Shown piece by piece: positions 1 through 64,000 of a stretch of 64,000 bases of DNA. How positions within the stretch are numbered: position 1 is the first letter of the stretch; every line of letters starts with the position of its first letter. Position numbers and translations under genes: made by a program. The DNA lies in contig CAKZPE010000006.1 in the NCBI GenBank assembly GCA_937138495.1, positions 104,624 to 168,623 of the forward strand. Reading direction: 5' to 3'. Under the pieces are notes generated by a model. The model was not told the DNA's origin, did not search any database, and saw nothing but the letters and a program-made list of their open reading frames with translations. Source of the stretch: an uncultured Oceanospirillaceae bacterium. GTDB taxonomy: Bacteria; Pseudomonadota; Gammaproteobacteria; Pseudomonadales; Balneatricaceae.

Positions 1-169
1 GTCTTAATTGTTCCCTTTTTTGCTGGATGAGCGGGTATGGATATGTACTCTGTGCCTGTTATTTTTCATTTTTGTGTGTCTGTTCTTGTCTGGTTTTTAT
101 CCCTACTCTGCTGCGATACCGGACCTGCCGGGCAGAACCGGTCTGCAGTTAATCAGAGAGTATCCGACG

Positions 170-1819
170 ATGTATCAATACGACGAACTTGATCGCCAGG
201 TGGTGAATAACCGAGTGCAGCAGTTCAGGGGGCAAATGAACCGTTATTTGTCCGGTGAGTTGAGTGAGGAAGCTTTTTTACCCTTGCGCTTGCAAAATGG
301 CCTGTATATCCAGAAGCATGCCCCTATGCTGCGTGTTGCCGTGCCATACGGCATGATGTCAGCACAGCAGTTACGGCGAATGGCTGAGGTGTGTGACCGT
401 TATGACAAGGGATACTGTCACATTACTACCCGGCAGAATATTCAGTTCAACTGGGTAAAAATGGAGGATGTTGCCGATATTCTCGATACCCTGGCGGACG
501 TTGAAATGCATGCCATCCAGACCAGCGGTAACTGTATCCGGAATACCACCTCAGACCCGCTGGCCGGTGTGGCGGCGGATGAACAGACTGACCCGCGGCC
601 GTATTGCGAAATTATCCGCCAGTGGTCGTCCTTACATCCGGAATTCGCATTCCTGCCCCGTAAGTTCAAGATAGCGGTTATTGGTGCAGCCGAGGACCGG
701 GCTTCCATTCAGCTTCATGATGTTGGTTTGCAACTGGTCAGAAATGCCGCCGGTGAAACCGGCTTCAAAGTCTGGGTTGGTGGCGGACTGGGACGGACCC
801 CGATGCTGGCGACTCTGATTTGGGATTTTTTGCCGCAGGCACATCTGTTGGGGTATCTGAAAGCCGTATTACGGGTGTATAACCGGTATGGCCGGCGTGA
901 CAACAAATATAAAGCACGGATTAAAATTCTGGTTAACAGCCTGGGAGCTGCAGACTTTTCAGCTCAGGTTGAGACGGAGTTTCAGCGGACGAATACGGAA
1001 GAGTTTCAGTTAACGGGTGCGGAGCTGGAGCATGCCCGCAGTTTCTTCACCGAACCTGCCTACGAACAATTGGACGCTGATGCTTGCAGCGATGAAGATG
1101 CCCCGCCGGCTTATCACCACTGGCTGCGCCGTAACGTCCGTGCGCACCGGGTAGCAGGCTATGCCATTGTCACCCTGTCACTGAAGTATCAGGGAACCGC
1201 GCCGGGAGATATCAGCAGTGAACAGCTTCGCCGGGCCGCCGATCTGGCAGAGCGTTTCTCTTTTGCGGAGGTGCGTAATACTCAGCAGCAGAATATTGTA
1301 CTCGCCGATGTGAAACGCAGTGACCTGTTTGCCCTCTGGCAGGAGGCCAGCCGGATGGAGCTGGCTGCCCCGACCATCGGCACACTGTCGGATGTCGTGT
1401 GCTGTCCGGGCGGTGATTTCTGTGGGTTGGCCAATGCCCGTTCTTTGCCGATTAATACCGCTATTCAGCAGCGTTTTGATGATCTGGATTACCTCTATGA
1501 CCTCGGGGATCTCAGCCTGCGCATTTCCGGTTGTATTAACGCCTGTGCACATCACCACATTGCCAATATCGGCATTCTGGGGGTGGATAAAAAAGGCGAA
1601 GAGTTTTATCAGCTGACGCTGGGCGGTGAGACCGGAAAGCGGTCGCAGATCGGTAAGGTGCTGGGGCCGTCAATTCCACTGGACGCTGTACCGGATGCGC
1701 TGGAAGCCATCGTGGATGTTTTCGTTGAGCAACGCCATGAGGATGAACCTTTTATATCAACCTATCAGCGAATCGGTAAAGACAGATTTAAGGAGCGGGT
1801 CTATGCAACGGGTCATTAA
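170..1819 (+). CDS. cysI: Siroheme/4Fe-4S sulfite (or nitrite) reductase, CysI-like
   Basis: Cytoplasmic hemoprotein predicted to reduce sulfite to sulfide (or nitrite to ammonia) with six electrons. The C-terminal third has the paired cysteine signature for the siroheme-bridged 4Fe-4S cluster: CPGGDFC (CX5C), then GCINACAHH (CX3C). The N-terminal ferredoxin-like half has the siroheme-pocket stretch HITTRQNIQ. The track ORF begins at a TTG at base 8, but I place the start at the ATG at 170: it has GAGAG upstream, gives about 549 residues (usual length), and removes an unlikely hydrophobic leader. The next gene overlaps it by 17 bases and encodes DUF934, the usual partner of this CysI class in pseudomonads. 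Sulfite versus nitrite specificity cannot be read from the sequence; sulfite is favoured by the DUF934 neighbour. Confidence 0.88.
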   Translation: MYQYDELDRQVVNNRVQQFRGQMNRYLSGELSEEAFLPLRLQNGLYIQKHAPMLRVAVPYGMMSAQQLRRMAEVCDRYDKGYCHITTRQNIQFNWVKMEDVADILDTLADVEMHAIQTSGNCIRNTTSDPLAGVAADEQTDPRPYCEIIRQWSSLHPEFAFLPRKFKIAVIGAAEDRASIQLHDVGLQLVRNAAGETGFKVWVGGGLGRTPMLATLIWDFLPQAHLLGYLKAVLRVYNRYGRRDNKYKARIKILVNSLGAADFSAQVETEFQRTNTEEFQLTGAELEHARSFFTEPAYEQLDADACSDEDAPPAYHHWLRRNVRAHRVAGYAIVTLSLKYQGTAPGDISSEQLRRAADLAERFSFAEVRNTQQQNIVLADVKRSDLFALWQEASRMELAAPTIGTLSDVVCCPGGDFCGLANARSLPINTAIQQRFDDLDYLYDLGDLSLRISGCINACAHHHIANIGILGVDKKGEEFYQLTLGGETGKRSQIGKVLGPSIPLDAVPDALEAIVDVFVEQRHEDEPFISTYQRIGKDRFKERVYATGH

Positions 1820-2315
1820 GCAGCAAGAAAAGGATGGTCAGCATGACCCGTGGCAGTTACTGACGGACGTGTCGGCAGACTTTGTGCCTGCCGGGGATAC
1901 GGATTATATTTTGCCGCTTAGCGCCTGGCAGTTGCTGGCACCTGAATTTAAAGGCTTTCAGCGGATACCGGGGGTCTGGCTGGAGGCGGATATTGAACTG
2001 GAACCACTGGCAGAGGTCTTTACGGCAGCTCCGCTGGTGGCGGTGGCCTTTCCGGCCTTTGTGGATGGCAGCGGCTTTTCCACCGGCTCGCTGATCCGTG
2101 AAATGTTCAGCTATAAAGGAGAGTTGCGGGCATTCGGCAGCCTGCTGAGTGACCAGCTAGGGTATCTGCGCCGCTGTGGATATGACAGCGTGGTTCTGCC
2201 GGATGATCAGGATATGGATATCGCTATACAGCAGTTTAACGCGGATATGGTTAGCTATCAGGGGGATGTTTTACAGCCATATACCCCGTTCAGACGCCGG
2301 ATATCGGCAGACTGA
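1803..2315 (+). CDS. DUF934 protein, sulfite-reductase partner
   Basis: About 170 residues of the DUF934 (COG3749) family, which is almost always encoded directly after CysI-type reductases and is thought to help sulfite reduction; its biochemical role is not established. The diagnostic core is FVDGSGFSTGSLIRE, then a YKGELRAFGSLLSDQL-like segment and an RRCGYDS stretch. The track extends the ORF back to 1626, inside cysI. The ATG at 1803 is the plausible start because it gives the normal family length and a short 17-base overlap that indicates translational coupling. A strong terminator follows 8 bases after the stop, so the pair is a two-gene operon. No signal peptide or membrane segment is visible. 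Confidence 0.85.
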   Translation: MQRVIKQQEKDGQHDPWQLLTDVSADFVPAGDTDYILPLSAWQLLAPEFKGFQRIPGVWLEADIELEPLAEVFTAAPLVAVAFPAFVDGSGFSTGSLIREMFSYKGELRAFGSLLSDQLGYLRRCGYDSVVLPDDQDMDIAIQQFNADMVSYQGDVLQPYTPFRRRISAD

Positions 2316-2322
2316 TGTGGAT

Positions 2323-2352
2323 AAAAAAACGGCAAGGGCTTGCCGTTTTTTG
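2323..2352 (+). terminator. Rho-independent terminator after the cysI operon
   Basis: The arms ACGGCAAG and CTTGCCGT form a perfect stem around a short loop, preceded by an A-run and followed by six T. It lies directly after the DUF934 stop codon. Confidence 0.9.
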
Positions 2353-2455
2353 CTTTCTGCCGTCAGGAAAAGAAATATGTCACTGTTTATTTGTACGTAA
2401 AATCAGTGGTTTAACACTGAAAACTCAACTCGGGAATATATCTTGCTTGGTATCT

Positions 2456-2475
2456 CCTCCCTGATATAAAGGAGG
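2456..2475 (+). promoter_or_regulatory. Possible hairpin sequestering a strong ribosome-binding site
   Basis: CCTCC and GGAGG flank a 10-base loop. The 3' arm is the Shine-Dalgarno sequence of the gene starting at 2483, eight bases before its ATG. The stem is only 5 bp, so translational masking is a suggestion only. Confidence 0.3.
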
Positions 2476-2482
2476 CAGTAGC

Positions 2483-2935
2483 ATGAATGTCGGAGCGATA
2501 GGCAATGCCGTTGTAGATTTTTTTGGCGGTGCTCAGGCACGTCCGCAGCCGAAGGATATCGCCACGGATTTGGCCAACCGTGTAGAGCGGGGTGAAATTG
2601 ATGCGGCAAAGTTCGCAGAACGTCTGGAAGGCCGGTACGGAGAGCGTGCTGTTGGCATTATCCGGGATGATGGCAGTGTGGATGTAAAAAGGCTCAGTGC
2701 ATTACTGGAAACGTCGGCACCGGCGCCCAGACGACAACCCGGTGCAGTACCGTCCGGTCCTGCGCTTAACGGCCAGGAAACCCTTCAGACTCAGCTGATA
2801 AATGAGTTTGGCAATGACGCCGCCGCAAAAGTAATTGATACCGACGGTAAAGTGGATTTTGGTGCTCTGGTAGATCTGGTGAAAGATGCGCCGCCAACGC
2901 GGGTTGGGCCCGGATATCTGAACGAAAAAGTCTGA
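2483..2935 (+). CDS. Unknown 150-residue protein with an internal repeat
   Basis: I do not recognise a family. The protein is soluble-looking and acidic, without a signal peptide or membrane segment. Two stretches resemble each other: residues about 47-75 (GRYGERAVGIIRDDGSVDVK) and 104-132 (NEFGNDAAAKVIDTDGKVDF). Each is a helix followed by a [RD]-[DT]-[DG]-G-x-VD turn and another helix, so a small domain seems to have been duplicated. A Pro/Arg/Ala-rich linker (residues 78-97) joins them. The start is firm because a full GGAGG lies 8 bases upstream. The gene is monocistronic, between two hairpin terminators. The DG-x-VD turns hint at metal binding but lack a complete EF-hand loop. Confidence 0.7.
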   Translation: MNVGAIGNAVVDFFGGAQARPQPKDIATDLANRVERGEIDAAKFAERLEGRYGERAVGIIRDDGSVDVKRLSALLETSAPAPRRQPGAVPSGPALNGQETLQTQLINEFGNDAAAKVIDTDGKVDFGALVDLVKDAPPTRVGPGYLNEKV

Positions 2936-2958
2936 CCTGACTCTGCAGCAGCGAACCT

Positions 2959-2987
2959 TTCGCCAGCCGGTCGGTAAGGCTGGCGAA
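2959..2987. terminator. Strong intergenic hairpin between convergent genes
   Basis: TTCGCCAGCC and GGCTGGCGAA form a perfect 10-bp stem with a 9-base loop, 24 bases after the stop of the 150-residue protein. There is no long T-run, so it may be a weak bidirectional terminator or an RNA 3'-end stabiliser. Confidence 0.5.
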
Positions 2988-3088
2988 TTGTCAGGTTTAT
3001 CGGCTGTGTGATGTGTTTTCAGCTGTTTAGGCAGAGGTACGCACAGATGACTGCATCTGTTGTGATCAGGCTGGCCTGTGTTCTGGCC

Positions 3089-4312
3089 CTAGGGGTGCGT
3101 CGATGAGCCTGCCGCGGATTGAACAGGGTTGTTGCGTCTGATAAACGCCCCTGTGGCCATCAGTGCCAGCACAACCGCGTTTGCGGTTAATACCCAGTAA
3201 GCGATATCCAGCGCGCCGGTAGACTCCCGCACCCAGCCGACCATCAGGTTGCCGGATGCACCGCCCAGACCGGCTGTAATCATACAGACACTGCTGATCT
3301 GCATCGTCACCGTGGAGCTGTAGACCTTACTCAGCCAGCCGGAAACGATACCCCAGATCGGGAAGTACATAATGCCGTAGCTGATGCCGGCAAGCAGCGC
3401 AAAGCTGTGCTGATCAAACAGAAACGCCATCAGCCCCAGCGCAAAGGCAGAACAGATGAGCAACAGGGCAAAGTGATGCCCGAAGCGGTCTGCCAGGCGG
3501 CCTATTGTGAGGCCGGCGATCATGCCGGAAATGCCGATGGCGCTCCAGGTATAGCCCCCCAGATCCCCCGGTAAACCGAGTTCAGCCAGATAAATATTCA
3601 GCCAGTTGGCGAAGGGAATAGTGGAAAAGCACACGGCAAAACAGATCAGGCAGGCAAAGCGTGCAAGCGGTTCAAAGAGTACCGTTTTCAGTAATGCCGG
3701 AATGCTCAGGCTGTTTCTGACCGCCGGAGTATCGGAGTCTGTCTGTCGGGCTGCGGCACCGATAAGCCCCAGCTTTTTGAGCAAAAACCAGTTCGCGATG
3801 ATCACGCAGATTCCGAAAGCCGCCGCAATTTGCCAGCCCGCCCGCCAGCCCAGCTGAGGCACAATAAACAGCAGTAGCAGACCGTTAAAACTGCAGCACC
3901 AGGCAGTACCGCTGGCGGCGGCTGACAGATAAGTCGCACACTTTTCAATGGGCCCGCAGCGGCTGATGACTTCAACAATGGTGCTCCAGCTGATGGATGC
4001 GCTGGCGGACAGCAACGCCAGCGCGATCAGGATCAGCAACGGATCTGAGAGGACTGAAATGGCAAACAGCATGACAGTGATGTTGGTGGCAGTAAACATT
4101 GCCAGCCGGGCAGAGCCAATGCGTTCCCCCAGGGTACTGATCAGCAACGCACCACCAAGATAGGCCAGTTGTGAAAGCGCACCGATGGCTGCGATATGCC
4201 AGTTAGTGAAGGCAATATCTTCACGCATCAGCGGGGCAAGGCTGGCAAACAGGAAGATGCCAAATCCGTGACTGATGAACTGGTTCATACCAAAAACGAA
4301 TGCCATGTGCAT
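3089..4312 (-). CDS. MFS transporter, 12 TM, YbfB/MFS_1-like
   Basis: A 407-residue major facilitator superfamily permease of the inner membrane. About twelve hydrophobic segments run along the whole length, with the characteristic loop motif GERIGSARLA after TM2 and the equivalent GRLADRFGHHF after TM8. The N-terminus (MNQFISHGFGIFLFASL) resembles the YbfB/MFS_1-like branch, whose substrates are mostly unknown. The ORF begins at an ATG without a clear Shine-Dalgarno; an internal Met at residue 9 is an alternative start. It is transcribed away from the two-component operon and shares a 280-base regulatory gap with it. Substrate cannot be assigned. Confidence 0.8.
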   Translation of the reverse strand: MHMAFVFGMNQFISHGFGIFLFASLAPLMREDIAFTNWHIAAIGALSQLAYLGGALLISTLGERIGSARLAMFTATNITVMLFAISVLSDPLLILIALALLSASASISWSTIVEVISRCGPIEKCATYLSAAASGTAWCCSFNGLLLLFIVPQLGWRAGWQIAAAFGICVIIANWFLLKKLGLIGAAARQTDSDTPAVRNSLSIPALLKTVLFEPLARFACLICFAVCFSTIPFANWLNIYLAELGLPGDLGGYTWSAIGISGMIAGLTIGRLADRFGHHFALLLICSAFALGLMAFLFDQHSFALLAGISYGIMYFPIWGIVSGWLSKVYSSTVTMQISSVCMITAGLGGASGNLMVGWVRESTGALDIAYWVLTANAVVLALMATGAFIRRNNPVQSAAGSSTHP

Positions 4313-4473
4313 TGGGGTAAAATCTCTTAACAGGCCTGATTGTGAAGCGATCTGGCTATAAAAGTGGGCATCGTAGTCCCGTAAGGAGGCAATGGCAAAA
4401 TAAATTTCAGAAATAATTCTTATCGTTGATAAAGGCCCCTGTTTATAAGGAATTCCGGGCAGAAAGCAGATGG

Positions 4474-4519
4474 TTTAACGCGTATTAACAGCACCGACTG
4501 TCAGGTTAATTTACTTAAC
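4474..4519 (+). promoter_or_regulatory. Tandem TTAAC elements upstream of the two-component operon
   Basis: TTTAAC-N4-ATTAAC lies at 4474-4489, the TTAAC cores spaced by exactly one helical turn (10 bases). A second pair, TTAAT then TTAAC, lies at 4506-4519 with 9-base spacing. The same arrangement occurs at 6710-6725 before the TonB receptor. Direct repeats at about one turn are the usual binding site of OmpR/PmrA/QseB-type regulators, and the PmrA/QseB box has a TTAA core. I infer autoregulation by the response regulator encoded at 4593. Confidence 0.5.
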
Positions 4520-4592
4520 TTTTTTGCAAATGGTTTTTATTTGCATTTCTATCCGATAAGCTTGCGGCCCTCAGACGGAGGGGGATCATTTG

Positions 4593-5300
4593 ATGCAAGC
4601 TTCAGTGGCGCAGCGGCCGAATATACTAATTATTGAAGATGACCGTGGGCTGAGTGATGAGCTGGCCATGCAGTTGGGGGAGTCCGGCTATCAGGCACGG
4701 CAGTGTTATGACGGCGACAGTGGTCTGGATACGGCACTGAACGATCAGTTCAGTCTGATCTTACTGGATGTTCTGTTGCCCGGGCTGGACGGCTTTGCCC
4801 TGCTTAACCGGTTACGTCAGTTTTGCTCAACACCGGTGATAATGCTGACCGCCCGGGGGGCCGAAGAAGACCGTATCAGCGGTTTTAAGTGCGGTGCTGA
4901 CGATTACCTGCCCAAACCTTTCAGCATTACTGAACTGATGTTACGGATTGACGCGGTGATCCGGCGCTCTGCCGGCCAGCGTGCGCTTCAGGCCGGTGCG
5001 GCTCAGCAGCTGCGGTTTGATGCTTTAATTCTGGATAAAACCGAACAGCAGGTGGCGTATCAGGATCAGCAACTGGTGCTGACAGATATGGAATTTCGCC
5101 TGCTATGGATGCTGATTGAATGCCGGGGGGAGGTGCAGAGTAAATCTCATCTTTATCAGCAACTGATGCAGCGACCGTTCAGCCGTTATGACCGCAGTAT
5201 TGATATGCATATCAGTAACCTGCGCCGTAAGCTTAAAAAAGCCGGGTTTGCTGCCAGTCGCCTGGTGACCATGCACGGTCAGGGGTACTGTCTGAAATGA
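4593..5300 (+). CDS. OmpR/PhoB-family response regulator
   Basis: A two-domain transcription factor of 235 residues. The receiver domain has the acidic pair at residues 16-17 (IIEDD), the phospho-acceptor Asp at 59 (LILLDVLLPGLDG), and Lys in YLPKPF. The C-terminal winged helix has the typical RYDRSIDMHISNLRRKL recognition segment and ends GQGYCLK. The track starts at a TTG at 4590; the adjacent ATG at 4593 is preferred because GGAGGGGG lies about 8 bases before it. It overlaps the sensor kinase gene by four bases (ATGA). The linked target is probably the TonB receptor cluster, based on the shared tandem operator. QseB/PmrA-type specificity is inference. Confidence 0.9.
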   Translation: MQASVAQRPNILIIEDDRGLSDELAMQLGESGYQARQCYDGDSGLDTALNDQFSLILLDVLLPGLDGFALLNRLRQFCSTPVIMLTARGAEEDRISGFKCGADDYLPKPFSITELMLRIDAVIRRSAGQRALQAGAAQQLRFDALILDKTEQQVAYQDQQLVLTDMEFRLLWMLIECRGEVQSKSHLYQQLMQRPFSRYDRSIDMHISNLRRKLKKAGFAASRLVTMHGQGYCLK

Positions 5301-6670
5301 GCCGTAAGCTATTCTGGAAACAGAGTCTGATCTTGTCGCTGGGCAGTATTGTGCTGGTCTGGCTGGTATCCGCGCTGAGTCTGAAAATTGAAAATAATGT
5401 CAGCAAGCTTGCAGCGGAGCATAAAGCAGAGCTGCGGGCCTGGGGGCAAGAAGCAGAAAACCTGATACAACAGGGTGACCGGGCAGCCGCGAGCCGCTGG
5501 GTGAATGCACTCAGGGCTGAAGAAGGCGTGTTTGTCAGCATTGTCCGGGTCAGTGAAGAGACACTGGTCGATTTTGACGTTGAGATGCACCGTAGCCAGA
5601 GTATGGAGCTGGGACGTAGCGTTGACTGGGGCATTCACCTGTATCACGACAATCCGCTGATGGAGCTGCCATTCAGGGATGACGACAGTATTTCACTGGT
5701 GGTTGAATTACCGCAGCGGATGCGGCCGGGCCAGTGGTGGCCATATATACATTTCGCCCTGCATACGCTGGCACCGCTGTTACTGATGATTGTGATCAGC
5801 GTGCTGCTTTACCGGCACTTTATGCGGCCCCTGCAGCAACTGGAACATGCTACCCGCCAGTTTATGGCCGGCGATTTTGCGATCAGGGTCGGGCCGCAGT
5901 TAAAGGGCCGCAGTGATGAGCTGGCAAAACTGGCAGCAACCTTTGATGCCATGGCTGCCCGCATTGGCTCGCTGATTCAGACCCAGCGACATCTGATTAA
6001 TGACTTATCCCATGAATTGCGCACACCGTTACAGCGGTTGAGCCTGGCGCTCAGTTCCGGACGGGCGGATAAAGAACAGCGGATTTACCGTGAAGCCGGG
6101 CTGATGCAGAAACTGGTGGAAGATACCCTGTCGCTGGCCTGGCTGGACAATGCCGCCTATAAGCCGGAGCCCGTGCCGGTGGATATCCGTGCGCTGCTCG
6201 AAGTGATTGTTGACGATGCCCGGTTTGAATACCCCGACCGGGACATTCAGTTGCAGGTGCCCGATCAGCAAATATGGATTGCCGGCAGTGAACGCAGCCT
6301 TGGGCAGGCCTGTGAAAATATTATCCGTAACGCTGTACGCCATTCACCGGACGGTCCGGTCACCGTCAGGCTTATCTGGCAGGCGGGAGCGGTTGAAATA
6401 TCGGTGCGTGATCAGGGGCCGGGTGTGCCTGAGGCGATGCTGGATGCGATCTTTAAACCTTTCTTCCGTGTGGATAAGTCCCGTGAGCGGGAAGCCGGTG
6501 GCTTTGGGCTGGGCCTTGCACTGGCCCGGCGCCAGCTGGAGAGCATTGCTGCAGGGGTTAAGGCGCAGAACTGTGAGGGCGGGCTGGAAATCATTATTGA
6601 CCGGTTAGTGACCGTGCCTCCGGATCCGCAGCAAGCACCAGCAATAACCGCCAGTAACAACTGCCAGTAA
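5297..6670 (+). CDS. Membrane sensor histidine kinase
   Basis: A 457-residue inner-membrane kinase that phosphorylates the preceding regulator. TM1 spans about residues 8-27 and TM2 about 152-172; between them is a roughly 120-residue periplasmic sensor with no family I recognise. A HAMP segment follows (RPLQQLEHATRQFMAGDF), then the HisKA site NDLSHELRTPLQ with phospho-acceptor His near residue 239. The ATPase has an N-box (IIRNAVRHSP), a G1 box (DQGPGVPE), an F-box-like FKPFFR, and G2 (GFGLGLALA). All catalytic boxes look intact. The periplasmic loop lacks an obvious acidic iron-binding ExxE motif, so the signal is unknown. Confidence 0.9.
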   Translation: MSRKLFWKQSLILSLGSIVLVWLVSALSLKIENNVSKLAAEHKAELRAWGQEAENLIQQGDRAAASRWVNALRAEEGVFVSIVRVSEETLVDFDVEMHRSQSMELGRSVDWGIHLYHDNPLMELPFRDDDSISLVVELPQRMRPGQWWPYIHFALHTLAPLLLMIVISVLLYRHFMRPLQQLEHATRQFMAGDFAIRVGPQLKGRSDELAKLAATFDAMAARIGSLIQTQRHLINDLSHELRTPLQRLSLALSSGRADKEQRIYREAGLMQKLVEDTLSLAWLDNAAYKPEPVPVDIRALLEVIVDDARFEYPDRDIQLQVPDQQIWIAGSERSLGQACENIIRNAVRHSPDGPVTVRLIWQAGAVEISVRDQGPGVPEAMLDAIFKPFFRVDKSREREAGGFGLGLALARRQLESIAAGVKAQNCEGGLEIIIDRLVTVPPDPQQAPAITASNNCQ

Positions 6671-6709
6671 CAAATAGCTAAGATGTAAAACATGTAAAGC
6701 TACTGTCAA

Positions 6710-6761
6710 TTTAACTCCAGTTAACAATAATCGTTCGCATTCGTTTTCAAGTTAACCGGAG
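6710..6761 (+). promoter_or_regulatory. Receptor promoter: TTTAAC-N4-GTTAAC element and inverted repeat over the RBS
   Basis: TTTAAC-N4-GTTAAC at 6710-6725 matches the element at 4474-4489 in sequence and 10-base phasing. In addition, CTCCAGTTAAC (6715-6725) is the near-perfect reverse complement of GTTAACCGGAG (6751-6761; 10 of 11 positions), and the second arm includes the GGAG Shine-Dalgarno of the receptor gene. The region could act as DNA operator, RNA hairpin, or both. The intervening AATAATCGTTCGCATTCGT is a poor Fur-box match. Confidence 0.45.
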
Positions 6762-6771
6762 TACACCTATC

Positions 6772-8697
6772 ATGTCCCTCAGATTGCCTGTGAACCGGCT
6801 GGCGTCGGCGGTTGCAATAGCAACGGCCATGCAGGCCGGCGCTGTCTTTGCGCAGGAAACTATCCTGATCACCGGAAAGCCCGTCGATCCCAATCAGACC
6901 ACTATCACTCAGGAACAGCTGGAGCAGTATCAGGCCACTAATCTGGAAGATATTTTCAGTCAGGACCCTGACGTCCGGGTTGGTGGCAGCTTTGGTGTTG
7001 CCCAGAAGGTCTATGTGCGCGGCATAGAAGATACCATGCTGAATGTGACGGTAGACGGCGCAACCCAGGCAGGCTACCTTTTTCACCATCAGGGACGTTT
7101 GTCCGTGGAGCCTGAACTGCTGAAACAGGTGGAAGTGAATGCCGGTGCAGGCCTTGCGACAGACGGGCCGGGCGCACTGGGCGGCGCTATCCGCTTTATC
7201 ACCAAAGACCCTGAAGACCTGCTGCGTGAAGGTGAAGATGTTGGCGCACTGGTTAAGCTGAGTTACTTTGATAACACTGGCGGTGGTAAAGCCAGTACCA
7301 GTATTTTTGGCCGCCTGAGTGATGATGTATCTGTACTGACCTCATTCTCCAAGACCGATACCGGTGAAATTGTCGACGGTGACGGCAACACGCTGGATAA
7401 CACCAAAACAGAGCAGGACAATGCCTATCTGAAGCTGGTGGCAAAACTGGATGAGAGCCAGACCCTGCGTTTCAGCCATGAAGCCCGCTATGACGATGGC
7501 CGCCGCAATGTACGGCCACATTTTGTGGCTGCTGGCTGGAACCAGGCGAATGAGCAGCAGAGCCGCCGGAATACCACCAATGTGCAGTACAACCTGAATA
7601 CTGACAATCCGCTGGTGGACCTTCAGACCAACGTTTATTACACCAAAAGCTACCTGACTCAGACGCCGGACAGCGGTGCCAAAGACGGCGCGGGTGTTAA
7701 GAGCATGGGTCTTAATGCGCACAATACCTTCGATCTGGGTGAGCATAAGCTGGTGGTGGGCACCGACCTGCGCCGCGATACCGGCTATTACATTAACAAC
7801 ACCAGCACCACCGGCCCAAGTCAGGATGAAGTGCTGGATCTGGTTGGCCTCTATGTTCAGGATCACTACCAGCTCAGCGATGCGACCTTGCTGACTGCCG
7901 GATTGCGTTACGATAGCTATCAGCTGAACGACAGTACCGGTCAGGATATTGATTCTGACGGTTTTAGCCCGAATGTCGGGGTACGTTACAGCGTCAGCGA
8001 AAACCTGGATCTGCATGCCAGTTATGCACAGGCCTACCGGGGTGTCGGGATCAAAGAGGCTTATCTGCTGAACTTTGCGACCTATGGAGACAATGTTAAA
8101 GCGGAAGAAGCGGAAAACATTGAGTTCGGTTTCGACTATGAAAAGGATGACCTGACCTTCAGCGCCACGGCGTTCTACAGTGAAATTGACAACCCGCTAC
8201 GCCGTACCAGCCGCAGCGTGATTACCAATGATGGCAAGGTGAAGAACAAGGGTATTACTGCCCGTGTGGGGTATGACTGGGACCGTACCCGGGCCAGTGT
8301 GGGTTACAGTCATATTCGTCCGACCCTTAACGGTGAACCGCTGAGTGACGGCACCATGTCGGTGGGCACCGCGGTTGGTGATACGCTCAGCCTGAATCTG
8401 GAACATGATCTGCCAAACTATGATCTGCAGCTGGGCTGGTCGTCCCGTCTGGTACAGCGTCTGGAACGGGTTGCATCAGGCCGAACCGACAAGCCGGGTT
8501 ACGGTGTGCATGATGCTTTCGCCAAATGGTTACCGACCGGCACTGAAGACCTTGCCCTGACCGTCACGGTGAAGAACCTGTTCGATAAGCAATATCTGGA
8601 TCATGCCAGCTACGGTGTCGATACCGACGATGGCAGCATCATCGGCTTGCCGGAACCGGGCCGGGACGTTCGCCTGACACTGGCTATGCGTTTCTGA
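6772..8697 (+). CDS. TonB-dependent outer-membrane receptor
   Basis: A 641-residue outer-membrane gated porin for high-affinity uptake energised by TonB. The signal peptide ends near AVFAQ, followed at once by a TonB-box-like ETILIT. The plug domain covers about residues 40-150, with the typical VYVRGIEDTMLNVTVDG and ...GALGGAIRFITKD segments. The rest is beta-barrel sequence with alternating aromatic strands and a terminal Phe (LTLAMRF). The gene follows the two-component system by 100 bases and precedes PepSY, DUF2271 and DUF4198 genes, a grouping that points to an iron-siderophore or other metal complex. The ligand is not identifiable. GGAG precedes the ATG by 8 bases. Confidence 0.9.
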   Translation: MSLRLPVNRLASAVAIATAMQAGAVFAQETILITGKPVDPNQTTITQEQLEQYQATNLEDIFSQDPDVRVGGSFGVAQKVYVRGIEDTMLNVTVDGATQAGYLFHHQGRLSVEPELLKQVEVNAGAGLATDGPGALGGAIRFITKDPEDLLREGEDVGALVKLSYFDNTGGGKASTSIFGRLSDDVSVLTSFSKTDTGEIVDGDGNTLDNTKTEQDNAYLKLVAKLDESQTLRFSHEARYDDGRRNVRPHFVAAGWNQANEQQSRRNTTNVQYNLNTDNPLVDLQTNVYYTKSYLTQTPDSGAKDGAGVKSMGLNAHNTFDLGEHKLVVGTDLRRDTGYYINNTSTTGPSQDEVLDLVGLYVQDHYQLSDATLLTAGLRYDSYQLNDSTGQDIDSDGFSPNVGVRYSVSENLDLHASYAQAYRGVGIKEAYLLNFATYGDNVKAEEAENIEFGFDYEKDDLTFSATAFYSEIDNPLRRTSRSVITNDGKVKNKGITARVGYDWDRTRASVGYSHIRPTLNGEPLSDGTMSVGTAVGDTLSLNLEHDLPNYDLQLGWSSRLVQRLERVASGRTDKPGYGVHDAFAKWLPTGTEDLALTVTVKNLFDKQYLDHASYGVDTDDGSIIGLPEPGRDVRLTLAMRF

Positions 8698-8710
8698 ATC
8701 GTTTTTAGCG

Positions 8711-8731
8711 GCTGCCAGCCCGTCTGGCAGC
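8711..8731 (+). terminator. Intercistronic hairpin after the TonB receptor
   Basis: GCTGCCAG and CTGGCAGC form a perfect 8-bp stem with loop CCCGT, 14 bases after the receptor stop. There is no T-run, so it probably lowers downstream expression or protects the receptor mRNA rather than ending transcription. Confidence 0.5.
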
Positions 8732-8765
8732 CCGCTTCATCCATCATGTATCCGGCCATTTCACG

Positions 8766-9362
8766 ATGAACTACCGACTGTTACGTACTGTGCATGTGTA
8801 TAGCTCCGTTGTGGTGCTGGCGCTGGTGCTGTTTTTTGCTGTGACCGGTATCACCCTGAATCACAGGGACTGGTTTACCGACCGCGGCAGCGCAGTGGAA
8901 GTGTATCTGCAGGTGCCGGATACCGTTATGCAGGCCACGGACTGGCAAGCCCGTCCGCTGGATGGCGCCGATACCCTGCGTCGCTGGCTGTCAGATCAGC
9001 ATGATCTGACAGGCGGTACCGTCATCTATGAGTGGGATCAGGAAGAGCAATTGCTGATGATCGACATAAAGCGTCCCGGCAGTTACAGCTCAGTTGAGTT
9101 TTCCCCTTTCTCGGCTGAAGTAGCTGTATTTCATCAGCGTAACGGACTGGTCGCGGTTATGAATGATCTGCACATGGGCCGTTACTCCGGTGTCTGGTGG
9201 CGTCTGTTACTGGATATCACAGCACTCATCATGCTGGTGTTTATTGTGACCGGCTTATGGTTGGTGGTCCCGCAGAAAAAGCGCCGGGGTACCTTGTTCA
9301 AAGTGGCCGCTGCCGGTACCGGAATACTGGCAGCCGGTTACTGGATTGCTCTGCTTCCCTGA
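8766..9362 (+). CDS. PepSY-associated TM protein
   Basis: A 198-residue inner-membrane protein. TM1 (about residues 11-31, VVVLALVLFFAVTGITLNH) is followed by a periplasmic PepSY-like domain of roughly 110 residues, then TM2 (LLLDITALIMLVFIVTGLWL) and a final hydrophobic helix. The LNHRDWF segment after TM1 and the DLHMGRYSGVWWRLLLD segment before TM2 are typical of the family, which includes FoxB/PiuB-type proteins proposed to reduce or release siderophore-bound iron in the periplasm. Its position downstream of a TonB receptor agrees with that role. The ribosome-binding site is weak, suggesting coupling or low expression. Function in this cluster is inferred from context. Confidence 0.8.
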   Translation: MNYRLLRTVHVYSSVVVLALVLFFAVTGITLNHRDWFTDRGSAVEVYLQVPDTVMQATDWQARPLDGADTLRRWLSDQHDLTGGTVIYEWDQEEQLLMIDIKRPGSYSSVEFSPFSAEVAVFHQRNGLVAVMNDLHMGRYSGVWWRLLLDITALIMLVFIVTGLWLVVPQKKRRGTLFKVAAAGTGILAAGYWIALLP

Positions 9363-9382
9363 GTGATTTGTAAGGAATAACA

Positions 9383-9874
9383 ATGAGAATAATCCCTTTT
9401 TTGGGGCTGTTGCTGTGCTTCAGTCAGCCGCTTTCGGCCGCATCACAGGTCGAAATAAATTTCAGTTTGCCGCAGCAAACCAGCCATGAATACCGCCGTC
9501 CGTATGTGGTGATCTGGGTGGAGTCCGGGGGTAAAACTGTCCGCAATCTGGCGTTATGGATCGACGAAGAAGACTGGCTGAAAGACCTGCGCCGCTGGTG
9601 GCGTAAGAGTGGCCGCTATCTGGATTCGGTCGATGCCTTCAGCGGGGCAACCCGCAAGCCGGGTCACTACCGGGTTTACTGGGACGGTCTGGATGATCAG
9701 GGTCAGCCACTGGCTGACGGTGAGTATCTGATCGTGCTGGAAGCTGCCCGGGAGCATGGTAACCGCAGCCTGCAAAAACAACGGATTCAGTTAGGCGGCG
9801 AGCCGCAGATTTATCACTTAACCCCCGGTGCAGAGCTGGGAGAAGGTTCAGTTAAAACAGGAGTCAGTCGATGA
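9383..9874 (+). CDS. DUF2271 periplasmic protein
   Basis: A 163-residue secreted protein with a clear signal peptide (MRIIPFLGLLLCFSQPLSAAS). The mature part is an Ig-like beta fold of the DUF2271 family, with RPYVVIWVESGGKTVRNLALW early, a Trp-rich DWLKDLRRWWRKS stretch in the middle and DGEYLIVLEAAREHG near the end. Members sit beside PepSY membrane proteins and TonB receptors; no activity is established. The start has AAGGAAT 7 bases upstream, and the gene overlaps the DUF4198 gene by four bases. The central segment SVDAFSGATRKPGHY includes the SGAT motif that in other families marks covalent FMN attachment on Thr; here that is only a resemblance. Confidence 0.78.
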   Translation: MRIIPFLGLLLCFSQPLSAASQVEINFSLPQQTSHEYRRPYVVIWVESGGKTVRNLALWIDEEDWLKDLRRWWRKSGRYLDSVDAFSGATRKPGHYRVYWDGLDDQGQPLADGEYLIVLEAAREHGNRSLQKQRIQLGGEPQIYHLTPGAELGEGSVKTGVSR

Positions 9875-10704
9875 CTGCAGGAAAAAAATTATGCACCCTG
9901 GCAATGGCTGCCGGTGCACTTTACGGATCGTTAGCAACTCATCTGGTACAGGCGCATGACTATTGGCTGTTACCCAACGAATATGTGGCGTCGTCCGATA
10001 CTGCCAAGTGGATTACGGTGGATGTAACCGCCTCAAATACTGTCTTTGTCGCCGATAAGGGATTCAGCCTTGATGATCTGACAATCTCAGCCCCACAGGG
10101 CGAGAGTGAGCGGTTAGCACATTACTTTAAAGGGAAGCGTAAGAGCGTTTTTGACCTTAAGCTGGCAGAAGAAGGCACCTACCGTTTACGCCTTCAGGAT
10201 ACGCGGTTCTTAACGTTTTACAGAATGCCGGGCAGTGACAGAATGCACCGTATGGAAGCGGATAAGTTGCAACGGCATTTGCTACTGCCAGAAGGGGCTG
10301 AAAATGTAGAAACTCTGGAAATACAGGGTAAAAGCACTACGTATGTAACCCGTCGTGCACCTTCATCTGAAAATATTAAACTGCAGAATAAAGGCCTGGA
10401 GCTGGACTTCGGCGTGCATCCGAATGATGTTGTCAGCGGCGAAGCCTTTCACTTTAAAGTGCTGCTCAACGGCAAACCGGTGACGGATGAGATGCTGCTG
10501 GAAATCATTCCGGATGGCACTCTGTACCGGGATCAGCGCGGTGACATTCAACTGCAGCCGGACAACACCGGTGCTGTCAGCTTTACGCCCCCTCAGGCGG
10601 GCCGTTATCTGCTGAAAGCGGAACTGATGCAGGACACGGATTCAGAGCGGGCAGACGGTCAGGAGCATGCCCTGTTCCTGACATTTGAAGCTCAGCCAGG
10701 CTGA
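9871..10704 (+). CDS. DUF4198 periplasmic protein
   Basis: A 277-residue exported protein with a signal peptide ending near LVQAHD. The mature N-terminus begins HDYWLLPNEY, the family hallmark: a His directly after cleavage followed by an aromatic WLLP motif. The family includes NikM-like periplasmic domains tied to nickel/cobalt uptake and proteins associated with TonB receptors. Two beta-sandwich halves are likely, the second starting near HPNDVVSGEAFHFKVLLNGKPV. The exposed N-terminal His could bind metal (inference). It overlaps the DUF2271 gene by four bases and is the last gene of the cluster, closed by a strong terminator. Confidence 0.8.
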   Translation: MTAGKKLCTLAMAAGALYGSLATHLVQAHDYWLLPNEYVASSDTAKWITVDVTASNTVFVADKGFSLDDLTISAPQGESERLAHYFKGKRKSVFDLKLAEEGTYRLRLQDTRFLTFYRMPGSDRMHRMEADKLQRHLLLPEGAENVETLEIQGKSTTYVTRRAPSSENIKLQNKGLELDFGVHPNDVVSGEAFHFKVLLNGKPVTDEMLLEIIPDGTLYRDQRGDIQLQPDNTGAVSFTPPQAGRYLLKAELMQDTDSERADGQEHALFLTFEAQPG

Positions 10705-10720
10705 ATAACGTTCCGTCATA

Positions 10721-10748
10721 AAACACCGGCTGATGCCGGTGTTTTTTT
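10721..10748. terminator. Bidirectional terminator between DUF4198 and LysR genes
   Basis: ACACCGGC-TGAT-GCCGGTGT, followed by seven T on the plus strand. The LysR stop codon on the minus strand lies in the T-run, so the element can end both convergent transcripts. Confidence 0.88.
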
Positions 10749-11676
10749 ATTTAAGGTCGATATCTTCATGGCTGATTATCTGTAAATCGGTGATGCTCTC
10801 TGCCAGTTGTTCAAAGCTGTGGACAAACTCTTCTGCCAGCGCGGAGATCTGCTTATGCATGGGTGTAATGAATGCAAAGTAGAAGGGAATATCAGGCTGA
10901 AAACGGAGGCTCTTACCGCCTCCTTCAGTAAATATACTGGCGGTGAACGGATCAATAACCGAGACACCCAAGCCTTCTTTAACCAGTGCCTGTACGGTAA
11001 TAAACATAGGGGTTTCAATCGATTGCCGGGGGCGGATATGTCTTGCGTGCAGTGCTGCATCTATCCGGTAGCGGGTCAGTGGGTTTTGCTCTCCAATCGC
11101 CACAAAATCCTGTTCATGCAGGTCTTCAGCTACAATTTCCTGCCGCGCTGCGTAAGGGTGATCAGCGTTACAGATAAACCGGCAGTCGGTGCGATAACAA
11201 CGGTGAAATGCCAGTTCGCGGGTATCCACCGGGAGCATGACGATGCCCAGATCAAACTGTTGTGACCCCACCATTTTCGCGACGTTCACTGAAGATCCCG
11301 GTGTGAGCGACAGGGAAACGTCTTTCCGGGTGTGCATAAAGTTGCTGACTACCCGGGGTAAAACACTGTACGCCAGTGCTGGCATAGCGGCTATCCTTAA
11401 CCGGCCGGTGCGCAGGGTTTTTATCTGCTCAACGCTCTGGGATAGCTGGTCCATGCCCATAAAATGCCGCTTCACTTCCTGATAAAGCGATTCAGCTTCG
11501 GCGGTGGGAAATAACCTGCTGCTGCGGCGTTCAAACAGGGCAAAACCACAGCGTTCTTCCAGATCCTTAATCAGCCGGGTGACCGCGGGCTGAGAGATAT
11601 AGAGCATTTTTGCTGCCCCCACTGTACTGCCTGAAATCATGACGGCGCGAAATGCAGCTATTTGCCTGGCATTCAT
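10747..11676 (-). CDS. LysR-type regulator (OccR/NocR-like)
   Basis: A 309-residue LysR-type regulator. The N-terminal winged helix (residues 1-60) has AFRAVMISGSTVGAAKML and SQPAVTRLIKDLEERCGFALFERR. The rest is a periplasmic-binding-fold effector domain. It is divergent from RidA, the TRAP genes and a DadA-like dehydrogenase, which it most likely controls in response to the transported amino or imino acid. Its DNA-binding part resembles the LysR gene at 62248, which also sits next to a DadA-like gene. The ATG has AAGGT about 11 bases upstream. The effector is unknown. Confidence 0.88.
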   Translation of the reverse strand: MNARQIAAFRAVMISGSTVGAAKMLYISQPAVTRLIKDLEERCGFALFERRSSRLFPTAEAESLYQEVKRHFMGMDQLSQSVEQIKTLRTGRLRIAAMPALAYSVLPRVVSNFMHTRKDVSLSLTPGSSVNVAKMVGSQQFDLGIVMLPVDTRELAFHRCYRTDCRFICNADHPYAARQEIVAEDLHEQDFVAIGEQNPLTRYRIDAALHARHIRPRQSIETPMFITVQALVKEGLGVSVIDPFTASIFTEGGGKSLRFQPDIPFYFAFITPMHKQISALAEEFVHSFEQLAESITDLQIISHEDIDLK

Positions 11677-11704
11677 AAGCTGAAAATACCTTCCTATAAC
11701 ATTT

Positions 11705-11723
11705 GTTGATAGATCGATCTCTA
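11705..11723. promoter_or_regulatory. Candidate LysR operator
   Basis: The divergent LysR-ridA gap contains the perfect palindrome AGATCGATCT (11711-11720) inside TTGATAGATCGATCTCTA. This dyad with flanking T and A resembles a LysR T-N11-A box, although the spacing is one base longer. No clear -35/-10 pair can be assigned. Confidence 0.35.
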
Positions 11724-11816
11724 GATTGTATTGGAAATTATTGACTGTGATTTAAATAATAGCAACGTCACATCGCTGTTCAGTATTTGCACAGCGGTGT
11801 ATCCACGAGATCAGCG

Positions 11817-12185
11817 ATGAAGAGGAATATCAGGGTGTTACAGCGAATTGGAGTAGGTGAGCGCATGAGCCGGGCAGTTATTCACCAGGGAACGGCGTAT
11901 TTCTGTGGTCAGGTGCCAAAAGATGAAACTCTGGATATGCAGGGGCAGACCCGCAGCCTGCTGGAAAAAGTGGATGCGTTGCTGGCCGAAGCCGGCAGTG
12001 ATAAACGGCATATCCTCTCAGTCACCATCTACATCAATGATATGGCGGAGTTCGCTGCCATGAATGCTGTCTGGGACGCCTGGGTTGCCGAAGGGCATGC
12101 TCCGGCCCGCGCCTGTGTTGAAGCACAGATGGCCCGTCCCTCCCTGAAGGTTGAAATGTCGGTGGTTGCTGCCGTCATAGCCTGA
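11817..12185 (+). CDS. RidA/YjgF-family enamine/imine deaminase
   Basis: A small cytosolic protein of 122 residues from the ATG at 11817; the track starts at a TTG ten codons earlier. Family hallmarks are a G-x-x-YFCGQVP strand, the [19 protein letters not shown] helix, and [20 protein letters not shown] near the end, where the Arg in PAR corresponds to the conserved carboxylate-binding Arg of RidA. RidA proteins hydrolyse reactive 2-imino acids made by PLP enzymes or amino-acid oxidases. The DadA-like dehydrogenase of this cluster makes such imines, so the co-location makes functional sense. The conserved C-terminal Glu seen in many deaminases is present as VEM. A 7-bp hairpin follows the stop. 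Confidence 0.85.
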
Positions 12186-12246
12186 TGTTTCCACAACCCG
12201 GGAAACAGGTTCCTGATTTCAAAATAAAAACAACTGAGGACATACC

Positions 12247-13253
12247 ATGCGATATTCAATGGCAAAATTAACCCAGGCAGTGGCTCTGACGACGCTGACG
12301 CTGGCCGGCAGCCTGACAATGGCGGCGGAGAAATGGGATATGCCAATGGCGTATACCGATTCAAACTTCCACACCCAGAACGGTAAATCATTTGCCGAGG
12401 CGATCGAAGTTGCCACCCAGGGACAGCTGGACGTAAAGGTACACGGGGGCGGTTCGCTCTTTAAGGGGAGCGAGATTAAGCGTGCCGTACAAACGGTCAG
12501 GCACAGATTGGTGAACGTATCCTGTCCAGCCATGCCAATGAAGACGCCGTTTTCGGATTTGATTCTGTTCCATTTCTGGCGACCTCTTTTGCGGATTCAG
12601 AAACCCTCTGGAAAGCAGCCCGTCCGCATTTTGAAAAACTGTTAGATAAGCATAATCTGGTTTTACTCTATTCGGTGCCATGGCCACCACAGGGTATCTA
12701 TGCGAAAAAACCACTGAACAGCATCGCCGATATGGAAGGGCTGAAATTCCGTTCTTACAGCAATGCAACGGCCCGTCTGGCAGAGCTGGCGAAGGCCATT
12801 CCGGTACAGGTGGAAGCATCTGAACTGAGCCAGGCCCTCTCAACCGGCGTTGCAGAATCCTTTATATCATCCGGTGCGACCGGCTATGACCGTAAGGTTT
12901 GGGAACAACTGACCCACCACTATGTAGTGAATGCCTGGTTGCCCCGCAACTACATTTTTGTGAATAAACAGGCATGGAACGAGCTGGATGAAGCCACGCA
13001 GAATGTGGTGCGCGGCATTTCCCTGATGGCTGAAAAAGCCGGTACAGCACGTTCTGAACAGCTGACTGGCTGGTATCTGGAACAACTGGCGTCCAATGGA
13101 ATGACCGTCACTGAAGCCGGCCCGCAACTGAAGGCTGATTTTGAAGCCATCGGTGCCACTATGACAGCTGAGTGGCTGAAAGAAGCGGGTGAAGTGGGTC
13201 AGGCGATTATTGATGATTACCGTGCCGCTCAGCAGAAGCTGGCACACAACTGA
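12247..13253 (+). pseudogene. TRAP transporter substrate-binding protein (DctP family), frameshifted
   Basis: The periplasmic solute receptor of a TRAP transporter. The first frame gives a signal peptide (ending MAAEKWDM) and the N-terminal lobe as far as KGSEIKRAVQT. After that the frame becomes meaningless, while the frame beginning GQAQIGERILSSHAN continues the family sequence to the end at 13253. The switch is at about 12495-12497: ACGGTCAG reads as if one G of a GGG run were missing (ACG GGT CAG). Restoring it gives an intact protein of about 335 residues with DctP hallmarks such as GLKFRSYSN. The track splits it into 12247-12645 and 12675-13253. It is either a real inactivating mutation or a sequencing error. 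The downstream membrane genes are intact. Confidence 0.85.
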
Positions 13254-13293
13254 TCCCGTGGGATATTCCAGATTCACTTCACCGTGAATGTTT

Positions 13294-13330
13294 ACCGGTG
13301 CAGGGCACTTGCCTGAGCACCGGTCTTTTT
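13294..13330 (+). terminator. Terminator/attenuator between TRAP binding protein and membrane genes
   Basis: ACCGGTGC and GCACCGGT form a perfect 8-bp stem, extended inside by CAGG/CCTG, followed by CTTTTT. This placement would let the binding protein be made in excess of DctQ and DctM. Confidence 0.8.
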
Positions 13331-13397
13331 CCCGCGTCTTTTTGTCGCCCGTGCCGGACAGTCAGCCCGGGCGGCGCTTCTCCCTGAAGGTTCAGTT

Positions 13398-13976
13398 ATG
13401 AATACTCAAACCCATACACAGGCCCCGGAGTTTTGTCCGTCGCCAGCGGTGGCTGCTACGCCGCTCAGGCGTTTTCTGGACGGTCTGTATAACCTGTGTG
13501 GCGGCATAGCAGCCGCATTTCTGCTCGCGATTCTGAGCATCATTGTGCTGCAGATGGCAGCCCGCTGGAGCGGTGTTCAGTTTCCGGGATCAGCTAACTA
13601 TGCCGGTTACTGCATGGCGGCCGCGTCGTTTTTTGCTCTCGCATACACCCTTAATCATGATGCGCATATCCGCGTGACACTATTCCTTTCCCGCCTGACC
13701 GGCTGGCCCAGGCGGCTGGCGGATCTGTGGTGTCTGGGCGTGGCAACCTTCTTTGCTGCGTACATGAGCTGGTTTGCGGTGAAGAATGTGTATATCTCGC
13801 ACCTGATTCATGACATTTCACAGGGGCAGGATGCTATGCCGCTGTGGATTCCGCAGTTACCGGTCGCCATCGGCAGCTGCATTTTTACACTGGCGCTGGT
13901 GGATCATCTGGTGCGCACTATTCGCGGTGCAGATGACACCTTCAAAGAACAGTTGCCGGTGATAATGGAGGATTAA
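13398..13976 (+). CDS. TRAP transporter small membrane subunit (DctQ family)
   Basis: A 192-residue inner-membrane subunit with four predicted helices, starting at LYNLCGGIAAAFLLAILSIIVLQMAARW. It has the DctQ pattern in helix 3 and the following loop (FFALAYTLNHDAHIRVTLFLSRL, where H-IRV is the conserved motif). It couples DctM to the periplasmic receptor. The unusually long N-terminus of about 25 residues (MNTQTHTQAPEFCPSPAV) is probably cytosolic. GAAGG lies upstream of the ATG, and dctM starts 4 bases after the stop. The specific substrate is unknown; context suggests an amino-acid-like compound. Confidence 0.87.
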   Translation: MNTQTHTQAPEFCPSPAVAATPLRRFLDGLYNLCGGIAAAFLLAILSIIVLQMAARWSGVQFPGSANYAGYCMAAASFFALAYTLNHDAHIRVTLFLSRLTGWPRRLADLWCLGVATFFAAYMSWFAVKNVYISHLIHDISQGQDAMPLWIPQLPVAIGSCIFTLALVDHLVRTIRGADDTFKEQLPVIMED

Positions 13977-13979
13977 CTG

Positions 13980-15290
13980 ATGAATGAAGTACTTGCTACA
14001 GGCATCTTCCTGTTTACCTTATTTTTCCTGTTAGGCAGTGGCGTCTGGATTGGCCTTGCCTTACTGGGTGTTGCCTATGTCGGGATGGAGCTGTTTACGA
14101 CCCGTCCGGTAGGTGACGCCATGATTACCGCCATCTGGTCCAGTGCGTCGGGCTGGTCACTGACGGCCTTACCCCTGTTTATCTGGATGGGGGAAATACT
14201 CTACCGAACCCGGTTGTCTGAAGATATGTTCCGCGGGCTGGCCCCCTGGATGTCGCCCTTGCCGGGGCGTTTGCTGCATACCAATGTGGTCGGTTCTACC
14301 ATTTTTGCGGCGGTTTCCGGCTCTTCAGCCGCGACCCTGACAACTGTGGGTAAGATGTCTATTCCGGAGCTCGATAAGCGCGGTTATCCGGAGTTTATGG
14401 TCTTCGGTACCCTGGTCGGTTCTGCCACGCTGGGACTGATGATACCGCCTTCTCTGACGCTGATTGTCTACGGTGTGACGATTAACGAATCTATCTCCAA
14501 ACTCTTTATGGCGGGGATTCTGCCGGGGTTAACCCTGGCTCTTTTGTTTATGGGATATGTGGCTGCCTGGTCGTTCTTTAAACCGTCTCAGGTACCGCCG
14601 GCGGAGCCGGGTATGAGCTTTGCTGAACGGGTAAAGGAATCCCGTTTTCTGATCCCGGTGATCATTCTGATCGGTGTGGTGATCGGTTCGATTTATACCG
14701 GTACAGCCACGGCGACTGAATCGGCGGCGTTCGGTGTGGTTGGTGCGTTATCGCTGGCGTTTTTTCAGGGGTCGCTGACCCGGGATACCTTTGTTAAAAG
14801 TCTGATGGGGGCAACCCGTACATCCTGCATGATTGCACTGATTTTATCCGGGGCTGCGTTTCTTGCGCTGGCAATGGGTTTTACCGGTTTGCCGTCGCTG
14901 GCCGCTGAGTTTATAGCTGGCCTGGAACTGTCGCCGCTGACGCTGATTCTGGCGCTGATGGTGTTCTACATCATTCTCGGTTGTTTCCTGGACGGTATAT
15001 CGTCGGTGGTACTGACCATGGCAGTGGTTGAACCCATGATCCGTCAGGCGGGAATTGACCTGCTCTGGTTCGGTATTTTTATTGTTGTGGTCGTCGAAAT
15101 GGCGCAGATCACACCGCCTATCGGCTTCAACCTGTTTGTGTTGCAGGGCATGACGAAGAAGTCCATCGGCTATATCGCCCGCTGTGCCTTCCCGATGTTC
15201 CTGATCATGGTGCTGATGGTCGGCATACTGATTATGTTCCCGGAGCTGGCCACTTTCCTGCCTGAGAACATGCGTCAGGGGCCGGGCTAA
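13980..15290 (+). CDS. TRAP transporter large permease subunit (DctM family)
   Basis: A 436-residue sodium-dependent permease with about twelve helices. Family signatures include the first re-entrant region (NVVGSTIFAAVSGSSAATLTTVG), GSATLGLMIPPSLTLIVYGV, and the second inverted repeat with YIILGCFLDGISSVVLTMAVVEP followed by EMAQITPPIGFNLFVLQGM. These ion-binding hairpins are complete. The strong site GGAGG precedes the ATG. Together with DctQ and the frameshifted receptor it would import an organic-acid-type substrate. Without a working receptor the system would be inactive unless another DctP protein substitutes. Confidence 0.9.
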   Translation: MNEVLATGIFLFTLFFLLGSGVWIGLALLGVAYVGMELFTTRPVGDAMITAIWSSASGWSLTALPLFIWMGEILYRTRLSEDMFRGLAPWMSPLPGRLLHTNVVGSTIFAAVSGSSAATLTTVGKMSIPELDKRGYPEFMVFGTLVGSATLGLMIPPSLTLIVYGVTINESISKLFMAGILPGLTLALLFMGYVAAWSFFKPSQVPPAEPGMSFAERVKESRFLIPVIILIGVVIGSIYTGTATATESAAFGVVGALSLAFFQGSLTRDTFVKSLMGATRTSCMIALILSGAAFLALAMGFTGLPSLAAEFIAGLELSPLTLILALMVFYIILGCFLDGISSVVLTMAVVEPMIRQAGIDLLWFGIFIVVVVEMAQITPPIGFNLFVLQGMTKKSIGYIARCAFPMFLIMVLMVGILIMFPELATFLPENMRQGPG

Positions 15291-15391
15291 CCCCGCGCTG
15301 ATCAGCTATCTGCCGGTCTGTTCAGAGTGAGCCTGTTTTGCAGGCATCTGAGCCGGCCGGCTTTTCCGATTTACAGTAGAGAACAGAGATT

Positions 15392-16645
15392 ATGGATGCT
15401 TTACATACTGCACCGCAGGTGACTGTTATCGGCGCCGGCATCGTAGGCATTTGCTGTGCGCTGGCACTACAGAAGAAAGGTTTTCAGGTCCGGGTAGTGG
15501 ATAAGTTCGCCCCCGGTGAAGCCACGTCTTTTGGCAATGCGGGGGTGTTGGCCGAATGCGGATGTGTGCCCGTGAACCTGCCTGGATTTGTTCAGAAAGT
15601 GCCGCAGCTGATGCTGGACCCTCATGGGCCTTTATCGATCGCGGCGAGCTACATGCACCGCATCGCGCCATGGGGGGTATCGTTTATGCTTAACAGCCGT
15701 CGCACTAAGTTTGAACAGGTTGCTGATGCCATGAGCAGCCTGTTGAACGGGGCTACTCAGCGCCATGTGTCGCTGGCGGCGGAACACGGTGCGTCTGACT
15801 GGGTAAGCGCATCGCCGTATTACTATTTATACCGGGATGAAGCGGACTTTATAGCTGACCGTACCGCCTGGCAGGCCCGTGAACAGCGGGGTATTACCTA
15901 CGATATTCTGCAGGGTGATGTGCTGGCGGAGGCCGAGCCTGCGATCGCTGACGAATATCGCTATGCGGTGTCATTACACCGTCATGGCTTTAGCCGTAAT
16001 CCGGAGAAGTTGGTGAAAGCTCTGGCTGCCAGCTTTGTGGATAAAGGGGGGGAATTCATTCAGGCGGATATCCGCGATGTCGTTACAGAAGATAACCGGC
16101 CAGTGGGATTGCTAACCCATAAAGGCGTATTGCCGGTCAGCAAACTGGTGGTGGCGGCCGGGGTCTGGTCCCGCACGCTGGCGGCCCGTCTGGACCGGGA
16201 TATTCCGCTACAGTCGGAGCGGGGATATCACATTGAAGTCCGTAATCCGGGCATCTCATTGCAGCAGCCTATTATGTATGCCGCGGGTAAGCTGGTGGCC
16301 ACGCCGGTGGAAAACGGTATCCGTTTTGCCGGGCTGGTGGAGTTTGCGGAGTTGGATAGCTTGCCGAACAGCGAGTTTTGCCACCGTTTGCTGTATCACG
16401 CCAGACATTTGTTCCCGAAAATCTGTCTGGATGATTTCACTGAGTGGATGGGTAACCGGCCTTCAATGCCGGACAGTCTGCCGGTGATTAGCCCGTCGGA
16501 TAATTGCTCAGACGTGTTTTATGCCTTTGGTCATCAGCATATGGGGTTAACACTGGGGCCGCATACCGGTGAGCTGATTGCTGATCTGGTGAGCGGCGTT
16601 CAGCCCGGTATCGATATGCAACCGTTCAGTATCAGACGGTTTTAA
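15392..16645 (+). CDS. DadA-like FAD D-amino-acid dehydrogenase
   Basis: A 417-residue flavoprotein of the DAO/DadA family. The N-terminal Rossmann motif is VIGAGIVGICCALALQKKGF, followed by a TSFGNAG loop typical of DadA, and the C-terminal FAD contact is GHQHMGLTLGPHTGELIADL. It should oxidise a D-amino acid (or other secondary/N-substituted amino acid) to an imino acid, with electrons passed to quinone. RidA in the same cluster would hydrolyse the imine, and the TRAP system would supply substrate. A paralogue lies at 56854 beside a second transporter. The gene ends 5 bases before the convergent glycerophosphodiesterase gene. Substrate range is not predictable. Confidence 0.85.
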   Translation: MDALHTAPQVTVIGAGIVGICCALALQKKGFQVRVVDKFAPGEATSFGNAGVLAECGCVPVNLPGFVQKVPQLMLDPHGPLSIAASYMHRIAPWGVSFMLNSRRTKFEQVADAMSSLLNGATQRHVSLAAEHGASDWVSASPYYYLYRDEADFIADRTAWQAREQRGITYDILQGDVLAEAEPAIADEYRYAVSLHRHGFSRNPEKLVKALAASFVDKGGEFIQADIRDVVTEDNRPVGLLTHKGVLPVSKLVVAAGVWSRTLAARLDRDIPLQSERGYHIEVRNPGISLQQPIMYAAGKLVATPVENGIRFAGLVEFAELDSLPNSEFCHRLLYHARHLFPKICLDDFTEWMGNRPSMPDSLPVISPSDNCSDVFYAFGHQHMGLTLGPHTGELIADLVSGVQPGIDMQPFSIRRF

Positions 16646-16650
16646 GCGTT

Positions 16651-17403
16651 TTACAGCGTGTCGTGGCCGGCGGCAAAGAAGTCCTGTGGATTATTGCTGA
16701 TGACGGCATCGACGCCCCAGTTCCAGAGGGATTCGAATGCTTTAGGGTCGTTGGCTGTCCAGCAGAAGATCGGATAGCCGGCCTCTTTCACTTCCCGTGT
16801 CTGGTTATAGCTGAGATTCTGCCAGTCCAGATGGATACTGAAAGCGTTCAGTGCCCGGGCCTGTTTCTGCCAGTTTTCCGGCAGGTTGTCATATAACAGG
16901 CCCACCGGAATCTGTGGTGCAAGCCGGTGGAAGCATTCCAGTAATTCATAACTGAAGCTGGAAACAACCAGCCGTGACCAGTCATTAAAATTGGCTTCAA
17001 GCTCGGCAATGATCGGACGGACGATTGCTTCCGCGGGCACCCCGTGATCTTTGATTTCAAGGTTCATGCCCAGATCCAGTTCATTGAACAGATCCAGTAC
17101 CTGACGCAGGGTGGGCACCGGTTCTGCGGGCCATTCCGGAAACAGTGCGGCGTTGTTAATGCCGCTCAGTTCAGACGTGGTGAGGTTCTCCAGCGTGGCT
17201 TTGGTGTCGCTGCAGCGGTTGGTGCTGTTGTCGTGGTGAACGACGGTTGTGCCATCACCGAGAAGAGATACATCCAGTTCGATCCAACGGGCGCCAAGTT
17301 CAGCGGCTTTGCGAAAGCCTCCCAGGGTGTTTTCCGGTGCGACACTCGGGGCGCCCCGGTGGCCCATGATTTTACTGAAGTTAACGGTGGCTGGCGCTGG
17401 CAT
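16651..17403 (-). CDS. Glycerophosphodiester phosphodiesterase
   Basis: A cytosolic GDPD of 250 residues, counting from the Met at 17403 (AGGA about 9 bases upstream). The track adds 30 residues with no family similarity. The catalytic TIM barrel begins with GHRGAPSVAPENTLGGF, then WIELDVSLLGDGTTVVHHD, giving the catalytic His pair and the Glu/Asp metal ligands. Later it has NLEIKDHG and the C-terminal GVDAVISNNPQDF. The enzyme splits glycerophosphodiesters into glycerol-3-phosphate and an alcohol; choline or ethanolamine release would feed methylamine metabolism, which is relevant to the sarcosine genes (inference). No signal peptide, so it resembles UgpQ rather than GlpQ. Confidence 0.88.
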   Translation of the reverse strand: MPAPATVNFSKIMGHRGAPSVAPENTLGGFRKAAELGARWIELDVSLLGDGTTVVHHDNSTNRCSDTKATLENLTTSELSGINNAALFPEWPAEPVPTLRQVLDLFNELDLGMNLEIKDHGVPAEAIVRPIIAELEANFNDWSRLVVSSFSYELLECFHRLAPQIPVGLLYDNLPENWQKQARALNAFSIHLDWQNLSYNQTREVKEAGYPIFCWTANDPKAFESLWNWGVDAVISNNPQDFFAAGHDTL

Positions 17404-17536
17404 TGTTATTGTCCTGAGGGGGAATTGAAAGATGAATAATCCGGCTATAGTTGTCTGAAACCGGATACGAATCAAGACCCTTAATACGCTCATGCGTATT
17501 TGGAAAGGACGTGCCGTTTAAATCTGCCGGATAACC

Positions 17537-18334
17537 TTAAGGGCCAGTGTCCGTTAGGCACTGGCCGTTCAGTGGCAAAGCGGGTGCGCGGGGATGTACT
17601 TCGATGGCCGTAAAGGTGGTGTCGTCGTGGCTGAAGTTTGACTGGCAGGTGTGCCGGCGTAACGCTTCGAGGACTGCCTGTTTGAGAACCTGCGGGCTGG
17701 CATCTGAATGCCGGTCGAGCAAATTCATCAGGCGCTCGATGCCAAAGCACTCGCCGTCCGGAGAGGGCGCTTCAATCAGGCCGTCGGTATACAGGAATAC
17801 CTTGTCGCCGGTATCAAAGGGAATATCGCACTGGCTGTATTCCGCATCTTCATCAATGGCCAGCGGGCAGTCGGCGATGCGTTCAACCAGTGGCAGTTGC
17901 AGCTCATGCCAGTTCAGGTCACTTGCCCGTTTGATCAGTACCGGATGGTGTCCGGCGTAACTGAAATACAGCCGGTCGGTGTTGAGGTAGTAGGCGATTA
18001 TGGCGGCGGTTGTCATGGCTTCATAGCCGATTCCATTGGCTTGCCGGTTGAGTTGTCTGAGGATATGGCTGCCGTCGACCATGTTCATGTTGTCATGCAG
18101 CGCCTGATACAGCCAGGCACTGGTGTCACGGGCGGCCTTACCATGCCCCATCACGTCTGCGACGACGATGCGGGTCAGTTTATCGGTGGAACAGACGCTG
18201 AAGTAATAGATATCCCCGCCACTGTCGCCGTCGGCGGCGCAGCTGTAAACACTGGCTTCTACGCCACAGGTACGGATATCTTCGTCGATATTACGGATGC
18301 CACCCCAGACTTCCTTACATTTGATGTCATGCAT
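17537..18334 (-). CDS. SpoIIE/PP2C-type serine phosphatase
   Basis: A 265-residue stand-alone phosphatase domain. Metal-binding residues are visible in SGGDIYYFSV (first Asp), VVADVMGHGKAARDTS (DxxGHG), YTDGLIEAPSPDGECFG, and the final SHDDTTFTAIEV. The fold is that of SpoIIE/RsbU phosphatases, which dephosphorylate anti-sigma-factor antagonists (STAS proteins). Unlike many proteobacterial relatives it has no receiver or HAMP domain, and no STAS or RsbW-like partner lies nearby, so its target is elsewhere. The N-terminal 25 residues (CKEVWGGIRNIDEDI) match the family start. It is apparently monocistronic. Confidence 0.85.
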   Translation of the reverse strand: MHDIKCKEVWGGIRNIDEDIRTCGVEASVYSCAADGDSGGDIYYFSVCSTDKLTRIVVADVMGHGKAARDTSAWLYQALHDNMNMVDGSHILRQLNRQANGIGYEAMTTAAIIAYYLNTDRLYFSYAGHHPVLIKRASDLNWHELQLPLVERIADCPLAIDEDAEYSQCDIPFDTGDKVFLYTDGLIEAPSPDGECFGIERLMNLLDRHSDASPQVLKQAVLEALRRHTCQSNFSHDDTTFTAIEVHPRAPALPLNGQCLTDTGP

Positions 18335-18388
18335 GCTGTGTTCTCAGCTGATCAGTGGTACATACTGCAATCAATATCCTTCATGATT

Positions 18389-18412
18389 CTCACCGGGTAT
18401 ACAACCGGTGAG
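18389..18412. promoter_or_regulatory. Perfect inverted repeat upstream of the phosphatase gene
   Basis: CTCACCGG and CCGGTGAG (8 bp each, 8-base spacer) lie 55 bases before the phosphatase start. No T-run follows on either strand, so an operator is more likely than a terminator; no binding protein is known. Confidence 0.35.
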
Positions 18413-18594
18413 GGTCTCATTATGAACAGAGCAGCACCGAAAACGCTCTACCTTGCAGTGTAGACGGCCATTGCGCGTTGATGCAGATCAGCCCGGTGGG
18501 GATTACCGCATTTTAGTGACTCAGGTTTCATCACTTTTGTGAGCCCTTGTTGTATCCGCTTCGCCTGCCCTGATAGTTTGAAGGTAACTGTCTG

Positions 18595-21492
18595 CTATAT
18601 CTGTGGACCTGCATCCGGGCTGGCAGGTTGTGCTGTCGGAGCGTCCTTTTCGGATGTTTCTTTCGACGGCTGTTTCGGCGGTGCCGGTGAGAAATAGCCG
18701 ACAACCAGTAACAGCAGGCCCACCACGATGAAGGATACGATGCGTTCTACCGTGCCCCGGTCAGAAAGGTCAAAAATAAACAGCTTGGCAACCACCACGC
18801 CCATCAGTGCGGCACCGATAATCCAGATCTGGCGCTTCATAAGTCGTGAGGCGATGACCATCAGGCTCAGGCCGATAACGGTCCAGCTGATTGAAAAGGC
18901 CATCTGAGCCCGGGCGGATGAAAGCAGTGCATCAGGACGGTAGGGTACGCCGCTGTATGCATACAACGCTTTACAGAGCACCACGTTAAACCAGATGAAG
19001 CAGAATCCTCCCAGCAGGTAACTGGCTGCGGAAGGCTCTATGTTCAGAGCTGTTGTATGCCGGCCGTTGCAGTACCAGTGCAGGCATGCCAGTACTGCCG
19101 TTAACTGGGCCAGGTCGATCGGGTTCAGCAGGGGCAGATACGGCAGCGGATCTGGCAGGTTTACCTGGAAGAAGTTACCCAGAACGGACCACCAGATCAG
19201 TGTCAGCATCAGGCCGCCGGCAGCAACGGTGTTGTAAGCCTGTGGCCATTGGATGAAGGGCCAGCGGGGGCGGAAGTTAATCAACACCAGTGCCAGGCTG
19301 AGAATGACAGGTGTCAGGCTTAGCTTCCAGCTACTGCTCATGTCCCGGTCATTCAGTAGCCAGTAAACTTCAAAGGTAAGAATCAGACAGGCCAGCAGGT
19401 AACTCACACTGTGCAGCCCATTGGGCCAGCGCAGGGCATAGCCTCTGTGCTCACTAAGCCGCAGGCCGGTATAGATGACGGTAAATGCCAGCAGCCAGGC
19501 GTCGAAATTATTCAGGCTGAGGAAATGGTAGGCTGGGCTGTTCCACAGGTAGGATATCAGTGTGATGCCCGCGCAGAATAACAGGGGTATAACCAGTAAC
19601 CAGAGGGCAAAGCTGAACAGTTGCCAGCGTAGCCAGAGGCTCATCCCTAACCAGAGCAATGCTGACAGGCTGAAAAACAGCACCGCAATGCGGATTTCAT
19701 CAAAACTGCCGAAGGTTTCGGTTTCAATCATCCCGCCGCTGTACCACCAGAGTAAGCCCCACACCAGATAGCCCACTGCCGCCGGTTGTCGGATTTTGTT
19801 GGAAATACCCGACGCTTTGAGCGATGTTTGGCTGAGCAGCCAGGCGGAGAGAATGCCCGGCAGGGCGACCATGATAATGCTCAGGAAGTGGCCGTTCAGG
19901 AACGGCGTATCGGCATAGTTATAGTGGTAGTCGTCCAGCAGCAGTGCGCCACCGGCCAGTTGGATAATGCAGCCAAACAGTACCGGTGCACGGCGGTGCT
20001 GACGCAGGCCAATCCAGATCAGTCCACAGCCTTCAACCGCCCAAATTGCGGCACTCCAGCGGCCGTTCAGTTCGAATGCAACGGCCAGGGTGGCGAAGAT
20101 CACGCCGATTGCAAGAAAGGCTTCTGCCAGCAGGCGCATGTGCGGCCGTTGCCACAAGAGTTTTGCCAGTGCCAGGTAGATGGCTGTCAGTGCCAGGGCG
20201 CTGAGGCTGAGGCCATGGTTAAAGTCACTGACAATGCTGACCTGCAGGCTGAATGCGGCAACTGGCAGGCCGAATACCAGGCTACCATCAATCAGGCCTT
20301 TGAGTTTAGGCGGTTGTTTTGTCGCGAATAACACCGCAATGGTCAGATAAATCAGGAAGAAAATGATCAGAAAGGGTTCGACACTGGAGAACATCTCCGG
20401 GCGATAACGGTCCACGCCCCACAGCAAACTGATCGCAAAGGTAAAGTAAAAACCGGTGACGTTGAGTAAGCGCCAGGATTTTAGCCAGGCAACGGCAAAT
20501 ATCGCCAGATTCAGGACGCTGTAGTAACTGAACAGCGCGACATAGTTTCCGCTGCCGGTTGACGCCAGTATGGGGGCTGCAAAGCCGCCGGTGATGGCGG
20601 TCACCGCCAGGGATTTAGAGTTCTGAATCACCGCCAGTGACATGCCCAGAATGCTGAGCAGAATCAACAGGGGGAAGGCCAGCCCGGCACCGATGATGGC
20701 GTACATTTTGAAACTGGCAAAACTCAGTAAATACAGAATAGCGATGGCGCCGCCCTGCATGACCAGGCCGTAATCCGGACGCTTCAGGCGTAACCGCCAG
20801 CCAATGGCTAACATGATCAGCGCACCGGCCGCGGCGGCAGTCAGGCGGACCTCGATGGGCAGAAGGGCATTGTCGATGGAGTACTTAACCAGAAAAGAGA
20901 TGCCGAAAAACAGCACGATAATGCCGATCCGGATACTCAGGTTGCCCTGCGTGAAATAGTTGATGACGCCCTGTTGCAGCTGCGTAAATATATTCCCCTG
21001 TTGCGGCGTTTTTGTGGCGGTATTTGTCGCAGCAACAGTGGTGCCTTCAACCGGTGGCCGGGGTTGTCCGGTCCAGGGATCTGCGGGTGTTTCTGTTGTT
21101 TCTGTCTCTGAGAGAGGCGCTGCAGTGGGCTGTACAGGTGTGGGTTCTGTCACGATAACCGGAGTGGTATCCGGTATTTTGGGTGTGACAGTAATGTTAT
21201 GCGCAGGTGCGGGGGCCGACTCATCCAGAACAACCGGTGCCGGGGGCGGTTCAGCGTGAGTGGCAGGCTCGTCGGTTTCTGCCTGATCAGCGGTGTGCTG
21301 AGCAGATTGCGGATGGGGTTTCTGTTGCTCGGCTTCCAGCCGTACGACGTGCTGTTCCAGTGTTTTGATACGCCTGCTTTGCTGCAACAGGCTGGCAAAC
21401 AGATAGCCGATGAGTGCGCCGATGACCGCACCGGGAATTTCCAGCATTAACAGCCCCAGTACAGCGCCGCTGATCAGCAGTATCCATAGCAT
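18595..21492 (-). CDS. DUF2339 polytopic membrane protein
   Basis: A 965-residue inner-membrane protein of the DUF2339 family, whose function is unknown. It starts with a short hydrophobic pair of helices (LWILLISGAVLGLLMLEIPGAVIGALIGYLFA). A heptad-like coiled coil follows (RRIKTLEQHVVRLEAEQQ), then a 100-residue Pro/Thr/Ala-rich linker. From about residue 185 there are more than twenty transmembrane helices to a short charged tail. The family pattern FTQGNLSIRIGIIVLFFGISFLVKY marks the start of the membrane array. AGGA lies 9 bases before the ATG. The neighbouring genes give no functional clue. Size and architecture are normal for the family. Confidence 0.85.
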   Translation of the reverse strand: MLWILLISGAVLGLLMLEIPGAVIGALIGYLFASLLQQSRRIKTLEQHVVRLEAEQQKPHPQSAQHTADQAETDEPATHAEPPPAPVVLDESAPAPAHNITVTPKIPDTTPVIVTEPTPVQPTAAPLSETETTETPADPWTGQPRPPVEGTTVAATNTATKTPQQGNIFTQLQQGVINYFTQGNLSIRIGIIVLFFGISFLVKYSIDNALLPIEVRLTAAAAGALIMLAIGWRLRLKRPDYGLVMQGGAIAILYLLSFASFKMYAIIGAGLAFPLLILLSILGMSLAVIQNSKSLAVTAITGGFAAPILASTGSGNYVALFSYYSVLNLAIFAVAWLKSWRLLNVTGFYFTFAISLLWGVDRYRPEMFSSVEPFLIIFFLIYLTIAVLFATKQPPKLKGLIDGSLVFGLPVAAFSLQVSIVSDFNHGLSLSALALTAIYLALAKLLWQRPHMRLLAEAFLAIGVIFATLAVAFELNGRWSAAIWAVEGCGLIWIGLRQHRRAPVLFGCIIQLAGGALLLDDYHYNYADTPFLNGHFLSIIMVALPGILSAWLLSQTSLKASGISNKIRQPAAVGYLVWGLLWWYSGGMIETETFGSFDEIRIAVLFFSLSALLWLGMSLWLRWQLFSFALWLLVIPLLFCAGITLISYLWNSPAYHFLSLNNFDAWLLAFTVIYTGLRLSEHRGYALRWPNGLHSVSYLLACLILTFEVYWLLNDRDMSSSWKLSLTPVILSLALVLINFRPRWPFIQWPQAYNTVAAGGLMLTLIWWSVLGNFFQVNLPDPLPYLPLLNPIDLAQLTAVLACLHWYCNGRHTTALNIEPSAASYLLGGFCFIWFNVVLCKALYAYSGVPYRPDALLSSARAQMAFSISWTVIGLSLMVIASRLMKRQIWIIGAALMGVVVAKLFIFDLSDRGTVERIVSFIVVGLLLLVVGYFSPAPPKQPSKETSEKDAPTAQPASPDAGPQI

Positions 21493-22217
21493 CGTTATTC
21501 ATCCTGTGTAACGGTTTTATCCGGCATTCGCGAATCAATATACCATTTCTGTTGCGGGCAGGGGTATTGTCGGTGGGCAAGTCCTTGTTATGTCGATTGA
21601 ATCTACTCATGTTATCCGGGGAAATATTCATACATTAAGGATGGTTTTTTGCGTATTTTCCTGATGGCAGCGGCTATAATTGTACCGCGCTGTGTGTAGG
21701 GGCACAGCGTATACCTGAATGGTCAGGTTCAGAGCGTTTACGGTGACTGCTTAATTACCGTAAAGCGGTTCTTTTAGGATCTTTGTGTGGTGAAAACTGG
21801 CAATTTTGCTCCGATTAATTGTCGTATTTTATCCATACCGGAGATTCAGCCACTAAGGCCATTTGCTTCGGAACTGTCCCTGAATATGTCTTTGCCGTGT
21901 TATGTCCGGTGCTGCCGGCCCTTCGTTTCGCCCCGTTTTAGTGGGGGTTACGGCGGGTGTCGTAAATTCGCACCCGGGCGACGTGTACAAGCATATGTTG
22001 AGGCGTGAGGGCGTTAATATTGGCAGCATTGGGAGTTGTCTTCGATGTCCTACCACTGATGCTACGCAGATTATGCTGTGTTTATCTCCCGAAAGTCGCC
22101 GAATTGCTCAGCCATGAGCAGGGGACAATAAGAATAAATTAAAATTTGAGACGTATTCATTTCGCTGAAGCGGAAGGTGCTCTCACTGTTACTCGGCTGT
22201 AAGGCTAGGAGACTTCA
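21493..22217. other. 725-base gap / long leader before glyA-soxBDAG
   Basis: No credible gene is seen. It holds a TATAAT (21675-21680), a perfect hairpin TTTACGGT/ACCGTAAA (21737-21764) and a second hairpin CGGGTG/CACCCG (21954-21976). The last 80 bases lead into the GGAG site of glyA. I could not match the leader to the glycine riboswitch consensus. In pseudomonads this operon is activated by an AraC-type regulator (SouR), so upstream activator sites are expected here, but none can be named. Confidence 0.4.
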
Positions 22218-23483
22218 ATGTTTACAAAAGATGACCAGATCCAGGGTTATGATGATGTTGTTTGGGCGGCGATTGAGAAAGAAACTCAGCGTCAGGAAAA
22301 CCACATCGAACTGATTGCTTCAGAAAACTACACCAGCCCTCGCGTAATGCAGGCTCAGGGTTCTTCTCTGACAAACAAATACGCTGAAGGTTACCCTGAG
22401 AAGCGTTATTACGGCGGTTGTGAGTACGTTGACGTTGTTGAACAGGCAGCGATCGAACGTGCTAAAGAGCTGTTTGGTGCTGACTACGCGAACGTTCAGC
22501 CACACTCCGGTTCTCAGGCGAACGCGGCTGTTTACATGGCGCTGTGTGAGCCGGGCGACACTGTACTGGGTATGAGCCTGGCACACGGTGGTCACCTGAC
22601 CCACGGTTCTCACGTAAACTTCTCCGGTAAGATCTACAAAGCGGTTCAGTACGGCCTGAACGAGCAGACTGGCGAAATCGATTACGATGAAGTTGAAGCG
22701 CTGGCAATGGAACACAAGCCTAAGATGATCGTGGCGGGTTTCTCTGCTTACTCCGGTGTTGTTGACTGGGCGCGTTTCCGCGAAATCGCTGATAAGTCTG
22801 GCGCTTACCTGTTTGTTGATATGGCACACGTTGCCGGTCTGGTTGCTGCTGGCGAATACCCTAACCCGGTTCCTTACGCTGACGTTGCTACTACCACGAC
22901 TCACAAAACTCTGCGTGGCCCACGTGGCGGTCTGATCGTTGCCAAGTCTAACCCTGACCTTGAGAAGAAGCTGAACGGTGCTGTCTTCCCGGGTGGCCAG
23001 GGTGGTCCTCTGATGCACATCATCGCGGCGAAAGCAGTTGCTTTCAAAGAAGCACTGGAACCAGGCTTCAAAGACTACCAGCAGCAAGTTAAGAAGAATG
23101 CGTCTGCCATGGCTGAAGTATTCATCGAGCGTGGCTATGAAGTTGTTTCCGGCGGTACGCAGAACCACCTGTTCCTGCTGAGCCTGATCAAACAGGGTCT
23201 GACCGGTAAAGATGCAGATGCTGCTCTGGGCCGTGCTCACATCACTGTGAACAAGAACGCTGTTCCTAACGACCCACAGTCTCCTTTCGTGACTTCTGGT
23301 CTGCGTATCGGTTCTCCGGTAGTGACTACCCGTGGTTTCGGTGAAGCTGAATGTCGTGAACTGACTGGCTGGATCGCTGATCTGCTGGACGTTCTGAACC
23401 AGCCTGAAGCACTGGAAAAAGAAATTGTTGAAGTTCAGGGTAAAGTAGAAGCTCTGTGCGCTAAATTCCCAGCGTACAAGTAA
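22218..23483 (+). CDS. glyA: Serine hydroxymethyltransferase, sarcosine-operon copy
   Basis: A PLP enzyme of 421 residues that interconverts glycine plus 5,10-methylene-THF with serine. Family markers are complete: [29 protein letters not shown], and the PLP-lysine motif [14 protein letters not shown]. As first gene before soxBDAG it would condense the glycine and one-carbon unit made by sarcosine oxidase into serine. Codon use is markedly optimised (GGT, CGT, GTT, CTG, AAC), more than in the second copy at 51258, suggesting high expression when induced. AGGAG lies upstream of the ATG. A hairpin plus T-run follows the stop, so glyA is probably made in excess of the sox genes. Confidence 0.95.
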
Positions 23484-23502
23484 GCACTCCTTACTCTTCA
23501 TG

Positions 23503-23530
23503 CCGGCTCCTTTTCTGGAGCCGGTTTTGT
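23503..23530 (+). terminator. Terminator between glyA and soxB
   Basis: CCGGCTCC and GGAGCCGG (perfect 8-bp stem, 6-base loop) followed by TTTTGT. Because the next gene is in the same pathway, partial read-through is likely. Confidence 0.8.
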
Positions 23531-23591
23531 AATCTAAGAGGCCTGGCGCAGATCCCTGCGGCCGACCAGGCAAAAAATCGGAGCTGATGAT

Positions 23592-24845
23592 ATGCAGCAT
23601 TATTCAGGTTTCGGGCTGTTTAAGCACAGCTTGAGTCACCACGAGAATTGGCAGCGCGCCTGGCGCAACCCTACGCCAAAGAAGAAGTATGACGTCATCA
23701 TTATCGGTGGTGGTGGTCATGGTCTGGCGACGGCTTATTACCTGGCGAAGAACCACAATGTGACCAACGTAGCGGTTATCGAGAAGGGGTATCTGGGCGG
23801 TGGTAACACGGCACGTAACACCACTATCGTACGTTCTAACTACTTGTGGGACGAAGCCGCTCACCTGTATGAGCACGCCATGAAGTTGTGGGAAGGTCTG
23901 TCACAGGATCTGAACTACAACGTTATGTTCTCTCAGCGTGGTGTACTGAACCTGGGCCATACCCTGCAGGATATGCGTGATATTGAACGCCGGGTAAATG
24001 CTAACCGTCTGAACGGTATTGATGGCGAAGTGGTTGATCCACAGACGATTAAAGAAATCGTGCCACACATGGACTGCTCCGATAATGCCCGTTACCCGAT
24101 CATGGGTGCATCCTGGCAGCCACGCGGCGGTGTTGCCCGTCACGATGCTGTTGCCTGGGGCTTTGCCCGTGGTGCGGATTCCTTCGGTGTTGATCTGATT
24201 CAGCAGACCGAAGTGCAGGACCTGATTATTGAAGATGGCACCATCGTTGGCGTGAAGACCAACCGCTACGGTGACATCATGGCAGACCGTGTAGGCTCTG
24301 TTGTAGCCGGTAACTCCGGTGTGGTTGCCAAGATGGCTGGCTTCGAGCTGCCTTTGGAATCTCACCCGTTGCAGGCAATGGTTTCCGAACCGATCAAGCC
24401 GATCCTGGATACCGTTGTAATGTCTAACCACGTACACGGTTACCTGAGCCAGTCTGATAAGGGCGATCTGGTAATCGGTGCCGGTATCGACGGCTATGTT
24501 GGTTACGGCCAGCGCGGTTCTTTCCCAACTGTTGAGCACACCATGCAGGCGATTGTTGAGATGTTCCCAATCTTCAGCCGGGTCCGTCTGAACCGTCAGT
24601 GGGGCGGTATCGTAGATACCTGTCCGGATGCCTGTCCGCTGATTACACCGACACCGGTTAAGAACCTGTTCTTCAACTGCGGTTGGGGTACCGGTGGCTT
24701 TAAAGCGACGCCGGGTGCAGGCCATGTCTTTGCTGACATGCTGGCCACGGGTGAAGCAAACGAAATGTCTAAGCCGTTTGATATGCGTCGTTTCCATAAC
24801 GGTGCACTGATCGATGAGCACGGCGCTGCCGGCGTAGCACACTAA
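23592..24845 (+). CDS. soxB: Sarcosine oxidase beta subunit
   Basis: The 417-residue beta subunit of heterotetrameric sarcosine oxidase, which carries the substrate site, FAD and covalent FMN. The dinucleotide motif VIIIGGGGHGLATAYYL starts near residue 35, and the conserved segment PRGGVARHDAVAWGFARGAD contains the His used for FMN attachment in this enzyme class. The C-terminal FNCGWGTGGFKATPGAG closes the FAD site. The N-terminal YSGFGLFKHSLSHHENWQRAWRNP is the usual lead-in for this subunit. Sarcosine is oxidised to glycine and formaldehyde, or to methylene-THF with the alpha subunit. It is followed 15 bases later by soxD with a GGAG site. Confidence 0.95.
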   Translation: MQHYSGFGLFKHSLSHHENWQRAWRNPTPKKKYDVIIIGGGGHGLATAYYLAKNHNVTNVAVIEKGYLGGGNTARNTTIVRSNYLWDEAAHLYEHAMKLWEGLSQDLNYNVMFSQRGVLNLGHTLQDMRDIERRVNANRLNGIDGEVVDPQTIKEIVPHMDCSDNARYPIMGASWQPRGGVARHDAVAWGFARGADSFGVDLIQQTEVQDLIIEDGTIVGVKTNRYGDIMADRVGSVVAGNSGVVAKMAGFELPLESHPLQAMVSEPIKPILDTVVMSNHVHGYLSQSDKGDLVIGAGIDGYVGYGQRGSFPTVEHTMQAIVEMFPIFSRVRLNRQWGGIVDTCPDACPLITPTPVKNLFFNCGWGTGGFKATPGAGHVFADMLATGEANEMSKPFDMRRFHNGALIDEHGAAGVAH

Positions 24846-24860
24846 GGGGAGAGAGCTGAC

Positions 24861-25148
24861 ATGTTTTATATCTACTGCCCGCATTGTGGCGAGCACCGTG
24901 AAGAAGAAGAGTTTCACCCGAAAGGTCAGGCACACATTGTGCGTCCGTTAGATCCGGATAACTGCACCGATAAAGAATGGGGTGAGTACCTGTATTTCCG
25001 TAAGAACCCACGTGGTCTGCACCACGAGCTGTGGGTACACGCTGCCGGTTGTCGTAAGTTTTTCAACATGACCCGCGACACCGTGACTTACGAAATCAAA
25101 GAAATTTATAAGATCGGCGAACAGCCGTCTGTTGTTGCTGACAGCTAA
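24861..25148 (+). CDS. soxD: Sarcosine oxidase delta subunit
   Basis: The small zinc-binding delta subunit, 95 residues. Cys6 and Cys9 (YCPHCGEHREE) with His60 and Cys64 (VHAAGC) make the zinc site known for this subunit. The central FRKNPRGLHHELWVH stretch is strongly conserved. It packs against alpha and beta in the heterotetramer and has no separate catalytic role. Strong GGGGAGAG upstream of the ATG; soxA starts 13 bases after its stop. Length is normal. Confidence 0.95.
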   Translation: MFYIYCPHCGEHREEEEFHPKGQAHIVRPLDPDNCTDKEWGEYLYFRKNPRGLHHELWVHAAGCRKFFNMTRDTVTYEIKEIYKIGEQPSVVADS

Positions 25149-25161
25149 CAGGAGCGGATTC

Positions 25162-28100
25162 ATGACACAGAAAAACCGCCTCCAGTCCGGAGGCCGCATC
25201 GACCGTTCCAAGTCCTTAACCTTTTCCTACAATGGTCAGGAATTCAAAGGTTTCCAGGGCGATACACTGGCATCTGCGATGCTGGCGAACGGCATCGACG
25301 TAATTGGTCGTAGTTTTAAATACAGCCGCCCGCGCGGTATCGTAGCCGCCGGTGCTGAAGAGCCGAATGCGGTAATGCAGCTGGGCGCCACTGAAGCGAC
25401 TCAGGTACCTAACGTACGGGCAACTCAGCAAGAGCTGTTCCACGGTCTGGTGAGCAAGGCGACTAACGGCTGGCCAAACGTAGACACCGACATCATGAGC
25501 CTGCTGGGCAAAGTCGGTGGCAAGATGATGCCTCCTGGCTTCTACTACAAGACCTTCATGTACCCGCAGTCTATGTGGGATACCTATGAAAGCATGATCC
25601 GTAAGGCTGCCGGTTTAGGCCGTTCGCCGCTGGAAACAGATCCGGATACATACGACAAAGTTAACCAGCACTGCGATATCCTGGTTGTCGGCGCTGGCCC
25701 TGCGGGTCTGGCAGCTGCGCAAACCGCTGCACGCAGTGGCGCCCGTGTCATCATCGCTGATGAGCAGAGCGAATTCGGTGGCAGCCTGCTGAGCAGCAAA
25801 GAAATGCTGAACGGCAAGCCAGCAGCTGACTGGGTTGCAGAAGTCACTGCTGAACTGGAAGCGGCTGATAACGTAATGGTTCTGCCACGTTCTACTGTGA
25901 ACGGCTACCACGATCAGAACTTCCTGACGATCCACGAACGCCGCACCGATCACATTGCTGATCTGGCGCCAGCCGGTCAGGTGCGTCAGCGTCTGCACCG
26001 TGTCCGTGCCAAGTGGGTTGTTCTGGCGACTGGCGCACACGAACGTCCGCTGGTATTCGCGAACAACGATGTACCGGGTTGCATGGTTGCAAACGCAGTT
26101 TCTACCTACATCAACCGTTACGGTGTAGTACCGGGTAACGAACTGGTACTGATGACCACCAACGATAACGCCTATCAGGCGGCGATCGACTGGGCTGAAG
26201 CAGGCCGTAAAGTGGTTGCGATTGTTGATACCCGTCAGTCGCCTGCCGGTGACCGTATTGATGCTGCCCGTAAGTTGGGCATCAACATCATTACCGGTTC
26301 TGCAGTGATTGAAGTTCAGGGCAGCAAGCGTGTGTCCGGCGTCAGCGTTGCACCTATCAGCAGCGACGGCAGCACTATTTCCGGTTCTGTGCAGCGTCTG
26401 AGTGCAGACACTGTTGCAAGCTCCGGTGGCTGGAGCCCGGTTATTCACCTGTCCTGCCACACGGGCAGCCGTCCGGTCTGGAACGAAGACGTTGTTGGCT
26501 TCCTGCCTGGCCCGACTGTACAGAAGCAACTGATTGCCGGTGCAATTAATGGTAGCTACAGCACAGCGAAAGCGCTGGGTGAAGGTGTTGAAGCCGCGAA
26601 CAGCGCGATTGCTTCCCTGAATCTGGATGCGGTAGCTGTAGAAGTACCTGCGACTGAAGACGTGGCTGAAGGCCCTGTTCAGACGCTGTTCCACATCCCG
26701 CACACCAAGCCGACAGCCGCTGCGCCTAAGCAGTTCGTTGATTACCAGAACGACGTAACAGCGTCCGGTATCGAGCTGGCGTGCCGTGAAGGTTACGAGT
26801 CTATCGAGCACGTGAAGCGTTACACCGCGATGGGCTTCGGTACTGACCAGGGTAAGCTGGGTAATATCAACGGTATGGCGATTGCCGCGAAGACTCTGAA
26901 CAAGAGCATTCCGGAAACCGGTACGACCATTTTCCGTCCTAACTACACGCCGGTTACTTTCGGTGCGATGGTTGGCCGTGACTGTGGTGAGCTGTTTGAT
27001 CCAGAGCGTTACACCGCGATGCACAAGTGGCATCTGGAAAACGGCGCTAAGTTTGAGGACGTAGGCCAGTGGAAACGTCCATGGTACTTCCCGAAAGCGG
27101 GTGAGACCATGCAGGAAGCGCTGAACCGTGAGTGTGTAGCCACCCGTGAAAGCGTCGGTATTCTGGATGCATCCACTCTGGGTAAAATTGATATTCAGGG
27201 TAAAGATGCCCGTGAATTCCTGGGCCGTGTATACACCAACCCATGGGCCAAGTTGCCGGTCGGTAAGTGCCGTTACGGTCTGATGTGTGGTGAAGACGGT
27301 ATGGTCTTCGATGACGGTGTAACGACTTGTCTGGGTGAGAACCACTTCCTGATGACGACCACTTCCGGTGGCGCGGCACGGGTATACGAGTGGCTGGAAC
27401 TGTGGCACCAGACTGAATGGCCTGAGCTGGAAGTTTACTTCAACACAGTGACCGATCACTGGGCGACCATGACAATTTCCGGTCCGAACAGCCGTAAGCT
27501 GCTGGAAGAAGTCTGCACCGATATCGACCTGTCCAACGAAGCATTTGCCTTCATGGACTGGAAAGCCGGTACTGTTGCAGGCGTACCTGCACGGGTATTC
27601 CGGATTTCCTTCACCGGTGAACTGTCTTACGAGATTAACGTTCAGGCGAACTATGGTTTGCAGGTTTGGGAAAAGCTGTTCGAACACGGTGAGAAGTACA
27701 ACCTGACACCTTACGGTACTGAAACCATGCACGTGCTGCGTGCTGAGAAAGGTTTCATCATCGCCGGTCAGGATACTGACGGTTCCGTTCACCCGCACGA
27801 CCTGGGTATGAGCTGGTGTGTGTCTGACAAGAAGCCGTTCAGCTATATCGGTAAGCGCGGTATGAAGCGTGAAGACTGTGTCCGTGAAAACCGTAAGCAA
27901 CTGGTCGGTCTGAAGACTAAAGATCCGATGGTTGTGATTCCGGAAGGTTCGCAGGGTGTATTCGATAAGAATGCGCCAATCCCGATGCCAATGGTTGGTC
28001 ACGTTACATCCAGCTATTACAGTGCCGTTCTGGGTCACAGCATTGCCATGGGCTTTGTGAAAGGTGGTCTGAACCGTATGGGCGAAACCGTTTACTATCC

Positions 28101-28182
28101 ACAGGCGGATGGTAGTTTTATTGAGGCTGAAATTTGCAGCCCGATCTTCCTTGATCCTAAAGGGGAGCGTCAGAATGTCTGA
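25162..28182 (+). CDS. soxA: Sarcosine oxidase alpha subunit
   Basis: The 1006-residue alpha subunit. The N-terminal part is a 2Fe-2S-ferredoxin-like fold (GFQGDTLASAMLANGIDV, then FKYSRPRGIVAAG). A dinucleotide-binding oxidoreductase domain follows (ILVVGAGPAGLAAAQTAARSG, with a second Rossmann segment near VLMTTNDNAYQAAIDWA). The C-terminal 380 residues form a GcvT-like THF-binding domain (ARVFRISFTGELSYEINV) that captures the one-carbon unit as methylene-THF. The start is moved from 25132 to the ATG at 25162, which has AGGAG 7 bases before it. The stop overlaps soxG by 8 bases. A spurious 807-residue ORF lies opposite. Confidence 0.95.
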   Translation: MTQKNRLQSGGRIDRSKSLTFSYNGQEFKGFQGDTLASAMLANGIDVIGRSFKYSRPRGIVAAGAEEPNAVMQLGATEATQVPNVRATQQELFHGLVSKATNGWPNVDTDIMSLLGKVGGKMMPPGFYYKTFMYPQSMWDTYESMIRKAAGLGRSPLETDPDTYDKVNQHCDILVVGAGPAGLAAAQTAARSGARVIIADEQSEFGGSLLSSKEMLNGKPAADWVAEVTAELEAADNVMVLPRSTVNGYHDQNFLTIHERRTDHIADLAPAGQVRQRLHRVRAKWVVLATGAHERPLVFANNDVPGCMVANAVSTYINRYGVVPGNELVLMTTNDNAYQAAIDWAEAGRKVVAIVDTRQSPAGDRIDAARKLGINIITGSAVIEVQGSKRVSGVSVAPISSDGSTISGSVQRLSADTVASSGGWSPVIHLSCHTGSRPVWNEDVVGFLPGPTVQKQLIAGAINGSYSTAKALGEGVEAANSAIASLNLDAVAVEVPATEDVAEGPVQTLFHIPHTKPTAAAPKQFVDYQNDVTASGIELACREGYESIEHVKRYTAMGFGTDQGKLGNINGMAIAAKTLNKSIPETGTTIFRPNYTPVTFGAMVGRDCGELFDPERYTAMHKWHLENGAKFEDVGQWKRPWYFPKAGETMQEALNRECVATRESVGILDASTLGKIDIQGKDAREFLGRVYTNPWAKLPVGKCRYGLMCGEDGMVFDDGVTTCLGENHFLMTTTSGGAARVYEWLELWHQTEWPELEVYFNTVTDHWATMTISGPNSRKLLEEVCTDIDLSNEAFAFMDWKAGTVAGVPARVFRISFTGELSYEINVQANYGLQVWEKLFEHGEKYNLTPYGTETMHVLRAEKGFIIAGQDTDGSVHPHDLGMSWCVSDKKPFSYIGKRGMKREDCVRENRKQLVGLKTKDPMVVIPEGSQGVFDKNAPIPMPMVGHVTSSYYSAVLGHSIAMGFVKGGLNRMGETVYYPQADGSFIEAEICSPIFLDPKGERQNV

Positions 28183-28819
28183 TAACGAAGTATTTGCAGC
28201 GGTTATGAATCAGCTGCCGGATGCCAGCATCCCGGGTTACTCGCCGCTACATCACGCGGATCTGGAAACACTGGCTAAGCAGGGACCACAGCAGGGCGGT
28301 GTACACCTGCGTGAACACAAGCTGTTAGGTCATCTGGTATTACGTTGCAACCCGGAGAACCCGGAGCATCTGGCAGGCGCTGAGCGTGTGCTGGGCGTTG
28401 CACTGCCTCTGAAGCCAATGTCTTCTGTGACTGAAGGTAACGTATCTGTACTGTGGACCTCACCGGATGAGTGGGTAATCATGGTTCCGGGTCTGGAAGC
28501 GTTTGATTACGAAACCAAATTCCGTGCGGAAATGTCCGGTCACTACTCGCTGGTTAACGTCAGCGGCGGCCAGACACTGGTTGAAGTATCCGGCGCTAAC
28601 GTTGTGGAGATGCTGAAGAAATCTTCACCACTGGATTTCGATCTGAGCGTATTCCCGGTCGGTAAGGTTGCCGGTACTGTGTTTGCTAAAGCAGGTGCTG
28701 TGATCCGTCGTACCGGTGAAGACCGTTTCGAGCTGATTATTCGCCGTAGCTTTGCTGACTATCTGTGGCTGTGGCTGCAGGACGCCAGCCGCGAGTACGG
28801 ACTGGTGATTGAAGCGTAA
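28175..28819 (+). CDS. soxG: Sarcosine oxidase gamma subunit
   Basis: The gamma subunit, 214 residues from the ATG at 28175 (GGGGAG upstream); the track start at 28109 lies inside soxA. It belongs to the GcvT-like fold: LRCNPENPEHLAGAERVLGVALP, LWTSPDEWVIM, and the closing RRSFADYLWLWLQDASREYG. It helps close the THF-side cavity of the complex. The 8-base overlap with soxA implies coupled translation. Its last codons and terminator reappear as a degraded copy about 160-200 bases downstream (see separate entry). Formyl-THF hydrolase or folD genes often found after soxG are absent here. Confidence 0.93.
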   Translation: MSDNEVFAAVMNQLPDASIPGYSPLHHADLETLAKQGPQQGGVHLREHKLLGHLVLRCNPENPEHLAGAERVLGVALPLKPMSSVTEGNVSVLWTSPDEWVIMVPGLEAFDYETKFRAEMSGHYSLVNVSGGQTLVEVSGANVVEMLKKSSPLDFDLSVFPVGKVAGTVFAKAGAVIRRTGEDRFELIIRRSFADYLWLWLQDASREYGLVIEA

Positions 28820-28845
28820 TACTCTTCAGTTTCGCTGCTAAAGAA

Positions 28846-28887
28846 ATGCCGGGCTGCTTATTTTGATATAAGTGCCCGGCATTTTTG
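28846..28887 (+). terminator. Terminator of the sox operon
   Basis: ATGCCGGGC and GCCCGGCAT form a perfect 9-bp stem with a 19-base loop, followed by TTTTTG. A second, related terminator lies 200 bases downstream. Confidence 0.88.
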
Positions 28888-28893
28888 TTTGTG

Positions 28894-29034
28894 GCGGATT
28901 ATCCGCCGTCGCTTTGCACTTTTTAACAGAGCTTTTCAGCAGAGCTTTTCAGCAGAGCTTTGCCTGTGGCTGTGATTGCAAGACGCTGGCCGCGAGTACG
29001 GACAGGTCATATTAAAAAGAGTATCGAAGCGTAA
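28894..29034 (+). pseudogene. Decayed duplicate of the soxG 3' end
   Basis: Two blocks match the end of soxG. GCGGATTATCCGCCGTCGCT and the next four bases (28894-28917) match 28732-28755 at 21 of 24 positions. Bases 28964-29007 match 28763-28806 at 38 of 44 positions, preserving the codons for LWL-LQDA-REYG but with one Trp codon turned to TGA. GAAGCGTAA, the end of soxG, recurs at 29026-29034 after a short insertion. Between the blocks sits a triplicated 13-base repeat. The following terminator (29059) is also a copy. It is too short and broken to be functional. It is either a local tandem duplication or the remnant of a larger lost sox copy. Confidence 0.85.
28927..28961 (+). repeat. 13-base triplicated repeat inside the soxG remnant
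   Basis: CAGAGCTTTTCAG occurs twice perfectly (28927-28939, 28940-28952) and then as a truncated third copy CAGAGCTTT. It probably arose by replication slippage inside the duplicated, unselected sequence. Confidence 0.9.
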
Positions 29035-29058
29035 CAGGCTTTAGTTGCTGTTAAATAA

Positions 29059-29097
29059 ATGCCGGACTCATGATTACTGATGAGCCCGGCATTTTTG
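29059..29097 (+). terminator. Second, duplicated terminator
   Basis: ATGCCGG-ACTCAT and ATGAG-CCCGGCAT form a long stem with one internal mismatch, followed by TTTTTGTG. The outer ATGCCGG/CCGGCATTTTTG is shared with the sox terminator at 28846, so it belongs to the same duplication. Confidence 0.85.
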
Positions 29098-29359
29098 TGT
29101 GTGATACCCGTCAGGTCCGCGACTAAGGTATGAATACCGGGCTTTTGCTCCTCAATCTGAGATCAAAGGGATGTATGTGTGCTTGATAACGCTTTTGTCT
29201 CTGGGGTAGCGTTATTCCGGGCTGCCAGAAACGGTGATTAACAACCGTGGCTTATAGCGTGTCAGACGTTTCATTCATTTTCTGAATTGCGTTGGATCAT
29301 TGATGAGTGTGAAGCCCGCCACATAATAAACCTTCGCGAATAAAGGGGTCAGACTAAGA

Positions 29360-30961
29360 ATGTATAGTCATTTAGCAGGTGGAATTGACAGGGTGCTGCG
29401 GATGCTGGGGGCTAAAACCCTGAATGCTCAGTTTATGTTGTCCTATGCGTTAATTTTTTTATTGGCAGCAACCGCTGCTGTTTCTCTGTACCTGAGTATG
29501 GCAATTAATCCTGAAACGATTAATGATGCCGGCCGGCAGCGTATGCTGAGCCAGCGCATTGCAAAAGAAGCGATGCTGGTCGCCGCCGGAGCTGAACAGC
29601 AGGCCGCGCTGGCAACCACGATTCAGTTATTTGAAAGTTCTCACCGCACGATTCTGGACGGGGATAAAGCCCGTGGTATGAATCCTATTTCTGACCCGGC
29701 CATCGTTGCGCAGATGCAACACGTTGAAGGCTTGTGGAAAAGTTATAAAGCAGTCATCAATCAACATGTGGCAAATCCTACAGATCAGACACTGGTGCAG
29801 ATAAAGCAACAGTCGCCGGTGGTACTGAAAGAAATGAATAAAGCGGTGGGCATGATGACCACCGCAGCGAATGAAACGGTTAAAACTCAGTTACTGATCG
29901 CCTTTGTCTGCATCATCGTAATTCTGGTGTTGGTGGTGCTTGGCCGTCAGTTTGGTCTGACTATGCTGATGCATAATATTGAGCGTTTGCGTAAACGGAT
30001 GTCCGAAGTGGGGAAAGGGGATTTCTCACACCGTTTTAATGTTGACCATGTGGATAACGAAGTCGGCCAGCTGTTTAACTCTTATAACGAGATGCTGGAG
30101 CACGCCAGTGAGTTGCTGGATGTGGTGCAGCGGGTATCGGCGAATACCGAAAATCATATGGGTGAAATGATCCGGCTGACGAATGCGGCGGATGAAGGTG
30201 TGGCCCGTCAGTATGAAGATATCGAGCTGGTTGCGACTGCGATGACCGAAATGGCGGCCACGGTGCAGGAAGTCGCCAGCAATACCAATGAAGCGGAAAA
30301 AGCCGCCAGTACAACCGGTGAGCAGGCCAAACATGGCGGCGATGTCGTTAGTCAGGCGGATGCGCAGGTTCAGCAGATGCTGCAGAGTATTCAGCGCACC
30401 TCTGAACAGATTCAGCAACTGAAAGACGAAACCATTGAGGTGGGTAAAGTCACCTCAGTTATCGATGACATTGCTGAACAGACTAACTTACTGGCGCTGA
30501 ATGCGGCGATTGAGGCAGCCCGTGCCGGCGATCAGGGCCGGGGTTTTGCGGTTGTGGCGGATGAAGTCCGTACGCTGGCACAGCGTACTCAGGAGTCCAC
30601 TACGCAGATCCAGAACATTGTGGGTGAGCTGCAGCGAATGGCTGAACAGTCGGTAACCACGATGGAAGAGAACAACCAGTTGGCTCAGCGCAGCAGCGAA
30701 CTGTCGGTTGCTGCAGCGGATTCCCTGCGGGAGATTATTTCGTCTACCGATACGATTTCATCCATGAACGTGATGATTTCCAGCGCCACAGATCAGCAGA
30801 GCAGTGTGGCAAATGACATTGATCAGCGGGTGGTAAATATTACCAACGTTGCCGCGGAAACTAAGAACGAAACCCAGATGGTGGTGACGGCGATTCAGGA
30901 AGTGCGGGAAAATCTGCAGGAACTGAATCATCTGACGCAGCGGTTCAAACTGCGTAACTGA
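29360..30961 (+). CDS. Methyl-accepting chemotaxis protein, PilJ-type sensor
   Basis: A 533-residue chemoreceptor. TM1 is about residues 27-48, the periplasmic sensor about 49-170, and TM2 ([18 protein letters not shown]) about 175-195. The sensor starts with [19 protein letters not shown], the hallmark of the PilJ/type-IV-pilus-chemoreceptor N-terminal domain, also related to nitrate-sensing NarX-like domains. A HAMP region follows, then a long coiled coil with the signalling tip [36 protein letters not shown]. No C-terminal NWETF-like pentapeptide tether is seen. AAAGGGG precedes the ATG. Ligand unknown; swimming versus twitching output cannot be decided from one protein. Confidence 0.9.
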
Positions 30962-30982
30962 CCCTTACTTGCTGTTATAGTG

Positions 30983-31008
30983 AAAGCCGGACTCTGCTCC
31001 GGCTTTTT
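30983..31008 (+). terminator. Terminator after the PilJ-type chemoreceptor
   Basis: AAAGCCGGA and TCCGGCTTT form a 9-bp stem with a 6-base loop, continuing into TTTTTGC. Confidence 0.9.
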
Positions 31009-31035
31009 GCTTTTCGGGCTGCCGGAGTTTTGCAG

Positions 31036-31422
31036 ATGACAGATAAACAGGTAAGGCAGTGTTTTGTTCGCCAGAGTAACTTTACTGAGCTGCTGGACGA
31101 TCTGAGCCCTGCACAGCAGGCGTTATGCACAGCGCTACGTCAGCAAGTGCTGGCATTACCGGAACCCCTCAGCGAAGTGGTCTGGCGGGCGCAAAAACGC
31201 GTAATCTATGGTGTGATCCGGGAGGATGCCGCGGTGGCGGACAATTTCGTCTGTATCAGTATTGATCATGCGGTACGGCTGGGCTTTTTTTATGCCGGGG
31301 CGCTGGACGATCCGGAGGGGCTGCTCAACGGCGATGGAGCTGTAGCGGTATCTGCCGGGACGCGGCCGGACGCTCTGGGTGATCTGCTGATGGCCGCCCT
31401 GTTGCAGAGGAAATCTGGGTGA
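31036..31422 (+). CDS. DUF1801-like protein
   Basis: A small protein of 128 residues from the ATG at 31036 (GGAG about 10 bases before it; the track begins at a TTG two codons earlier). The pattern LCTALRQQVLALPEPLSEVVWR, then an LGFFYAGALDDPEGLLNGDG block, matches the DUF1801/YdhG fold, a frataxin-like alpha/beta protein of unknown function that may bind iron or nucleotides. No signal or membrane segment. It leads a three-gene set (DUF1801, NUDIX, LysE) on the same strand with short gaps, probably one transcript. Confidence 0.7.
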   Translation: MTDKQVRQCFVRQSNFTELLDDLSPAQQALCTALRQQVLALPEPLSEVVWRAQKRVIYGVIREDAAVADNFVCISIDHAVRLGFFYAGALDDPEGLLNGDGAVAVSAGTRPDALGDLLMAALLQRKSG

Positions 31423-31432
31423 GGAGATATTT

Positions 31433-31858
31433 GTGAGCACTGCTTTATTACCGGACTTATCAGCGGCTTGCGACTGTGTTGTGTTTTTACTGGTGCGGGA
31501 TGGTCAGATACTGCTGGAGAAGCGTTCCATGCAGAAGGTATCCGGGCCAGGATTGCTCAGTATTCCCGGTGGTCATGTTGATCCCGGGGAAAGCAATGAG
31601 CAGGCGCTGTTACGGGAGATACAGGAAGAGCTGGGGGTGCAGCCTTTACGCTGGCAGCATTTCTGTACCCTGTATTACCAGACTGCTGAGTTACAGCGTA
31701 ACCATTATTATCTGGTGGATGACTGGGAAGGGGAGATTCAGTGCTTTGAGGCAGAGTCTCTGCACTGGGTCGGAATAAATGATACTGAACAGCTGGATGT
31801 GCAGGAAGACCGGATGGCACTGCAGGCCTGCCGTCAGCTGATGGACACTGTCTGTTAA
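31433..31858 (+). CDS. NUDIX hydrolase
   Basis: A 141-residue pyrophosphohydrolase. The Nudix box is perfect: GHVDPGE, then seven residues, then REIQEELGV, giving the catalytic Glu pair that binds magnesium. It cleaves a nucleoside-diphosphate-linked compound; the sequence does not show which, but the small size and CDCVVFLLVRDGQILLEKRS start suit a MutT/8-oxo-dGTP or general housecleaning enzyme. GTG start with GAGGAG 6 bases upstream. It begins 10 bases after the DUF1801 stop. Confidence 0.88.
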   Translation: MSTALLPDLSAACDCVVFLLVRDGQILLEKRSMQKVSGPGLLSIPGGHVDPGESNEQALLREIQEELGVQPLRWQHFCTLYYQTAELQRNHYYLVDDWEGEIQCFEAESLHWVGINDTEQLDVQEDRMALQACRQLMDTVC

Positions 31859-31883
31859 TACCGATTTTTTAAAGGAAGAAAAA

Positions 31884-32519
31884 ATGGAACTGATGATTGC
31901 GCTGTTACTGATTGTTGGAGCGCTGCTGTTAGGGGCAATGAGCCCCGGGCCGAGCTTTCTTGTGGTTGCCCGTGCAGCGGTTAGCCGTAGCCGTCAGGCG
32001 GCATTGGCGACTGCACTGGGTGTTGGGCTGGGCGGTCTGGTGTTTGCGGTGCTTGCGTTGCTGGGTTTGCAGGCGCTACTGCAGAGTGTGCCGCAGCTGT
32101 ACTTGCTGATGAAGCTGCTTGGCGGGGGGTATCTGTTATATCTGGGCTGGAATATCTGGCGGGGGGCGTCCCGGCCTCTGCCGGTACAGGCGGACGAAGG
32201 AAGCCAGCCTGATGGTCGCTCATGGCTGAAGGCATTCACCACGGGTTTACTGACCCAGTTAAGTAATCCGAAAACGGCGCTGGTGTTCAGCAGTATTTTT
32301 GCTGCGCTGTTGCCCGCAGAACAGCCTCTGTGGTTTCTGATAACGCTGTTAGTGCTGATCGGCTCACTGGAAACCGGCTGGTATTGTCTGGTGGCGCTGG
32401 TGTTGTCTTCACCGGTATCACAGAAGGGCTATCTGCGGGGCAAGCGGTATTTTGACCGGATTGCCGCCGCAATGATGGGTGCGCTGGGCGTCAGGCTGCT
32501 GACGCACAGCGGGAGTTGA
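31884..32519 (+). CDS. LysE/RhtB-family amino-acid exporter
   Basis: A 211-residue inner-membrane exporter with about six helices. The family signature is at the N-terminus: MSPGPSFLVVARAAVSRSRQAALATALGVGLG, followed by the LLKLLGGGYLLYLGW-like helix 3 and FTTGLLTQLSNPKTALVFSS. These match RhtB-type threonine/homoserine exporters. AAAGGAAG precedes the ATG. It is convergent with the TDT-channel gene with only one base between stop codons. Substrate is presumably a neutral or basic amino acid. Confidence 0.88.
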   Translation: MELMIALLLIVGALLLGAMSPGPSFLVVARAAVSRSRQAALATALGVGLGGLVFAVLALLGLQALLQSVPQLYLLMKLLGGGYLLYLGWNIWRGASRPLPVQADEGSQPDGRSWLKAFTTGLLTQLSNPKTALVFSSIFAALLPAEQPLWFLITLLVLIGSLETGWYCLVALVLSSPVSQKGYLRGKRYFDRIAAAMMGALGVRLLTHSGS

Positions 32520-32520
32520 G

Positions 32521-33522
32521 TTAAGCCGCCGTCTGAGGTTTGGCAGGTTTCGGCAGATAGTGAAGCACGTAGCGCAGTGCTACATAACTGACCACTGCAG
32601 TGGCAATCCACAATTCCCCCTGAGCAATCATTTCTACCTGTCGGGTCAGTGTCGCATCGATATTCCGTTCCGCCAGAAAACCTGCTGTTTTGAACAGTGC
32701 GGTTGCGCCAATCACCACCGGAAAGGTGAAGGCTGCGTAAGCCGGGCTGAAGGGCAATCTCAGCAGTACGAAGAAGGCGATATAGACGACGGCTGTCATC
32801 AGCAGGGCAATGCCCAGCATAAACAGCACGAACAGCATCGAGGGTTCCGGTGTCAGGGCCAGGTAGCCGGCCAGGCAGAGGTTAGGCGGCGCAGCCAGAA
32901 TGGCGATTGTTGGCTTGGCTGTGTCCATTACCGCTTCACTGAAGATCAGCCGGAACAGCATCAGCGGTACCATAATCAGATAGGTGATGATGCCGAACTG
33001 CAGCAATAAATCTGCGGTGAACATACAGCTTTCACCGGGGCAGGTGAGGGCACCCACTACCAGACCTACAGGCGGTACAAACCAGCTGGGAAGCATATGA
33101 GAAATATGAAACCGTCTGGCCCGGTTGACGATAAATATCAGTAAGAAGCCGATGTGCATGGCAATGGCGGAGTACCAGATAAAGATTCCCAGTGTCTCAT
33201 CCAGCATCCCCAGGGTTTTACTGATGACCATCCAGGTCATTGCCAGCGTCGGGATGACCGAGCCGACAACCGGATGCGCCAGTTCATTCCACAGTACCGC
33301 AGGGTTGAGCAGGAACTTTGCCAGCAGAGTCAGGGCGATCAGCATCGCGATATAGGCAGCGCCGGTCTGTACCAGACCACCGGCGGGCATCATGGAGCTT
33401 TCCCAGCACCAGCCAAGGCTGGCGATACCGAGCGCGAGGCCGGCAGCGGGGGTTGGGAAGCTGGCCAGGCGGTGACGTGTAGCAGTAACCATGGAAAATG
33501 TCCGGGTAAATTTAAGTTGCAC
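32521..33522 (-). CDS. TDT-family (TehA/SLAC1-like) anion channel/transporter
   Basis: A 333-residue membrane protein with ten predicted helices, of the tellurite-resistance/dicarboxylate transporter family that includes TehA, plant SLAC1 and yeast Mae1/Ssu1. Recognisable parts are FPTPAAGLALGIASLGWCWE at the first helix, MLPSWFVPPVGLVVGA, and the central conserved aromatic helix region. The ORF begins at a GTG (33522); an ATG eleven codons later is an alternative. It is divergent from a LysR gene that probably controls it. Transport of an anion such as sulfite, malate or chloride is plausible; tellurite resistance should not be assumed. Confidence 0.85.
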   Translation of the reverse strand: MQLKFTRTFSMVTATRHRLASFPTPAAGLALGIASLGWCWESSMMPAGGLVQTGAAYIAMLIALTLLAKFLLNPAVLWNELAHPVVGSVIPTLAMTWMVISKTLGMLDETLGIFIWYSAIAMHIGFLLIFIVNRARRFHISHMLPSWFVPPVGLVVGALTCPGESCMFTADLLLQFGIITYLIMVPLMLFRLIFSEAVMDTAKPTIAILAAPPNLCLAGYLALTPEPSMLFVLFMLGIALLMTAVVYIAFFVLLRLPFSPAYAAFTFPVVIGATALFKTAGFLAERNIDATLTRQVEMIAQGELWIATAVVSYVALRYVLHYLPKPAKPQTAA

Positions 33523-33586
33523 CCATCATATCCTGCTGGCTAAGATTAATAATATCTAAACATTTTCTACCTTAGGTTTTAATATT

Positions 33587-34489
33587 TTGAACATTAACGC
33601 ACTGACGCTTAAGCAGTTACGGGCCTTTACCAGCGTTGCCCGGCTCGGAACCCTGACCGCGGCTGCAGATGAACTGTCGCTGACGAAAGGGGCGTTATCG
33701 GTTTCATTGCATGAGTTGGAAAAGCAGTTGGGCCATCCGTTATTTGACCGGGTTAAAAACCGTCTGGTGATGAATACCTACGGGCAACAGTTGCGGCCGC
33801 TGGCGGATGAGCTGTTACAGCGCACTATGACCATAGAGAGCCTGTTCGGACAGGGGAGTCTGGCAGGGACCTTGCACATTGGTGCCAGCTACACGGTGGG
33901 TGAGCACTTACTGCCAATGCTGGTGGGGAATTTTATGCAACGTCATGAATGTCAGCGCCCTCATCTGATCGTAGAGAATACGTCACATCTGTGTCAGCTG
34001 CTGGAGAGTTACGAGCTGGATCTGGCGCTGGTAGAAGGGCAAATTAATTCTCAGCGGCTAATGACCCGGCCCTGGCTGCAGGATCAGATGCTGGTGGTGG
34101 CAGCACCGGGCCATCCGCTGGCGCAACAGACGGATTTGCCGCTCAGCGCGCTGGAGGGAGAGAACTGGGTGGTGCGTGAGGCATTTTCCGGTACCCGGGA
34201 GCAATTTGACCGGCGTCTGGCCCCGTTGCTGGAGAACTGGCAGCTGGGGCTTGAGTTTAATACCAATACAGCGGTGATCAGTGCGGTTGCCAGTGGCATC
34301 GGGCTGGGGTTTATCTCTGATCTGGCAGCGGCTGACGCCCTGTGTTGTGGCCGGATTGTGCGGTTGGATCTGCAGCAGAACTGGACCCGGCAGTTGCAGC
34401 TGGTATGTGCCGCCGATAAGTATCAGACACCGCTGATGAGTACGTTTATGGAGTATGCCTTGCAATGGCAGGGGTTACAGAGCGGCTGA
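33587..34489 (+). CDS. LysR-type regulator next to the TDT channel gene
   Basis: A 300-residue LysR-type regulator. The helix-turn-helix is SVARLGTLTAAADELSLTKGALSVSLHELEKQLG, in the CysB/CbbR-like branch. The effector domain has GTLHIGASYTVGEHLLPML and ends normally. The only start that includes the full winged helix is TTG at 33587. Its divergent arrangement with the TDT gene across 64 bases points to a shared promoter region. A short hairpin CGCCTG/CAGGCG follows its stop. Confidence 0.88.
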   Translation: MNINALTLKQLRAFTSVARLGTLTAAADELSLTKGALSVSLHELEKQLGHPLFDRVKNRLVMNTYGQQLRPLADELLQRTMTIESLFGQGSLAGTLHIGASYTVGEHLLPMLVGNFMQRHECQRPHLIVENTSHLCQLLESYELDLALVEGQINSQRLMTRPWLQDQMLVVAAPGHPLAQQTDLPLSALEGENWVVREAFSGTREQFDRRLAPLLENWQLGLEFNTNTAVISAVASGIGLGFISDLAAADALCCGRIVRLDLQQNWTRQLQLVCAADKYQTPLMSTFMEYALQWQGLQSG

Positions 34490-34925
34490 TCCGCTAATTG
34501 AAGGCCGCCTGAACCGGCAGGCGCCGTTGTGTTGTTCTGAAACGGTTCTGTTTATGTCTGTTTGGCCCATTATTTGTCTGATTGCGACGCATACACAAAG
34601 TAAGTAGTAAAGCCCTGCGAATTGCTTGTATTGATTGGGTTGCGACTTTAGGCTGATTTGCAGCGTGTAGTCAGTATTTCAATCGAAATAGTTCTCTGCT
34701 ACGCCCTGAGGTAAAGGAAAGACGCAGTGCAATACAACAGGAAATAAACTCGCAGATCCCGTTACAGGTGGATTCTGAGGTGCCCCCGTCCAAAGTGTCA
34801 GCAGGATGGAATTCAGATCACTCCGGTATAGGTTCAGGTAGGTTAAAGCACGCTCAAGGTACTGATTTTTTTAGAGGGAAAAGATCAGGTATTTAACCCC
34901 GTCATGAGTCTGACAGGAGAGAAGA
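34490..34925. other. 436-base leader before a chemoreceptor gene
   Basis: No gene is visible. Apart from the hairpin CGCCTG-N6-CAGGCG (34506-34523) just after the LysR stop, I see no terminator, repeat or tRNA. A GEMM (cyclic-di-GMP) riboswitch was looked for and could not be supported. The region ends with the strong ribosome site AGGAGAG before 34926. Confidence 0.4.
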
Positions 34926-36926
34926 ATGTTTTTTATTCGTAATCTGCCGATACGCGTCAAGATGACCCTGCTGGTGCTGATACCACTGTTGCTGAGCATC
35001 AGTTATATTGCCCGGGATCTGTACGGCAACTATGAAATTTACAAAGTTTTAGAGCAGGCCGAAGAAGTTTCCGACGTGGCTTTTGTCGGCGCTCAGCTGG
35101 TACATGAGTTACAGAAAGAACGTGGTTTAACCACGGTATATGTCGATACAAAAGGCAAAACTGACAGCGCGCCGATTCAGGCACAGCGTCAGGCCGTCGA
35201 TCAGAAAATTTCCGAATTTCAGGCCATTATCCGGGCCGATGAAGCGTCTCTTATCAGTAACGGACTGAAACCCAAAACTGATCTGGTGCTTGAACAGCTG
35301 GCTGCTCTGGGTGAGTTCCGCAGCCGTGTTGATCAGGTAGCGTCCGTCAAAATGAAGCTCAAAGAGCCGTTCAGTTTTTACAATGAGCTGATCAGAGGAC
35401 TTCTGGGGGTGACTGCCAGCCTGTCTAACTCTGTTAATGATACTAAGATCAGCCGCCTGGCTTCTGCCTATTACTACCTACTGCAGTACAAAGAAGCGGG
35501 TGGTCAGGAACGGGCAATGCTGACGATTACTTTCGGTAAAGATAAGTTCAAACCGTCATCGATCCGTAAATCGTTTAATCAGAATCTGGTCGCTCAGCAA
35601 TTTTACCGTTCAACCTTCGGTGAGTTTGCAACCGAAAGCGATATAGCATTGCTGGACGAAATGCTGGTGGGGCCGGGCGTGGATAAGGTGGCTGAATTGC
35701 GCGAGCTGGCGACCTATCAGAGCCGCAGTTTTGGTGTTGATCCTAAGGTGTGGGTGGATGCTTCCACCGACCGGATTAATATCCTCTATAAGGTCGAGCA
35801 GCAGGTGGAAGCAAATCTGCATGCTGATATTGAAGCAAAAATTAATGAACAGGTTGCCTGGCTGAGCACGCTTGTTGGTATCGCGGCCGTTGCGCTGTTG
35901 CTGACCATTTTGCTCAGTGTTTATCTGGTGCGCCTGATCATTAAGCAGATTAATCTGATCTCATTTGCAGTTAACCGCATCAGTGAGCATTCCGATCTGA
36001 CCCATGTCTGTGAAGCAATCAGTACAGATGAGCTGGGTGGGCTGGCTAATGAGTTTAACCAGATGACCTCGCATCTGGGCCAGCTGACACGCAGTGTCAG
36101 CGGTGCGACTGAGCAGATCACTACTGCCGTGGGCGGTATGCAGTCTATTTCCACACAGGTGGATGACCGGGTCAGTGAAGGTATGCGTGAAACGGACAGC
36201 ATTGCTGTATCGGTGCAGGAGATGTCATCTTCGGTGATGGAAGTGTCTGAAAATTGTAATCAGGCAGCGGAACAGTCTAAGCATGCGGTACAAGCGGCCA
36301 ATGAAGGCAGTACCCGCGTGAATGATGCCAATCAGGCGATGGGTGATCTGAATGCGCATATCAACCGTGCTGTCACAGTTATCAATCAGGTAGCGGATGA
36401 CAGCAGCGAGATTGGCGGCATTCTGGATGTGATTAAGAGCATCGCTCAGCAGACGAACCTGCTGGCCCTTAATGCGGCGATTGAGGCTGCGCGTGCCGGT
36501 GAGCAGGGCCGTGGCTTTGCGGTGGTAGCGGATGAAGTGCGAAACCTTGCGCAGAAGACTCAGCAATCCACTGAGCAGATCGAAACCATGATCGAGCAAT
36601 TGCAAACAGGCAGCACTGAAGCAGTTAAAACCATGGAACAGAGCCATCAGCGCACGACGGCAACCATGGAAACGGTCACGTCGATTCAGGATCAGCTGGA
36701 AAATATCATTAAGCAGGTAACACTGGTGAACGATATGAACCTGCAGAATGCTGCCGCAACTGAAGAGCAGAGCGCCACGGTTAATGAGATTAACCGCAAT
36801 ATCGGTATGATTCAGGAGCAGTATAACAACACCAATGCATCGGTCAGTGACCTGCGGGAGACGACTGAGTCTATGCACAGCCTGTCTGATCAGCTGAACG
36901 GTGAGGTAAGCCGCTTTAAGATCTGA
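34926..36926 (+). CDS. Methyl-accepting chemotaxis protein with NIT sensor
   Basis: A 666-residue chemoreceptor with an unusually long periplasmic region (about residues 40-310) between TM1 ([19 protein letters not shown]) and TM2 ([20 protein letters not shown]). It carries the nitrate/nitrite-sensing NIT signature [13 protein letters not shown], where ERG is the conserved turn. HAMP follows, then the signalling hairpin with [38 protein letters not shown]. It may sense nitrate, nitrite or another small anion; NIT binding outside nitrate is known, so this is not certain. GGAGAG precedes the ATG. A strong terminator follows. Confidence 0.9.
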
Positions 36927-36943
36927 TCGCTGTCTGAGGTATT

Positions 36944-36973
36944 AAAAAACCGCGCCCTGGCGCGGTTTTTTTG
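36944..36973. terminator. Strong terminator after the NIT chemoreceptor
   Basis: AAAAAACCGCGCC and GGCGCGGTTTTTT, with a two-base loop, followed by a T-run. The A-run on the left makes it bidirectional, serving the convergent ABC-like gene as well. Confidence 0.92.
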
Positions 36974-36987
36974 TGGTTTTATCCGGT

Positions 36988-37029
36988 GCTCTCAGTTAAG
37001 GGCTCTCAGTTAAGGGCTCTCAGTTAAGG
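36988..37029. repeat. Triplicated 14-base repeat across the ABC-like gene's stop codon
   Basis: GCTCTCAGTTAAGG occurs three times head to tail without mismatch (36988, 37002, 37016). Read on the minus strand each unit contains the codons for LN and a TGA, so the ABC-like protein stops in the first copy and the other two lie just after its stop. Confidence 0.93.
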
Positions 37030-39587
37030 GCTATCAGTCCGTCGTGATCGATGCGGAAGTTGCGGCTTTGCAACGGAGTAAATACGGTGCCGCTGCGCAG
37101 CAGGATAATGGTCAGTTCCGGCATCAGGCGGCGGATGCCTTCCAGCATTTCCAGCTGTTCATCCGGTGTTTTATGCTCGAGGGCATCGTGCAGGATCAGG
37201 ATCTTTGGCCGTTTCACCAGACAGCGTAGCAGCTGTATGTTCAGTTTAGCGGCCAGCGGAATACGTTCGCCCCGGATGCCCACCGGAGACAAGCCGATGG
37301 TGACCAGCACCAGAGACTCGGCATCGTTGGCGATCAGCGCCTGTTCGACGATCTCTACCAGTTCTTCGTGGTCGCCGTTATTATTCGGCGCGACCTCTAT
37401 GCCCCAGATGAGATTTTCCATAACACTGAGCCGGGCATTGATGCGGGCATCGTTCAGCGGTTCCAGCTCGGTGAGCAGGCTTTGTTTGTCCTGTTCAATC
37501 AGCCAGTGGCGTAATTCGATGATCTGCCGTTGCAGCTCGGCATGAATATCGTCATCCCCGGAGTCGACAATGCGTACTTTCAGCGCCATTTCCAGCAAGA
37601 ACTCACAGGCCGGCAGATAATCCGGACGGCCAATGCATTTGGTCAGCTGTTCCCGGATGCATTCGCTGTCATACTGGCTCAGGTGCGGTTGCAGCTGGCC
37701 TTCAGGGCCGACTTCACAGAGTTCTTCGATGATGTGTTTAGAGACCTGCTCGCCGGCATCCCGCAGAGGCTGGTAAAGATTATGCTGGCGCAGGATACGA
37801 ATGAATTCTTCATTGCCGGTCAGGCTGCGGATCAGCGGTACTTCATCTTCTTCCCGGATGAGCCCGTAGCCAATGTTCTCCAGTACAGACAGATGTGGGT
37901 GGTAGCCGTTGATATCAAAGCGTTTAACGTAACGGTCCAGCTGCTGGCTGTGCCACTGGTGGGTTAAATCGTTACGGGTATCAATAAATTTCTCTTCGAT
38001 AACCGTCGGCATGTCTTTAGGATCGAAGTGATCTTTCAGGCCCAGTTCGAACACCATGCGCCGGGAGCCGATGGCGACCATCATTTCCTGCAGCCAGTTG
38101 CGCATCTGCCCCCAGTTTTCTACGCCGGCCATGTCAAAGTCTGTCCAGACGTCATGGGCGCTGGAAGGGTTGTTGCCGGATGCTTCAGCTTCTTCAATTT
38201 CGGTCAGCCGTGCGGAGGTCAGATCGTCCGTGTCTTCTTCCGGCGGTTTACGGCGCAGGCCATAGTTAATGTTCTGCAAAATCGTTCCGTCGAACAGAAT
38301 CGGTTCCGGCCCGGCATAGCTGACGTTGCGGGTCAGACGCTCGGTGGAAATCTGATTGATTTCTTCATCGCCATAGCTGATGTATCCTGCCGCAGGCTGA
38401 TCCGTGCGCATCAGGTTCTGGGCCATTTTACGTAACAGGAACGGGCTGTTCGAATGAATGTTGACCAGCTCACCCTGCTGAATATTCAGGCTGATATTCT
38501 GGGCGATATATTCTCCACGGTCATTTTTCAGGTACATATTATTCAGGCTGACAGCCCCACTGAGGTTTTTGGGCTCATCTTCAATGGCGGGCACCGGGTG
38601 AATAATATCCGGCGGATCAAAGTTTTCCAGAATCTGTTCATAGCGGATTTTGGCATCCTGATATTGCTGATAGTACGCCAGCAGTTCTTTCCAGGGGGCG
38701 ACCAGGTCTTTATATGCAGTTAATGCCGCGACCAGTGCGCCCATGCTCAGGTGGCCCTGAATAACCAGGATTCCACCCACCGCATAAAACATAATAGGCG
38801 GTAACTGGTTGAGGAAGTTGTTAATGAACTTCATCAGGAATTTTTGCTGAAAAATATTCAGCCGGATCGTAAACAGCTTGCCCAGGATCTGTGAGAAATG
38901 GGCCAGATGATAGTTGTGAGTGCCGTAAATCCGGACTTCACGGTTGCCATCCACGCTTTCACCAATCTGGCTGGCGAGTACCCGTACCTGACGAACCCGC
39001 TCTTTTTTAAGCACGTTCAGTTTTTTCTGCATGCGGGGAATGATGTAGGCCTGCAGCGGAATCATGGAAATCGCCACAATGCCCAGAATCGGATCCTGAA
39101 CGAACATGAAAGTCAGGATTGTGATCATGGTGCCGCCCTGGAACAGGGGTTGGGCCAGGCTGTCGCCTATAAAGCCTGCCAGAGGCTCGGTTTCAGAGGT
39201 GACTGTGGCGATGATCTCACCCTGGGACACCCGCTGAAACTGCCCGGGCGGAAAGCGCAGCACCCGTTCCAGCAGCAGATAGCGCAGGCGGCGCACCATC
39301 CGTTCACCGATCACACCTTTGTAGGTGTTAATCCGCATTTTAAAGGCACCGCTGACCAGCACGGTCAGCAGTAACATACCGCTGAGCAGCAGTAAAAATT
39401 CTATGGGTTGCCATTCCATGCCCAGGAATGTGCTGGTTTCCGCGCCGTCGATTGCGCCGTTAATAATGGTCTTAGGCAGTTCGAGGGAGAGATACAGAAT
39501 CGGGAAAAATAACAGGGTTAGCAACAGGACGCGCACCTGATCGCGCAGGCTGTAGCGGTAGATAAACTGACTTATGCGACGATCCAT
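37020..39587 (-). CDS. Aberrant ABC-exporter-like protein lacking ATPase motifs
   Basis: An 855-residue protein (Met at 39587; the track adds nine residues). Residues 1-310 are a type-1 ABC exporter membrane domain with intracellular helices (ERMVRRLRYLLLERVLRFP, SQGEIIATVTSE). Residues 345-855 should be the nucleotide-binding domain but are about 510 long, twice normal. The Walker A site reads GELVNIHSNSPFLLRKMAQNLM with no GxGKS/T. The ABC signature position reads RGERIPLAAKLNI instead of LSGGQ. Walker B ends ILILHDAL rather than DE, and the H-loop His is missing. Three segments resemble the post-Q-loop 'xxENIxYG' element: ILQNINYG (437-443), VLENIGYG (568-574) and VMENLIWG (722-729). It may be an ATP-independent membrane protein or need a partner. 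No partner gene is adjacent. Confidence 0.82.
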   Translation of the reverse strand: MDRRISQFIYRYSLRDQVRVLLLTLLFFPILYLSLELPKTIINGAIDGAETSTFLGMEWQPIEFLLLLSGMLLLTVLVSGAFKMRINTYKGVIGERMVRRLRYLLLERVLRFPPGQFQRVSQGEIIATVTSETEPLAGFIGDSLAQPLFQGGTMITILTFMFVQDPILGIVAISMIPLQAYIIPRMQKKLNVLKKERVRQVRVLASQIGESVDGNREVRIYGTHNYHLAHFSQILGKLFTIRLNIFQQKFLMKFINNFLNQLPPIMFYAVGGILVIQGHLSMGALVAALTAYKDLVAPWKELLAYYQQYQDAKIRYEQILENFDPPDIIHPVPAIEDEPKNLSGAVSLNNMYLKNDRGEYIAQNISLNIQQGELVNIHSNSPFLLRKMAQNLMRTDQPAAGYISYGDEEINQISTERLTRNVSYAGPEPILFDGTILQNINYGLRRKPPEEDTDDLTSARLTEIEEAEASGNNPSSAHDVWTDFDMAGVENWGQMRNWLQEMMVAIGSRRMVFELGLKDHFDPKDMPTVIEEKFIDTRNDLTHQWHSQQLDRYVKRFDINGYHPHLSVLENIGYGLIREEDEVPLIRSLTGNEEFIRILRQHNLYQPLRDAGEQVSKHIIEELCEVGPEGQLQPHLSQYDSECIREQLTKCIGRPDYLPACEFLLEMALKVRIVDSGDDDIHAELQRQIIELRHWLIEQDKQSLLTELEPLNDARINARLSVMENLIWGIEVAPNNNGDHEELVEIVEQALIANDAESLVLVTIGLSPVGIRGERIPLAAKLNIQLLRCLVKRPKILILHDALEHKTPDEQLEMLEGIRRLMPELTIILLRSGTVFTPLQSRNFRIDHDGLIALN

Positions 39588-39801
39588 AATGATTTCCCGG
39601 TGGCTTCGGCCCATAGATGGGGGCTAAACAGTCAGCCTTCAATGGCAGGCTGGAAAAATAACAATCAGTTTCAGGGATACGTCCATATAGCCTAGCAGTC
39701 ACAGCCCGTGAAATGGACTGCTCTTTTAAGTTGTGACACGAAAAATTTTAATTTGTGCCTTTGTCAGACCCTGTTGAAGGAGTGGGGAAGCCAGCGTTGG
39801 C

Positions 39802-41556
39802 TCAGTTTATGCAAAAACGCTGGCTGTTGGTTTGCAACTGGCTTGCCAGTGCAGAGAGCTCTTCACTGGCGTGGCTGGTTTGCTGAGTGGAGGCAGACGT
39901 TTCTTCTGCGATGCGCCGGATGCTGGTGATGTTACGGCTGATTTCTTCAGTAACGGCACTCTGCTCTTCAGCGGCGCTGGAGATCTGAATATTGTAACTG
40001 CTGATTTCCCGGACAGCCCGGGCAATCATAGTCAGCGATTCGCTGGCAGCATCGCTCTGGTTCAGCACTTCGCTGCTTTGTTGCTGGCTGGCGGTCATGG
40101 CTTGCATGGCGGCATCTGAACCCTGTTGCAGGTTATCAATCAGGGTACGGATCTGGTCGGTCAGGTTTTGTGTACGTGAGGCCAGCTCCCGTACTTCATC
40201 GGCAACCACGGCGAATCCCCGGCCAGCTTCACCGGCCCGGGCGGCTTCAATCGCGGCATTGAGGGCCAGCAGGTTAGTCTGGGCGGCCACTGACTGAATG
40301 ATGTCCAGTGCCGCTGAAATATCCAGAGAACTTTGATTGACCCCGGAAATAATATTGGCAGCCTGATCCACCTGCTGTTCAAGGGCCTGCATGCCGCTGA
40401 GATTATGGCTGACAACCCGGATACCTTCGTCAACGGCGCCGGAAGCGGTTTCGGCGGCCTGGCTGGCATGTTCAGTCACCCCTGCTACATCACTGGCGGC
40501 AGTGGCAAGCTGATTGATAGCGGTGGCGATCTGGTCCGTCTCATTATACTGTTCTGCGACGGCTGTATTGCTCTGGCAGGAAATGGCGGAGAGTTCTTCT
40601 GATGCAGAGGCTAGCTGGCCGGATGCCTGGCTGACTTCGCAAATGCTGTCGCGTAAAATGCTGAACATTTTATCCAGATCCTGGGACAGATGTCCCAGTT
40701 CAGTGTTACCGGTGAGGTTGATTCTGCGGGTCAGGTCCAGATTGTTGGTTATCTCGTCAATGGTATGGCGGACATGGTTGATATTGCGGATGATCTGTCG
40801 TCCGATCATATAACTGATCAGCAGGATGAGAGCTGTGGCAATGCTGCCAACCACCAGAACCAGCACAATCGCCTGTTCTTCATGGGCTTCTGCCCGTTTG
40901 CCTGCGGCTTCTGTAAATGCTCCCAGGTCCTGTAATACTGTTTCCACCTTTTGATTCAGTGTGTCTTCTTCAGTCCCAACATTGCGGCTTAATTGTTCAG
41001 CTTCTGTGAGTTTATTGTTTTTCAGCGCGGTAAATACTTCATGAGCATGGTTTTCATAGAGGCTGTGCATCTCAGTAATGCTGGCGAATTCAGCTTCAAA
41101 CTGATGCAGCTTTTGCAGGTCGGCTGCATCAGTGGTGTGTGCTTCTACCTGTAGAATGAAGTTTTGTGCCTGTTGCAGGTTCGTTTCTACTTCCTGGCTG
41201 AGGCTGTCGAAGTGCTGGTTAGCTTTGTCAAAGGCCGCTTTTGCATGGCTGTCGTTTTGCAGTGCCATTAATGTGCCGTAATGGAGGCTTCGTTCAAATT
41301 CCACGGATTGTTCGAGTTGCTTAAGGGCCATTTCGGTGACCATGGCAGTCATGGGAATATCTTCTTCGGCAACCGCCACCAGTTCATCTCTGATATTGAT
41401 AAGTTGGTAGGTGGTGCTGCTGATAACAACCAGTAAGGCGATGATCGCCAGTGAGGACAGGGTGATGAGCTGTTGCCTGATAGAGATATTGCTTATCAGG
41501 TTTGGCTGTGTGGCTTTTGGTTGCGTTGCTTCTGGTTGCATGACTTTTTGTTGCAT
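39802..41556 (-). CDS. Methyl-accepting chemotaxis protein, helical-bundle sensor
   Basis: A 584-residue chemoreceptor. The N-terminus has a short Gln/Thr/Pro repeat ([12 protein letters not shown]), then TM1 ([21 protein letters not shown]). A periplasmic region of about 165 residues looks all-helical, as in four-helix-bundle sensors. TM2 is [27 protein letters not shown] and a standard signalling tip follow ([38 protein letters not shown]). It is the third receptor in 12 kb, each with a different sensor region. AAGGGA lies about 10 bases before the ATG. Ligand unknown. Confidence 0.9.
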
Positions 41557-41744
41557 GACTATAGTCCCTTACGGTCAGATACAGTGCCTCGGGAAGGCGC
41601 AGGCTGTAATAGGTTTAAACTACAGCGTAGTTGGGATTTTACGGGCGTCAAAGAAAAGCAGGCTTTATTAAAGTAATCGATACTCAGTTTGTGCAAAACA
41701 GGTATTCGACTTTTAAAATCAGATGTTTATACGGGCTTCTGAGG

Positions 41745-41769
41745 CGGTGCTGACAGGCTGCCTGCACCG
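41745..41769 (-). terminator. Hairpin after the GcvA-like LysR gene
   Basis: CGGTGC and GCACCG enclose CAGG-CTG-CCTG, forming a two-part stem just downstream of the LysR stop on the minus strand. No T-run is present. Confidence 0.45.
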
Positions 41770-41778
41770 GTTGTTGCG

Positions 41779-42687
41779 TTAACGCATTTCTTTCAGCAGC
41801 CAGTCGAGCAGGGCTTTGGCATTGGCGTTAAGCGGTTTGTTTTCCGGTGCAATGATATGGAACGGCTGGTTGGTGGCAATTTGCTGTTCAAACGGGGGAA
41901 CCAGCTTACCCTGCTGAATCAGTGGCCCGACAATATGTTGCCAGCCCAGTGCCAGCCCCTGACCTTCCATGGCGGCCTGCAGGACGATGGAGTAATCGTT
42001 GTAGGTTTCATCACCCCGCGGGCTTTCCCGGGTGAGCTGGCACTCGTCCAGAAAGTGCTGCCAGTTGTAGCGGGAGTTGTAGCGTTCTTCGAGGTGAATC
42101 AGAGGAATGTCATTGATGGCGGACAGATCTTTAAGCTGGTGCCTGAAAGCAAACTCAGGGCTGCAGACCGGGGTCAGTACTTCTTCAGCGAACTGCCAGC
42201 GCTGAAAACCCTTTTTAGGGGCCAGCCCCAGTGGAATGCACAGGTCGAAGCGGTTGTCCTGCAGACCCTGATCCGTATCCTGAGTGATGCAGTGCAGCTG
42301 GACATCCGGGTAAAGATGCTTGAAACGGGCAATCCGGGGCATCAGCCAGTGACTGGCCACTGAGGTGGAAACCAGCAGTGTAATTTTATCCGGAACGGTA
42401 TGGCTGAGGGCTTCTTCAAGGCCTTGCTGAATTTCTGCCAGCCCACGCTGAATCCGGCGGGCAAGCTTCTCTCCCATTTCTGTGAGTACAACCCCCTGGG
42501 GATTACGTTCAAACAACTCTACGCCAAGCCGTTCTTCTAACTGGCGAACACCGTGGCTGATGGCAGGCTGGCTGACATTCAGGGTGTCTGCTGCTTTGGT
42601 AAAACTGTTTTCCTGGGCGGCCAGATGGAAGGCGAGAATGGATCTGCTGGTGAGCAGGTGCATATTAATTTTTTTCATATCAGGCAT
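41779..42687 (-). CDS. LysR-type regulator, GcvA-like
   Basis: A LysR-type regulator of about 302 residues. The helix-turn-helix AAQENSFTKAADTLNVSQPAISHGVRQLEERLGVELFERNPQGVVLTEMGE is of the GcvA/AmpR type, and the effector domain has LLVSTSVASHWLMPRIARF, typical of that branch. The start is ambiguous (GTG 42693, ATG 42687, ATG 42678). It is divergent from the MttB-family methyltransferase gene across about 75 bases, so that gene is the probable target. A link to glycine-betaine or glycine metabolism is inferred only from the neighbour. Confidence 0.86.
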   Translation of the reverse strand: MPDMKKINMHLLTSRSILAFHLAAQENSFTKAADTLNVSQPAISHGVRQLEERLGVELFERNPQGVVLTEMGEKLARRIQRGLAEIQQGLEEALSHTVPDKITLLVSTSVASHWLMPRIARFKHLYPDVQLHCITQDTDQGLQDNRFDLCIPLGLAPKKGFQRWQFAEEVLTPVCSPEFAFRHQLKDLSAINDIPLIHLEERYNSRYNWQHFLDECQLTRESPRGDETYNDYSIVLQAAMEGQGLALGWQHIVGPLIQQGKLVPPFEQQIATNQPFHIIAPENKPLNANAKALLDWLLKEMR

Positions 42688-42763
42688 TATCACAAGGGTA
42701 GTGGCTCGCCCAGTCTAGCGCTGATAAATTGGTTTCACAAATCAAGTGTTAGCGGTCAGTGCC

Positions 42764-44308
42764 ATGAATTCAAATAATAATATACGCCCCTCTCGCAACC
42801 GTCGCCGGGGCCGTCAGGCCCGTCAAACAGCAGCGCCTCAGCCAGCGGCTGCCTACATTCAGCGAAAGATCCCCCATTACAATCTGTTAAGTGATGAAGG
42901 CCTGGAAGCAATCGAACACCATGCGGAAGTGATTCTGCATGAGTTTGGTATTCAGTTCCGGGATGATCCGGATACCGTGCAGTTGTTTGTAGACGCCGGT
43001 GCGGAAGCAAAAGGGGATATTGTGCACTTTCCGCCGGGCCTGATCCGGAAGCTGATTGCCACCGCACCGGCGGAATTTACCCAGCATGCCCGTAATCCCG
43101 CCCGCACGGTTCAGATTGGCGGTAACAATACCGTGCTGGTGCCGGCGTACGGCTCGCCATTTGTGTATGACCTGGAAAAAGGCCGACGCTATGGCGCGCT
43201 GGAAGACTTTCAGAATCTGGTGAAGCTTGCCTATATGAACCCGTATCTGAATCACAGTGGCGGGACGATCTGTGAACCGGTGGACGTGCCGGTGAATAAG
43301 CGCCATCTGGACATGTTGTACAGTCACATGCGTTATTCGGATAAGGCGTACCTGGGTTCGATTACGTCTCCGGAGCGGGCGGCGGATTCGATTGAGATGT
43401 CGAAGATTCTGTTTGGCGATGAGTTTGTGGATAACAACTGTGTGGTGATGGGGAATATAAATGCGACCTCGCCACTGGTGTTTGACGGAGATGTGACCCG
43501 GGTTATCCGTACTTATGCAGCCGCCGGACAGGGGATGATAATTTGCCCGTTTGTACTGGGGGGCGCTATGGGGCCGGTGACGCCTGCCGGTGCGGTTGCG
43601 CAGGCGCATGCGGAGTCGTTAATCGGGGTGGCGCTGACCCAGTTAGTCCGGCCGGGTGCGCCGGTGATCTACGGTAACTTCCTGACGACGATGTCATTAC
43701 GAAACGGTTCGCCTACCTTTGGCCAGCCGGAGGCCAGTCTGGCGTATTTTGCTATAGGTCAGCTGGCCCGGCGCGCCGGTTTGCCGCTGCGCTGCGGCGG
43801 TTCGTTTACCTCGTCAAAAGTGTCGGATTTCCAGGCCGGGCAGGAAAGTGCTGATGCCTTAATGCCAGCGTTACTGTCCGGTGCTAATTTTGTGCTTCAC
43901 TCGGCGGGATGGCTTGAGGGCGGCCTGACCATGGGCTTTGAGAAGTTTATGCTTGATGCGAACCGTCTGGGGATGATGACGAAGATGATGGGCGGCATGG
44001 CGCTGGATGATAATGCCTTTGCGCTGGATTCGTACCGCCAGCGGTCGACGCATAATGAGCACTTTCTGGGCACGGCCCATACTATGGCGAATTACACGGA
44101 TGTGTTCTACGAATCAAATACGGCGGATGCCAATTCATTTGAACAGTGGGAAATTGAAGGCAGTAAAACCGCCGAGCAGCGTGCCCATGAGTTGTTTAAG
44201 AAACAGCTGAGCGAGTATCAGGCGCCGGAGATTGATCCGGCGGTGGATGAGGCGCTTCAGGCCTATATAGCCACGAAGAAAGAATCGATGCCGGACCGCT
44301 GGTACTGA
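42764..44308 (+). CDS. MttB-family (trimethylamine methyltransferase-like) methyltransferase, non-pyrrolysine
   Basis: About 514 residues of the MttB superfamily TIM barrel. Recognisable blocks are EVILHEFGIQFRDDPDTVQLF, the NATSPLVFDGDV strand, ICPFVLGGAMGPVTPAGAVAQ, and a C-terminal SADALMPALLSGANFVLHSAGWLEGGLTMGFEKF. The reading frame has no in-frame TAG, so it lacks the pyrrolysine of true trimethylamine methyltransferases. It belongs to the broad non-Pyl group that includes glycine-betaine:corrinoid methyltransferases. The N-terminus is Arg-rich (RPSRNRRRGRQARQ). No corrinoid protein, MtgA/MtbA-type partner or RamA is encoded nearby. The start could be GTG at 42746. A glycine-betaine or related substrate would supply dimethylglycine and then sarcosine, but this is inference. 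Confidence 0.85.
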   Translation: MNSNNNIRPSRNRRRGRQARQTAAPQPAAAYIQRKIPHYNLLSDEGLEAIEHHAEVILHEFGIQFRDDPDTVQLFVDAGAEAKGDIVHFPPGLIRKLIATAPAEFTQHARNPARTVQIGGNNTVLVPAYGSPFVYDLEKGRRYGALEDFQNLVKLAYMNPYLNHSGGTICEPVDVPVNKRHLDMLYSHMRYSDKAYLGSITSPERAADSIEMSKILFGDEFVDNNCVVMGNINATSPLVFDGDVTRVIRTYAAAGQGMIICPFVLGGAMGPVTPAGAVAQAHAESLIGVALTQLVRPGAPVIYGNFLTTMSLRNGSPTFGQPEASLAYFAIGQLARRAGLPLRCGGSFTSSKVSDFQAGQESADALMPALLSGANFVLHSAGWLEGGLTMGFEKFMLDANRLGMMTKMMGGMALDDNAFALDSYRQRSTHNEHFLGTAHTMANYTDVFYESNTADANSFEQWEIEGSKTAEQRAHELFKKQLSEYQAPEIDPAVDEALQAYIATKKESMPDRWY

Positions 44309-44334
44309 GCAGACTCCGGCGGTAATAAACAGAT

Positions 44335-44372
44335 ACAAAAAAGGCTGATCCGGTAACGGGTCAGCCTTTTCT
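44335..44372. terminator. Bidirectional terminator between mttB-like and phosphoribosyltransferase genes
   Basis: AAAAAAGGCTGA-TCCG and CGGG-TCAGCCTTTT form a long stem around GTAA. A-run and T-run on opposite sides serve both convergent genes. Confidence 0.9.
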
Positions 44373-44391
44373 AATACCGCTGTCGCGGAGA

Positions 44392-44958
44392 TTACATGCC
44401 GTATTCTTCGTAGATCTCTTTCAGACCAGGCTTGTTGGTAATCGCCTCTTCGCGGGTCAGACCCTGAAGTTCGTGCGGGAATACCAGCCATTCGGAAGAT
44501 TCGTGAATGAAGTAATCCGGAACCAGACCTTCGGTCTTGTTGTTCGCAGGCTTATACCATGGGGTAGCGATGCGGATATCGTGTGGCGTGTTCAGACGGG
44601 CTTTTTCTTTCAGTGTCTTAATAACCGCTTCTACACTCAGACCGGTATCGAATACATCATCAACAATCAGCAGTGAGTCCGGTGCATTGACGTTACGGAT
44701 CAGGTAATCCAGGCCGTGTACGCGCACTTCTTTTGCACGGGAATCAATGCCGGTGTAAGAGGAGGTACGGATCGAAATATGGTCAGTTTTAACATCCAGC
44801 GTTTCCAGCAGTTCCTGTACGGCGATGCCGACGGGTGTACCTCCACGCCAGACGCCTACGATGAAGTCAGGACGGAAACCGCTGTTGTACACCTCAATTG
44901 CCAGCCGGAAAGAGTCTTCCAGCAGCTCCTGAGCGCTTAAATATACTTTGTTAACCAT
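44392..44958 (-). CDS. Purine-type phosphoribosyltransferase
   Basis: A 188-residue cytosolic phosphoribosyltransferase. The PRPP-binding loop SLLIVDDVFDTGLSVEAVIKTL is intact, and FIVGVWRGGTPVGIAVQELL is the pyrophosphate loop region. The overall form matches hypoxanthine/xanthine-guanine salvage enzymes. The gene is divergent from the purine permease gene at 45388, which supports purine base salvage. The hood region (residues 125-165, TPWYKPANNKTEGLVPDYFI) is where base specificity is set, but the base cannot be named. It is a normal-length single-domain protein. Confidence 0.82.
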   Translation of the reverse strand: MVNKVYLSAQELLEDSFRLAIEVYNSGFRPDFIVGVWRGGTPVGIAVQELLETLDVKTDHISIRTSSYTGIDSRAKEVRVHGLDYLIRNVNAPDSLLIVDDVFDTGLSVEAVIKTLKEKARLNTPHDIRIATPWYKPANNKTEGLVPDYFIHESSEWLVFPHELQGLTREEAITNKPGLKEIYEEYGM

Positions 44959-45387
44959 AATCGGGCCTATCTTCTGCTGACCGGGGATCGTCCCGGAGCC
45001 GCTGAATTTTTAAGTGGGGGTTCTGCCGGCGTCAACTCTGCCCGACGTCTGCTTATTAACAGATGCCGTTACTGGTGCCGCTAAGGAAGGCCAGTCAGGA
45101 GAGTGCTTCAGGCGTGAACGAATACGACATTATAGTGAATAACCTTTGCGCTGTAAGCTTGATGTGATCAGTTTTTATAATTTTTTACCATCTGGTATGA
45201 CCAACAGTCTTGTATCTGTTCAGTACTCGCTATAGCCTTAGCCGCTTTTTTCGGGCAGTGCTTTTGGGGCGGGTAATAATAACCATAAAACCGGCTGCAA
45301 ACTGACGGCAATAACAATAATCAGCCTTAAGCGACACCATTCACCGCGACGATAAAATTTTCCGTTTCTGAGAAAGGATAACCGAGC
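44959..45387. other. 429-base divergent gap between purine salvage genes
   Basis: It presumably holds promoters for both genes. A short dyad CCGGG-N6-CCCGG lies near 44980. I looked for a purine riboswitch and for a PurR-type operator and found neither. No gene seen. Confidence 0.4.
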
Positions 45388-46686
45388 ATGCAAGCTCTGA
45401 TGAGTTACTTCAAAATCGCTGAACGTGGCAGCGATATTAAAACCGAGATCCGGGCGGGTATTACCACCTTCCTGACGATGTCGTACATTCTGTTTGTAAA
45501 CCCGCAGATCCTCAGTCTGGCGGGCATGCCGGCGAATGATGTGGCGATTGCCACGGCGCTGGCAGCGGCGATTGCGACCATGATTATGGGGGTTTTTGCT
45601 AACTTCCCGTTTGCACTGGCACCGGGCATGGGCCTGAATGCTTACTTTACCTTTGGCGTGGTCAAAGGCATGGGAGTGGACTGGCAGATCGCGCTGGTGG
45701 CGGTTTTCCTGGAAGGTCTGATCTTCATGGCGCTGGCGATGACCGGCGTACGCACCAAGCTGATTAATGCGATTCCGCAGTGTATTAAGATTGCCACGAT
45801 GACCGGTATCGGTCTGTTTCTGGCGATTATCGGTTTTCAGGGCGCACAGCTGACCGTTGATCATCCGGCAACGCTGGTGACCCTGGGTAACCTGCATGAT
45901 CCGGGTGTGTTACTGGCGCTGGCGGGCATTGTACTGATTTCTGCGCTGATGATCCGTGAGGTAAAAGGTGCGATTCTGATCGGTATCGTAACGGTGACGC
46001 TGATTGCCTGGTTCACCGGACTGGCGCCGGCACCTGAGAGCATTGTGGCGATGCCTTCACTGCCGAAGGAAACCTTTATGGCGCTGGATTTCTCCCAAAT
46101 CTTTAATGCCACACTGATTACGGTAGTGATTGCGTTCCTGTTTGTGGATATCTTCGACACTGCCGGTACCCTGATGGGGGTTGGCCGCTTAGGTGGATTC
46201 CTGAACATGAAAGGCGAGCTGCCGGGTGCTGACCGTGCCTTCATGGCCGATGCTACCGGTACCACGGCGGGGGCGCTGGTAGGGACCAGTACGGTGACGA
46301 CTTACATTGAGTCAGCCACCGGTATTGAGGAAGGTGGCCGCACCGGTCTGACGGCGGTCGTGGTATCGATTCTGTTCCTGCTGTCACTGTTTTTCACGCC
46401 GCTGTTCACTGCGGTTCCGGCACTGGCAACAGCGCCTGCGCTTATTGTGGTAGGGGCGATGATGATGTCTGCAGCCCGTGAAATGGACTGGACGAAACTG
46501 GAAGACGGGGTACCGGCTTTCCTGACCATCATTGCGATGCCATTCACCTATTCCATTGCTCACGGTATTACGCTGGGTGTGATTTCATTTGTACTGATCC
46601 GGATTTTGACCGGTAAACTGAATGAAATCCATCCGCTGATGTGGGGGCTGGCGGTTGCGCTGGTGGCCTACCACGGCTTTATGTAA
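45388..46686 (+). CDS. NCS2-family purine permease (AdeQ/GhxP-like)
   Basis: A 432-residue proton-coupled purine transporter of the AzgA/GhxP branch, with about 13-14 hydrophobic segments. Diagnostic pieces are EIRAGITTFLTMSYILFVNPQIL at the start, FALAPGMGLNAYFTFGVVKGMG in TM3, and TTYIESATGIEEGGRTGLTAVVV in TM10. These hold the residues known to contact the purine in this family. It is divergent from the phosphoribosyltransferase gene, consistent with joint import and salvage of hypoxanthine, guanine or adenine. AAAGGA lies upstream of the ATG. A terminator follows directly. Confidence 0.9.
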   Translation: MQALMSYFKIAERGSDIKTEIRAGITTFLTMSYILFVNPQILSLAGMPANDVAIATALAAAIATMIMGVFANFPFALAPGMGLNAYFTFGVVKGMGVDWQIALVAVFLEGLIFMALAMTGVRTKLINAIPQCIKIATMTGIGLFLAIIGFQGAQLTVDHPATLVTLGNLHDPGVLLALAGIVLISALMIREVKGAILIGIVTVTLIAWFTGLAPAPESIVAMPSLPKETFMALDFSQIFNATLITVVIAFLFVDIFDTAGTLMGVGRLGGFLNMKGELPGADRAFMADATGTTAGALVGTSTVTTYIESATGIEEGGRTGLTAVVVSILFLLSLFFTPLFTAVPALATAPALIVVGAMMMSAAREMDWTKLEDGVPAFLTIIAMPFTYSIAHGITLGVISFVLIRILTGKLNEIHPLMWGLAVALVAYHGFM

Positions 46687-46700
46687 GCCGGTGAGGTTAT

Positions 46701-46733
46701 AAAAAAATCCCCGCGTGTATGCGGGGATTTTTG
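46701..46733. terminator. Bidirectional terminator after the purine permease
   Basis: AAATCCCCGC and GCGGGGATTT with loop GTGTAT, flanked by an A-run and a T-run. It also suits the end of the minus-strand rof gene. Confidence 0.92.
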
Positions 46734-46745
46734 TATCTGACAGCT

Positions 46746-46979
46746 TTAATATGGCAGCGTGGAAGTAATCATATCGAGGCGAATCCGGCGTTGTTCGCCG
46801 TTTGCGGTAACCGCAATCAGGTGTTCTTCACCGTTGCTGATTTCTATGTCCATAAACTGCAGGGTTTCGCTGTGCTGCCCGGCAGCATCCTGCCAGCTGA
46901 CGGCATGTTCTGCCCGGCGCATGCAGGCCAGTTCATAGCCGTCGTGCAGTTCGCACTGAATAGGTTGATAGTCTTTCAT
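46746..46979 (-). CDS. rof: Rof-family Rho-binding antiterminator
   Basis: A 77-residue protein from the Met at 46979 (AAGGAAC upstream). The track begins 39 residues earlier inside the dodecin region. The pattern MKDYQPIQCELHDGYELACMRRAEHAVSW, then LQFMDIEISNGEEHLIAV and RRIRLDMITS, follows E. coli Rof (YaeO), a small Sm-like beta-barrel protein that binds Rho and blocks its termination activity. It is downstream of the dodecin gene by 22 bases, probably co-transcribed. The conserved acidic residues that face Rho appear retained, but this would need alignment. Confidence 0.85.
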   Translation of the reverse strand: MKDYQPIQCELHDGYELACMRRAEHAVSWQDAAGQHSETLQFMDIEISNGEEHLIAVTANGEQRRIRLDMITSTLPY

Positions 46980-47001
46980 ACGGTTCCTTTGTATGCCGGG
47001 A

Positions 47002-47205
47002 TCAGAGTCGGTAGCCCACTTTAAGCGTGACCTGATAGTGGCCAACTTTCCCGTCGACGATATGACCGCGGGTTTCGGTGACTTCGAACCAGTCAAGGTT
47101 GCTGAGGGTTTTGTTGCATTCGGTCAGTGCGTTTTCAATTGCATCTTCAATGCTGGTTGTAGACGAGCCGACAACTTCTACTTTCTTATAAACATGATCA
47201 GACAT
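47002..47205 (-). CDS. Dodecin family flavin-binding protein
   Basis: A 67-residue protein that should assemble into a hollow dodecamer storing riboflavin or FMN. The pattern HVYKKVEVVGSSTTSIEDAIENAL, followed by NLDWFEVTETRGHIVDGKVGHYQVTLKVGYRL, is typical. The Trp in LDWFEV stacks against the isoalloxazine ring in known dodecins. GGGAG precedes the ATG. The window encodes many flavoproteins (sarcosine oxidase, two DadA-like enzymes, ETF-QO), so flavin storage fits, though dodecins are widespread. Confidence 0.92.
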   Translation of the reverse strand: MSDHVYKKVEVVGSSTTSIEDAIENALTECNKTLSNLDWFEVTETRGHIVDGKVGHYQVTLKVGYRL

Positions 47206-47292
47206 CAGTGTCTCCCTGGGCAGGTGATTTCGGAAAGCCTGATATCAGTGTACGCAGAATCTGGCCGTATAGGCAATTAGCGGTCGTAAAGC

Positions 47293-47335
47293 CGGCACCT
47301 GCTGTCTGGCTGGGGGACATGCGCAGCAGGTGCCG
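47293..47335. terminator. Twelve-base-pair hairpin between calcium-binding-like and dodecin genes
   Basis: CGGCACCTGCTG and CAGCAGGTGCCG pair perfectly around a 19-base loop, nine bases after the stop of the minus-strand gene at 47344. No T-run, so an mRNA 3' structure is as likely as a true terminator. Confidence 0.5.
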
Positions 47336-47343
47336 AAGACAGG

Positions 47344-48447
47344 TCAGACGACCATGTCTACCTGTTGAACCGAGCCGGAATCGCCCGATTCAGTCAGATA
47401 AAAGCCGGTTGCCCGCACCCGGCCGTTGGTTTGGTTGTCACTGCCTTTAATATCGAAAGGGGTTTCGGCAGAGCCAAGATAGATGGCGCCGATGCCGCGG
47501 TCAGCCAGTGATTCGAGTTTGTCTTCAGTGGTGGTTTTGGTCCACAGCTGCAGGCTGTCAAAGATGCTGTCGTTTTCATCGATGTAGCCGTTGCCGTCTT
47601 CGTCATACTGGGCCAGGTCGGCAAAACCGTCGCCGCTGCGGGCGCCGAACAGCTCGGTACCGTCGTTGATCACGCCGTCGTTATTCTTATCCAGTGCCAG
47701 CATGGCGCTGTTGCCGTTCAGGTAGCTGATGAGTTCAGCATCCCCGTCAGTATCCAGATCAAAGCTGAATTTTTCATCGCTCAGGTCGGCAGCTTCCCCC
47801 TGAAAGTTGATGATCAGCGGATCTGCAAAGGTGACTTCCTGAGTCATCTCATATTCCCGCGTTTCGGTGTAGCTGCGTTCCATCTTCAGTTGCATGGAAA
47901 GGTCGAATTCACGGCCGTCAGCGGTTTTGACGATGCCGCAGCTGGAGAATTCCGTGCATTCGTATTCGGAAACGGTTTCTTTCATCTTAACCGTTACTTC
48001 CAGTTTGGCGGGTTGCAAGTCAGGCATGTCAGGCATGTCGCTGGCATTCGCCTGCTTGGCCTGGCTGATCAGGGCCATGATGTTGCTGTTATCTGTCGTG
48101 GCAGTGACCCGCTGGCCGCTGACGGCCTGTAGCAGCCCCTGAAACAGTCTGTCCTTCGCTAACTGTTGCTGGTTGGTAACCTGCTGTTGTTCCGCCGGGT
48201 CACGAAAGCGAAAGCCTTCGTCGGTCATAATCAGAATCGAGGGGGCCGTATTCTGGTCGGCATCATCTGCCTGGCTGTCATCTGTAGTGGTCGGTGGACT
48301 GGCCTGATTAACAGACTCGAGAAAGTCTTTTGCATCGAGAAATAGTTTGCCGAACTGCAGATCACTGTTCAGCGATGCACTGAAACTGTGGGATTCGGTC
48401 TTTTCATGACTTGCACTCAGGTTGATGTAACTGGTGTCGATGATCAT
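47344..48447 (-). CDS. Unknown cytosolic protein with calcium-binding-like repeats
   Basis: A 367-residue protein from the ATG at 48447, which has GGAG 7 bases before it. Residues 1-200 resemble nothing I know; they include a QQQ-rich patch and a small MPDMPD repeat. From about residue 228 three acidic loops follow: DLDTDGDAE, LDKNNDGVINDGTELFG, and YDEDGNGYIDENDSIFDSLQLW. The latter two are the DxDxDG-type calcium loops found at the ends of very large RTX-like adhesins and hemolysins, here in a short stand-alone protein. No signal peptide or T1SS-type glycine-rich repeats. It may be a secreted or surface protein exported by another route. Confidence 0.75.
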   Translation of the reverse strand: MIIDTSYINLSASHEKTESHSFSASLNSDLQFGKLFLDAKDFLESVNQASPPTTTDDSQADDADQNTAPSILIMTDEGFRFRDPAEQQQVTNQQQLAKDRLFQGLLQAVSGQRVTATTDNSNIMALISQAKQANASDMPDMPDLQPAKLEVTVKMKETVSEYECTEFSSCGIVKTADGREFDLSMQLKMERSYTETREYEMTQEVTFADPLIINFQGEAADLSDEKFSFDLDTDGDAELISYLNGNSAMLALDKNNDGVINDGTELFGARSGDGFADLAQYDEDGNGYIDENDSIFDSLQLWTKTTTEDKLESLADRGIGAIYLGSAETPFDIKGSDNQTNGRVRATGFYLTESGDSGSVQQVDMVV

Positions 48448-49361
48448 TGTCATACTCCGTGTCGTACTGAAAATAGTACCCGCCCTGACGGTCTCCGTTG
48501 GCCTGTTGCAGGTCACCTTTACTCCCTGGTTACCTTATTTAATGCGTAAGTCCCCCTGTGCCATCAGCGATTACTGATAGCGGAAAACTGCCTGCAGGCC
48601 AGGCGCCGGACGAGCATACCCCTGGGAAGCGGAATATTTGCCGGCTGTTTGCCGTCAGATTCATCTGCTCCCATATCTTCGGGCAAAAAGGTTCTGTGAC
48701 ATCTGAAAACGCAGATACCCTGGCTCGAAACTGTGCATTGAAAGTAACAACCGGCACTGGCGTACTGCTGCAGTCAGTTTTCTGGCTGCAAAGGCGTGCC
48801 TGCCTGATTAATCAGTAAGTTTTATAACCCTACTGATAATGGCCTAATATGTTGATTTTCAATGTTATTTACTCAATTTTATGTATATCTCCGATATACC
48901 TTCTCCTGTATGGGTAACCTGTTACTGGCTGATAGCCCAACTGTCGGCGTCGCCTGTGGCTGCCGTTAGTTCGTTCATTTCAACCGTTTTTCAGGTTGGT
49001 GTTAAAACTGGCAAGAGGAATAAAGCAAAAAGCGGGCCTAAAACGAAAATTCTGTTATGCAAGAAAAATTTCTTATCGTGAAAACGATAGTCAGGGGGAG
49101 GGAATGGAAGGAGTTGGATCTAATTAAGTCGATAAGTTGGCCTTATCTGTGTCGATATTTGTCTAAAATGCGGCGATATTACGCATATTTGCCAATGCGT
49201 ATTCCGTTAGTCTGTAGGCTGGCGCTATCGGGTATATGATGATTGGTATTAGTCGCGCCGGTACAAAAAATATACATTTTTTGTTTACGACGCTTGCCTT
49301 TTAAAAAGTGTTAAGGCAGCATCGTGAAAAAATAATTACAAATTTCACGAAGAGCATAATA
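48448..49361. other. 914-base AT-rich gap before the aminotransferase cluster
   Basis: Three short track ORFs here (48558, 48881, 49057) lack ribosome sites and family resemblance, so I do not call them. The stretch is AT-rich from about 48830. It contains alternating ATGCG/CGCAT/ATGCG motifs at 49168, 49182 and 49195, which can form two mutually exclusive hairpins, and the dyad described next. Confidence 0.4.
49263..49284. promoter_or_regulatory. Perfect AT-rich dyad upstream of the aminotransferase gene
   Basis: ACAAAAAAT-ATAC-ATTTTTTGT, a 9-bp perfect inverted repeat, 77 bases before the ATG at 49362. It may be an operator or a protein-bendable DNA site. A terminator is unlikely because the stem is all A/T. 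Confidence 0.4.
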
Positions 49362-50489
49362 ATGACTAATATTTCATCTCCTGTGGATCCTAACGGTCTG
49401 CTTGAATATTCCGTGGTTTATACCGACCGTTCCCTGAACCACATGTCCAAATCTTTCCAGAGCGTGATGAATGATATTTCCCGCACTCTGAAATCTGTTT
49501 ATCAGGCAGACGCTGTTGCTGTCGTACCCGGCAGTGGTACGTTTGGTATGGAAGCGGTTGCCCGCCAGTTTGCTAATAACAAAAAAGCGCTGGTTATCCG
49601 TAACGGCTGGTTCAGTTTCCGCTGGACGCAAATTTTTGAAATGGCAGACCTGTCATCCAGCTGCACAGTGATGAAGGCCCGTCAGACTGAAGAGGGTAGC
49701 CAGGCACCTTTCGCGCCAGCGCCAATCGATGAAGTTGTGGCCGCTATTCACGCTGAAAAGCCGGACGTTGTTTTCGCACCGCATGTCGAAACCTCTTCTG
49801 GCATGATTTTGCCGTCTGATTACATTCAGGCCGTTGCTGAAGCAGTACATGCTGTAGGTGGCCTGTTTGTACTGGATTGCATTGCATCCGGCGCAATCTG
49901 GGTAGATATGAAAGCCCACGGCGTGGATGTGCTGATCAGTGCACCACAAAAAGGCTGGAGCGGTTCGCCGTGCTGCGGTCTGGTGATGATGAACCAGCGC
50001 GCGCTGGCAGTTCTGGAAACCACTGAAAGCAACAGCTTCGCCTGTGACCTGAAAAAGTGGCTGCAAATTATGAATGCCTACGAAGGCGGTGCACACGCGT
50101 ACCACGCCACGATGCCGACTGATTCGCTGGCCAGCTTTGCTCAAGTGATGAAGGAAACGGAAGAATACGGTTTCGATAAAGTCTGTGCAGCTCAGCAGGC
50201 GCTGGGTGACAAGGTCCGTGCGCTGCTGGTCAGCAAAGGCATTAAGAGTGTTGCTGCTGAAGGCTTCCAGGCGCCGGGTGTTGTGGTGAGCTATACCGGT
50301 GATGCCGGATTCCAGAATGGCAGCAAGTTTGCTGCTGAAGGTATGCAGATCGCTGCGGGCGTACCCCTGCAGTGTGATGAGCCAGCCGATTTCCAGACCT
50401 TCCGTCTGGGTCTGTTTGGTCTGGATAAGCTGTACGATGTTGATGCAGCTGTTGCCAGGTTTGAGCAAACTCTGGAGAGAGTTCTGTAA
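49362..50489 (+). CDS. Class V aminotransferase (alanine/serine-glyoxylate type)
   Basis: A 375-residue PLP enzyme of fold type I. The PLP lysine sits in LISAPQKGWSGSPCCG, and VVPGSGTFGMEAVARQFAN is the phosphate-binding start. FAPHVETSSGMILP and LFVLDCIASGAIWVDM give the PLP-stacking and aspartate positions. Relatives transfer amino groups from serine or alanine to glyoxylate. The following genes (GlcG-like, glyA, sdaA) suggest a glyoxylate-to-glycine-to-serine-to-pyruvate route (inference). The start is moved to the ATG at 49362 (GAAGAG upstream); the track extension lies in AT-rich DNA. Codon use is optimised, like the sox operon. Confidence 0.85.
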   Translation: MTNISSPVDPNGLLEYSVVYTDRSLNHMSKSFQSVMNDISRTLKSVYQADAVAVVPGSGTFGMEAVARQFANNKKALVIRNGWFSFRWTQIFEMADLSSSCTVMKARQTEEGSQAPFAPAPIDEVVAAIHAEKPDVVFAPHVETSSGMILPSDYIQAVAEAVHAVGGLFVLDCIASGAIWVDMKAHGVDVLISAPQKGWSGSPCCGLVMMNQRALAVLETTESNSFACDLKKWLQIMNAYEGGAHAYHATMPTDSLASFAQVMKETEEYGFDKVCAAQQALGDKVRALLVSKGIKSVAAEGFQAPGVVVSYTGDAGFQNGSKFAAEGMQIAAGVPLQCDEPADFQTFRLGLFGLDKLYDVDAAVARFEQTLERVL

Positions 50490-50537
50490 GCAGAACTGGA
50501 GTTTGTTCTACCGTCGCGGCGCTCTTAGCTGAGCGCT

Positions 50538-50572
50538 CCGGGCACCTGCGGTGATCCCGCAGGTTGGCCCGG
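50538..50572 (+). terminator. Long hairpin after the aminotransferase gene
   Basis: CCGGGCACCTGCGG pairs with CCGCAGGT-TG-GCCCGG, a 14-bp stem with one two-base bulge. The T-run is displaced and short (GTTTTG about 8 bases later), so termination may be partial. Confidence 0.6.
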
Positions 50573-50736
50573 GAATCAGCGTTTTGTCACGCATTGCGGA
50601 ATCTGCCGGTAGGTTACAACTGGTACGCAGATTTCATATTAGGGCACCGAAAAAATAACAAATGTAGTGAAAAACGATACCGGACGTCAAAACCCGGTTA
50701 TGATGTTTTTCAAACAAACTTAATATGGTGAATCAA

Positions 50737-51162
50737 ATGAGAATGATGCCGAAGCTGACGTTGCAAGATGCGCAACTGATCATGCAAGCCTGCGTTGCAA
50801 AAGCAGAAGAAATTAACGTGGATATGGACATTGCCATTACCGATGACAGTGGCAACCTGCTGATGTTCCAGCGCATGGATAATGCCCGCATTACCAGTAT
50901 CGATATCTCTATGGGTAAATCTTTTACCGCCTCCGCCGCCCGTAAATCGACCCGTGAATACGGGGAAGTGAGTGTGCCGGGTAAGCCTGCGTTTGGTATT
51001 AACACCAGTAACCAGGGCCGTTTTTCCATTGTTGCCGGCGGTGTTCCGATTTTTGCCGGTGAACACATTGTGGGTGGTGTGGGCTGCAGTTCCGGTACGC
51101 CGGATCAGGACGAAGTGGTCTCTCAGGCCGGTGTTGACGCGTTTCTTGCGTCACTGAAGTAA
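50737..51162 (+). CDS. GlcG/HbpS-family protein
   Basis: A 141-residue protein of the GlcG/HbpS (DUF336) family, whose members bind heme or corrinoids or assist glycolate/diol enzymes. The core is MDIAITDDSGNLLMFQRMDNARITSIDISMGKSFTA, followed by GGVPIFAGEHIVGGVGCSSGTPDQDE. I prefer the ATG at 50737, which has GGTGA 5-7 bases before it; the track starts at 50725. No signal peptide, so cytosolic. In E. coli glcG lies in the glycolate operon, which makes glyoxylate and so fits the neighbouring aminotransferase. Actual function unknown. Confidence 0.83.
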   Translation: MRMMPKLTLQDAQLIMQACVAKAEEINVDMDIAITDDSGNLLMFQRMDNARITSIDISMGKSFTASAARKSTREYGEVSVPGKPAFGINTSNQGRFSIVAGGVPIFAGEHIVGGVGCSSGTPDQDEVVSQAGVDAFLASLK

Positions 51163-51257
51163 TCCTTAAATCCCTTTTATGAATTTATACCGGGCCCGGT
51201 TTTAACCGGGCCTGTTTAGTTGCCGGTGTCTGTTTGCCGGCAAGAGGTAAGAAAAAT

Positions 51258-52508
51258 ATGTTTAATAAACAAGACCGTATAGACGCGTTTGATGCTGAGC
51301 TGTGGACCGCAATGCAGGCTGAAGAAGCCCGTCAGGAAGAGCATGTTGAGCTGATTGCTTCAGAAAACTATACCAGCCCGCTGGTGATGCAGGCTCAGGG
51401 TTCAGGCCTGACCAATAAGTATGCGGAAGGTTATCCTGGCAAGCGTTATTACGGTGGCTGCGAACACGTTGATGTGGTTGAACAACTGGCCATTGACCGT
51501 GCCAAAGCGCTGTTTGGTGCGGATTATGCCAACGTGCAGCCACACTCCGGTTCCCAAGCTAACTCTGCTGTATATATGGCGCTGTGCGAGCCGGGTGATA
51601 CGGTTCTGGGCATGAGCCTGGCCCACGGTGGCCACCTGACTCATGGTTCCAAGGTTAGCTTTTCGGGCAAGATCTATAACGCGGTTCAGTACGGTCTGAA
51701 TGATGCGGGTGAAATTGATTACGCCGAAGTTGAACGTCTGGCGAAAGAGCATCAGCCAAAGATGATCGTTGCCGGTTTCTCTGCGTACTCCCGGATCATC
51801 GACTGGCAGAAGTTCCGCGACATCGCGGATATGGTTGGCGCGTATCTGTTTGTGGATATGGCACACGTTGCCGGTCTGGTGGCCGCTGGCCTGTACCCGA
51901 ATCCGGTACCGGTGGCGGATGTGGTTACCACCACTACCCATAAGACCCTGCGGGGCCCCCGTGGTGGTCTGATCATTGCCCGCGCGAATGCGGAGATTGA
52001 GAAGAAGCTGAACGGTGCGGTATTCCCGGGCGGCCAGGGTGGCCCACTGATGCACATTATCGCGGCTAAAGCTGTCGCATTCAAAGAAGCGCTGGCGCCT
52101 GATTTTAAGGATTATCAGCAGCAGGTGTTGGATAACGCCCGTGCCATGGCAGAGGTTTTCATTGAGCGTGGTTACGATGTTGTCTCCGGTGGTACCGATG
52201 ATCATCTATTCTTATTAAGTCTGATCAAACAGGGCATTACCGGTAAAGATGCTGATGCGGCGCTGGGCCGGGCAAACATTACCGTGAATAAAAACTCGGT
52301 ACCGAATGATCCGCAGTCACCGTTCGTGACCAGTGGTCTGCGGATTGGTACCCCGGCGGTGACCAGCCGTGGTTTCAATGTGGATGACTGCCGTCAGCTG
52401 ACCGGCTGGATCTGCGATGTACTGGAAGACATGGATAACCAGACGGTTATTGATGACGTGAAAAACAAAGTTCTGGCGCTGTGCGCAGAGCATCCGGTTT
52501 ACCGCTAA
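51258..52508 (+). CDS. glyA: Serine hydroxymethyltransferase, second copy
   Basis: A 416-residue paralogue of the enzyme at 22218; by eye roughly three quarters of positions agree. All PLP and folate motifs are present ([32 protein letters not shown]). The start is the ATG at 51258 with GAGGTAAG before it; the track begins 8 residues earlier. It is followed 64 bases later by sdaA, so it likely converts glycine to serine for deamination. Its codon use is less biased than that of the sox-operon copy. At least one of the two presumably also serves general one-carbon supply. Confidence 0.94.
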
Positions 52509-52572
52509 GCGATAAACCACTTACGGGCAGGGTATTCAGGCGGTGAGGGCCTGAATACCGGAGGGCTAAAAG

Positions 52573-53958
52573 ATGAATATCAGTGTTTTTGATCTGTTTA
52601 AAATTGGTATCGGACCGTCCAGTTCACATACTGTGGGACCGATGCGTGCCGCGCTGGACTTTGTTGCCAGACTGCGTGAACGTGGCTGCCTGCAGCAGGT
52701 GAGCGGTGTAAAGATTGAGCTGTTCGGTTCACTCGGTGCGACCGGTGTGGGCCACGGTTCCGGACCCGCCGTTATTCTGGGCCTGGAAGGTCAGGCACCT
52801 GAAACCATTGACCCTGCGTATATGCAGCCCCGGCTGGATGAGATTAAACAGCAGGCGAAGCTGTCGCTGGACGGTGAGCACGAGATCAGTTTTGTTGAAG
52901 AAGATGACCTGTTATACATCTTTGCCCCTTTGCCGCAGCACCCGAACGGTATGCGTTTCAGTGCCCGTGACGCAGCCGGTATCGGCCTGTTTACCCGGGA
53001 GTATTTCTCGGTGGGCGGTGGTTTCGTGGTGGATGAAGATGAAATTGATTCTGCGGAACAGGCGGTCCATGACGATGATGATACGGTGCTGCCGTATCCG
53101 TTCGAGACCATGGAGCAGCTGTTAGGCCACTGCAAGTCCAGTGGTTTGTCTATCAGCGAGATCATGATGGCGAACGAAACAGTTCATCGCAGTGCTGATG
53201 AGGTGCGTCAGGGCTTGCTGGATATCTGGCATGTGATGCAGGCCTGTGTACAGCGTGGCTGCGATATTGAGGGGACGTTGCCCGGTGGCCTGGATGTTAA
53301 GCGCCGTGCCCCTGAACTGTTTAAAAAACTGATGGGCCGTCCTGAAGCGGCGTTGCGTGATCCGCTGTCCGCACTGGACTGGGTGAACCTCTACGCGCTG
53401 GCGGTGAATGAAGAGAACGCGGCCGGTGGCCGGGTGGTCACAGCCCCTACCAACGGTGCAGCAGGTATCGTGCCTGCAGTGCTGCATTATTATATGCGTT
53501 TCTATTATTCCGGCAGCGAGAGCGGTGTGGTGCGTTTCATGCTGACAGCTGCAGCTGTGGGCATGTTATGTAAACGTAATGCTTCGATCTCCGGCGCTGA
53601 GGTGGGTTGTCAGGGTGAGGTCGGTTCGGCCTGTGCCATGGCGGCAGCCGGTCTGGCAGCGGTTTCTGGCGGTACGCCTGAGCAGATTGAGAATGCGGCT
53701 GAAATCGGTATGGAGCATAACCTGGGTCTGACCTGTGACCCGATTGCCGGTCTGGTGCAGGTGCCATGTATTGAACGTAATGCGATGGCATCCATTAAGG
53801 CGATCAATGCCAGCCGTATAGCCCTGAATGGTGATGGTGATCACTTCGTGAGTCTTGATAAAGTAATTAAGACCATGCGGGATACCGGCGCCGATATGCA
53901 GAGTAAATATAAAGAAACTTCGCAGGGTGGTCTGGCGGTTAACGTAATCGAGTGTTAA
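52573..53958 (+). CDS. sdaA: L-serine dehydratase, single-chain iron-sulfur type
   Basis: A 461-residue enzyme that deaminates L-serine to pyruvate and ammonia using a 4Fe-4S cluster. The N-terminal beta domain starts [22 protein letters not shown], a family signature. The alpha domain holds the cluster cysteines in [28 protein letters not shown] and [22 protein letters not shown]. Alpha and beta domains are fused, as in proteobacterial SdaA. With glyA upstream it completes a glycine-to-pyruvate route. GGAGGG precedes the ATG. No terminator is seen directly after. Confidence 0.95.
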
Positions 53959-54073
53959 AACGCGACCTTTGACGACGCATTTGGCTAAATATTGGACACT
54001 GGTCTTATTGCGGCTACGATGTGTCGTTTTTAGTATGTACCTGAGAGTGAAAAGTCGTAAATAATACCGCTTT

Positions 54074-54116
54074 CCCGAATACGGGCTTTATCCCTGTGGA
54101 TAAGGCTGTTTTCGGG
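54074..54116 (+). promoter_or_regulatory. Leader hairpin before the ETF-QO gene
   Basis: CCCGAA/TTCGGG flank an inner TTATCC-CTGT-GGATAA stem. It lies 53 bases before the ATG in a 210-base gap and has no T-run. It may be the 3' structure of sdaA or a 5' leader element of the ETF-QO gene. Confidence 0.4.
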
Positions 54117-54168
54117 CAGCAATAATAAACAATAAAAGAGCCAACCAGCTTAATAGAGGTAGTGAGTA

Positions 54169-55812
54169 ATGGAACGCGAATCCATGGAATTTGACGTCGT
54201 CATCGTCGGTGCCGGACCTGCAGGTCTGTCCACCGCATGCCGACTGATGCAACTGGCCAATGAGAAAGATCAGGAACTGACTGTTTGTGTGGTCGAGAAA
54301 GGTTCCGAAGTCGGTGCTCATATCCTGTCCGGTGCGGTGGTTGAACCCCGTGCACTGAACGAACTGTTCCCGGACTGGAAAGAACAGGGCGCACCGCTGA
54401 ACACTGCGGTAACCGAAGACCAGATTTTCATGCTGAAAGATGCTGAAAACGCTAAGAAAATTCCAAACGCACTGGTTCCTAAAACCATGCACAACGAAGG
54501 CAACTACATTGCCAGCGTTGGTAACCTTTGCCGCTGGTTGGGTGAGCAGGCTGAGCAACTGGGTGTTGAAGTATTTCCGGGCTTCCCTGCTGCAAACGTT
54601 ATTTATGGCGATGATGGCCGCGTTGCGGGTATCGGTACCGGTGATATGGGTCTGGATGAAGAAGGTAACCAGAAAGACTCTTACATGCCGGGTATGGACC
54701 TGCTGGCCAAGTACACTATCTTCACCGAAGGTTGCCGCGGTCACCTGGGCAAAGAGCTGATTGCCAAGTTCAACCTGAACGAAGGTAAAGATGCTCAGCA
54801 TTACGGTATCGGTATTAAAGAACTGTGGGACATTGATCCGGCTAAACACCAGCCAGGTCTGGTTGTTCACGGTGCTGGCTGGCCTCTGACGGATGCCAGC
54901 GGCGGTTTCTTCCTGTACCACACGGATAACAATCAGGTGGTTGTCGGTCTGATTACCGACCTGAACTACTCTAACCCGCACCTGAGCCCGTTCGACGAGT
55001 TCCAGCGCATGAAGCACCATCCGGAGCTGAAGCAGTATCTGGAAGGCGGTACCCGTGTGTCTTACGGTGCCCGTGCCATTGCGAAAGGCGGCCTGAATTC
55101 GCTGCCGAAAATGACCATGCCAGGTGCACTGCTGTTAGGCTGCGATGCCGGTACCCTGAACTTCTCCAAGATCAAAGGTACTCACACAGCAATGAAGTCC
55201 GGCATGATTGCTGCTGAAACGCTGTTTGATGCCCTGAGCGCCGGTGATGAAGGCGGTCGTGACCTGACGGCTTATGCAGAAAACTTCAATGATTCCTGGT
55301 TGTACGAAGAACTGTACAAGAGCCGTAACTTCGGCCCTGCTATGCACAAGTTTGGCACGATTCTGGGCGGTGCGTTCAACTTCATCGATCAGAACCTGTT
55401 CAGCATTCCGGTTACCCTGCACGACAACAAGCCTGACTATGCTGAAATGAAGCTGGCCAGCGAGTGCCCGGTAATTGAATATCCTAAGCCGGACGGTGTG
55501 ATCAGCTTTGATAAGTCTTCTTCTGTGTTCCTGTCGTTCACGAACCACGAAGAAAATCAGCCATGTCACCTGCAGCTGACGGATGCGTCAATTCCGATGA
55601 CGTCGAACCTGCAGAAGTTTGCAGAACCTGCGCAGCGTTTCTGCCCGGCGGGCGTTTATGAAATCGTTGAAGATGATGACGGTTCACAGCGCTTCCAGAT
55701 CAACTCACAGAACTGCGTTCACTGTAAGACCTGTGACATTAAGGATCCTGCCCAGAACATTACCTGGGTTACCCCTGAAGGGGGCGGCGGTCCTAACTAT
55801 CCAAACATGTAA
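54169..55812 (+). CDS. Electron-transfer flavoprotein:ubiquinone oxidoreductase
   Basis: A 547-residue inner-membrane-associated flavoprotein that passes electrons from ETF to ubiquinone. The FAD motif is FDVVIVGAGPAGLSTACRL, and GCDAGTLNFSKIKGTHTAMKSG is the second FAD contact. The C-terminal 4Fe-4S ferredoxin-like domain has FCPAGVYEI and NCVHCKTCDIKDPAQNITW. The end GGGGPNYPNM is conserved. Its electrons would come from ETF-linked dehydrogenases for dimethylglycine, fatty acids or branched-chain amino acids; etfAB are not in this window. GAGGTAGTGAG lies before the start. Codon use is strongly optimised. Confidence 0.94.
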   Translation: MERESMEFDVVIVGAGPAGLSTACRLMQLANEKDQELTVCVVEKGSEVGAHILSGAVVEPRALNELFPDWKEQGAPLNTAVTEDQIFMLKDAENAKKIPNALVPKTMHNEGNYIASVGNLCRWLGEQAEQLGVEVFPGFPAANVIYGDDGRVAGIGTGDMGLDEEGNQKDSYMPGMDLLAKYTIFTEGCRGHLGKELIAKFNLNEGKDAQHYGIGIKELWDIDPAKHQPGLVVHGAGWPLTDASGGFFLYHTDNNQVVVGLITDLNYSNPHLSPFDEFQRMKHHPELKQYLEGGTRVSYGARAIAKGGLNSLPKMTMPGALLLGCDAGTLNFSKIKGTHTAMKSGMIAAETLFDALSAGDEGGRDLTAYAENFNDSWLYEELYKSRNFGPAMHKFGTILGGAFNFIDQNLFSIPVTLHDNKPDYAEMKLASECPVIEYPKPDGVISFDKSSSVFLSFTNHEENQPCHLQLTDASIPMTSNLQKFAEPAQRFCPAGVYEIVEDDDGSQRFQINSQNCVHCKTCDIKDPAQNITWVTPEGGGGPNYPNM

Positions 55813-55834
55813 GCTTTTAGAAAGCTTATTAAGG

Positions 55835-55866
55835 AAAGCGTGATGCTGCCCATTGGCCACGCTTTC
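55835..55866 (+). terminator. Hairpin after the ETF-QO gene
   Basis: AAAGCGTG and CACGCTTT pair around a 15-base loop and are followed by CTTTG. An adjacent AGCTTT/AAAGCT hairpin precedes it. A further terminator lies 90 bases on. Confidence 0.65.
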
Positions 55867-55957
55867 TTTGAGCTTATCTGGTCAAGACCCGTTTTGGCTC
55901 AGGTGGCGTAGGGATACGTCACCAACTTTTTTACCTTGTGTATTAACATGTGTAATA

Positions 55958-55990
55958 AACCTCTCCCGGTTTGGGCAGAGGTTTTTTTTT
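55958..55990 (+). terminator. Rho-independent terminator, plus strand
   Basis: AACCTCTCCC and GGG-C-AGAGGTT form a stem with one bulge, followed by nine T. Confidence 0.88.
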
Positions 55991-55999
55991 GCCAAAAAA

Positions 56000-56021
56000 A
56001 AGAGCAGCTGAGACTGCTCTT
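56000..56021 (-). terminator. Rho-independent terminator for the racemase operon
   Basis: AAGAGCAG and CTGCTCTT with loop CTGAGA. On the minus strand it is followed by a run of eight T, placed just after the racemase stop codon. Confidence 0.88.
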
Positions 56022-56048
56022 AAGGGTTGAAGCATAGAGGGGCTGCGG

Positions 56049-56765
56049 TCAGGCGATGGTGCGGTTAACGGTTGCTGCGACCATCCGGGTCAGGCTGGTT
56101 AAGTCGAATACCGGAAGGGCAAAGCGCTTCTGCAGTGCCGGTGCGAAATGCGACAGGTCGGTACATTCCAGAACAATTGAGCCTACGTCCGGGTTTGCTC
56201 TCAACATATCTTCGACGACGGTGCACAGTTCCTGTTCGAACAGTGCCATATCCAGATCATTGTATTTTGCCTGCAGGATGACGTCGCTGAACTGCTTCTG
56301 TTCCTGCATGCCGGCGACCACAATCGGTTCGTCACCGATACCGACGCCGGTTAAATGATCGGTTGTCAGTGCTTCGCTGTTGGCAACCACTACGCCGACT
56401 TTCTGATCGGATCTGAGCATGCGTGATACCAGAGGTACCTGAATCAGGCTGGACATGAATACCGGAATGTTGACCGCATCCGCCAGTGCTTTCTGGTGCA
56501 ATGCTAAAAAGCCACAGCTGCCGGTAATCGCTTTAACACCTTCGCGCTCAAGTTCCTGAGCTGCTTCGATAAAAGGCTTCAGGAGTTCCGGATCCCGTTC
56601 GCGGATTAAACGGTCAATGGTTGCGCCCTTAACCGTTTTATACAGAATCGGAAAGTCAAAACAGGCCGGGTGTTTAATGTGTCCGTTGGGTTTCGGGAAG
56701 TAGGATTCCAGGGAGATAACTCCGATTGGAACGTCGCAGATGTTAAAGCCACCCTGTAAAATCAT
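56049..56765 (-). CDS. Asp/Glu/hydantoin racemase family protein
   Basis: A 238-residue member of the aspartate/glutamate racemase superfamily, cofactor-free enzymes that use two cysteines. The first is in AITGSCGFLALHQKAL and the second in VGSIVLECTDLSHFAPAL, the expected positions. It shares its transcript with the DadA-like gene upstream (89-base gap), so it could racemise an L-amino acid, or a related acid, to the D-form that DadA oxidises. Related proteins also act as hydantoin racemases or maleate isomerases, so the substrate is open. AAAGGT lies 7 bases before the ATG. Confidence 0.82.
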   Translation of the reverse strand: MILQGGFNICDVPIGVISLESYFPKPNGHIKHPACFDFPILYKTVKGATIDRLIRERDPELLKPFIEAAQELEREGVKAITGSCGFLALHQKALADAVNIPVFMSSLIQVPLVSRMLRSDQKVGVVVANSEALTTDHLTGVGIGDEPIVVAGMQEQKQFSDVILQAKYNDLDMALFEQELCTVVEDMLRANPDVGSIVLECTDLSHFAPALQKRFALPVFDLTSLTRMVAATVNRTIA

Positions 56766-56853
56766 GTCGTTACCTTTTTGTTATAGGGTTTTATGCGGGA
56801 TAAAAGTTTTTGTAATCTTAGCGGTGCCTGGCTGAAAACGGGCTGTTAATGTT

Positions 56854-58095
56854 TCAGCTGAAACGCTCGGGCGCAAAAGGTGCAAGGTCGACGGTGTCGC
56901 TTTCACCCTGAATAGCCCGGGTAATGAGCTGCCCGGTCACTGCGCCGAATGTCAGCCCTAAGTGTCCGTGGCCAAATCCCAGGCTGATCTGTGGATAACG
57001 TTTCAGAGGCCCGATAACCGGTAATGAGTCCGGTGTTGACGGCCGGCTGCCGACCCAGGTGGAAGTTATTTCGGGGGCTTCGCCCAGCATCACTTTGGCG
57101 TGTTCCAGCATGGTGTGTGCTTTGGATTCATCCAGTGGTGCATCGGCTTCAGCAAATTCGGCGGTGCCTGCCAGACGGACCCCATCGTTCATCGGTGTCA
57201 GGAATACAGATTTGTCCAGCCAGCCAACCGGGCGCTGCAGTTTTTTATTCGCCAGGTCGAGGGTTAAGTGATAGCCCCGTTCACTGACCATCGGCATCTT
57301 AACGCCCAGTGGTGTGAGCAATGCTTTCGAGGCAACGCCGGCACAGATAACCAGATGGTCGAAATCAAGGGTTTCATCCGTCAGCTTTACACTGACTCCC
57401 GGCAGTTTTGGTGTAATGGATAACGCATGATCCCGGATGATTTTTCCGCCGTTCTCCGTGAAAAAGTCTGCGTAACGGCGGCACAGGCCGACCGGGCTGA
57501 CGGTAAACCGGGTATCGGGATAGAACACGCCGCCGGCATGAAAGGCTGCCAGATCAGGTTCCAGATCGGCGACCTGCCCGGCATTTAAAAACTCAAGATT
57601 TACACCTTGTTGTTGGCGTTCCAGAAGGTCTCCCTGCTGGGCGCTCAAAAAGTCCTGCTGGCTGGCGAACAGACCCAGACAGCCCTCCGCTCTGATCAGG
57701 TCCTGAGCGTTGCTCATCCTGAGCAGGGTTTCATCGGCCGGTACGGTATGCTGGTGTAATTGCGATAAGGCTGCTTTTCCTTTGGCATAATTGTCAGCAA
57801 AGCATGCTTTGAAAAAACGCCAGCCATAAGGCAGTAAGCTTGGAATGTAGCTGCTATGCATGGACAGTGGGCTGGAGTTATCCATCAGTAACCCCGGCAT
57901 TTTCCGCATCATGGAAAAGCGTGCGAAAGGCAGGCGTGCATAGTCGGCAAATAAGCCTGCGTTACCAAATGAGGTACCCATCCCCGGTAATTCTTTGTCG
58001 ATAAGGGTGACCTGATAACCTGCTTTTTGCAGCCATAATGCCGTTGATAACCCAACGACCCCGGCACCAATAATGCCAATCTGAGAATCTTGCAT
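56854..58095 (-). CDS. DadA-like FAD D-amino-acid dehydrogenase, second copy
   Basis: A 413-residue paralogue of the enzyme at 15392, with Rossmann motif IGIIGAGVVGLSTALWLQKAGYQVTLIDKE, the TSFGNAGLFADYA loop, and C-terminal GFGHGHLGLTFGAVTGQLITRAI. Expected reaction: oxidative deamination of a D-amino (or imino) acid with electrons to quinone. I take the ATG at 58095; the track adds MI from a GTG. It is first in a minus-strand pair with the racemase gene and divergent from tctBAC, giving an uptake-racemise-oxidise arrangement. Unlike the first cluster there is no RidA beside it. Confidence 0.85.
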   Translation of the reverse strand: MQDSQIGIIGAGVVGLSTALWLQKAGYQVTLIDKELPGMGTSFGNAGLFADYARLPFARFSMMRKMPGLLMDNSSPLSMHSSYIPSLLPYGWRFFKACFADNYAKGKAALSQLHQHTVPADETLLRMSNAQDLIRAEGCLGLFASQQDFLSAQQGDLLERQQQGVNLEFLNAGQVADLEPDLAAFHAGGVFYPDTRFTVSPVGLCRRYADFFTENGGKIIRDHALSITPKLPGVSVKLTDETLDFDHLVICAGVASKALLTPLGVKMPMVSERGYHLTLDLANKKLQRPVGWLDKSVFLTPMNDGVRLAGTAEFAEADAPLDESKAHTMLEHAKVMLGEAPEITSTWVGSRPSTPDSLPVIGPLKRYPQISLGFGHGHLGLTFGAVTGQLITRAIQGESDTVDLAPFAPERFS

Positions 58096-58905
58096 AATCA
58101 CGTAACCTGCTGATTCAGCAGGCCCTAAATTGTCTTATCGTCTCTGGAATGAACCCGCTGCAGTGTATGCATAAACATAACTGATGGTCTGCAACGGACA
58201 TTGATGGCGATCACCCGTGAGCAACGGATACGTTATACCCGGCCCGGGTGGCACCTAAGGTCCTAACATGACAAGAGCAAGAGAAATCACGGCTTAAATT
58301 AAAGTGGGAATGGATATACCGGCATCTGAAATTTAGCGTGTTGGTTTTGCACTTATTGTTATTTTCGGCCTGCTTACACTCAGGCTCAAACCTTCACGAA
58401 CTTATTATTTGCGGCAATCTTTATAATCGCAAATCGTATTTTTTTAAGATTTCATCAGTTTTATTTATGATTTTAAAATACGAGCGAATCAGTGCTAAGC
58501 AGGCTTTGTCGGGAAATCCGACTGATGAATCTGTGCCCCCGGGCTACCGGATTATCGTCGTATATGAGTTGAAATCTATAAGGGCAGGGCCGTTACGCGA
58601 GGTGTTTTATAGCTGAATTTCAGACGAAACTTAGTGGTTAAGTGTGAAGCAAAAAAACATAAGCATAACTTATATAATCAAATATATTTTCGATTTGTAT
58701 CTATGTTCAGTTGAATTAGACTGGTTAATAATCGCGCATTGTTACGAGGGAATGCACAAGGTAAGACTCAGGGAATTATTCCCCTTAAGTCCGCTGTTAT
58801 CGGGAAACTGACAACAAAACAGCAGATGCCTGAAACGCGTCAACATTTATAAAAATGCCCGTCCTTAAATACCGAGGCATATAACAATAAAAATTCGGAG
58901 GACCA
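58096..58905. other. 810-base AT-rich divergent gap
   Basis: Separates the dadA-like/racemase pair from tctBAC. The track ORF at 58338 starts at TTG without a ribosome site and is not supported. TATAAT lies at 58673-58678 without a good -35. The AT-rich composition (58330-58860) and unusual length suggest a complex control region or lost gene. Confidence 0.4.
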
Positions 58906-59370
58906 ATGGACAGACGTAAAGTCGATGTCGTTCTGACGACTGTACTCATTATTATTTCCCTGATCATACTCACCAGCGATCAGCTGGTAGAAGGTGGTGC
59001 AGAAACGGATCTGGGTTCAATGTTCCTGCCCCGCATTGTTGCGGTACTGATGATCATTTTCTCCGCGACCATCGGTATTCAGTCTCTGAAGAAGCTGCTT
59101 CAGCAAAAAGAGCTGGAAGATAAAGAGCTCATCGTAACCAACGGTTATGGCGGCATCTTTATCTATATCGGTATCTTCATTGCCTATTGGTTACTGGTAC
59201 CTGTATTTGGATTTATAGTTACTACCCCCTTTGTGATGTTCAGCGTTGCGCTGCTGTTAGGTGGCCGTAACTGGGTGCCAATCACGGCGGTGTCGGTGAT
59301 TACGCCGATCCTGATTTTTTACGGTTCCAGTCAGTTCCTGCGGGTGTTTCTGCCCACCTGGTCACTGTAA
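58906..59370 (+). CDS. tctB: TTT transporter small membrane subunit
   Basis: A 154-residue TctB-family subunit with four hydrophobic segments: VVLTTVLIIISLIILTSDQL near the start, then IVAVLMIIFSATIGIQSL, GGIFIYIGIFIAYWLLVPVFGFIVTTPFVM and the closing VSVITPILIFYGSSQF. It is the auxiliary membrane subunit of a tripartite tricarboxylate transporter. GGAGG precedes the ATG, and tctA begins 15 bases after the stop. The gene order B-A-C differs from the more usual C-B-A. Confidence 0.88.
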   Translation: MDRRKVDVVLTTVLIIISLIILTSDQLVEGGAETDLGSMFLPRIVAVLMIIFSATIGIQSLKKLLQQKELEDKELIVTNGYGGIFIYIGIFIAYWLLVPVFGFIVTTPFVMFSVALLLGGRNWVPITAVSVITPILIFYGSSQFLRVFLPTWSL

Positions 59371-59385
59371 ATAAGGGGTGTTGTA

Positions 59386-60897
59386 ATGTTTGATAATCTT
59401 TTAAGTGGCTTCAGTGCAATTCTTGCCGTCGGTCCGATCCTCGGTATTATTGCGGGCGTCATCATTGGCATTATTTTCGGGGCGATTCCCGGTATTTCCG
59501 GGATCATGGCAATCGCCATTATTCTGCCACTGACCTTCTATGTGGACCCTATCATCGGTATCACCATGTTATTGGCAGTGTATAAGGCCGGTATCTATGG
59601 CGGCTCTATTTCAGCCATTCTGATCAACACGCCCGGCGCAGCGGCATCCTTTTTAACAGCCGTTGACGGTAATGCGCTGACGAAGGCGGGTAAGGCCGGT
59701 AAAGCGCTGGATATCTCGCTGTTTTCATCGGTGTCGGGCGAAATGCTGGCTACTCTGGTGCTGATCCTGGTAGCGGCGCCAATTTCGGCGATTTCTTTAC
59801 AGGCCGGCCCGATCGAAAAAGTATTTCTGCTGTTATTTGCCTTCACGGTTATTGGCACGCTGGCCGGTGAGTCTATTCCCCGCGGTTTGCTGTCCTGCTG
59901 CTTAGGTATGCTGTTTGCGATGGTGGGTATGTCCACTATTACCGGCGCTTCCCGCTTTACTTTTGGCTACACCGAGCTGATGGCGGGCTTTACTTTCACG
60001 CCGATGCTGATTGGTATTCTGGTGATGCCGGAAGTCATCAATGTGATTCGCCGGCGTAAGGTACCTCATCATGAAATGATGATTACCCATTCACCTAAGC
60101 CTGCGGATAACCGCATCAGCTTTAAAGAGTACCGTTCTGTATTTGCGACTATTGTGAAGTCCAGCGGTATCGGTACATTCATTGGTGCGTTACCGGGGCT
60201 GGGTTCCAGTACGGCTGCTTTCATTGCATACGGGGAAGCTAAGCGGACGTCGAAAAAACCGGAAGAATACGGTAAAGGTTCAGTTGAAGGGATCGCTGCT
60301 GCTGAGTCTGCAAATAACGCTGTCTGTGGCTCCAGTATGATTCCGATGCTGACCCTGAGTATTCCCGGCGATGATGTGGCGGCTCTGCTGATGGGAGCAT
60401 TCCTGATCCACGGTTTAACGCCGGGGCCGTTAATCTTCTTTGAGCACACAGAAACCATTTACGCGATCTTTGCCGGTTTCCTGATTACCGATCTGTTCCT
60501 GCTGGGGATTGCCAAGTCCGGTTTCCGCTTCTTTGTTAAGGTTGCCTCGTTGCGCCGGTATTACATATTCCCTTGTGTGACGGTATTTGCCTTCACCGGA
60601 GCCTTCACGGCTGGCCAGAACATGAATGACATTCTGGTCCTGATTGCTTTCACCATCATGGGGTATTCGATGCGGGTATTCGGGCTGAATCCGGCGGTGT
60701 TCATTATCGGCTTTATTCTGACGCCGTTTCTTGAGCAGAACCTGGATCAGGCGCTGGCGATTGTCGGCACCGATTATCACTTATTCTTCGCTTCACCTTT
60801 CTCCTGGGTCTTTATAGCGCTGTCAGCTTTCTTCATTTATTCGAGCCTTCGGATGCGGAAAAAAGCAACCAGCACGCCTCAGGAAAAAGCTGTTTAG
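59386..60897 (+). CDS. tctA: TTT transporter large membrane subunit
   Basis: A 503-residue permease with about 11-12 helices and two repeated halves. The family motif of the first repeat is GIIFGAIPGISGIMAIAIILPLTFYVDPI. The second repeat has GTFIGALPGLGSSTAAFIAYGEAKRTSK and the conserved EGIAAAESANNAVCGSSMIPMLTLSIPGD. It would import a carboxylate by ion symport together with TctB and the TctC receptor. No frameshift or odd residue noticed. Confidence 0.92.
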   Translation: MFDNLLSGFSAILAVGPILGIIAGVIIGIIFGAIPGISGIMAIAIILPLTFYVDPIIGITMLLAVYKAGIYGGSISAILINTPGAAASFLTAVDGNALTKAGKAGKALDISLFSSVSGEMLATLVLILVAAPISAISLQAGPIEKVFLLLFAFTVIGTLAGESIPRGLLSCCLGMLFAMVGMSTITGASRFTFGYTELMAGFTFTPMLIGILVMPEVINVIRRRKVPHHEMMITHSPKPADNRISFKEYRSVFATIVKSSGIGTFIGALPGLGSSTAAFIAYGEAKRTSKKPEEYGKGSVEGIAAAESANNAVCGSSMIPMLTLSIPGDDVAALLMGAFLIHGLTPGPLIFFEHTETIYAIFAGFLITDLFLLGIAKSGFRFFVKVASLRRYYIFPCVTVFAFTGAFTAGQNMNDILVLIAFTIMGYSMRVFGLNPAVFIIGFILTPFLEQNLDQALAIVGTDYHLFFASPFSWVFIALSAFFIYSSLRMRKKATSTPQEKAV

Positions 60898-60923
60898 ACA
60901 GAACAATGAACCACCCAACTTCA

Positions 60924-60952
60924 CACCGGCTAAAGCTCAGTGCAGTCCGGTG
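60924..60952 (+). terminator. Hairpin between tctA and tctC
   Basis: CACCGG and CCGGTG (6 bp, 17-base loop) lie in the 99-base gap. It may separate expression of the permease from that of the receptor. Weak evidence. Confidence 0.35.
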
Positions 60953-60996
60953 CGGATAAACACTACTTAAATAAAAATAATGCTAGGAAATAAAGT

Positions 60997-61941
60997 ATGA
61001 AAAATACCCAAAAAACCTTATTAGCCTTGGCCGGTGCTTTAGCGGTTTCCTTCTCTGCAGGCGCGTTGGCTGAGTATCCTGAAAAGCCAATTAACGTGAT
61101 TGTCCCTTACGGTGCAGGTGGTGATTCCGACCTGACAACCCGTATCTGGGCGGATGCGGTTGAGAAAGAGCTGGGCGTACCTGTTGTTGTTATCAACAAA
61201 GCTGGTGGCGGTGGTGTGGTTGGTACGTCTTTCGTTGCTAACTCTAAGAACGACGGTTATACCCTGATCAATGCCGGTCTGGGTAACATGCTGGTAACGC
61301 CTAACTTCAGTAAGACGCCGTATGACTTTGACAGCTTCGAGCCAATCGTGAAAATGACGGCGGTACCTCTGGCGGTTGTGGTTGCAAAAGATAGCCCGTA
61401 CACCAACTTTGATGAGTTTGTTGCCGGTGCGAAGGCGAACAAACTGACTCAGGGTTCATGGGGCGCATCATCTTCCGGTACTATTCTGGCGAACATTATC
61501 GCGGATCAGGCGGGCTACAGTGTTAAGTATGTACACGCGAAAGGTGCAGCAGCATCTATGGTATCTGTCATCGGTGGTCACATTGATTCTGCGGTTTCTT
61601 TCCCACCTGCGTTTGGCCCTCATGTTAAGGCAGACCGTGCCCGTGCATTGGTTATGAACCAGAAGATGGATGCTTTCCCGAATGTGCCTACTTTCGCTGA
61701 CTACGGTATTAAGGGCAGCTTCGAAGGTTGGTCCGGTGTATTTGCTCCAAAAGGTGTGCCTGAGGAAGTGATTACAAAACTGAAAGCGGCGACCGCTAAA
61801 GTGATGACGGATCCTAAAGTACTTAAGAGTTACGAAAACATTGGCGCTGTTGTCGATTTTCGATACGGTCCTGAGTGGGTATCCGATATGAAAGTTACTT
61901 ACGACATCATGAAAGATGCCGCCGCTAAGGTGAAGAAATAA
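60997..61941 (+). CDS. tctC: TTT transporter periplasmic receptor (Bug family)
   Basis: A 314-residue periplasmic binding protein with signal peptide MKNTQKTLLALAGALAVSFSAGALAE. The Bug-family opening YPEKPINVIVPYGAGGDSDLTTR and GGGGVVGTSFVANSKNDGYTL give the two loops that hold the ligand carboxylate. The C-terminal lobe has GVFAPKGVPEEVITKLKAA. Bug receptors bind carboxylated ligands, in some cases aspartate, glutamate or nicotinate. The nearby racemase and DadA-like genes point to an acidic or cyclic amino acid, but this is inference. Codon use is strongly optimised, as is common for abundant receptors. Confidence 0.9.
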   Translation: MKNTQKTLLALAGALAVSFSAGALAEYPEKPINVIVPYGAGGDSDLTTRIWADAVEKELGVPVVVINKAGGGGVVGTSFVANSKNDGYTLINAGLGNMLVTPNFSKTPYDFDSFEPIVKMTAVPLAVVVAKDSPYTNFDEFVAGAKANKLTQGSWGASSSGTILANIIADQAGYSVKYVHAKGAAASMVSVIGGHIDSAVSFPPAFGPHVKADRARALVMNQKMDAFPNVPTFADYGIKGSFEGWSGVFAPKGVPEEVITKLKAATAKVMTDPKVLKSYENIGAVVDFRYGPEWVSDMKVTYDIMKDAAAKVKK

Positions 61942-61956
61942 GCGATAGCGTTTATT

Positions 61957-61980
61957 CCGGCAGCCCCTCCTGGCTGCCGG
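61957..61980 (+). terminator. Hairpin after tctC
   Basis: CCGGCAGCC and GGCTGCCGG form a perfect 9-bp stem with a 6-base loop, 15 bases after the stop; no clear T-run follows. Confidence 0.6.
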
Positions 61981-62247
61981 AGCTTTCCTGCAAAACTCCC
62001 ATTGATAACATCCTGCTCTGTTTCTTTTTCTTTCCTGTACTGACATTTCTGTTCTGGCTGCGCTGTTCTGAGCATCTGTAAAAGGTGTCTTGCCGGGCAT
62101 GAAACCGTGAATTTTTAATCATCATTTTCAGGCTGTTTTTAAGTATATTCATCAGATAGACTGATGTTTTCAGAAGTCGCTTGCCTGTTGCGTAAGTGCT
62201 TTACTAACCGATTACCGGGTGAATTCAACGCGCGTTGAGGAGACAGT

Positions 62248-63183
62248 ATGAATCTTAATCAGATGGAATCATTTCGTGCGGTGATGCTCACCGGCTCCGT
62301 CTCTCAGGCGGCTAAACAGTTGTACCGGACCCAGCCGGCGGTAAGTATGGTGATCAGTTCGCTGGAAAAGCAGATTGGCTTTCAGCTATTTGAGCGTCGT
62401 AAGAAACGCCTGTATCCGACACCGGAAGCGAATTACCTGTACGCTGAGATTGAAGCGATTTTCTCGCGCATTAATGATGTCAGTCAAACCCTGCAGGATA
62501 TTCAGAATAAGCAATATGGTTTTCTCCGGATCGGTTGTATGCCGGGGCCGTCTAACTTTTTTGTACCGGATCTGGTGGCCGATTTTCTTGAAGAGCATCC
62601 TAAGATTCAGGCGTCCCTGCAAACCCGGACGTCAGACGGGGTGCGTGAGTGGGTTGCTTCCGACCAGTATGATATTGGTCTGACGGAACTGACGGAACGT
62701 GATTCCGCCATTGATAAAGAAGTGTTTTCGCTGTCTTGCCTGTGTGCGTTGCCGGCTGAGCATCCACTGGCGGTTCATGAGGTGATTACGCCGGAACATC
62801 TGGATGATGAGCCGATGATTACGCTGCATCCGGATCACTCAATTTTTTATGCGCTGCAGCAGCTATTTGAATCGTCCGGTTATCGGATGAATGTTCGCCT
62901 GCAAACGCGTTTCTTTATTCCTGCGTTGCGGTTTATTGAGCGGGGGCTGGGGGTCTGTATTCTGGATCCTATTTCCGCCGCCAGTTATTGTTCCTATGCC
63001 CAGCCCGGTAAGGTTGTGTTCCGCCGTTTTGATTCAGATGTCTGCTTAAAACTGGGCATTATTTATCCGGCGAATAAACCCCGGTCTTTAATTACTCAGG
63101 ATTTTGCCTCTCAGTTACGTGAGCGCATTCAGGCGCTTGATGAACAGCCTGAGCGGTTGTTTGCCTGGGGTGCAGAGGACTAG
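62248..63183 (+). CDS. LysR-type regulator (paralogue of the one at 10747)
   Basis: A 311-residue LysR-type regulator with winged helix SFRAVMLTGSVSQAAKQLYRTQPAVSMVISSLEKQIGFQLFERR. It resembles the LysR gene at 10747 in the first 100 residues and in overall form; both are OccR/NocR-like and both sit with DadA-like genes. The effector domain has the typical LRIGCMPGPSNFFVPDLV start. GAGGAG precedes the ATG. It probably controls tctBAC and/or the divergent dehydrogenase pair. The 306-base gap before it contains only the tctC hairpin. Confidence 0.87.
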   Translation: MNLNQMESFRAVMLTGSVSQAAKQLYRTQPAVSMVISSLEKQIGFQLFERRKKRLYPTPEANYLYAEIEAIFSRINDVSQTLQDIQNKQYGFLRIGCMPGPSNFFVPDLVADFLEEHPKIQASLQTRTSDGVREWVASDQYDIGLTELTERDSAIDKEVFSLSCLCALPAEHPLAVHEVITPEHLDDEPMITLHPDHSIFYALQQLFESSGYRMNVRLQTRFFIPALRFIERGLGVCILDPISAASYCSYAQPGKVVFRRFDSDVCLKLGIIYPANKPRSLITQDFASQLRERIQALDEQPERLFAWGAED

Positions 63184-63320
63184 AGATGGGAAGTGTTCTC
63201 CGGGTTATCGCCGGTAGCGGCCGATGGTAACGGGCTTAGCCTGCGCGCTCATTATTTCTTAAATGCAGCACGGGCCTGTTCGTTATGCGGGACGCCTGTT
63301 GTGTACATTTTCATGAACAT

Positions 63321-63368
63321 GTCCGGTTGCTGTATCTATCTCTGAAACGGATACATCAGCAACCGGAC
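63321..63368. terminator. Extended hairpin after the copper ATPase gene
   Basis: GTCCGGTTGCTG and CAGCAACCGGAC pair over 12 bp, and an inner GTATC/GATAC continues the stem past a one-base bulge. It lies just beyond the minus-strand stop at 63377. No T-run. Confidence 0.6.
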
Positions 63369-63376
63369 AATCCTGC

Positions 63377-64000
63377 TTAGTTACCAGGCTTATAAAGCCG
63401 TAGCCGGTTAGCGTTACTGATGACGCTGATGGATGAAAGCGCCATGGCTGCACCGGCGACCACCGGGCTGAGCAGAATGCCTGTGAACGGGAACAGAACG
63501 CCCGCTGCCACCGGAATTCCCAGAGTGTTATACATAAATGCAGCAAACAGGTTTTGTTTGATGTTGCGTAAGGTTGCCCGGGAAATATCTACCGCATCAC
63601 CAATGCTCTGCACGGAATTATGCAGTAACACCATGTCGGCACTTTCGATGGCGATATCGGTTCCCTGGCCGATGGCCAGACCTACATCTGCACGGGCCAG
63701 TGCCGGCGCGTCATTAATACCGTCGCCGGCCATGGCAACTTTACAGCCCATTTTCTGGAAAGCAGTTACCTGATCGGCTTTATCGCCGGGCATCAGGTTG
63801 GCGTAGAAATCATCCAGCTTCAGTGCCGACGCAACCGCCTGAGCCGTATGGGGGTTATCGCCGGTCAGCATAATGATCCGCAGGCCGTTGCGGCGCAGCG
63901 CCGCCAGCGCATCCGGTGTGGTCTCGCGGATCGGATCGGCGACGGCCAGCAAGCCGACCACAGCATCGCCCAGCGCCAGATACATCACCGTTGCGCCGCC
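63377..64000 (-). CDS. copA: Copper-type P1B ATPase, C-terminal part (cut by window edge)
   Basis: A partial gene: the frame continues past the right edge, and the start codon given in the track (63988) is internal. The visible 207 residues hold the late P-domain (IIMLTGDNPHTAQAVASAL, then MAGDGINDAPALARADVGLAIGQGTDIAIESADMVLL). Last come two membrane helices with MALSSISVISNANRLRLYK. The M-SS arrangement is a marker of copper(I)-exporting CopA-type ATPases. The N-terminal metal-binding domains and CPC motif are outside the window, so metal specificity rests on the last helices only. A hairpin lies downstream. Confidence 0.9.
   Translation of the reverse strand, partial: GGATVMYLALGDAVVGLLAVADPIRETTPDALAALRRNGLRIIMLTGDNPHTAQAVASALKLDDFYANLMPGDKADQVTAFQKMGCKVAMAGDGINDAPALARADVGLAIGQGTDIAIESADMVLLHNSVQSIGDAVDISRATLRNIKQNLFAAFMYNTLGIPVAAGVLFPFTGILLSPVVAGAAMALSSISVISNANRLRLYKPGN

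Follow-up and report, generated by a model that had tools for sequence, protein, structure and literature searches.

Downstream of its sarcosine oxidase operon, the window (the whole 64-kb stretch of DNA analyzed here) contains a degraded copy of the soxG tail together with the operon terminator (28897-29097). With a probability of roughly two in three, we interpret this element as one unit of a recombining array of gene tails and terminators, generated by a recurrent process at the ends of highly expressed genes. The soxG tail copy is a member of a class and not a single accident, and it represents the version of the E. coli tyrT-type class that occurs at a protein-coding gene. What resembles a pseudogene-like scrap becomes an example of insert-bearing gene-tail/terminator arrays located behind tRNA, rRNA, and protein genes.

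The operon glyA-soxB-soxD-soxA-soxG runs to position 28819 and is followed by a hairpin terminator, the tail copy, and a chemoreceptor gene at 29360 (Table 1). The match of soxG to NCBIfam TIGR01375 (E 9e-41) falls slightly under the family cut-off, whereas soxB, soxD, and soxA are above theirs. A preliminary description, made from the sequence, had recognized a degraded tandem copy composed of two blocks, the end GAAGCGTAA, and a second ATGCCGG...CCGGCATTTTTG terminator, and had noted that one Trp codon of the copy is now TGA. All of these parts are present in both units, and the altered codon is the second Trp codon of the copied LWLW motif (28973-28975). Local alignment of the copy with the soxG tail and terminator gives a score of 118, whereas 1,000 dinucleotide shuffles average 18 and never exceed 29; for the tail by itself, the score is 66 (at most 30 in shuffles). 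The registers reported by the repeat finder are 31 nt at 81% and 47 nt at 85% identity, and a scan of the whole window identified no other local noncoding repeat pair of this kind. The tail copies are not protein coding. Each of the two units ends in a GC-rich hairpin followed by a T tract. Both hairpins are predicted to be much more stable than shuffled sequences (Table 1), and both are missed by a simple terminator consensus scan because it limits loops to at most 8.

Table 1. Features of the soxG tail and of its downstream copy (positions in the window).
Feature	Position	Strand	Remarks
soxG, sarcosine oxidase gamma subunit, last gene of glyA-soxBDAG	28175..28819	+	source of copied tail
Block A of soxG tail (GATTATTCGCCGTAGCTTTGC), functional copy	28735..28755	+	pairs with 28897-28917
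Block B of soxG tail up to stop codon, functional copy	28763..28819	+	28763-28809 pairs with 28964-29010
Operon terminator (unit 0), GC-rich hairpin and T tract	28844..28887	+	fold -27.6 kcal/mol, z -6.9
Post-terminator flank (TTTGTGGCG), passage from unit 0 into copy	28888..28896	+	junction type common to all Aliamphritea copies
Copy of block A (GATTATCCGCCGTCGCTTTGC)	28897..28917	+	
46-nt insert	28918..28963	+	replaces seven soxG bases, TGACTAT; splits copied tail
Copy of block B	28964..29010	+	85% identical; in-frame TGA for Trp
~14-bp insertion ahead of GAAGCGTAA	29011..29024	+	common to the distal copy of G006 and both copies of G017
Copied soxG end GAAGCGTAA	29026..29034	+	counterpart in soxG 28811-28819
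Terminator of copy (unit 1)	29057..29097	+	hairpin intact; fold -20.6 kcal/mol, z -6.5

A 13-bp tandem repeat (AGAGCTTTTCAGC) lies at 28919-28961, within the 46-nt insert. The same repeat (consensus GAGCTTTTCAGTA) occurs at scattered, mostly intergenic sites in 9 of the 18 genomes of the genus, where a two-unit pattern yielded 23 matches and the reversed control none. Several of these sites are located between a stop codon and a terminator. The ATGCCGG..CCGGCATTTTT terminator was considered as the repeat itself and rejected, as it is a style shared by a few loci per genome. Further downstream, the four Aliamphritea genomes show strong conservation of a ~110-bp spacer ahead of the chemoreceptor gene (29128-29240), which has no match elsewhere among the 18 genus genomes and no Rfam match. 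Its interpretation as a riboswitch was rejected on the basis of this single locus and a fold no better than that of shuffled sequences (z -0.7).

We then evaluated the distribution of the copies across the GTDB genus. The soxG gene is present in 17 of the 18 genomes, and tail copies occur downstream of it in only four, all Aliamphritea: one each in G000 (the window's own genome) and G005, and two each in G006 and G017. None was found in the other 13 genomes with soxG. Three of the four Aliamphritea genomes are single contigs, thus assembly error is unlikely. Every copy has the same plan (tail block A, foreign insert, tail block B, stop codon, and terminator) and starts at the same internal point of soxG. 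In all six, the left junction consists of the terminator, TTTGTGG or a close variant, and block A, and the insert lies at the same point. As the left junction and insert point are common to all six copies, the array was probably founded once, before the species split.

The gene that follows the array encodes a chemoreceptor in all four Aliamphritea species. In the other Amphritea genomes for which the downstream side was read, a conserved gene that appears to be purU lies directly 3' of soxG. Elsewhere in the genome, purU was located in G000 and G005, with no match above the cut-off in G006 and G017. The array is thus located at a synteny break. Displacement of purU was rejected as the origin of the array: it marks the break and gives no cause. 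In the annotated part of the neighborhood, no integrase or recombinase gene was seen between or beside adjacent copies.

Sequence comparison of the units indicates that the copies are a recombining tandem array, varying in number, with coding blocks that resemble the soxG of the same genome and with swapped 3' UTR types. For example, the first copy in G006 retains the copy-type junction and middle, and its coding blocks share 98-100% identity with the soxG gene of that genome. Copies can be assigned to parent species in 24 ways; the correct assignment produces the closest match between copies and their own parents (p about 0.04), with G005 departing from the pattern. Two 3' UTR types (CAGGCTTTAGTTGCTG and TACTCTTCAGTTTCGCTG) adjoin soxG in one species and belong to a copy in a different one. 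Terminator loops are likewise swapped across species between the soxG-proximal place and a copy, and the distal terminators differ between species. In the copies, deviating cells are rarer in the terminator stem and T tract (2/144) than in the tail blocks (32/366; Fisher 0.0014, for cells that are not independent). Eight of the 11 stem pairs are unchanged in all 10 units; the stem barely varies and has no covariation.

The insert, the varying copy number, and the recombination with soxG go beyond the preliminary description, as does the occurrence of the same plan at tRNA, 5S rRNA, and rpsA genes. Local noncoding repeats were scanned for in 1.42 Mb of G006 (about a quarter of the genome) and 0.38 Mb of the window's own genome (about a tenth). 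Six of the ten repeat clusters in G006 are gene-tail arrays, located at soxG, two tRNA-Phe loci, tRNA-Pro, a 5S rRNA end, and rpsA; the others comprise duplications of whole tRNAs, a pair of gene paralogues, and unclassified cases. The rpsA array (L222:13465-15174) comprises about ten tail and terminator units of 138-153 bp. The sample from the window's own genome has tail copies at two 5S ends, tRNA-Phe, and tRNA-Met, and its rpsA gene (L297) is followed by one to two tail and terminator units. The terminator type adjacent to rpsA differs between these genomes, and the type in the window's genome is that of the distal units in G006. In addition, Amphritea G007 has a tail copy at tRNA-Phe. The copies at tRNA, 5S, and rpsA loci all include block A, an insert, and block B, and usually a terminator as well. 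In the G006 sample, arrays are found at 3 of 7 tRNA clusters compared with 2 of ~1,188 ORFs (Fisher 1e-6). The identity of the array-bearing genes suggests that they are highly expressed. A separate observation from G006 is a row of ten alternating tRNA-Asp and tRNA-Val genes (L210:17343-18421; ~230 bp per pair).

Arrays of this type also occur outside the genus. A separate tail array is present at soxG in Marinobacterium rhizophilum, and the short insert there falls within the same part of the gene. Long known and little studied, the E. coli tyrT/tyrV repeats (rttR, tpr; Rfam RF00391, RtT) follow the plan of the sox copies, with an insert placed between blocks A and B of the gene tail. A single unannotated copy of the tRNA-Pro tail, carrying an RtT-type insert, lies downstream of E. 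coli proK (L272:600-900). The tRNA-Phe, tRNA-Pro, and E. coli tRNA-Tyr copies have the insert within the T-loop, and the tRNA-Met copy has it next to the anticodon. The first E. coli tyrT insert, when inverted, matches the Amphritea tRNA-Phe insert at 35 of 37 bases (score 57, compared with a maximum of 24 in shuffles). In a gammaproteobacterium outside the genus, tRNA-Ser tail copies (L269:1303-1750) carry inserts in the T-loop, and these include GGCCCGAAGGGCGAGGAGCG, a sequence also present in E. coli tyrT. The recurrence of the plan at tRNA, 5S rRNA, and rpsA genes and at E. coli tyrT/tyrV and proK argues that a repeatable process produces such arrays. We found no open-access paper on gene-tail arrays as a class; descriptions in subscription journals may exist.

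We infer that in the ancestor of Aliamphritea a segment of ~160 bp, from inside soxG to just beyond the operon terminator, was duplicated in place, and that an insert then split the tail of the copy. Later homologous exchange (conversion, unequal crossing-over, or repeated re-duplication) would have altered the copy number, held the coding blocks of the copies close to the resident soxG, and shifted 3' UTR and terminator types between soxG-proximal and distal positions. A repeatable process at the ends of genes that, by their identity, are highly expressed may yield such arrays, and a link to high transcription is presumed here. Judging from the predicted hairpins, the copy would most likely act by adding termination in the interval that separates the sox operon from the chemoreceptor gene.

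Other origins of the copy have to be weighed against such a recombining array. The preliminary description had proposed a past duplication ending at the operon terminator, either as a local tandem event or through deletion of a second sox operon. The local event is supported by the left junction and the copy-specific insert position that the four Aliamphritea species have in common. Deletion of a second operon could explain why the copy ends in a complete terminator. However, no near-identical second soxG is retained in any genome of the genus, no copy exceeds the tail in length, and comparison of the syntenic region in relatives revealed no full second soxG or operon at the locus. All copies begin at the same internal point of soxG, and tail-only arrays recur at many other genes. 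A remnant of a lost operon is highly improbable. Neutral debris, i.e., one chance 160-bp tandem duplication that is decaying, with the other tail arrays as unrelated accidents, fits the stop codon and indels in the copied tail and the short similarity GTTTnnnGCnG at the left junction; moreover, tandem duplication requires no special process. Against this, copy number and terminator types are still changing between species, the terminator stems are intact, and the arrays in the G006 sample are concentrated at tRNA clusters over ORFs, each with an insert at a fixed point. We consider neutral debris unlikely, although it is the most plausible of these alternatives.

Simple duplication does not explain why each array carries an insert at a fixed position. 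Serial site-specific insertion would do so: cassettes made of block B, terminator, block A, and insert would enter at the point between blocks A and B, restore the tail, and push the older tail downstream. The insert is present in all copies and never in the gene, and in tRNA copies it occupies the T-loop or the vicinity of the anticodon loop, regions of tRNA genes that serve as integrase sites. Insertion beside the gene would also fit G006 rpsA, where a new terminator type adjoins the gene and the type in common with the window's genome is at the distal end, as well as the inverted 37-bp insert segment common to the E. coli tyrT and Amphritea tRNA-Phe copies. On the other hand, no recombinase was seen beside the sox array, the units lack common ends across genes, a standard att crossover puts no insert between core and tail, and the sox distal terminators are not conserved between species. 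Such insertion seems to us improbable, more so than neutral debris. Extending the preferred reading, that of a recombining array, to Gammaproteobacteria in general, we tentatively suggest that an unnamed process might copy the 3' ends of highly transcribed genes and their terminators into insert-bearing tandem arrays, within which exchange later swaps tails and terminators, with E. coli tyrT/RtT as the one described case. If the class is general, it would explain the E. coli tyrT repeats, known for a long time, as an instance of it, reveal a route by which genes change terminators, and offer a well-defined target for testing whether local duplication is driven by heavy transcription.

The sox array shares features with several known systems. 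As in tandem intrinsic terminators, two consecutive hairpins with T tracts are located behind the operon, but each sox terminator carries a copied coding piece and is part of a recombining array. Integrative elements rebuild the 3' ends of genes, for example at att sites in tRNA genes or, in the case of phage 21 and e14, in icd. Gene tails are duplicated in direct orientation in these scars and at sox alike, whereas the sox copies lie side by side, several in a row, split by an insert, and with no element or recombinase between them. The closest parallel is RtT. The RF00391 covariance model finds the four E. coli units and, among seven loci scanned, matches only these; it has no match in window positions 28000-31000 at E up to 1, where the Rfam scan as a whole gave no match of note. 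RtT follows a tRNA gene and has a conserved 67-nt insert, whereas the sox copy follows soxG and combines an unrelated insert with a protein-gene tail and a T-tract terminator. In Salmonella Paratyphi A, rtT RNA is a 175-bp VNTR with a copy number that varies between close relatives (PMC2658671). Like RtT, the sox units are arranged in tandem downstream of a gene, are built from block A, an insert, and block B as far as the end of the gene, and vary in number among close relatives (1, 1, 2, and 2 in the four Aliamphritea).

Follow-up and report, generated by a model that had tools for sequence, protein, structure and literature searches.

A conserved, undescribed family of ABC-exporter-fold proteins with a catalytically dead nucleotide-binding domain and a probable ATP-independent mode of transport

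The protein encoded at 37020-39587 on the minus strand of the window (the whole 64-kb stretch of DNA that was analysed) appears to belong to a conserved and undescribed family of transporters with the ABC exporter fold. With moderate confidence, we propose that these proteins do not hydrolyze ATP, that an ion probably powers or gates their transport, and that their dead nucleotide-binding domain (NBD) has become a scaffold or regulator. Members are annotated just as "ABC transporter" and some as "ATP-binding protein." No publication describing the family was found in the part of the literature covered, where SMb tags were guessed from the gene order of pSymB and may miss the right one.

The open reading frame (ORF) is long and uninterrupted, as the initial annotation had stated, and its product has 855 aa. 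A second in-frame ATG lies at 39614, and the alignments with homologues begin at the ORF's own start. The gene is flanked by two methyl-accepting chemotaxis genes (named from their translations), and the closest named relatives of the protein are from Aliamphritea spongicola and an Amphritea MAG. A 14-bp tandem repeat of 3.6 copies (window 36988-37038) spans the stop codon, and slippage in this repeat could move the end of the protein. The AlphaFold pLDDT was 34.0 for the whole protein and 37.5 for residues 345 to 855, both too low for a usable model, from an alignment of three sequences (the window protein, L010, and part of L009). The features of the gene are as follows.

37020..39587, minus strand: coding sequence of the 855-aa ABC-exporter-like protein with a catalytically dead NBD (ORF, Pfam, and homologue alignment)
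38568..39587, minus strand: membrane domain of the type-IV exporter kind (residues 1-340), where the family is best conserved (PF00664 and column identity)
38706..38711, minus strand: Lys293-Asp294 in predicted TM6, charges kept in full-length and NBD-less relatives and unmatched in four canonical exporters
38250..38555, minus strand: N-terminal half of the pseudo-NBD, residues 345-446 (profile alignment with P-glycoprotein-type NBDs)
38430..38453, minus strand: degenerate Walker A, SNSPFLLR, residues 379-386 (columns aligned to canonical exporters)
38259..38282, minus strand: genuine post-Q-loop segment, ILQNINYG, residues 436-443 (profile alignment)
37353..38249, minus strand: insertion specific to the family, about 300 residues long (447-745) and composed of two related units (profile comparisons; no Pfam family)
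37863..37886, minus strand: end of insert unit 2, VLENIGYG, residues 568-575 (profile comparison)
37401..37424, minus strand: end of insert unit 3, VMENLIWG, residues 722-729 (profile comparison)
37023..37352, minus strand: C-terminal half of the pseudo-NBD, residues 746-855 (profile alignment)
37248..37262, minus strand: degenerate signature, IPLAA, residues 776-780 (columns aligned to canonical exporters)
37185..37202, minus strand: degenerate Walker B, ILILHD, with Asp replaced by His800 and the catalytic Glu by Asp801 (aligned columns)
37092..37094, minus strand: H-loop position, His replaced by Ser832 (aligned columns)

The membrane domain is that of a normal exporter, as first described, with ABC_membrane (PF00664) matching residues 49 to 290 at 94.4 bits (E value of 1.3e-26) against a cut-off of 28. 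When the protein was compared with 24736 Pfam models at an E value of ≤1, the only other match was ABC_tran, which remained under its cut-off (E value of 0.015), and no SbmA family was found. The two intracellular docking loops span 31 and 41 residues, compared to 31 and 37 to 47 residues in the canonical rows (a comparison of length only). The membrane domain and the general order of the NBD are like those of the type-IV exporters MsbA and P-glycoprotein/ABCB1, and the best PDB sequence matches are ABCB1, ABCB4, and ABCB10. The MsbA model, however, reached 124 bits on the window protein, far under its cut-off of 602 bits, and unlike these exporters the protein has lost the ATPase motifs and carries the insertion of about 300 residues after the post-Q-loop segment.

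The motif columns of the window protein were fixed by alignment to six ordinary exporters of the same genome. At these columns none of the six ATPase motifs (Walker A, Q-loop Gln, LSGGQ, Walker B Asp, catalytic Glu, and H-loop His) is present, which bears out the complete loss of catalytic motifs proposed initially. The loss extends to the family. Among 48 full-length rows (30 matches of the insert HMM, 14 from relatives, and 4 from plasmids, several of them near-copies), 27 retained none of the six motifs, 15 retained one, 3 retained two, and 3 retained three, compared to all six in each of the 30 control sequences, which are orthologues of an ordinary exporter. The full set was absent from all 36 insert-HMM matches in 398 genomes (30 tallied and 6 checked by eye). 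The initial annotation had named homologues with intact Walker motifs as the observation that would speak against it; the family does not bear this out, as every one of the 48 members has three of the six motifs at most.

The Q-loop Gln was kept in 1 of the 48 family rows versus 30 of 30 controls, the Walker A Lys in 9 rows, and the catalytic Glu in 10. The three rows with three motifs come from one genus and keep the GKS of Walker A and the Asp-Glu of Walker B, while the signature, Q-loop, and H-loop are gone; ATP binding is therefore possible in some branches. The lost residues vary by branch, a pattern that resembles repeated erosion from an active ancestor. The same variation makes it quite improbable that the family is a classical flippase driven by ATP whose unusual active site escapes motif matching. 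A flippase would fit the glycosyltransferase-like genes found in the fetched stretch of 14 of 35 loci (ORF clustering, with Pfam on two genes), and the retained Walker A Lys and catalytic Glu residues also speak for it; a shared substitute at Walker A, the signature, or the H-loop is nevertheless missing. In the window's own lineage there is no link to glycosyltransferases.

The initial annotation had also derived the nucleotide-binding part from a real ABC ATPase, and this ancestry is supported. The family NBD profile aligns to human ABCB4 in two blocks (profile positions 12 to 99 and 405 to 513) which almost abut in ABCB4 (positions 493 and 502), indicating a single insertion of about 300 residues just past the real post-Q-loop segment. 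The profiles of the two insert units match each other with an E value of 4.6e-14 and a score of 82, compared to 18 for the best of 40 column shuffles, and this homology lies in their last 48 columns. The first segment matched units 2 and 3 with scores of 26 and 28, above the shuffle maxima of 20 and 17, and the third copy is consequently a short, weak match. The tripled segment proposed at first therefore holds in so far as segments are duplicated, but three whole helical subdomains were rejected in favor of a single insertion, built of two related units, that follows the genuine post-Q-loop segment. The insertion is ancestral to the family, and a comparison of the insertion in 29 members with Pfam gave no family, just single matches at chance level. 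The same dead NBD and insertion were seen in a more divergent branch (L122 to L126) in which the membrane domain is barely family-like and the BLAST match covers the NBD part only.

Of 57 related genomes, 12 gave strong matches in the protein search, with the window's own counted, and the family profile search gave matches in 28 of 398 Pseudomonadota genomes. An insertion-only profile, which is free of the motifs and so avoids selecting dead copies only, gave 36 matches in 31 of the same 398 genomes; the profile searches covered Pseudomonadota only. Relatives were also present in 331 plasmid records, mainly from Rhizobium, Sinorhizobium, and roseobacters, and a scan of viral contigs gave none. 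The homologue search thus confirmed that relatives share the motif losses, but the window protein is not a single odd protein, since insertion and motif loss are general in a widespread family.

The dN/dS values of the pseudo-NBD parts were between 0.02 and 0.05 against two close congeners and between 0.15 and 0.19 against a more distant one, and those of the control exporter NBD were between 0.05 and 0.08; these figures are rough, since dS was high and in part saturated, and no value was obtained in two comparisons. Together with the same anatomy across the phylum, the range of about 0.02 to 0.19 indicates that the family is under purifying selection and that the gene is maintained and not decaying, as was initially supposed. 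The opposite reading, a decaying copy of a normal exporter, could draw on the copy of Aliamphritea spongicola (L009 6001-8561), which is broken by several frameshifts, but the assembly of that genome (G002) is 78% complete and the frameshifts are likely assembly errors. Because dN/dS is low and the full-length matches in the other relatives of the protein search are free of stops, we regard decay as refuted.

Conservation in the family is reversed relative to active exporters, with the membrane domain more conserved than the NBD. Column identity in the family was 0.51 for the membrane domain and 0.32, 0.29, and 0.30 for the NBD, compared to 0.45 and 0.61, respectively, in the control exporter, a contrast of which the direction counts and the size does not, as the two sets are unequal in depth. 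Nine charges of the membrane domain (E36, K39, E132, E134, D142, K293, D294, K300, and E301) were retained in 41 or more of the 45 full-length rows and in all 10 NBD-less rows, and they are mostly missing from four canonical exporters. For these membrane-domain counts, rows L053, L054, and L070, whose N terminus was cut by the start choice, were left out, and they were kept in the motif tally of 48. The active control exporter likewise conserves charges there (24 positions), and hydropathy places just some of the family's conserved charges in hydrophobic stretches, so that an ion path along them is a guess.

A cyclic-nucleotide-binding (CNB) domain is fused to the family protein in at least 11 of 54 rows, a lower bound since rows L051 and L052 are cut at the locus end, and separate CNB genes matching the same CNB profile adjoin the family gene in L066, L077, L081, and L085 (the Pfam check of CNB was run on L079, L080, L081, and L085). 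Genes of the beta-lactamase fold lie near L069 and L077. The one at L069 (5104-5880) matches the Pfam family Anti-Pycsar Apyc1 with an E value of 6e-29 and is directly upstream of a CNB-fused member; Apyc1 is a cyclic-nucleotide phosphodiesterase, and a cyclic-nucleotide circuit at this locus is possible. An Ion_trans channel gene precedes the Apyc1-type gene at L069. Importer-ATPase-like genes were found in 10 of 35 loci (ORF clustering, with Pfam on a few). The surroundings of the window gene contained no glycosyltransferase-like, importer-ATPase-like, CNB, or Apyc1-type genes.

These CNB and beta-lactamase-fold associations would suit a signalling or scaffold protein, in which an exporter shell with a pseudo-NBD would detect a ligand or cyclic nucleotide and pass the signal to other proteins. 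We consider this unlikely, as the best-conserved part is the membrane domain and not the NBD or the insert, the NBD-less members retain the membrane domain alone, and the CNB domain is missing in the window's lineage.

These NBD-less members, relatives which end after the membrane domain, were found in 5 of the 398 genomes, including the window's own, as open frames of 382 to 425 aa. In addition, 93 plasmid records match an NBD-less query protein over at least 80% of its length. In a tree rooted on four ordinary exporters, ten NBD-less proteins formed one clade (support of 100/100) nested among the full-length members (nesting branches of 98/95 and 96/92). The tree carries a long-branch warning, and a single loss of the NBD is therefore likely, not proven. 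An ORF for an exporter-type NBD was found in none of the 10 loci of these relatives. Their docking loops span 26 to 27 and 32 to 37 residues, compared to 31 and 41 in 45 of 45 full-length rows, and they bear an extra N-terminal hydrophobic segment, which contains His where the start was visible.

In 10 of the 12 NBD-less loci inspected, Pfam or the annotation of the record shows copper genes around the NBD-less gene, with multicopper oxidase, CopB, azurin, PCu(A)C, and often cytochrome c as neighbors. L061 has a copper-type setting by the ORF list alone, and L062, a 3-kb contig, has cytochrome c only. NBD-less membrane proteins in copper-resistance operons are encoded at the following positions.

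L082, 7749-9242
L083, 7773-9077
L084 and L087, 7749-9053
L175 and L176, 6001-7305
L063, 8182-9351
L064, 7790-8959

These eight genes often overlap a cytochrome c gene or directly precede one, and they are annotated as ABC transporter proteins.

A precedent for an exporter membrane domain without an NBD is SbmA, which lost the NBD and coupling helices, gained TM0, and is proton-driven through glutamates (PMC13316013). For SbmA/BacA and the SbmA-like peptide transporters (SLiPT), the same source describes the loss of the docking (coupling) helices, additional TM0 helices, and acidic residues arranged as a ladder (PMC13316013). The NBD-less clade is similar in having no NBD, shortened loops, and an added N-terminal helix. 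In contrast, the window protein retains residues 345 to 855 as a dead NBD, has full-length loops, and matches no SbmA family of Pfam, and the neighbors of its family are copper genes and glycosyltransferases. The family has conserved acidic residues, and any proton coupling through them would be conjectural.

In the exporter fold, an active site combines the Walker A of one NBD with the signature of its partner. Both are gone from the window protein, and a standard ATP site is therefore not expected in a homodimer or in a mixed dimer. Heterodimeric exporters with one degenerate site, such as TM287/288, TAP, and TmrAB, likewise have an NBD with altered motifs, and degenerate NBDs are well known from heterodimers; the degenerate half of such known heterodimers still lends a signature or Walker A to the working site. 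The window protein differs in that both are lost and no partner gene is nearby, and the tandem and lone copies of the family are all degenerate. CFTR and SUR1, which use the exporter fold for a non-pumping role with NBD-mediated regulation, bind ATP, whereas the window protein has no Walker A. L065 (4818-11010) carries two full-length members in tandem, separated by a DUF3010 gene. Both are degenerate, and together they could make up a heterodimer in which each half is dead.

The genome has 16 further exporter matches at an E value of ≤1e-3 besides the window protein and its NBD-less paralogue, with Walker A in 6 of 6 checked. An active half-exporter encoded elsewhere could thus pair with the window protein and hydrolyze ATP. 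This partner-dependent exporter, one of the two forms offered by the initial annotation, now seems improbable, because the protein has neither Walker A nor signature for a composite site and its NBD-less relatives occur without any NBD nearby. A partner half-exporter in the same locus was rejected, as no other ORF for an exporter-type NBD was found in the 64-kb window at an E value of ≤1e-3. ATP-independence of the window protein is favored instead, and the conserved membrane domain together with the SbmA precedent favors transport that is ion coupled or ion gated. For the family, the sequence comparisons suggest that transport runs on something other than ATP, and by analogy ion coupling is probable.

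In the ion-coupled transporter that we favor, two copies would probably assemble as the usual exporter dimer, and the membrane domain would transport through an alternating-access cycle like that of SbmA, probably driven or gated by a proton or metal ion via the conserved charges in TM1, TM3, and TM6. The dead NBD with its duplicated helical insertion may be retained as a dimerizing and regulatory platform under the docking loops. Some relatives add to this a CNB domain, either on the dead NBD or encoded next door, and one lineage would later have given up the NBD.

ABC transporters are defined by ATP, and a machine without its motor, with a branch lacking the NBD altogether, would show how a primary pump becomes something else. 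More tentatively, the family may represent a second, independent route from ATP-driven to secondary transport in the ABC exporter fold, of which the successive stages survive today. If so, these stages would be members with some ATP motifs left, a dead and enlarged NBD as in the window protein, possible cyclic-nucleotide gating, and the NBD-less clade in copper resistance. SbmA/YddA is the sole published case of such a conversion that we found (PMC13316013). The family supplies matched pairs, with a dead NBD and with no NBD, in which this conversion can be tested. In addition, the ABC transporter annotation of hundreds of plasmid and genome entries covers proteins that probably do not hydrolyze ATP, and the family flags a component of copper operons.
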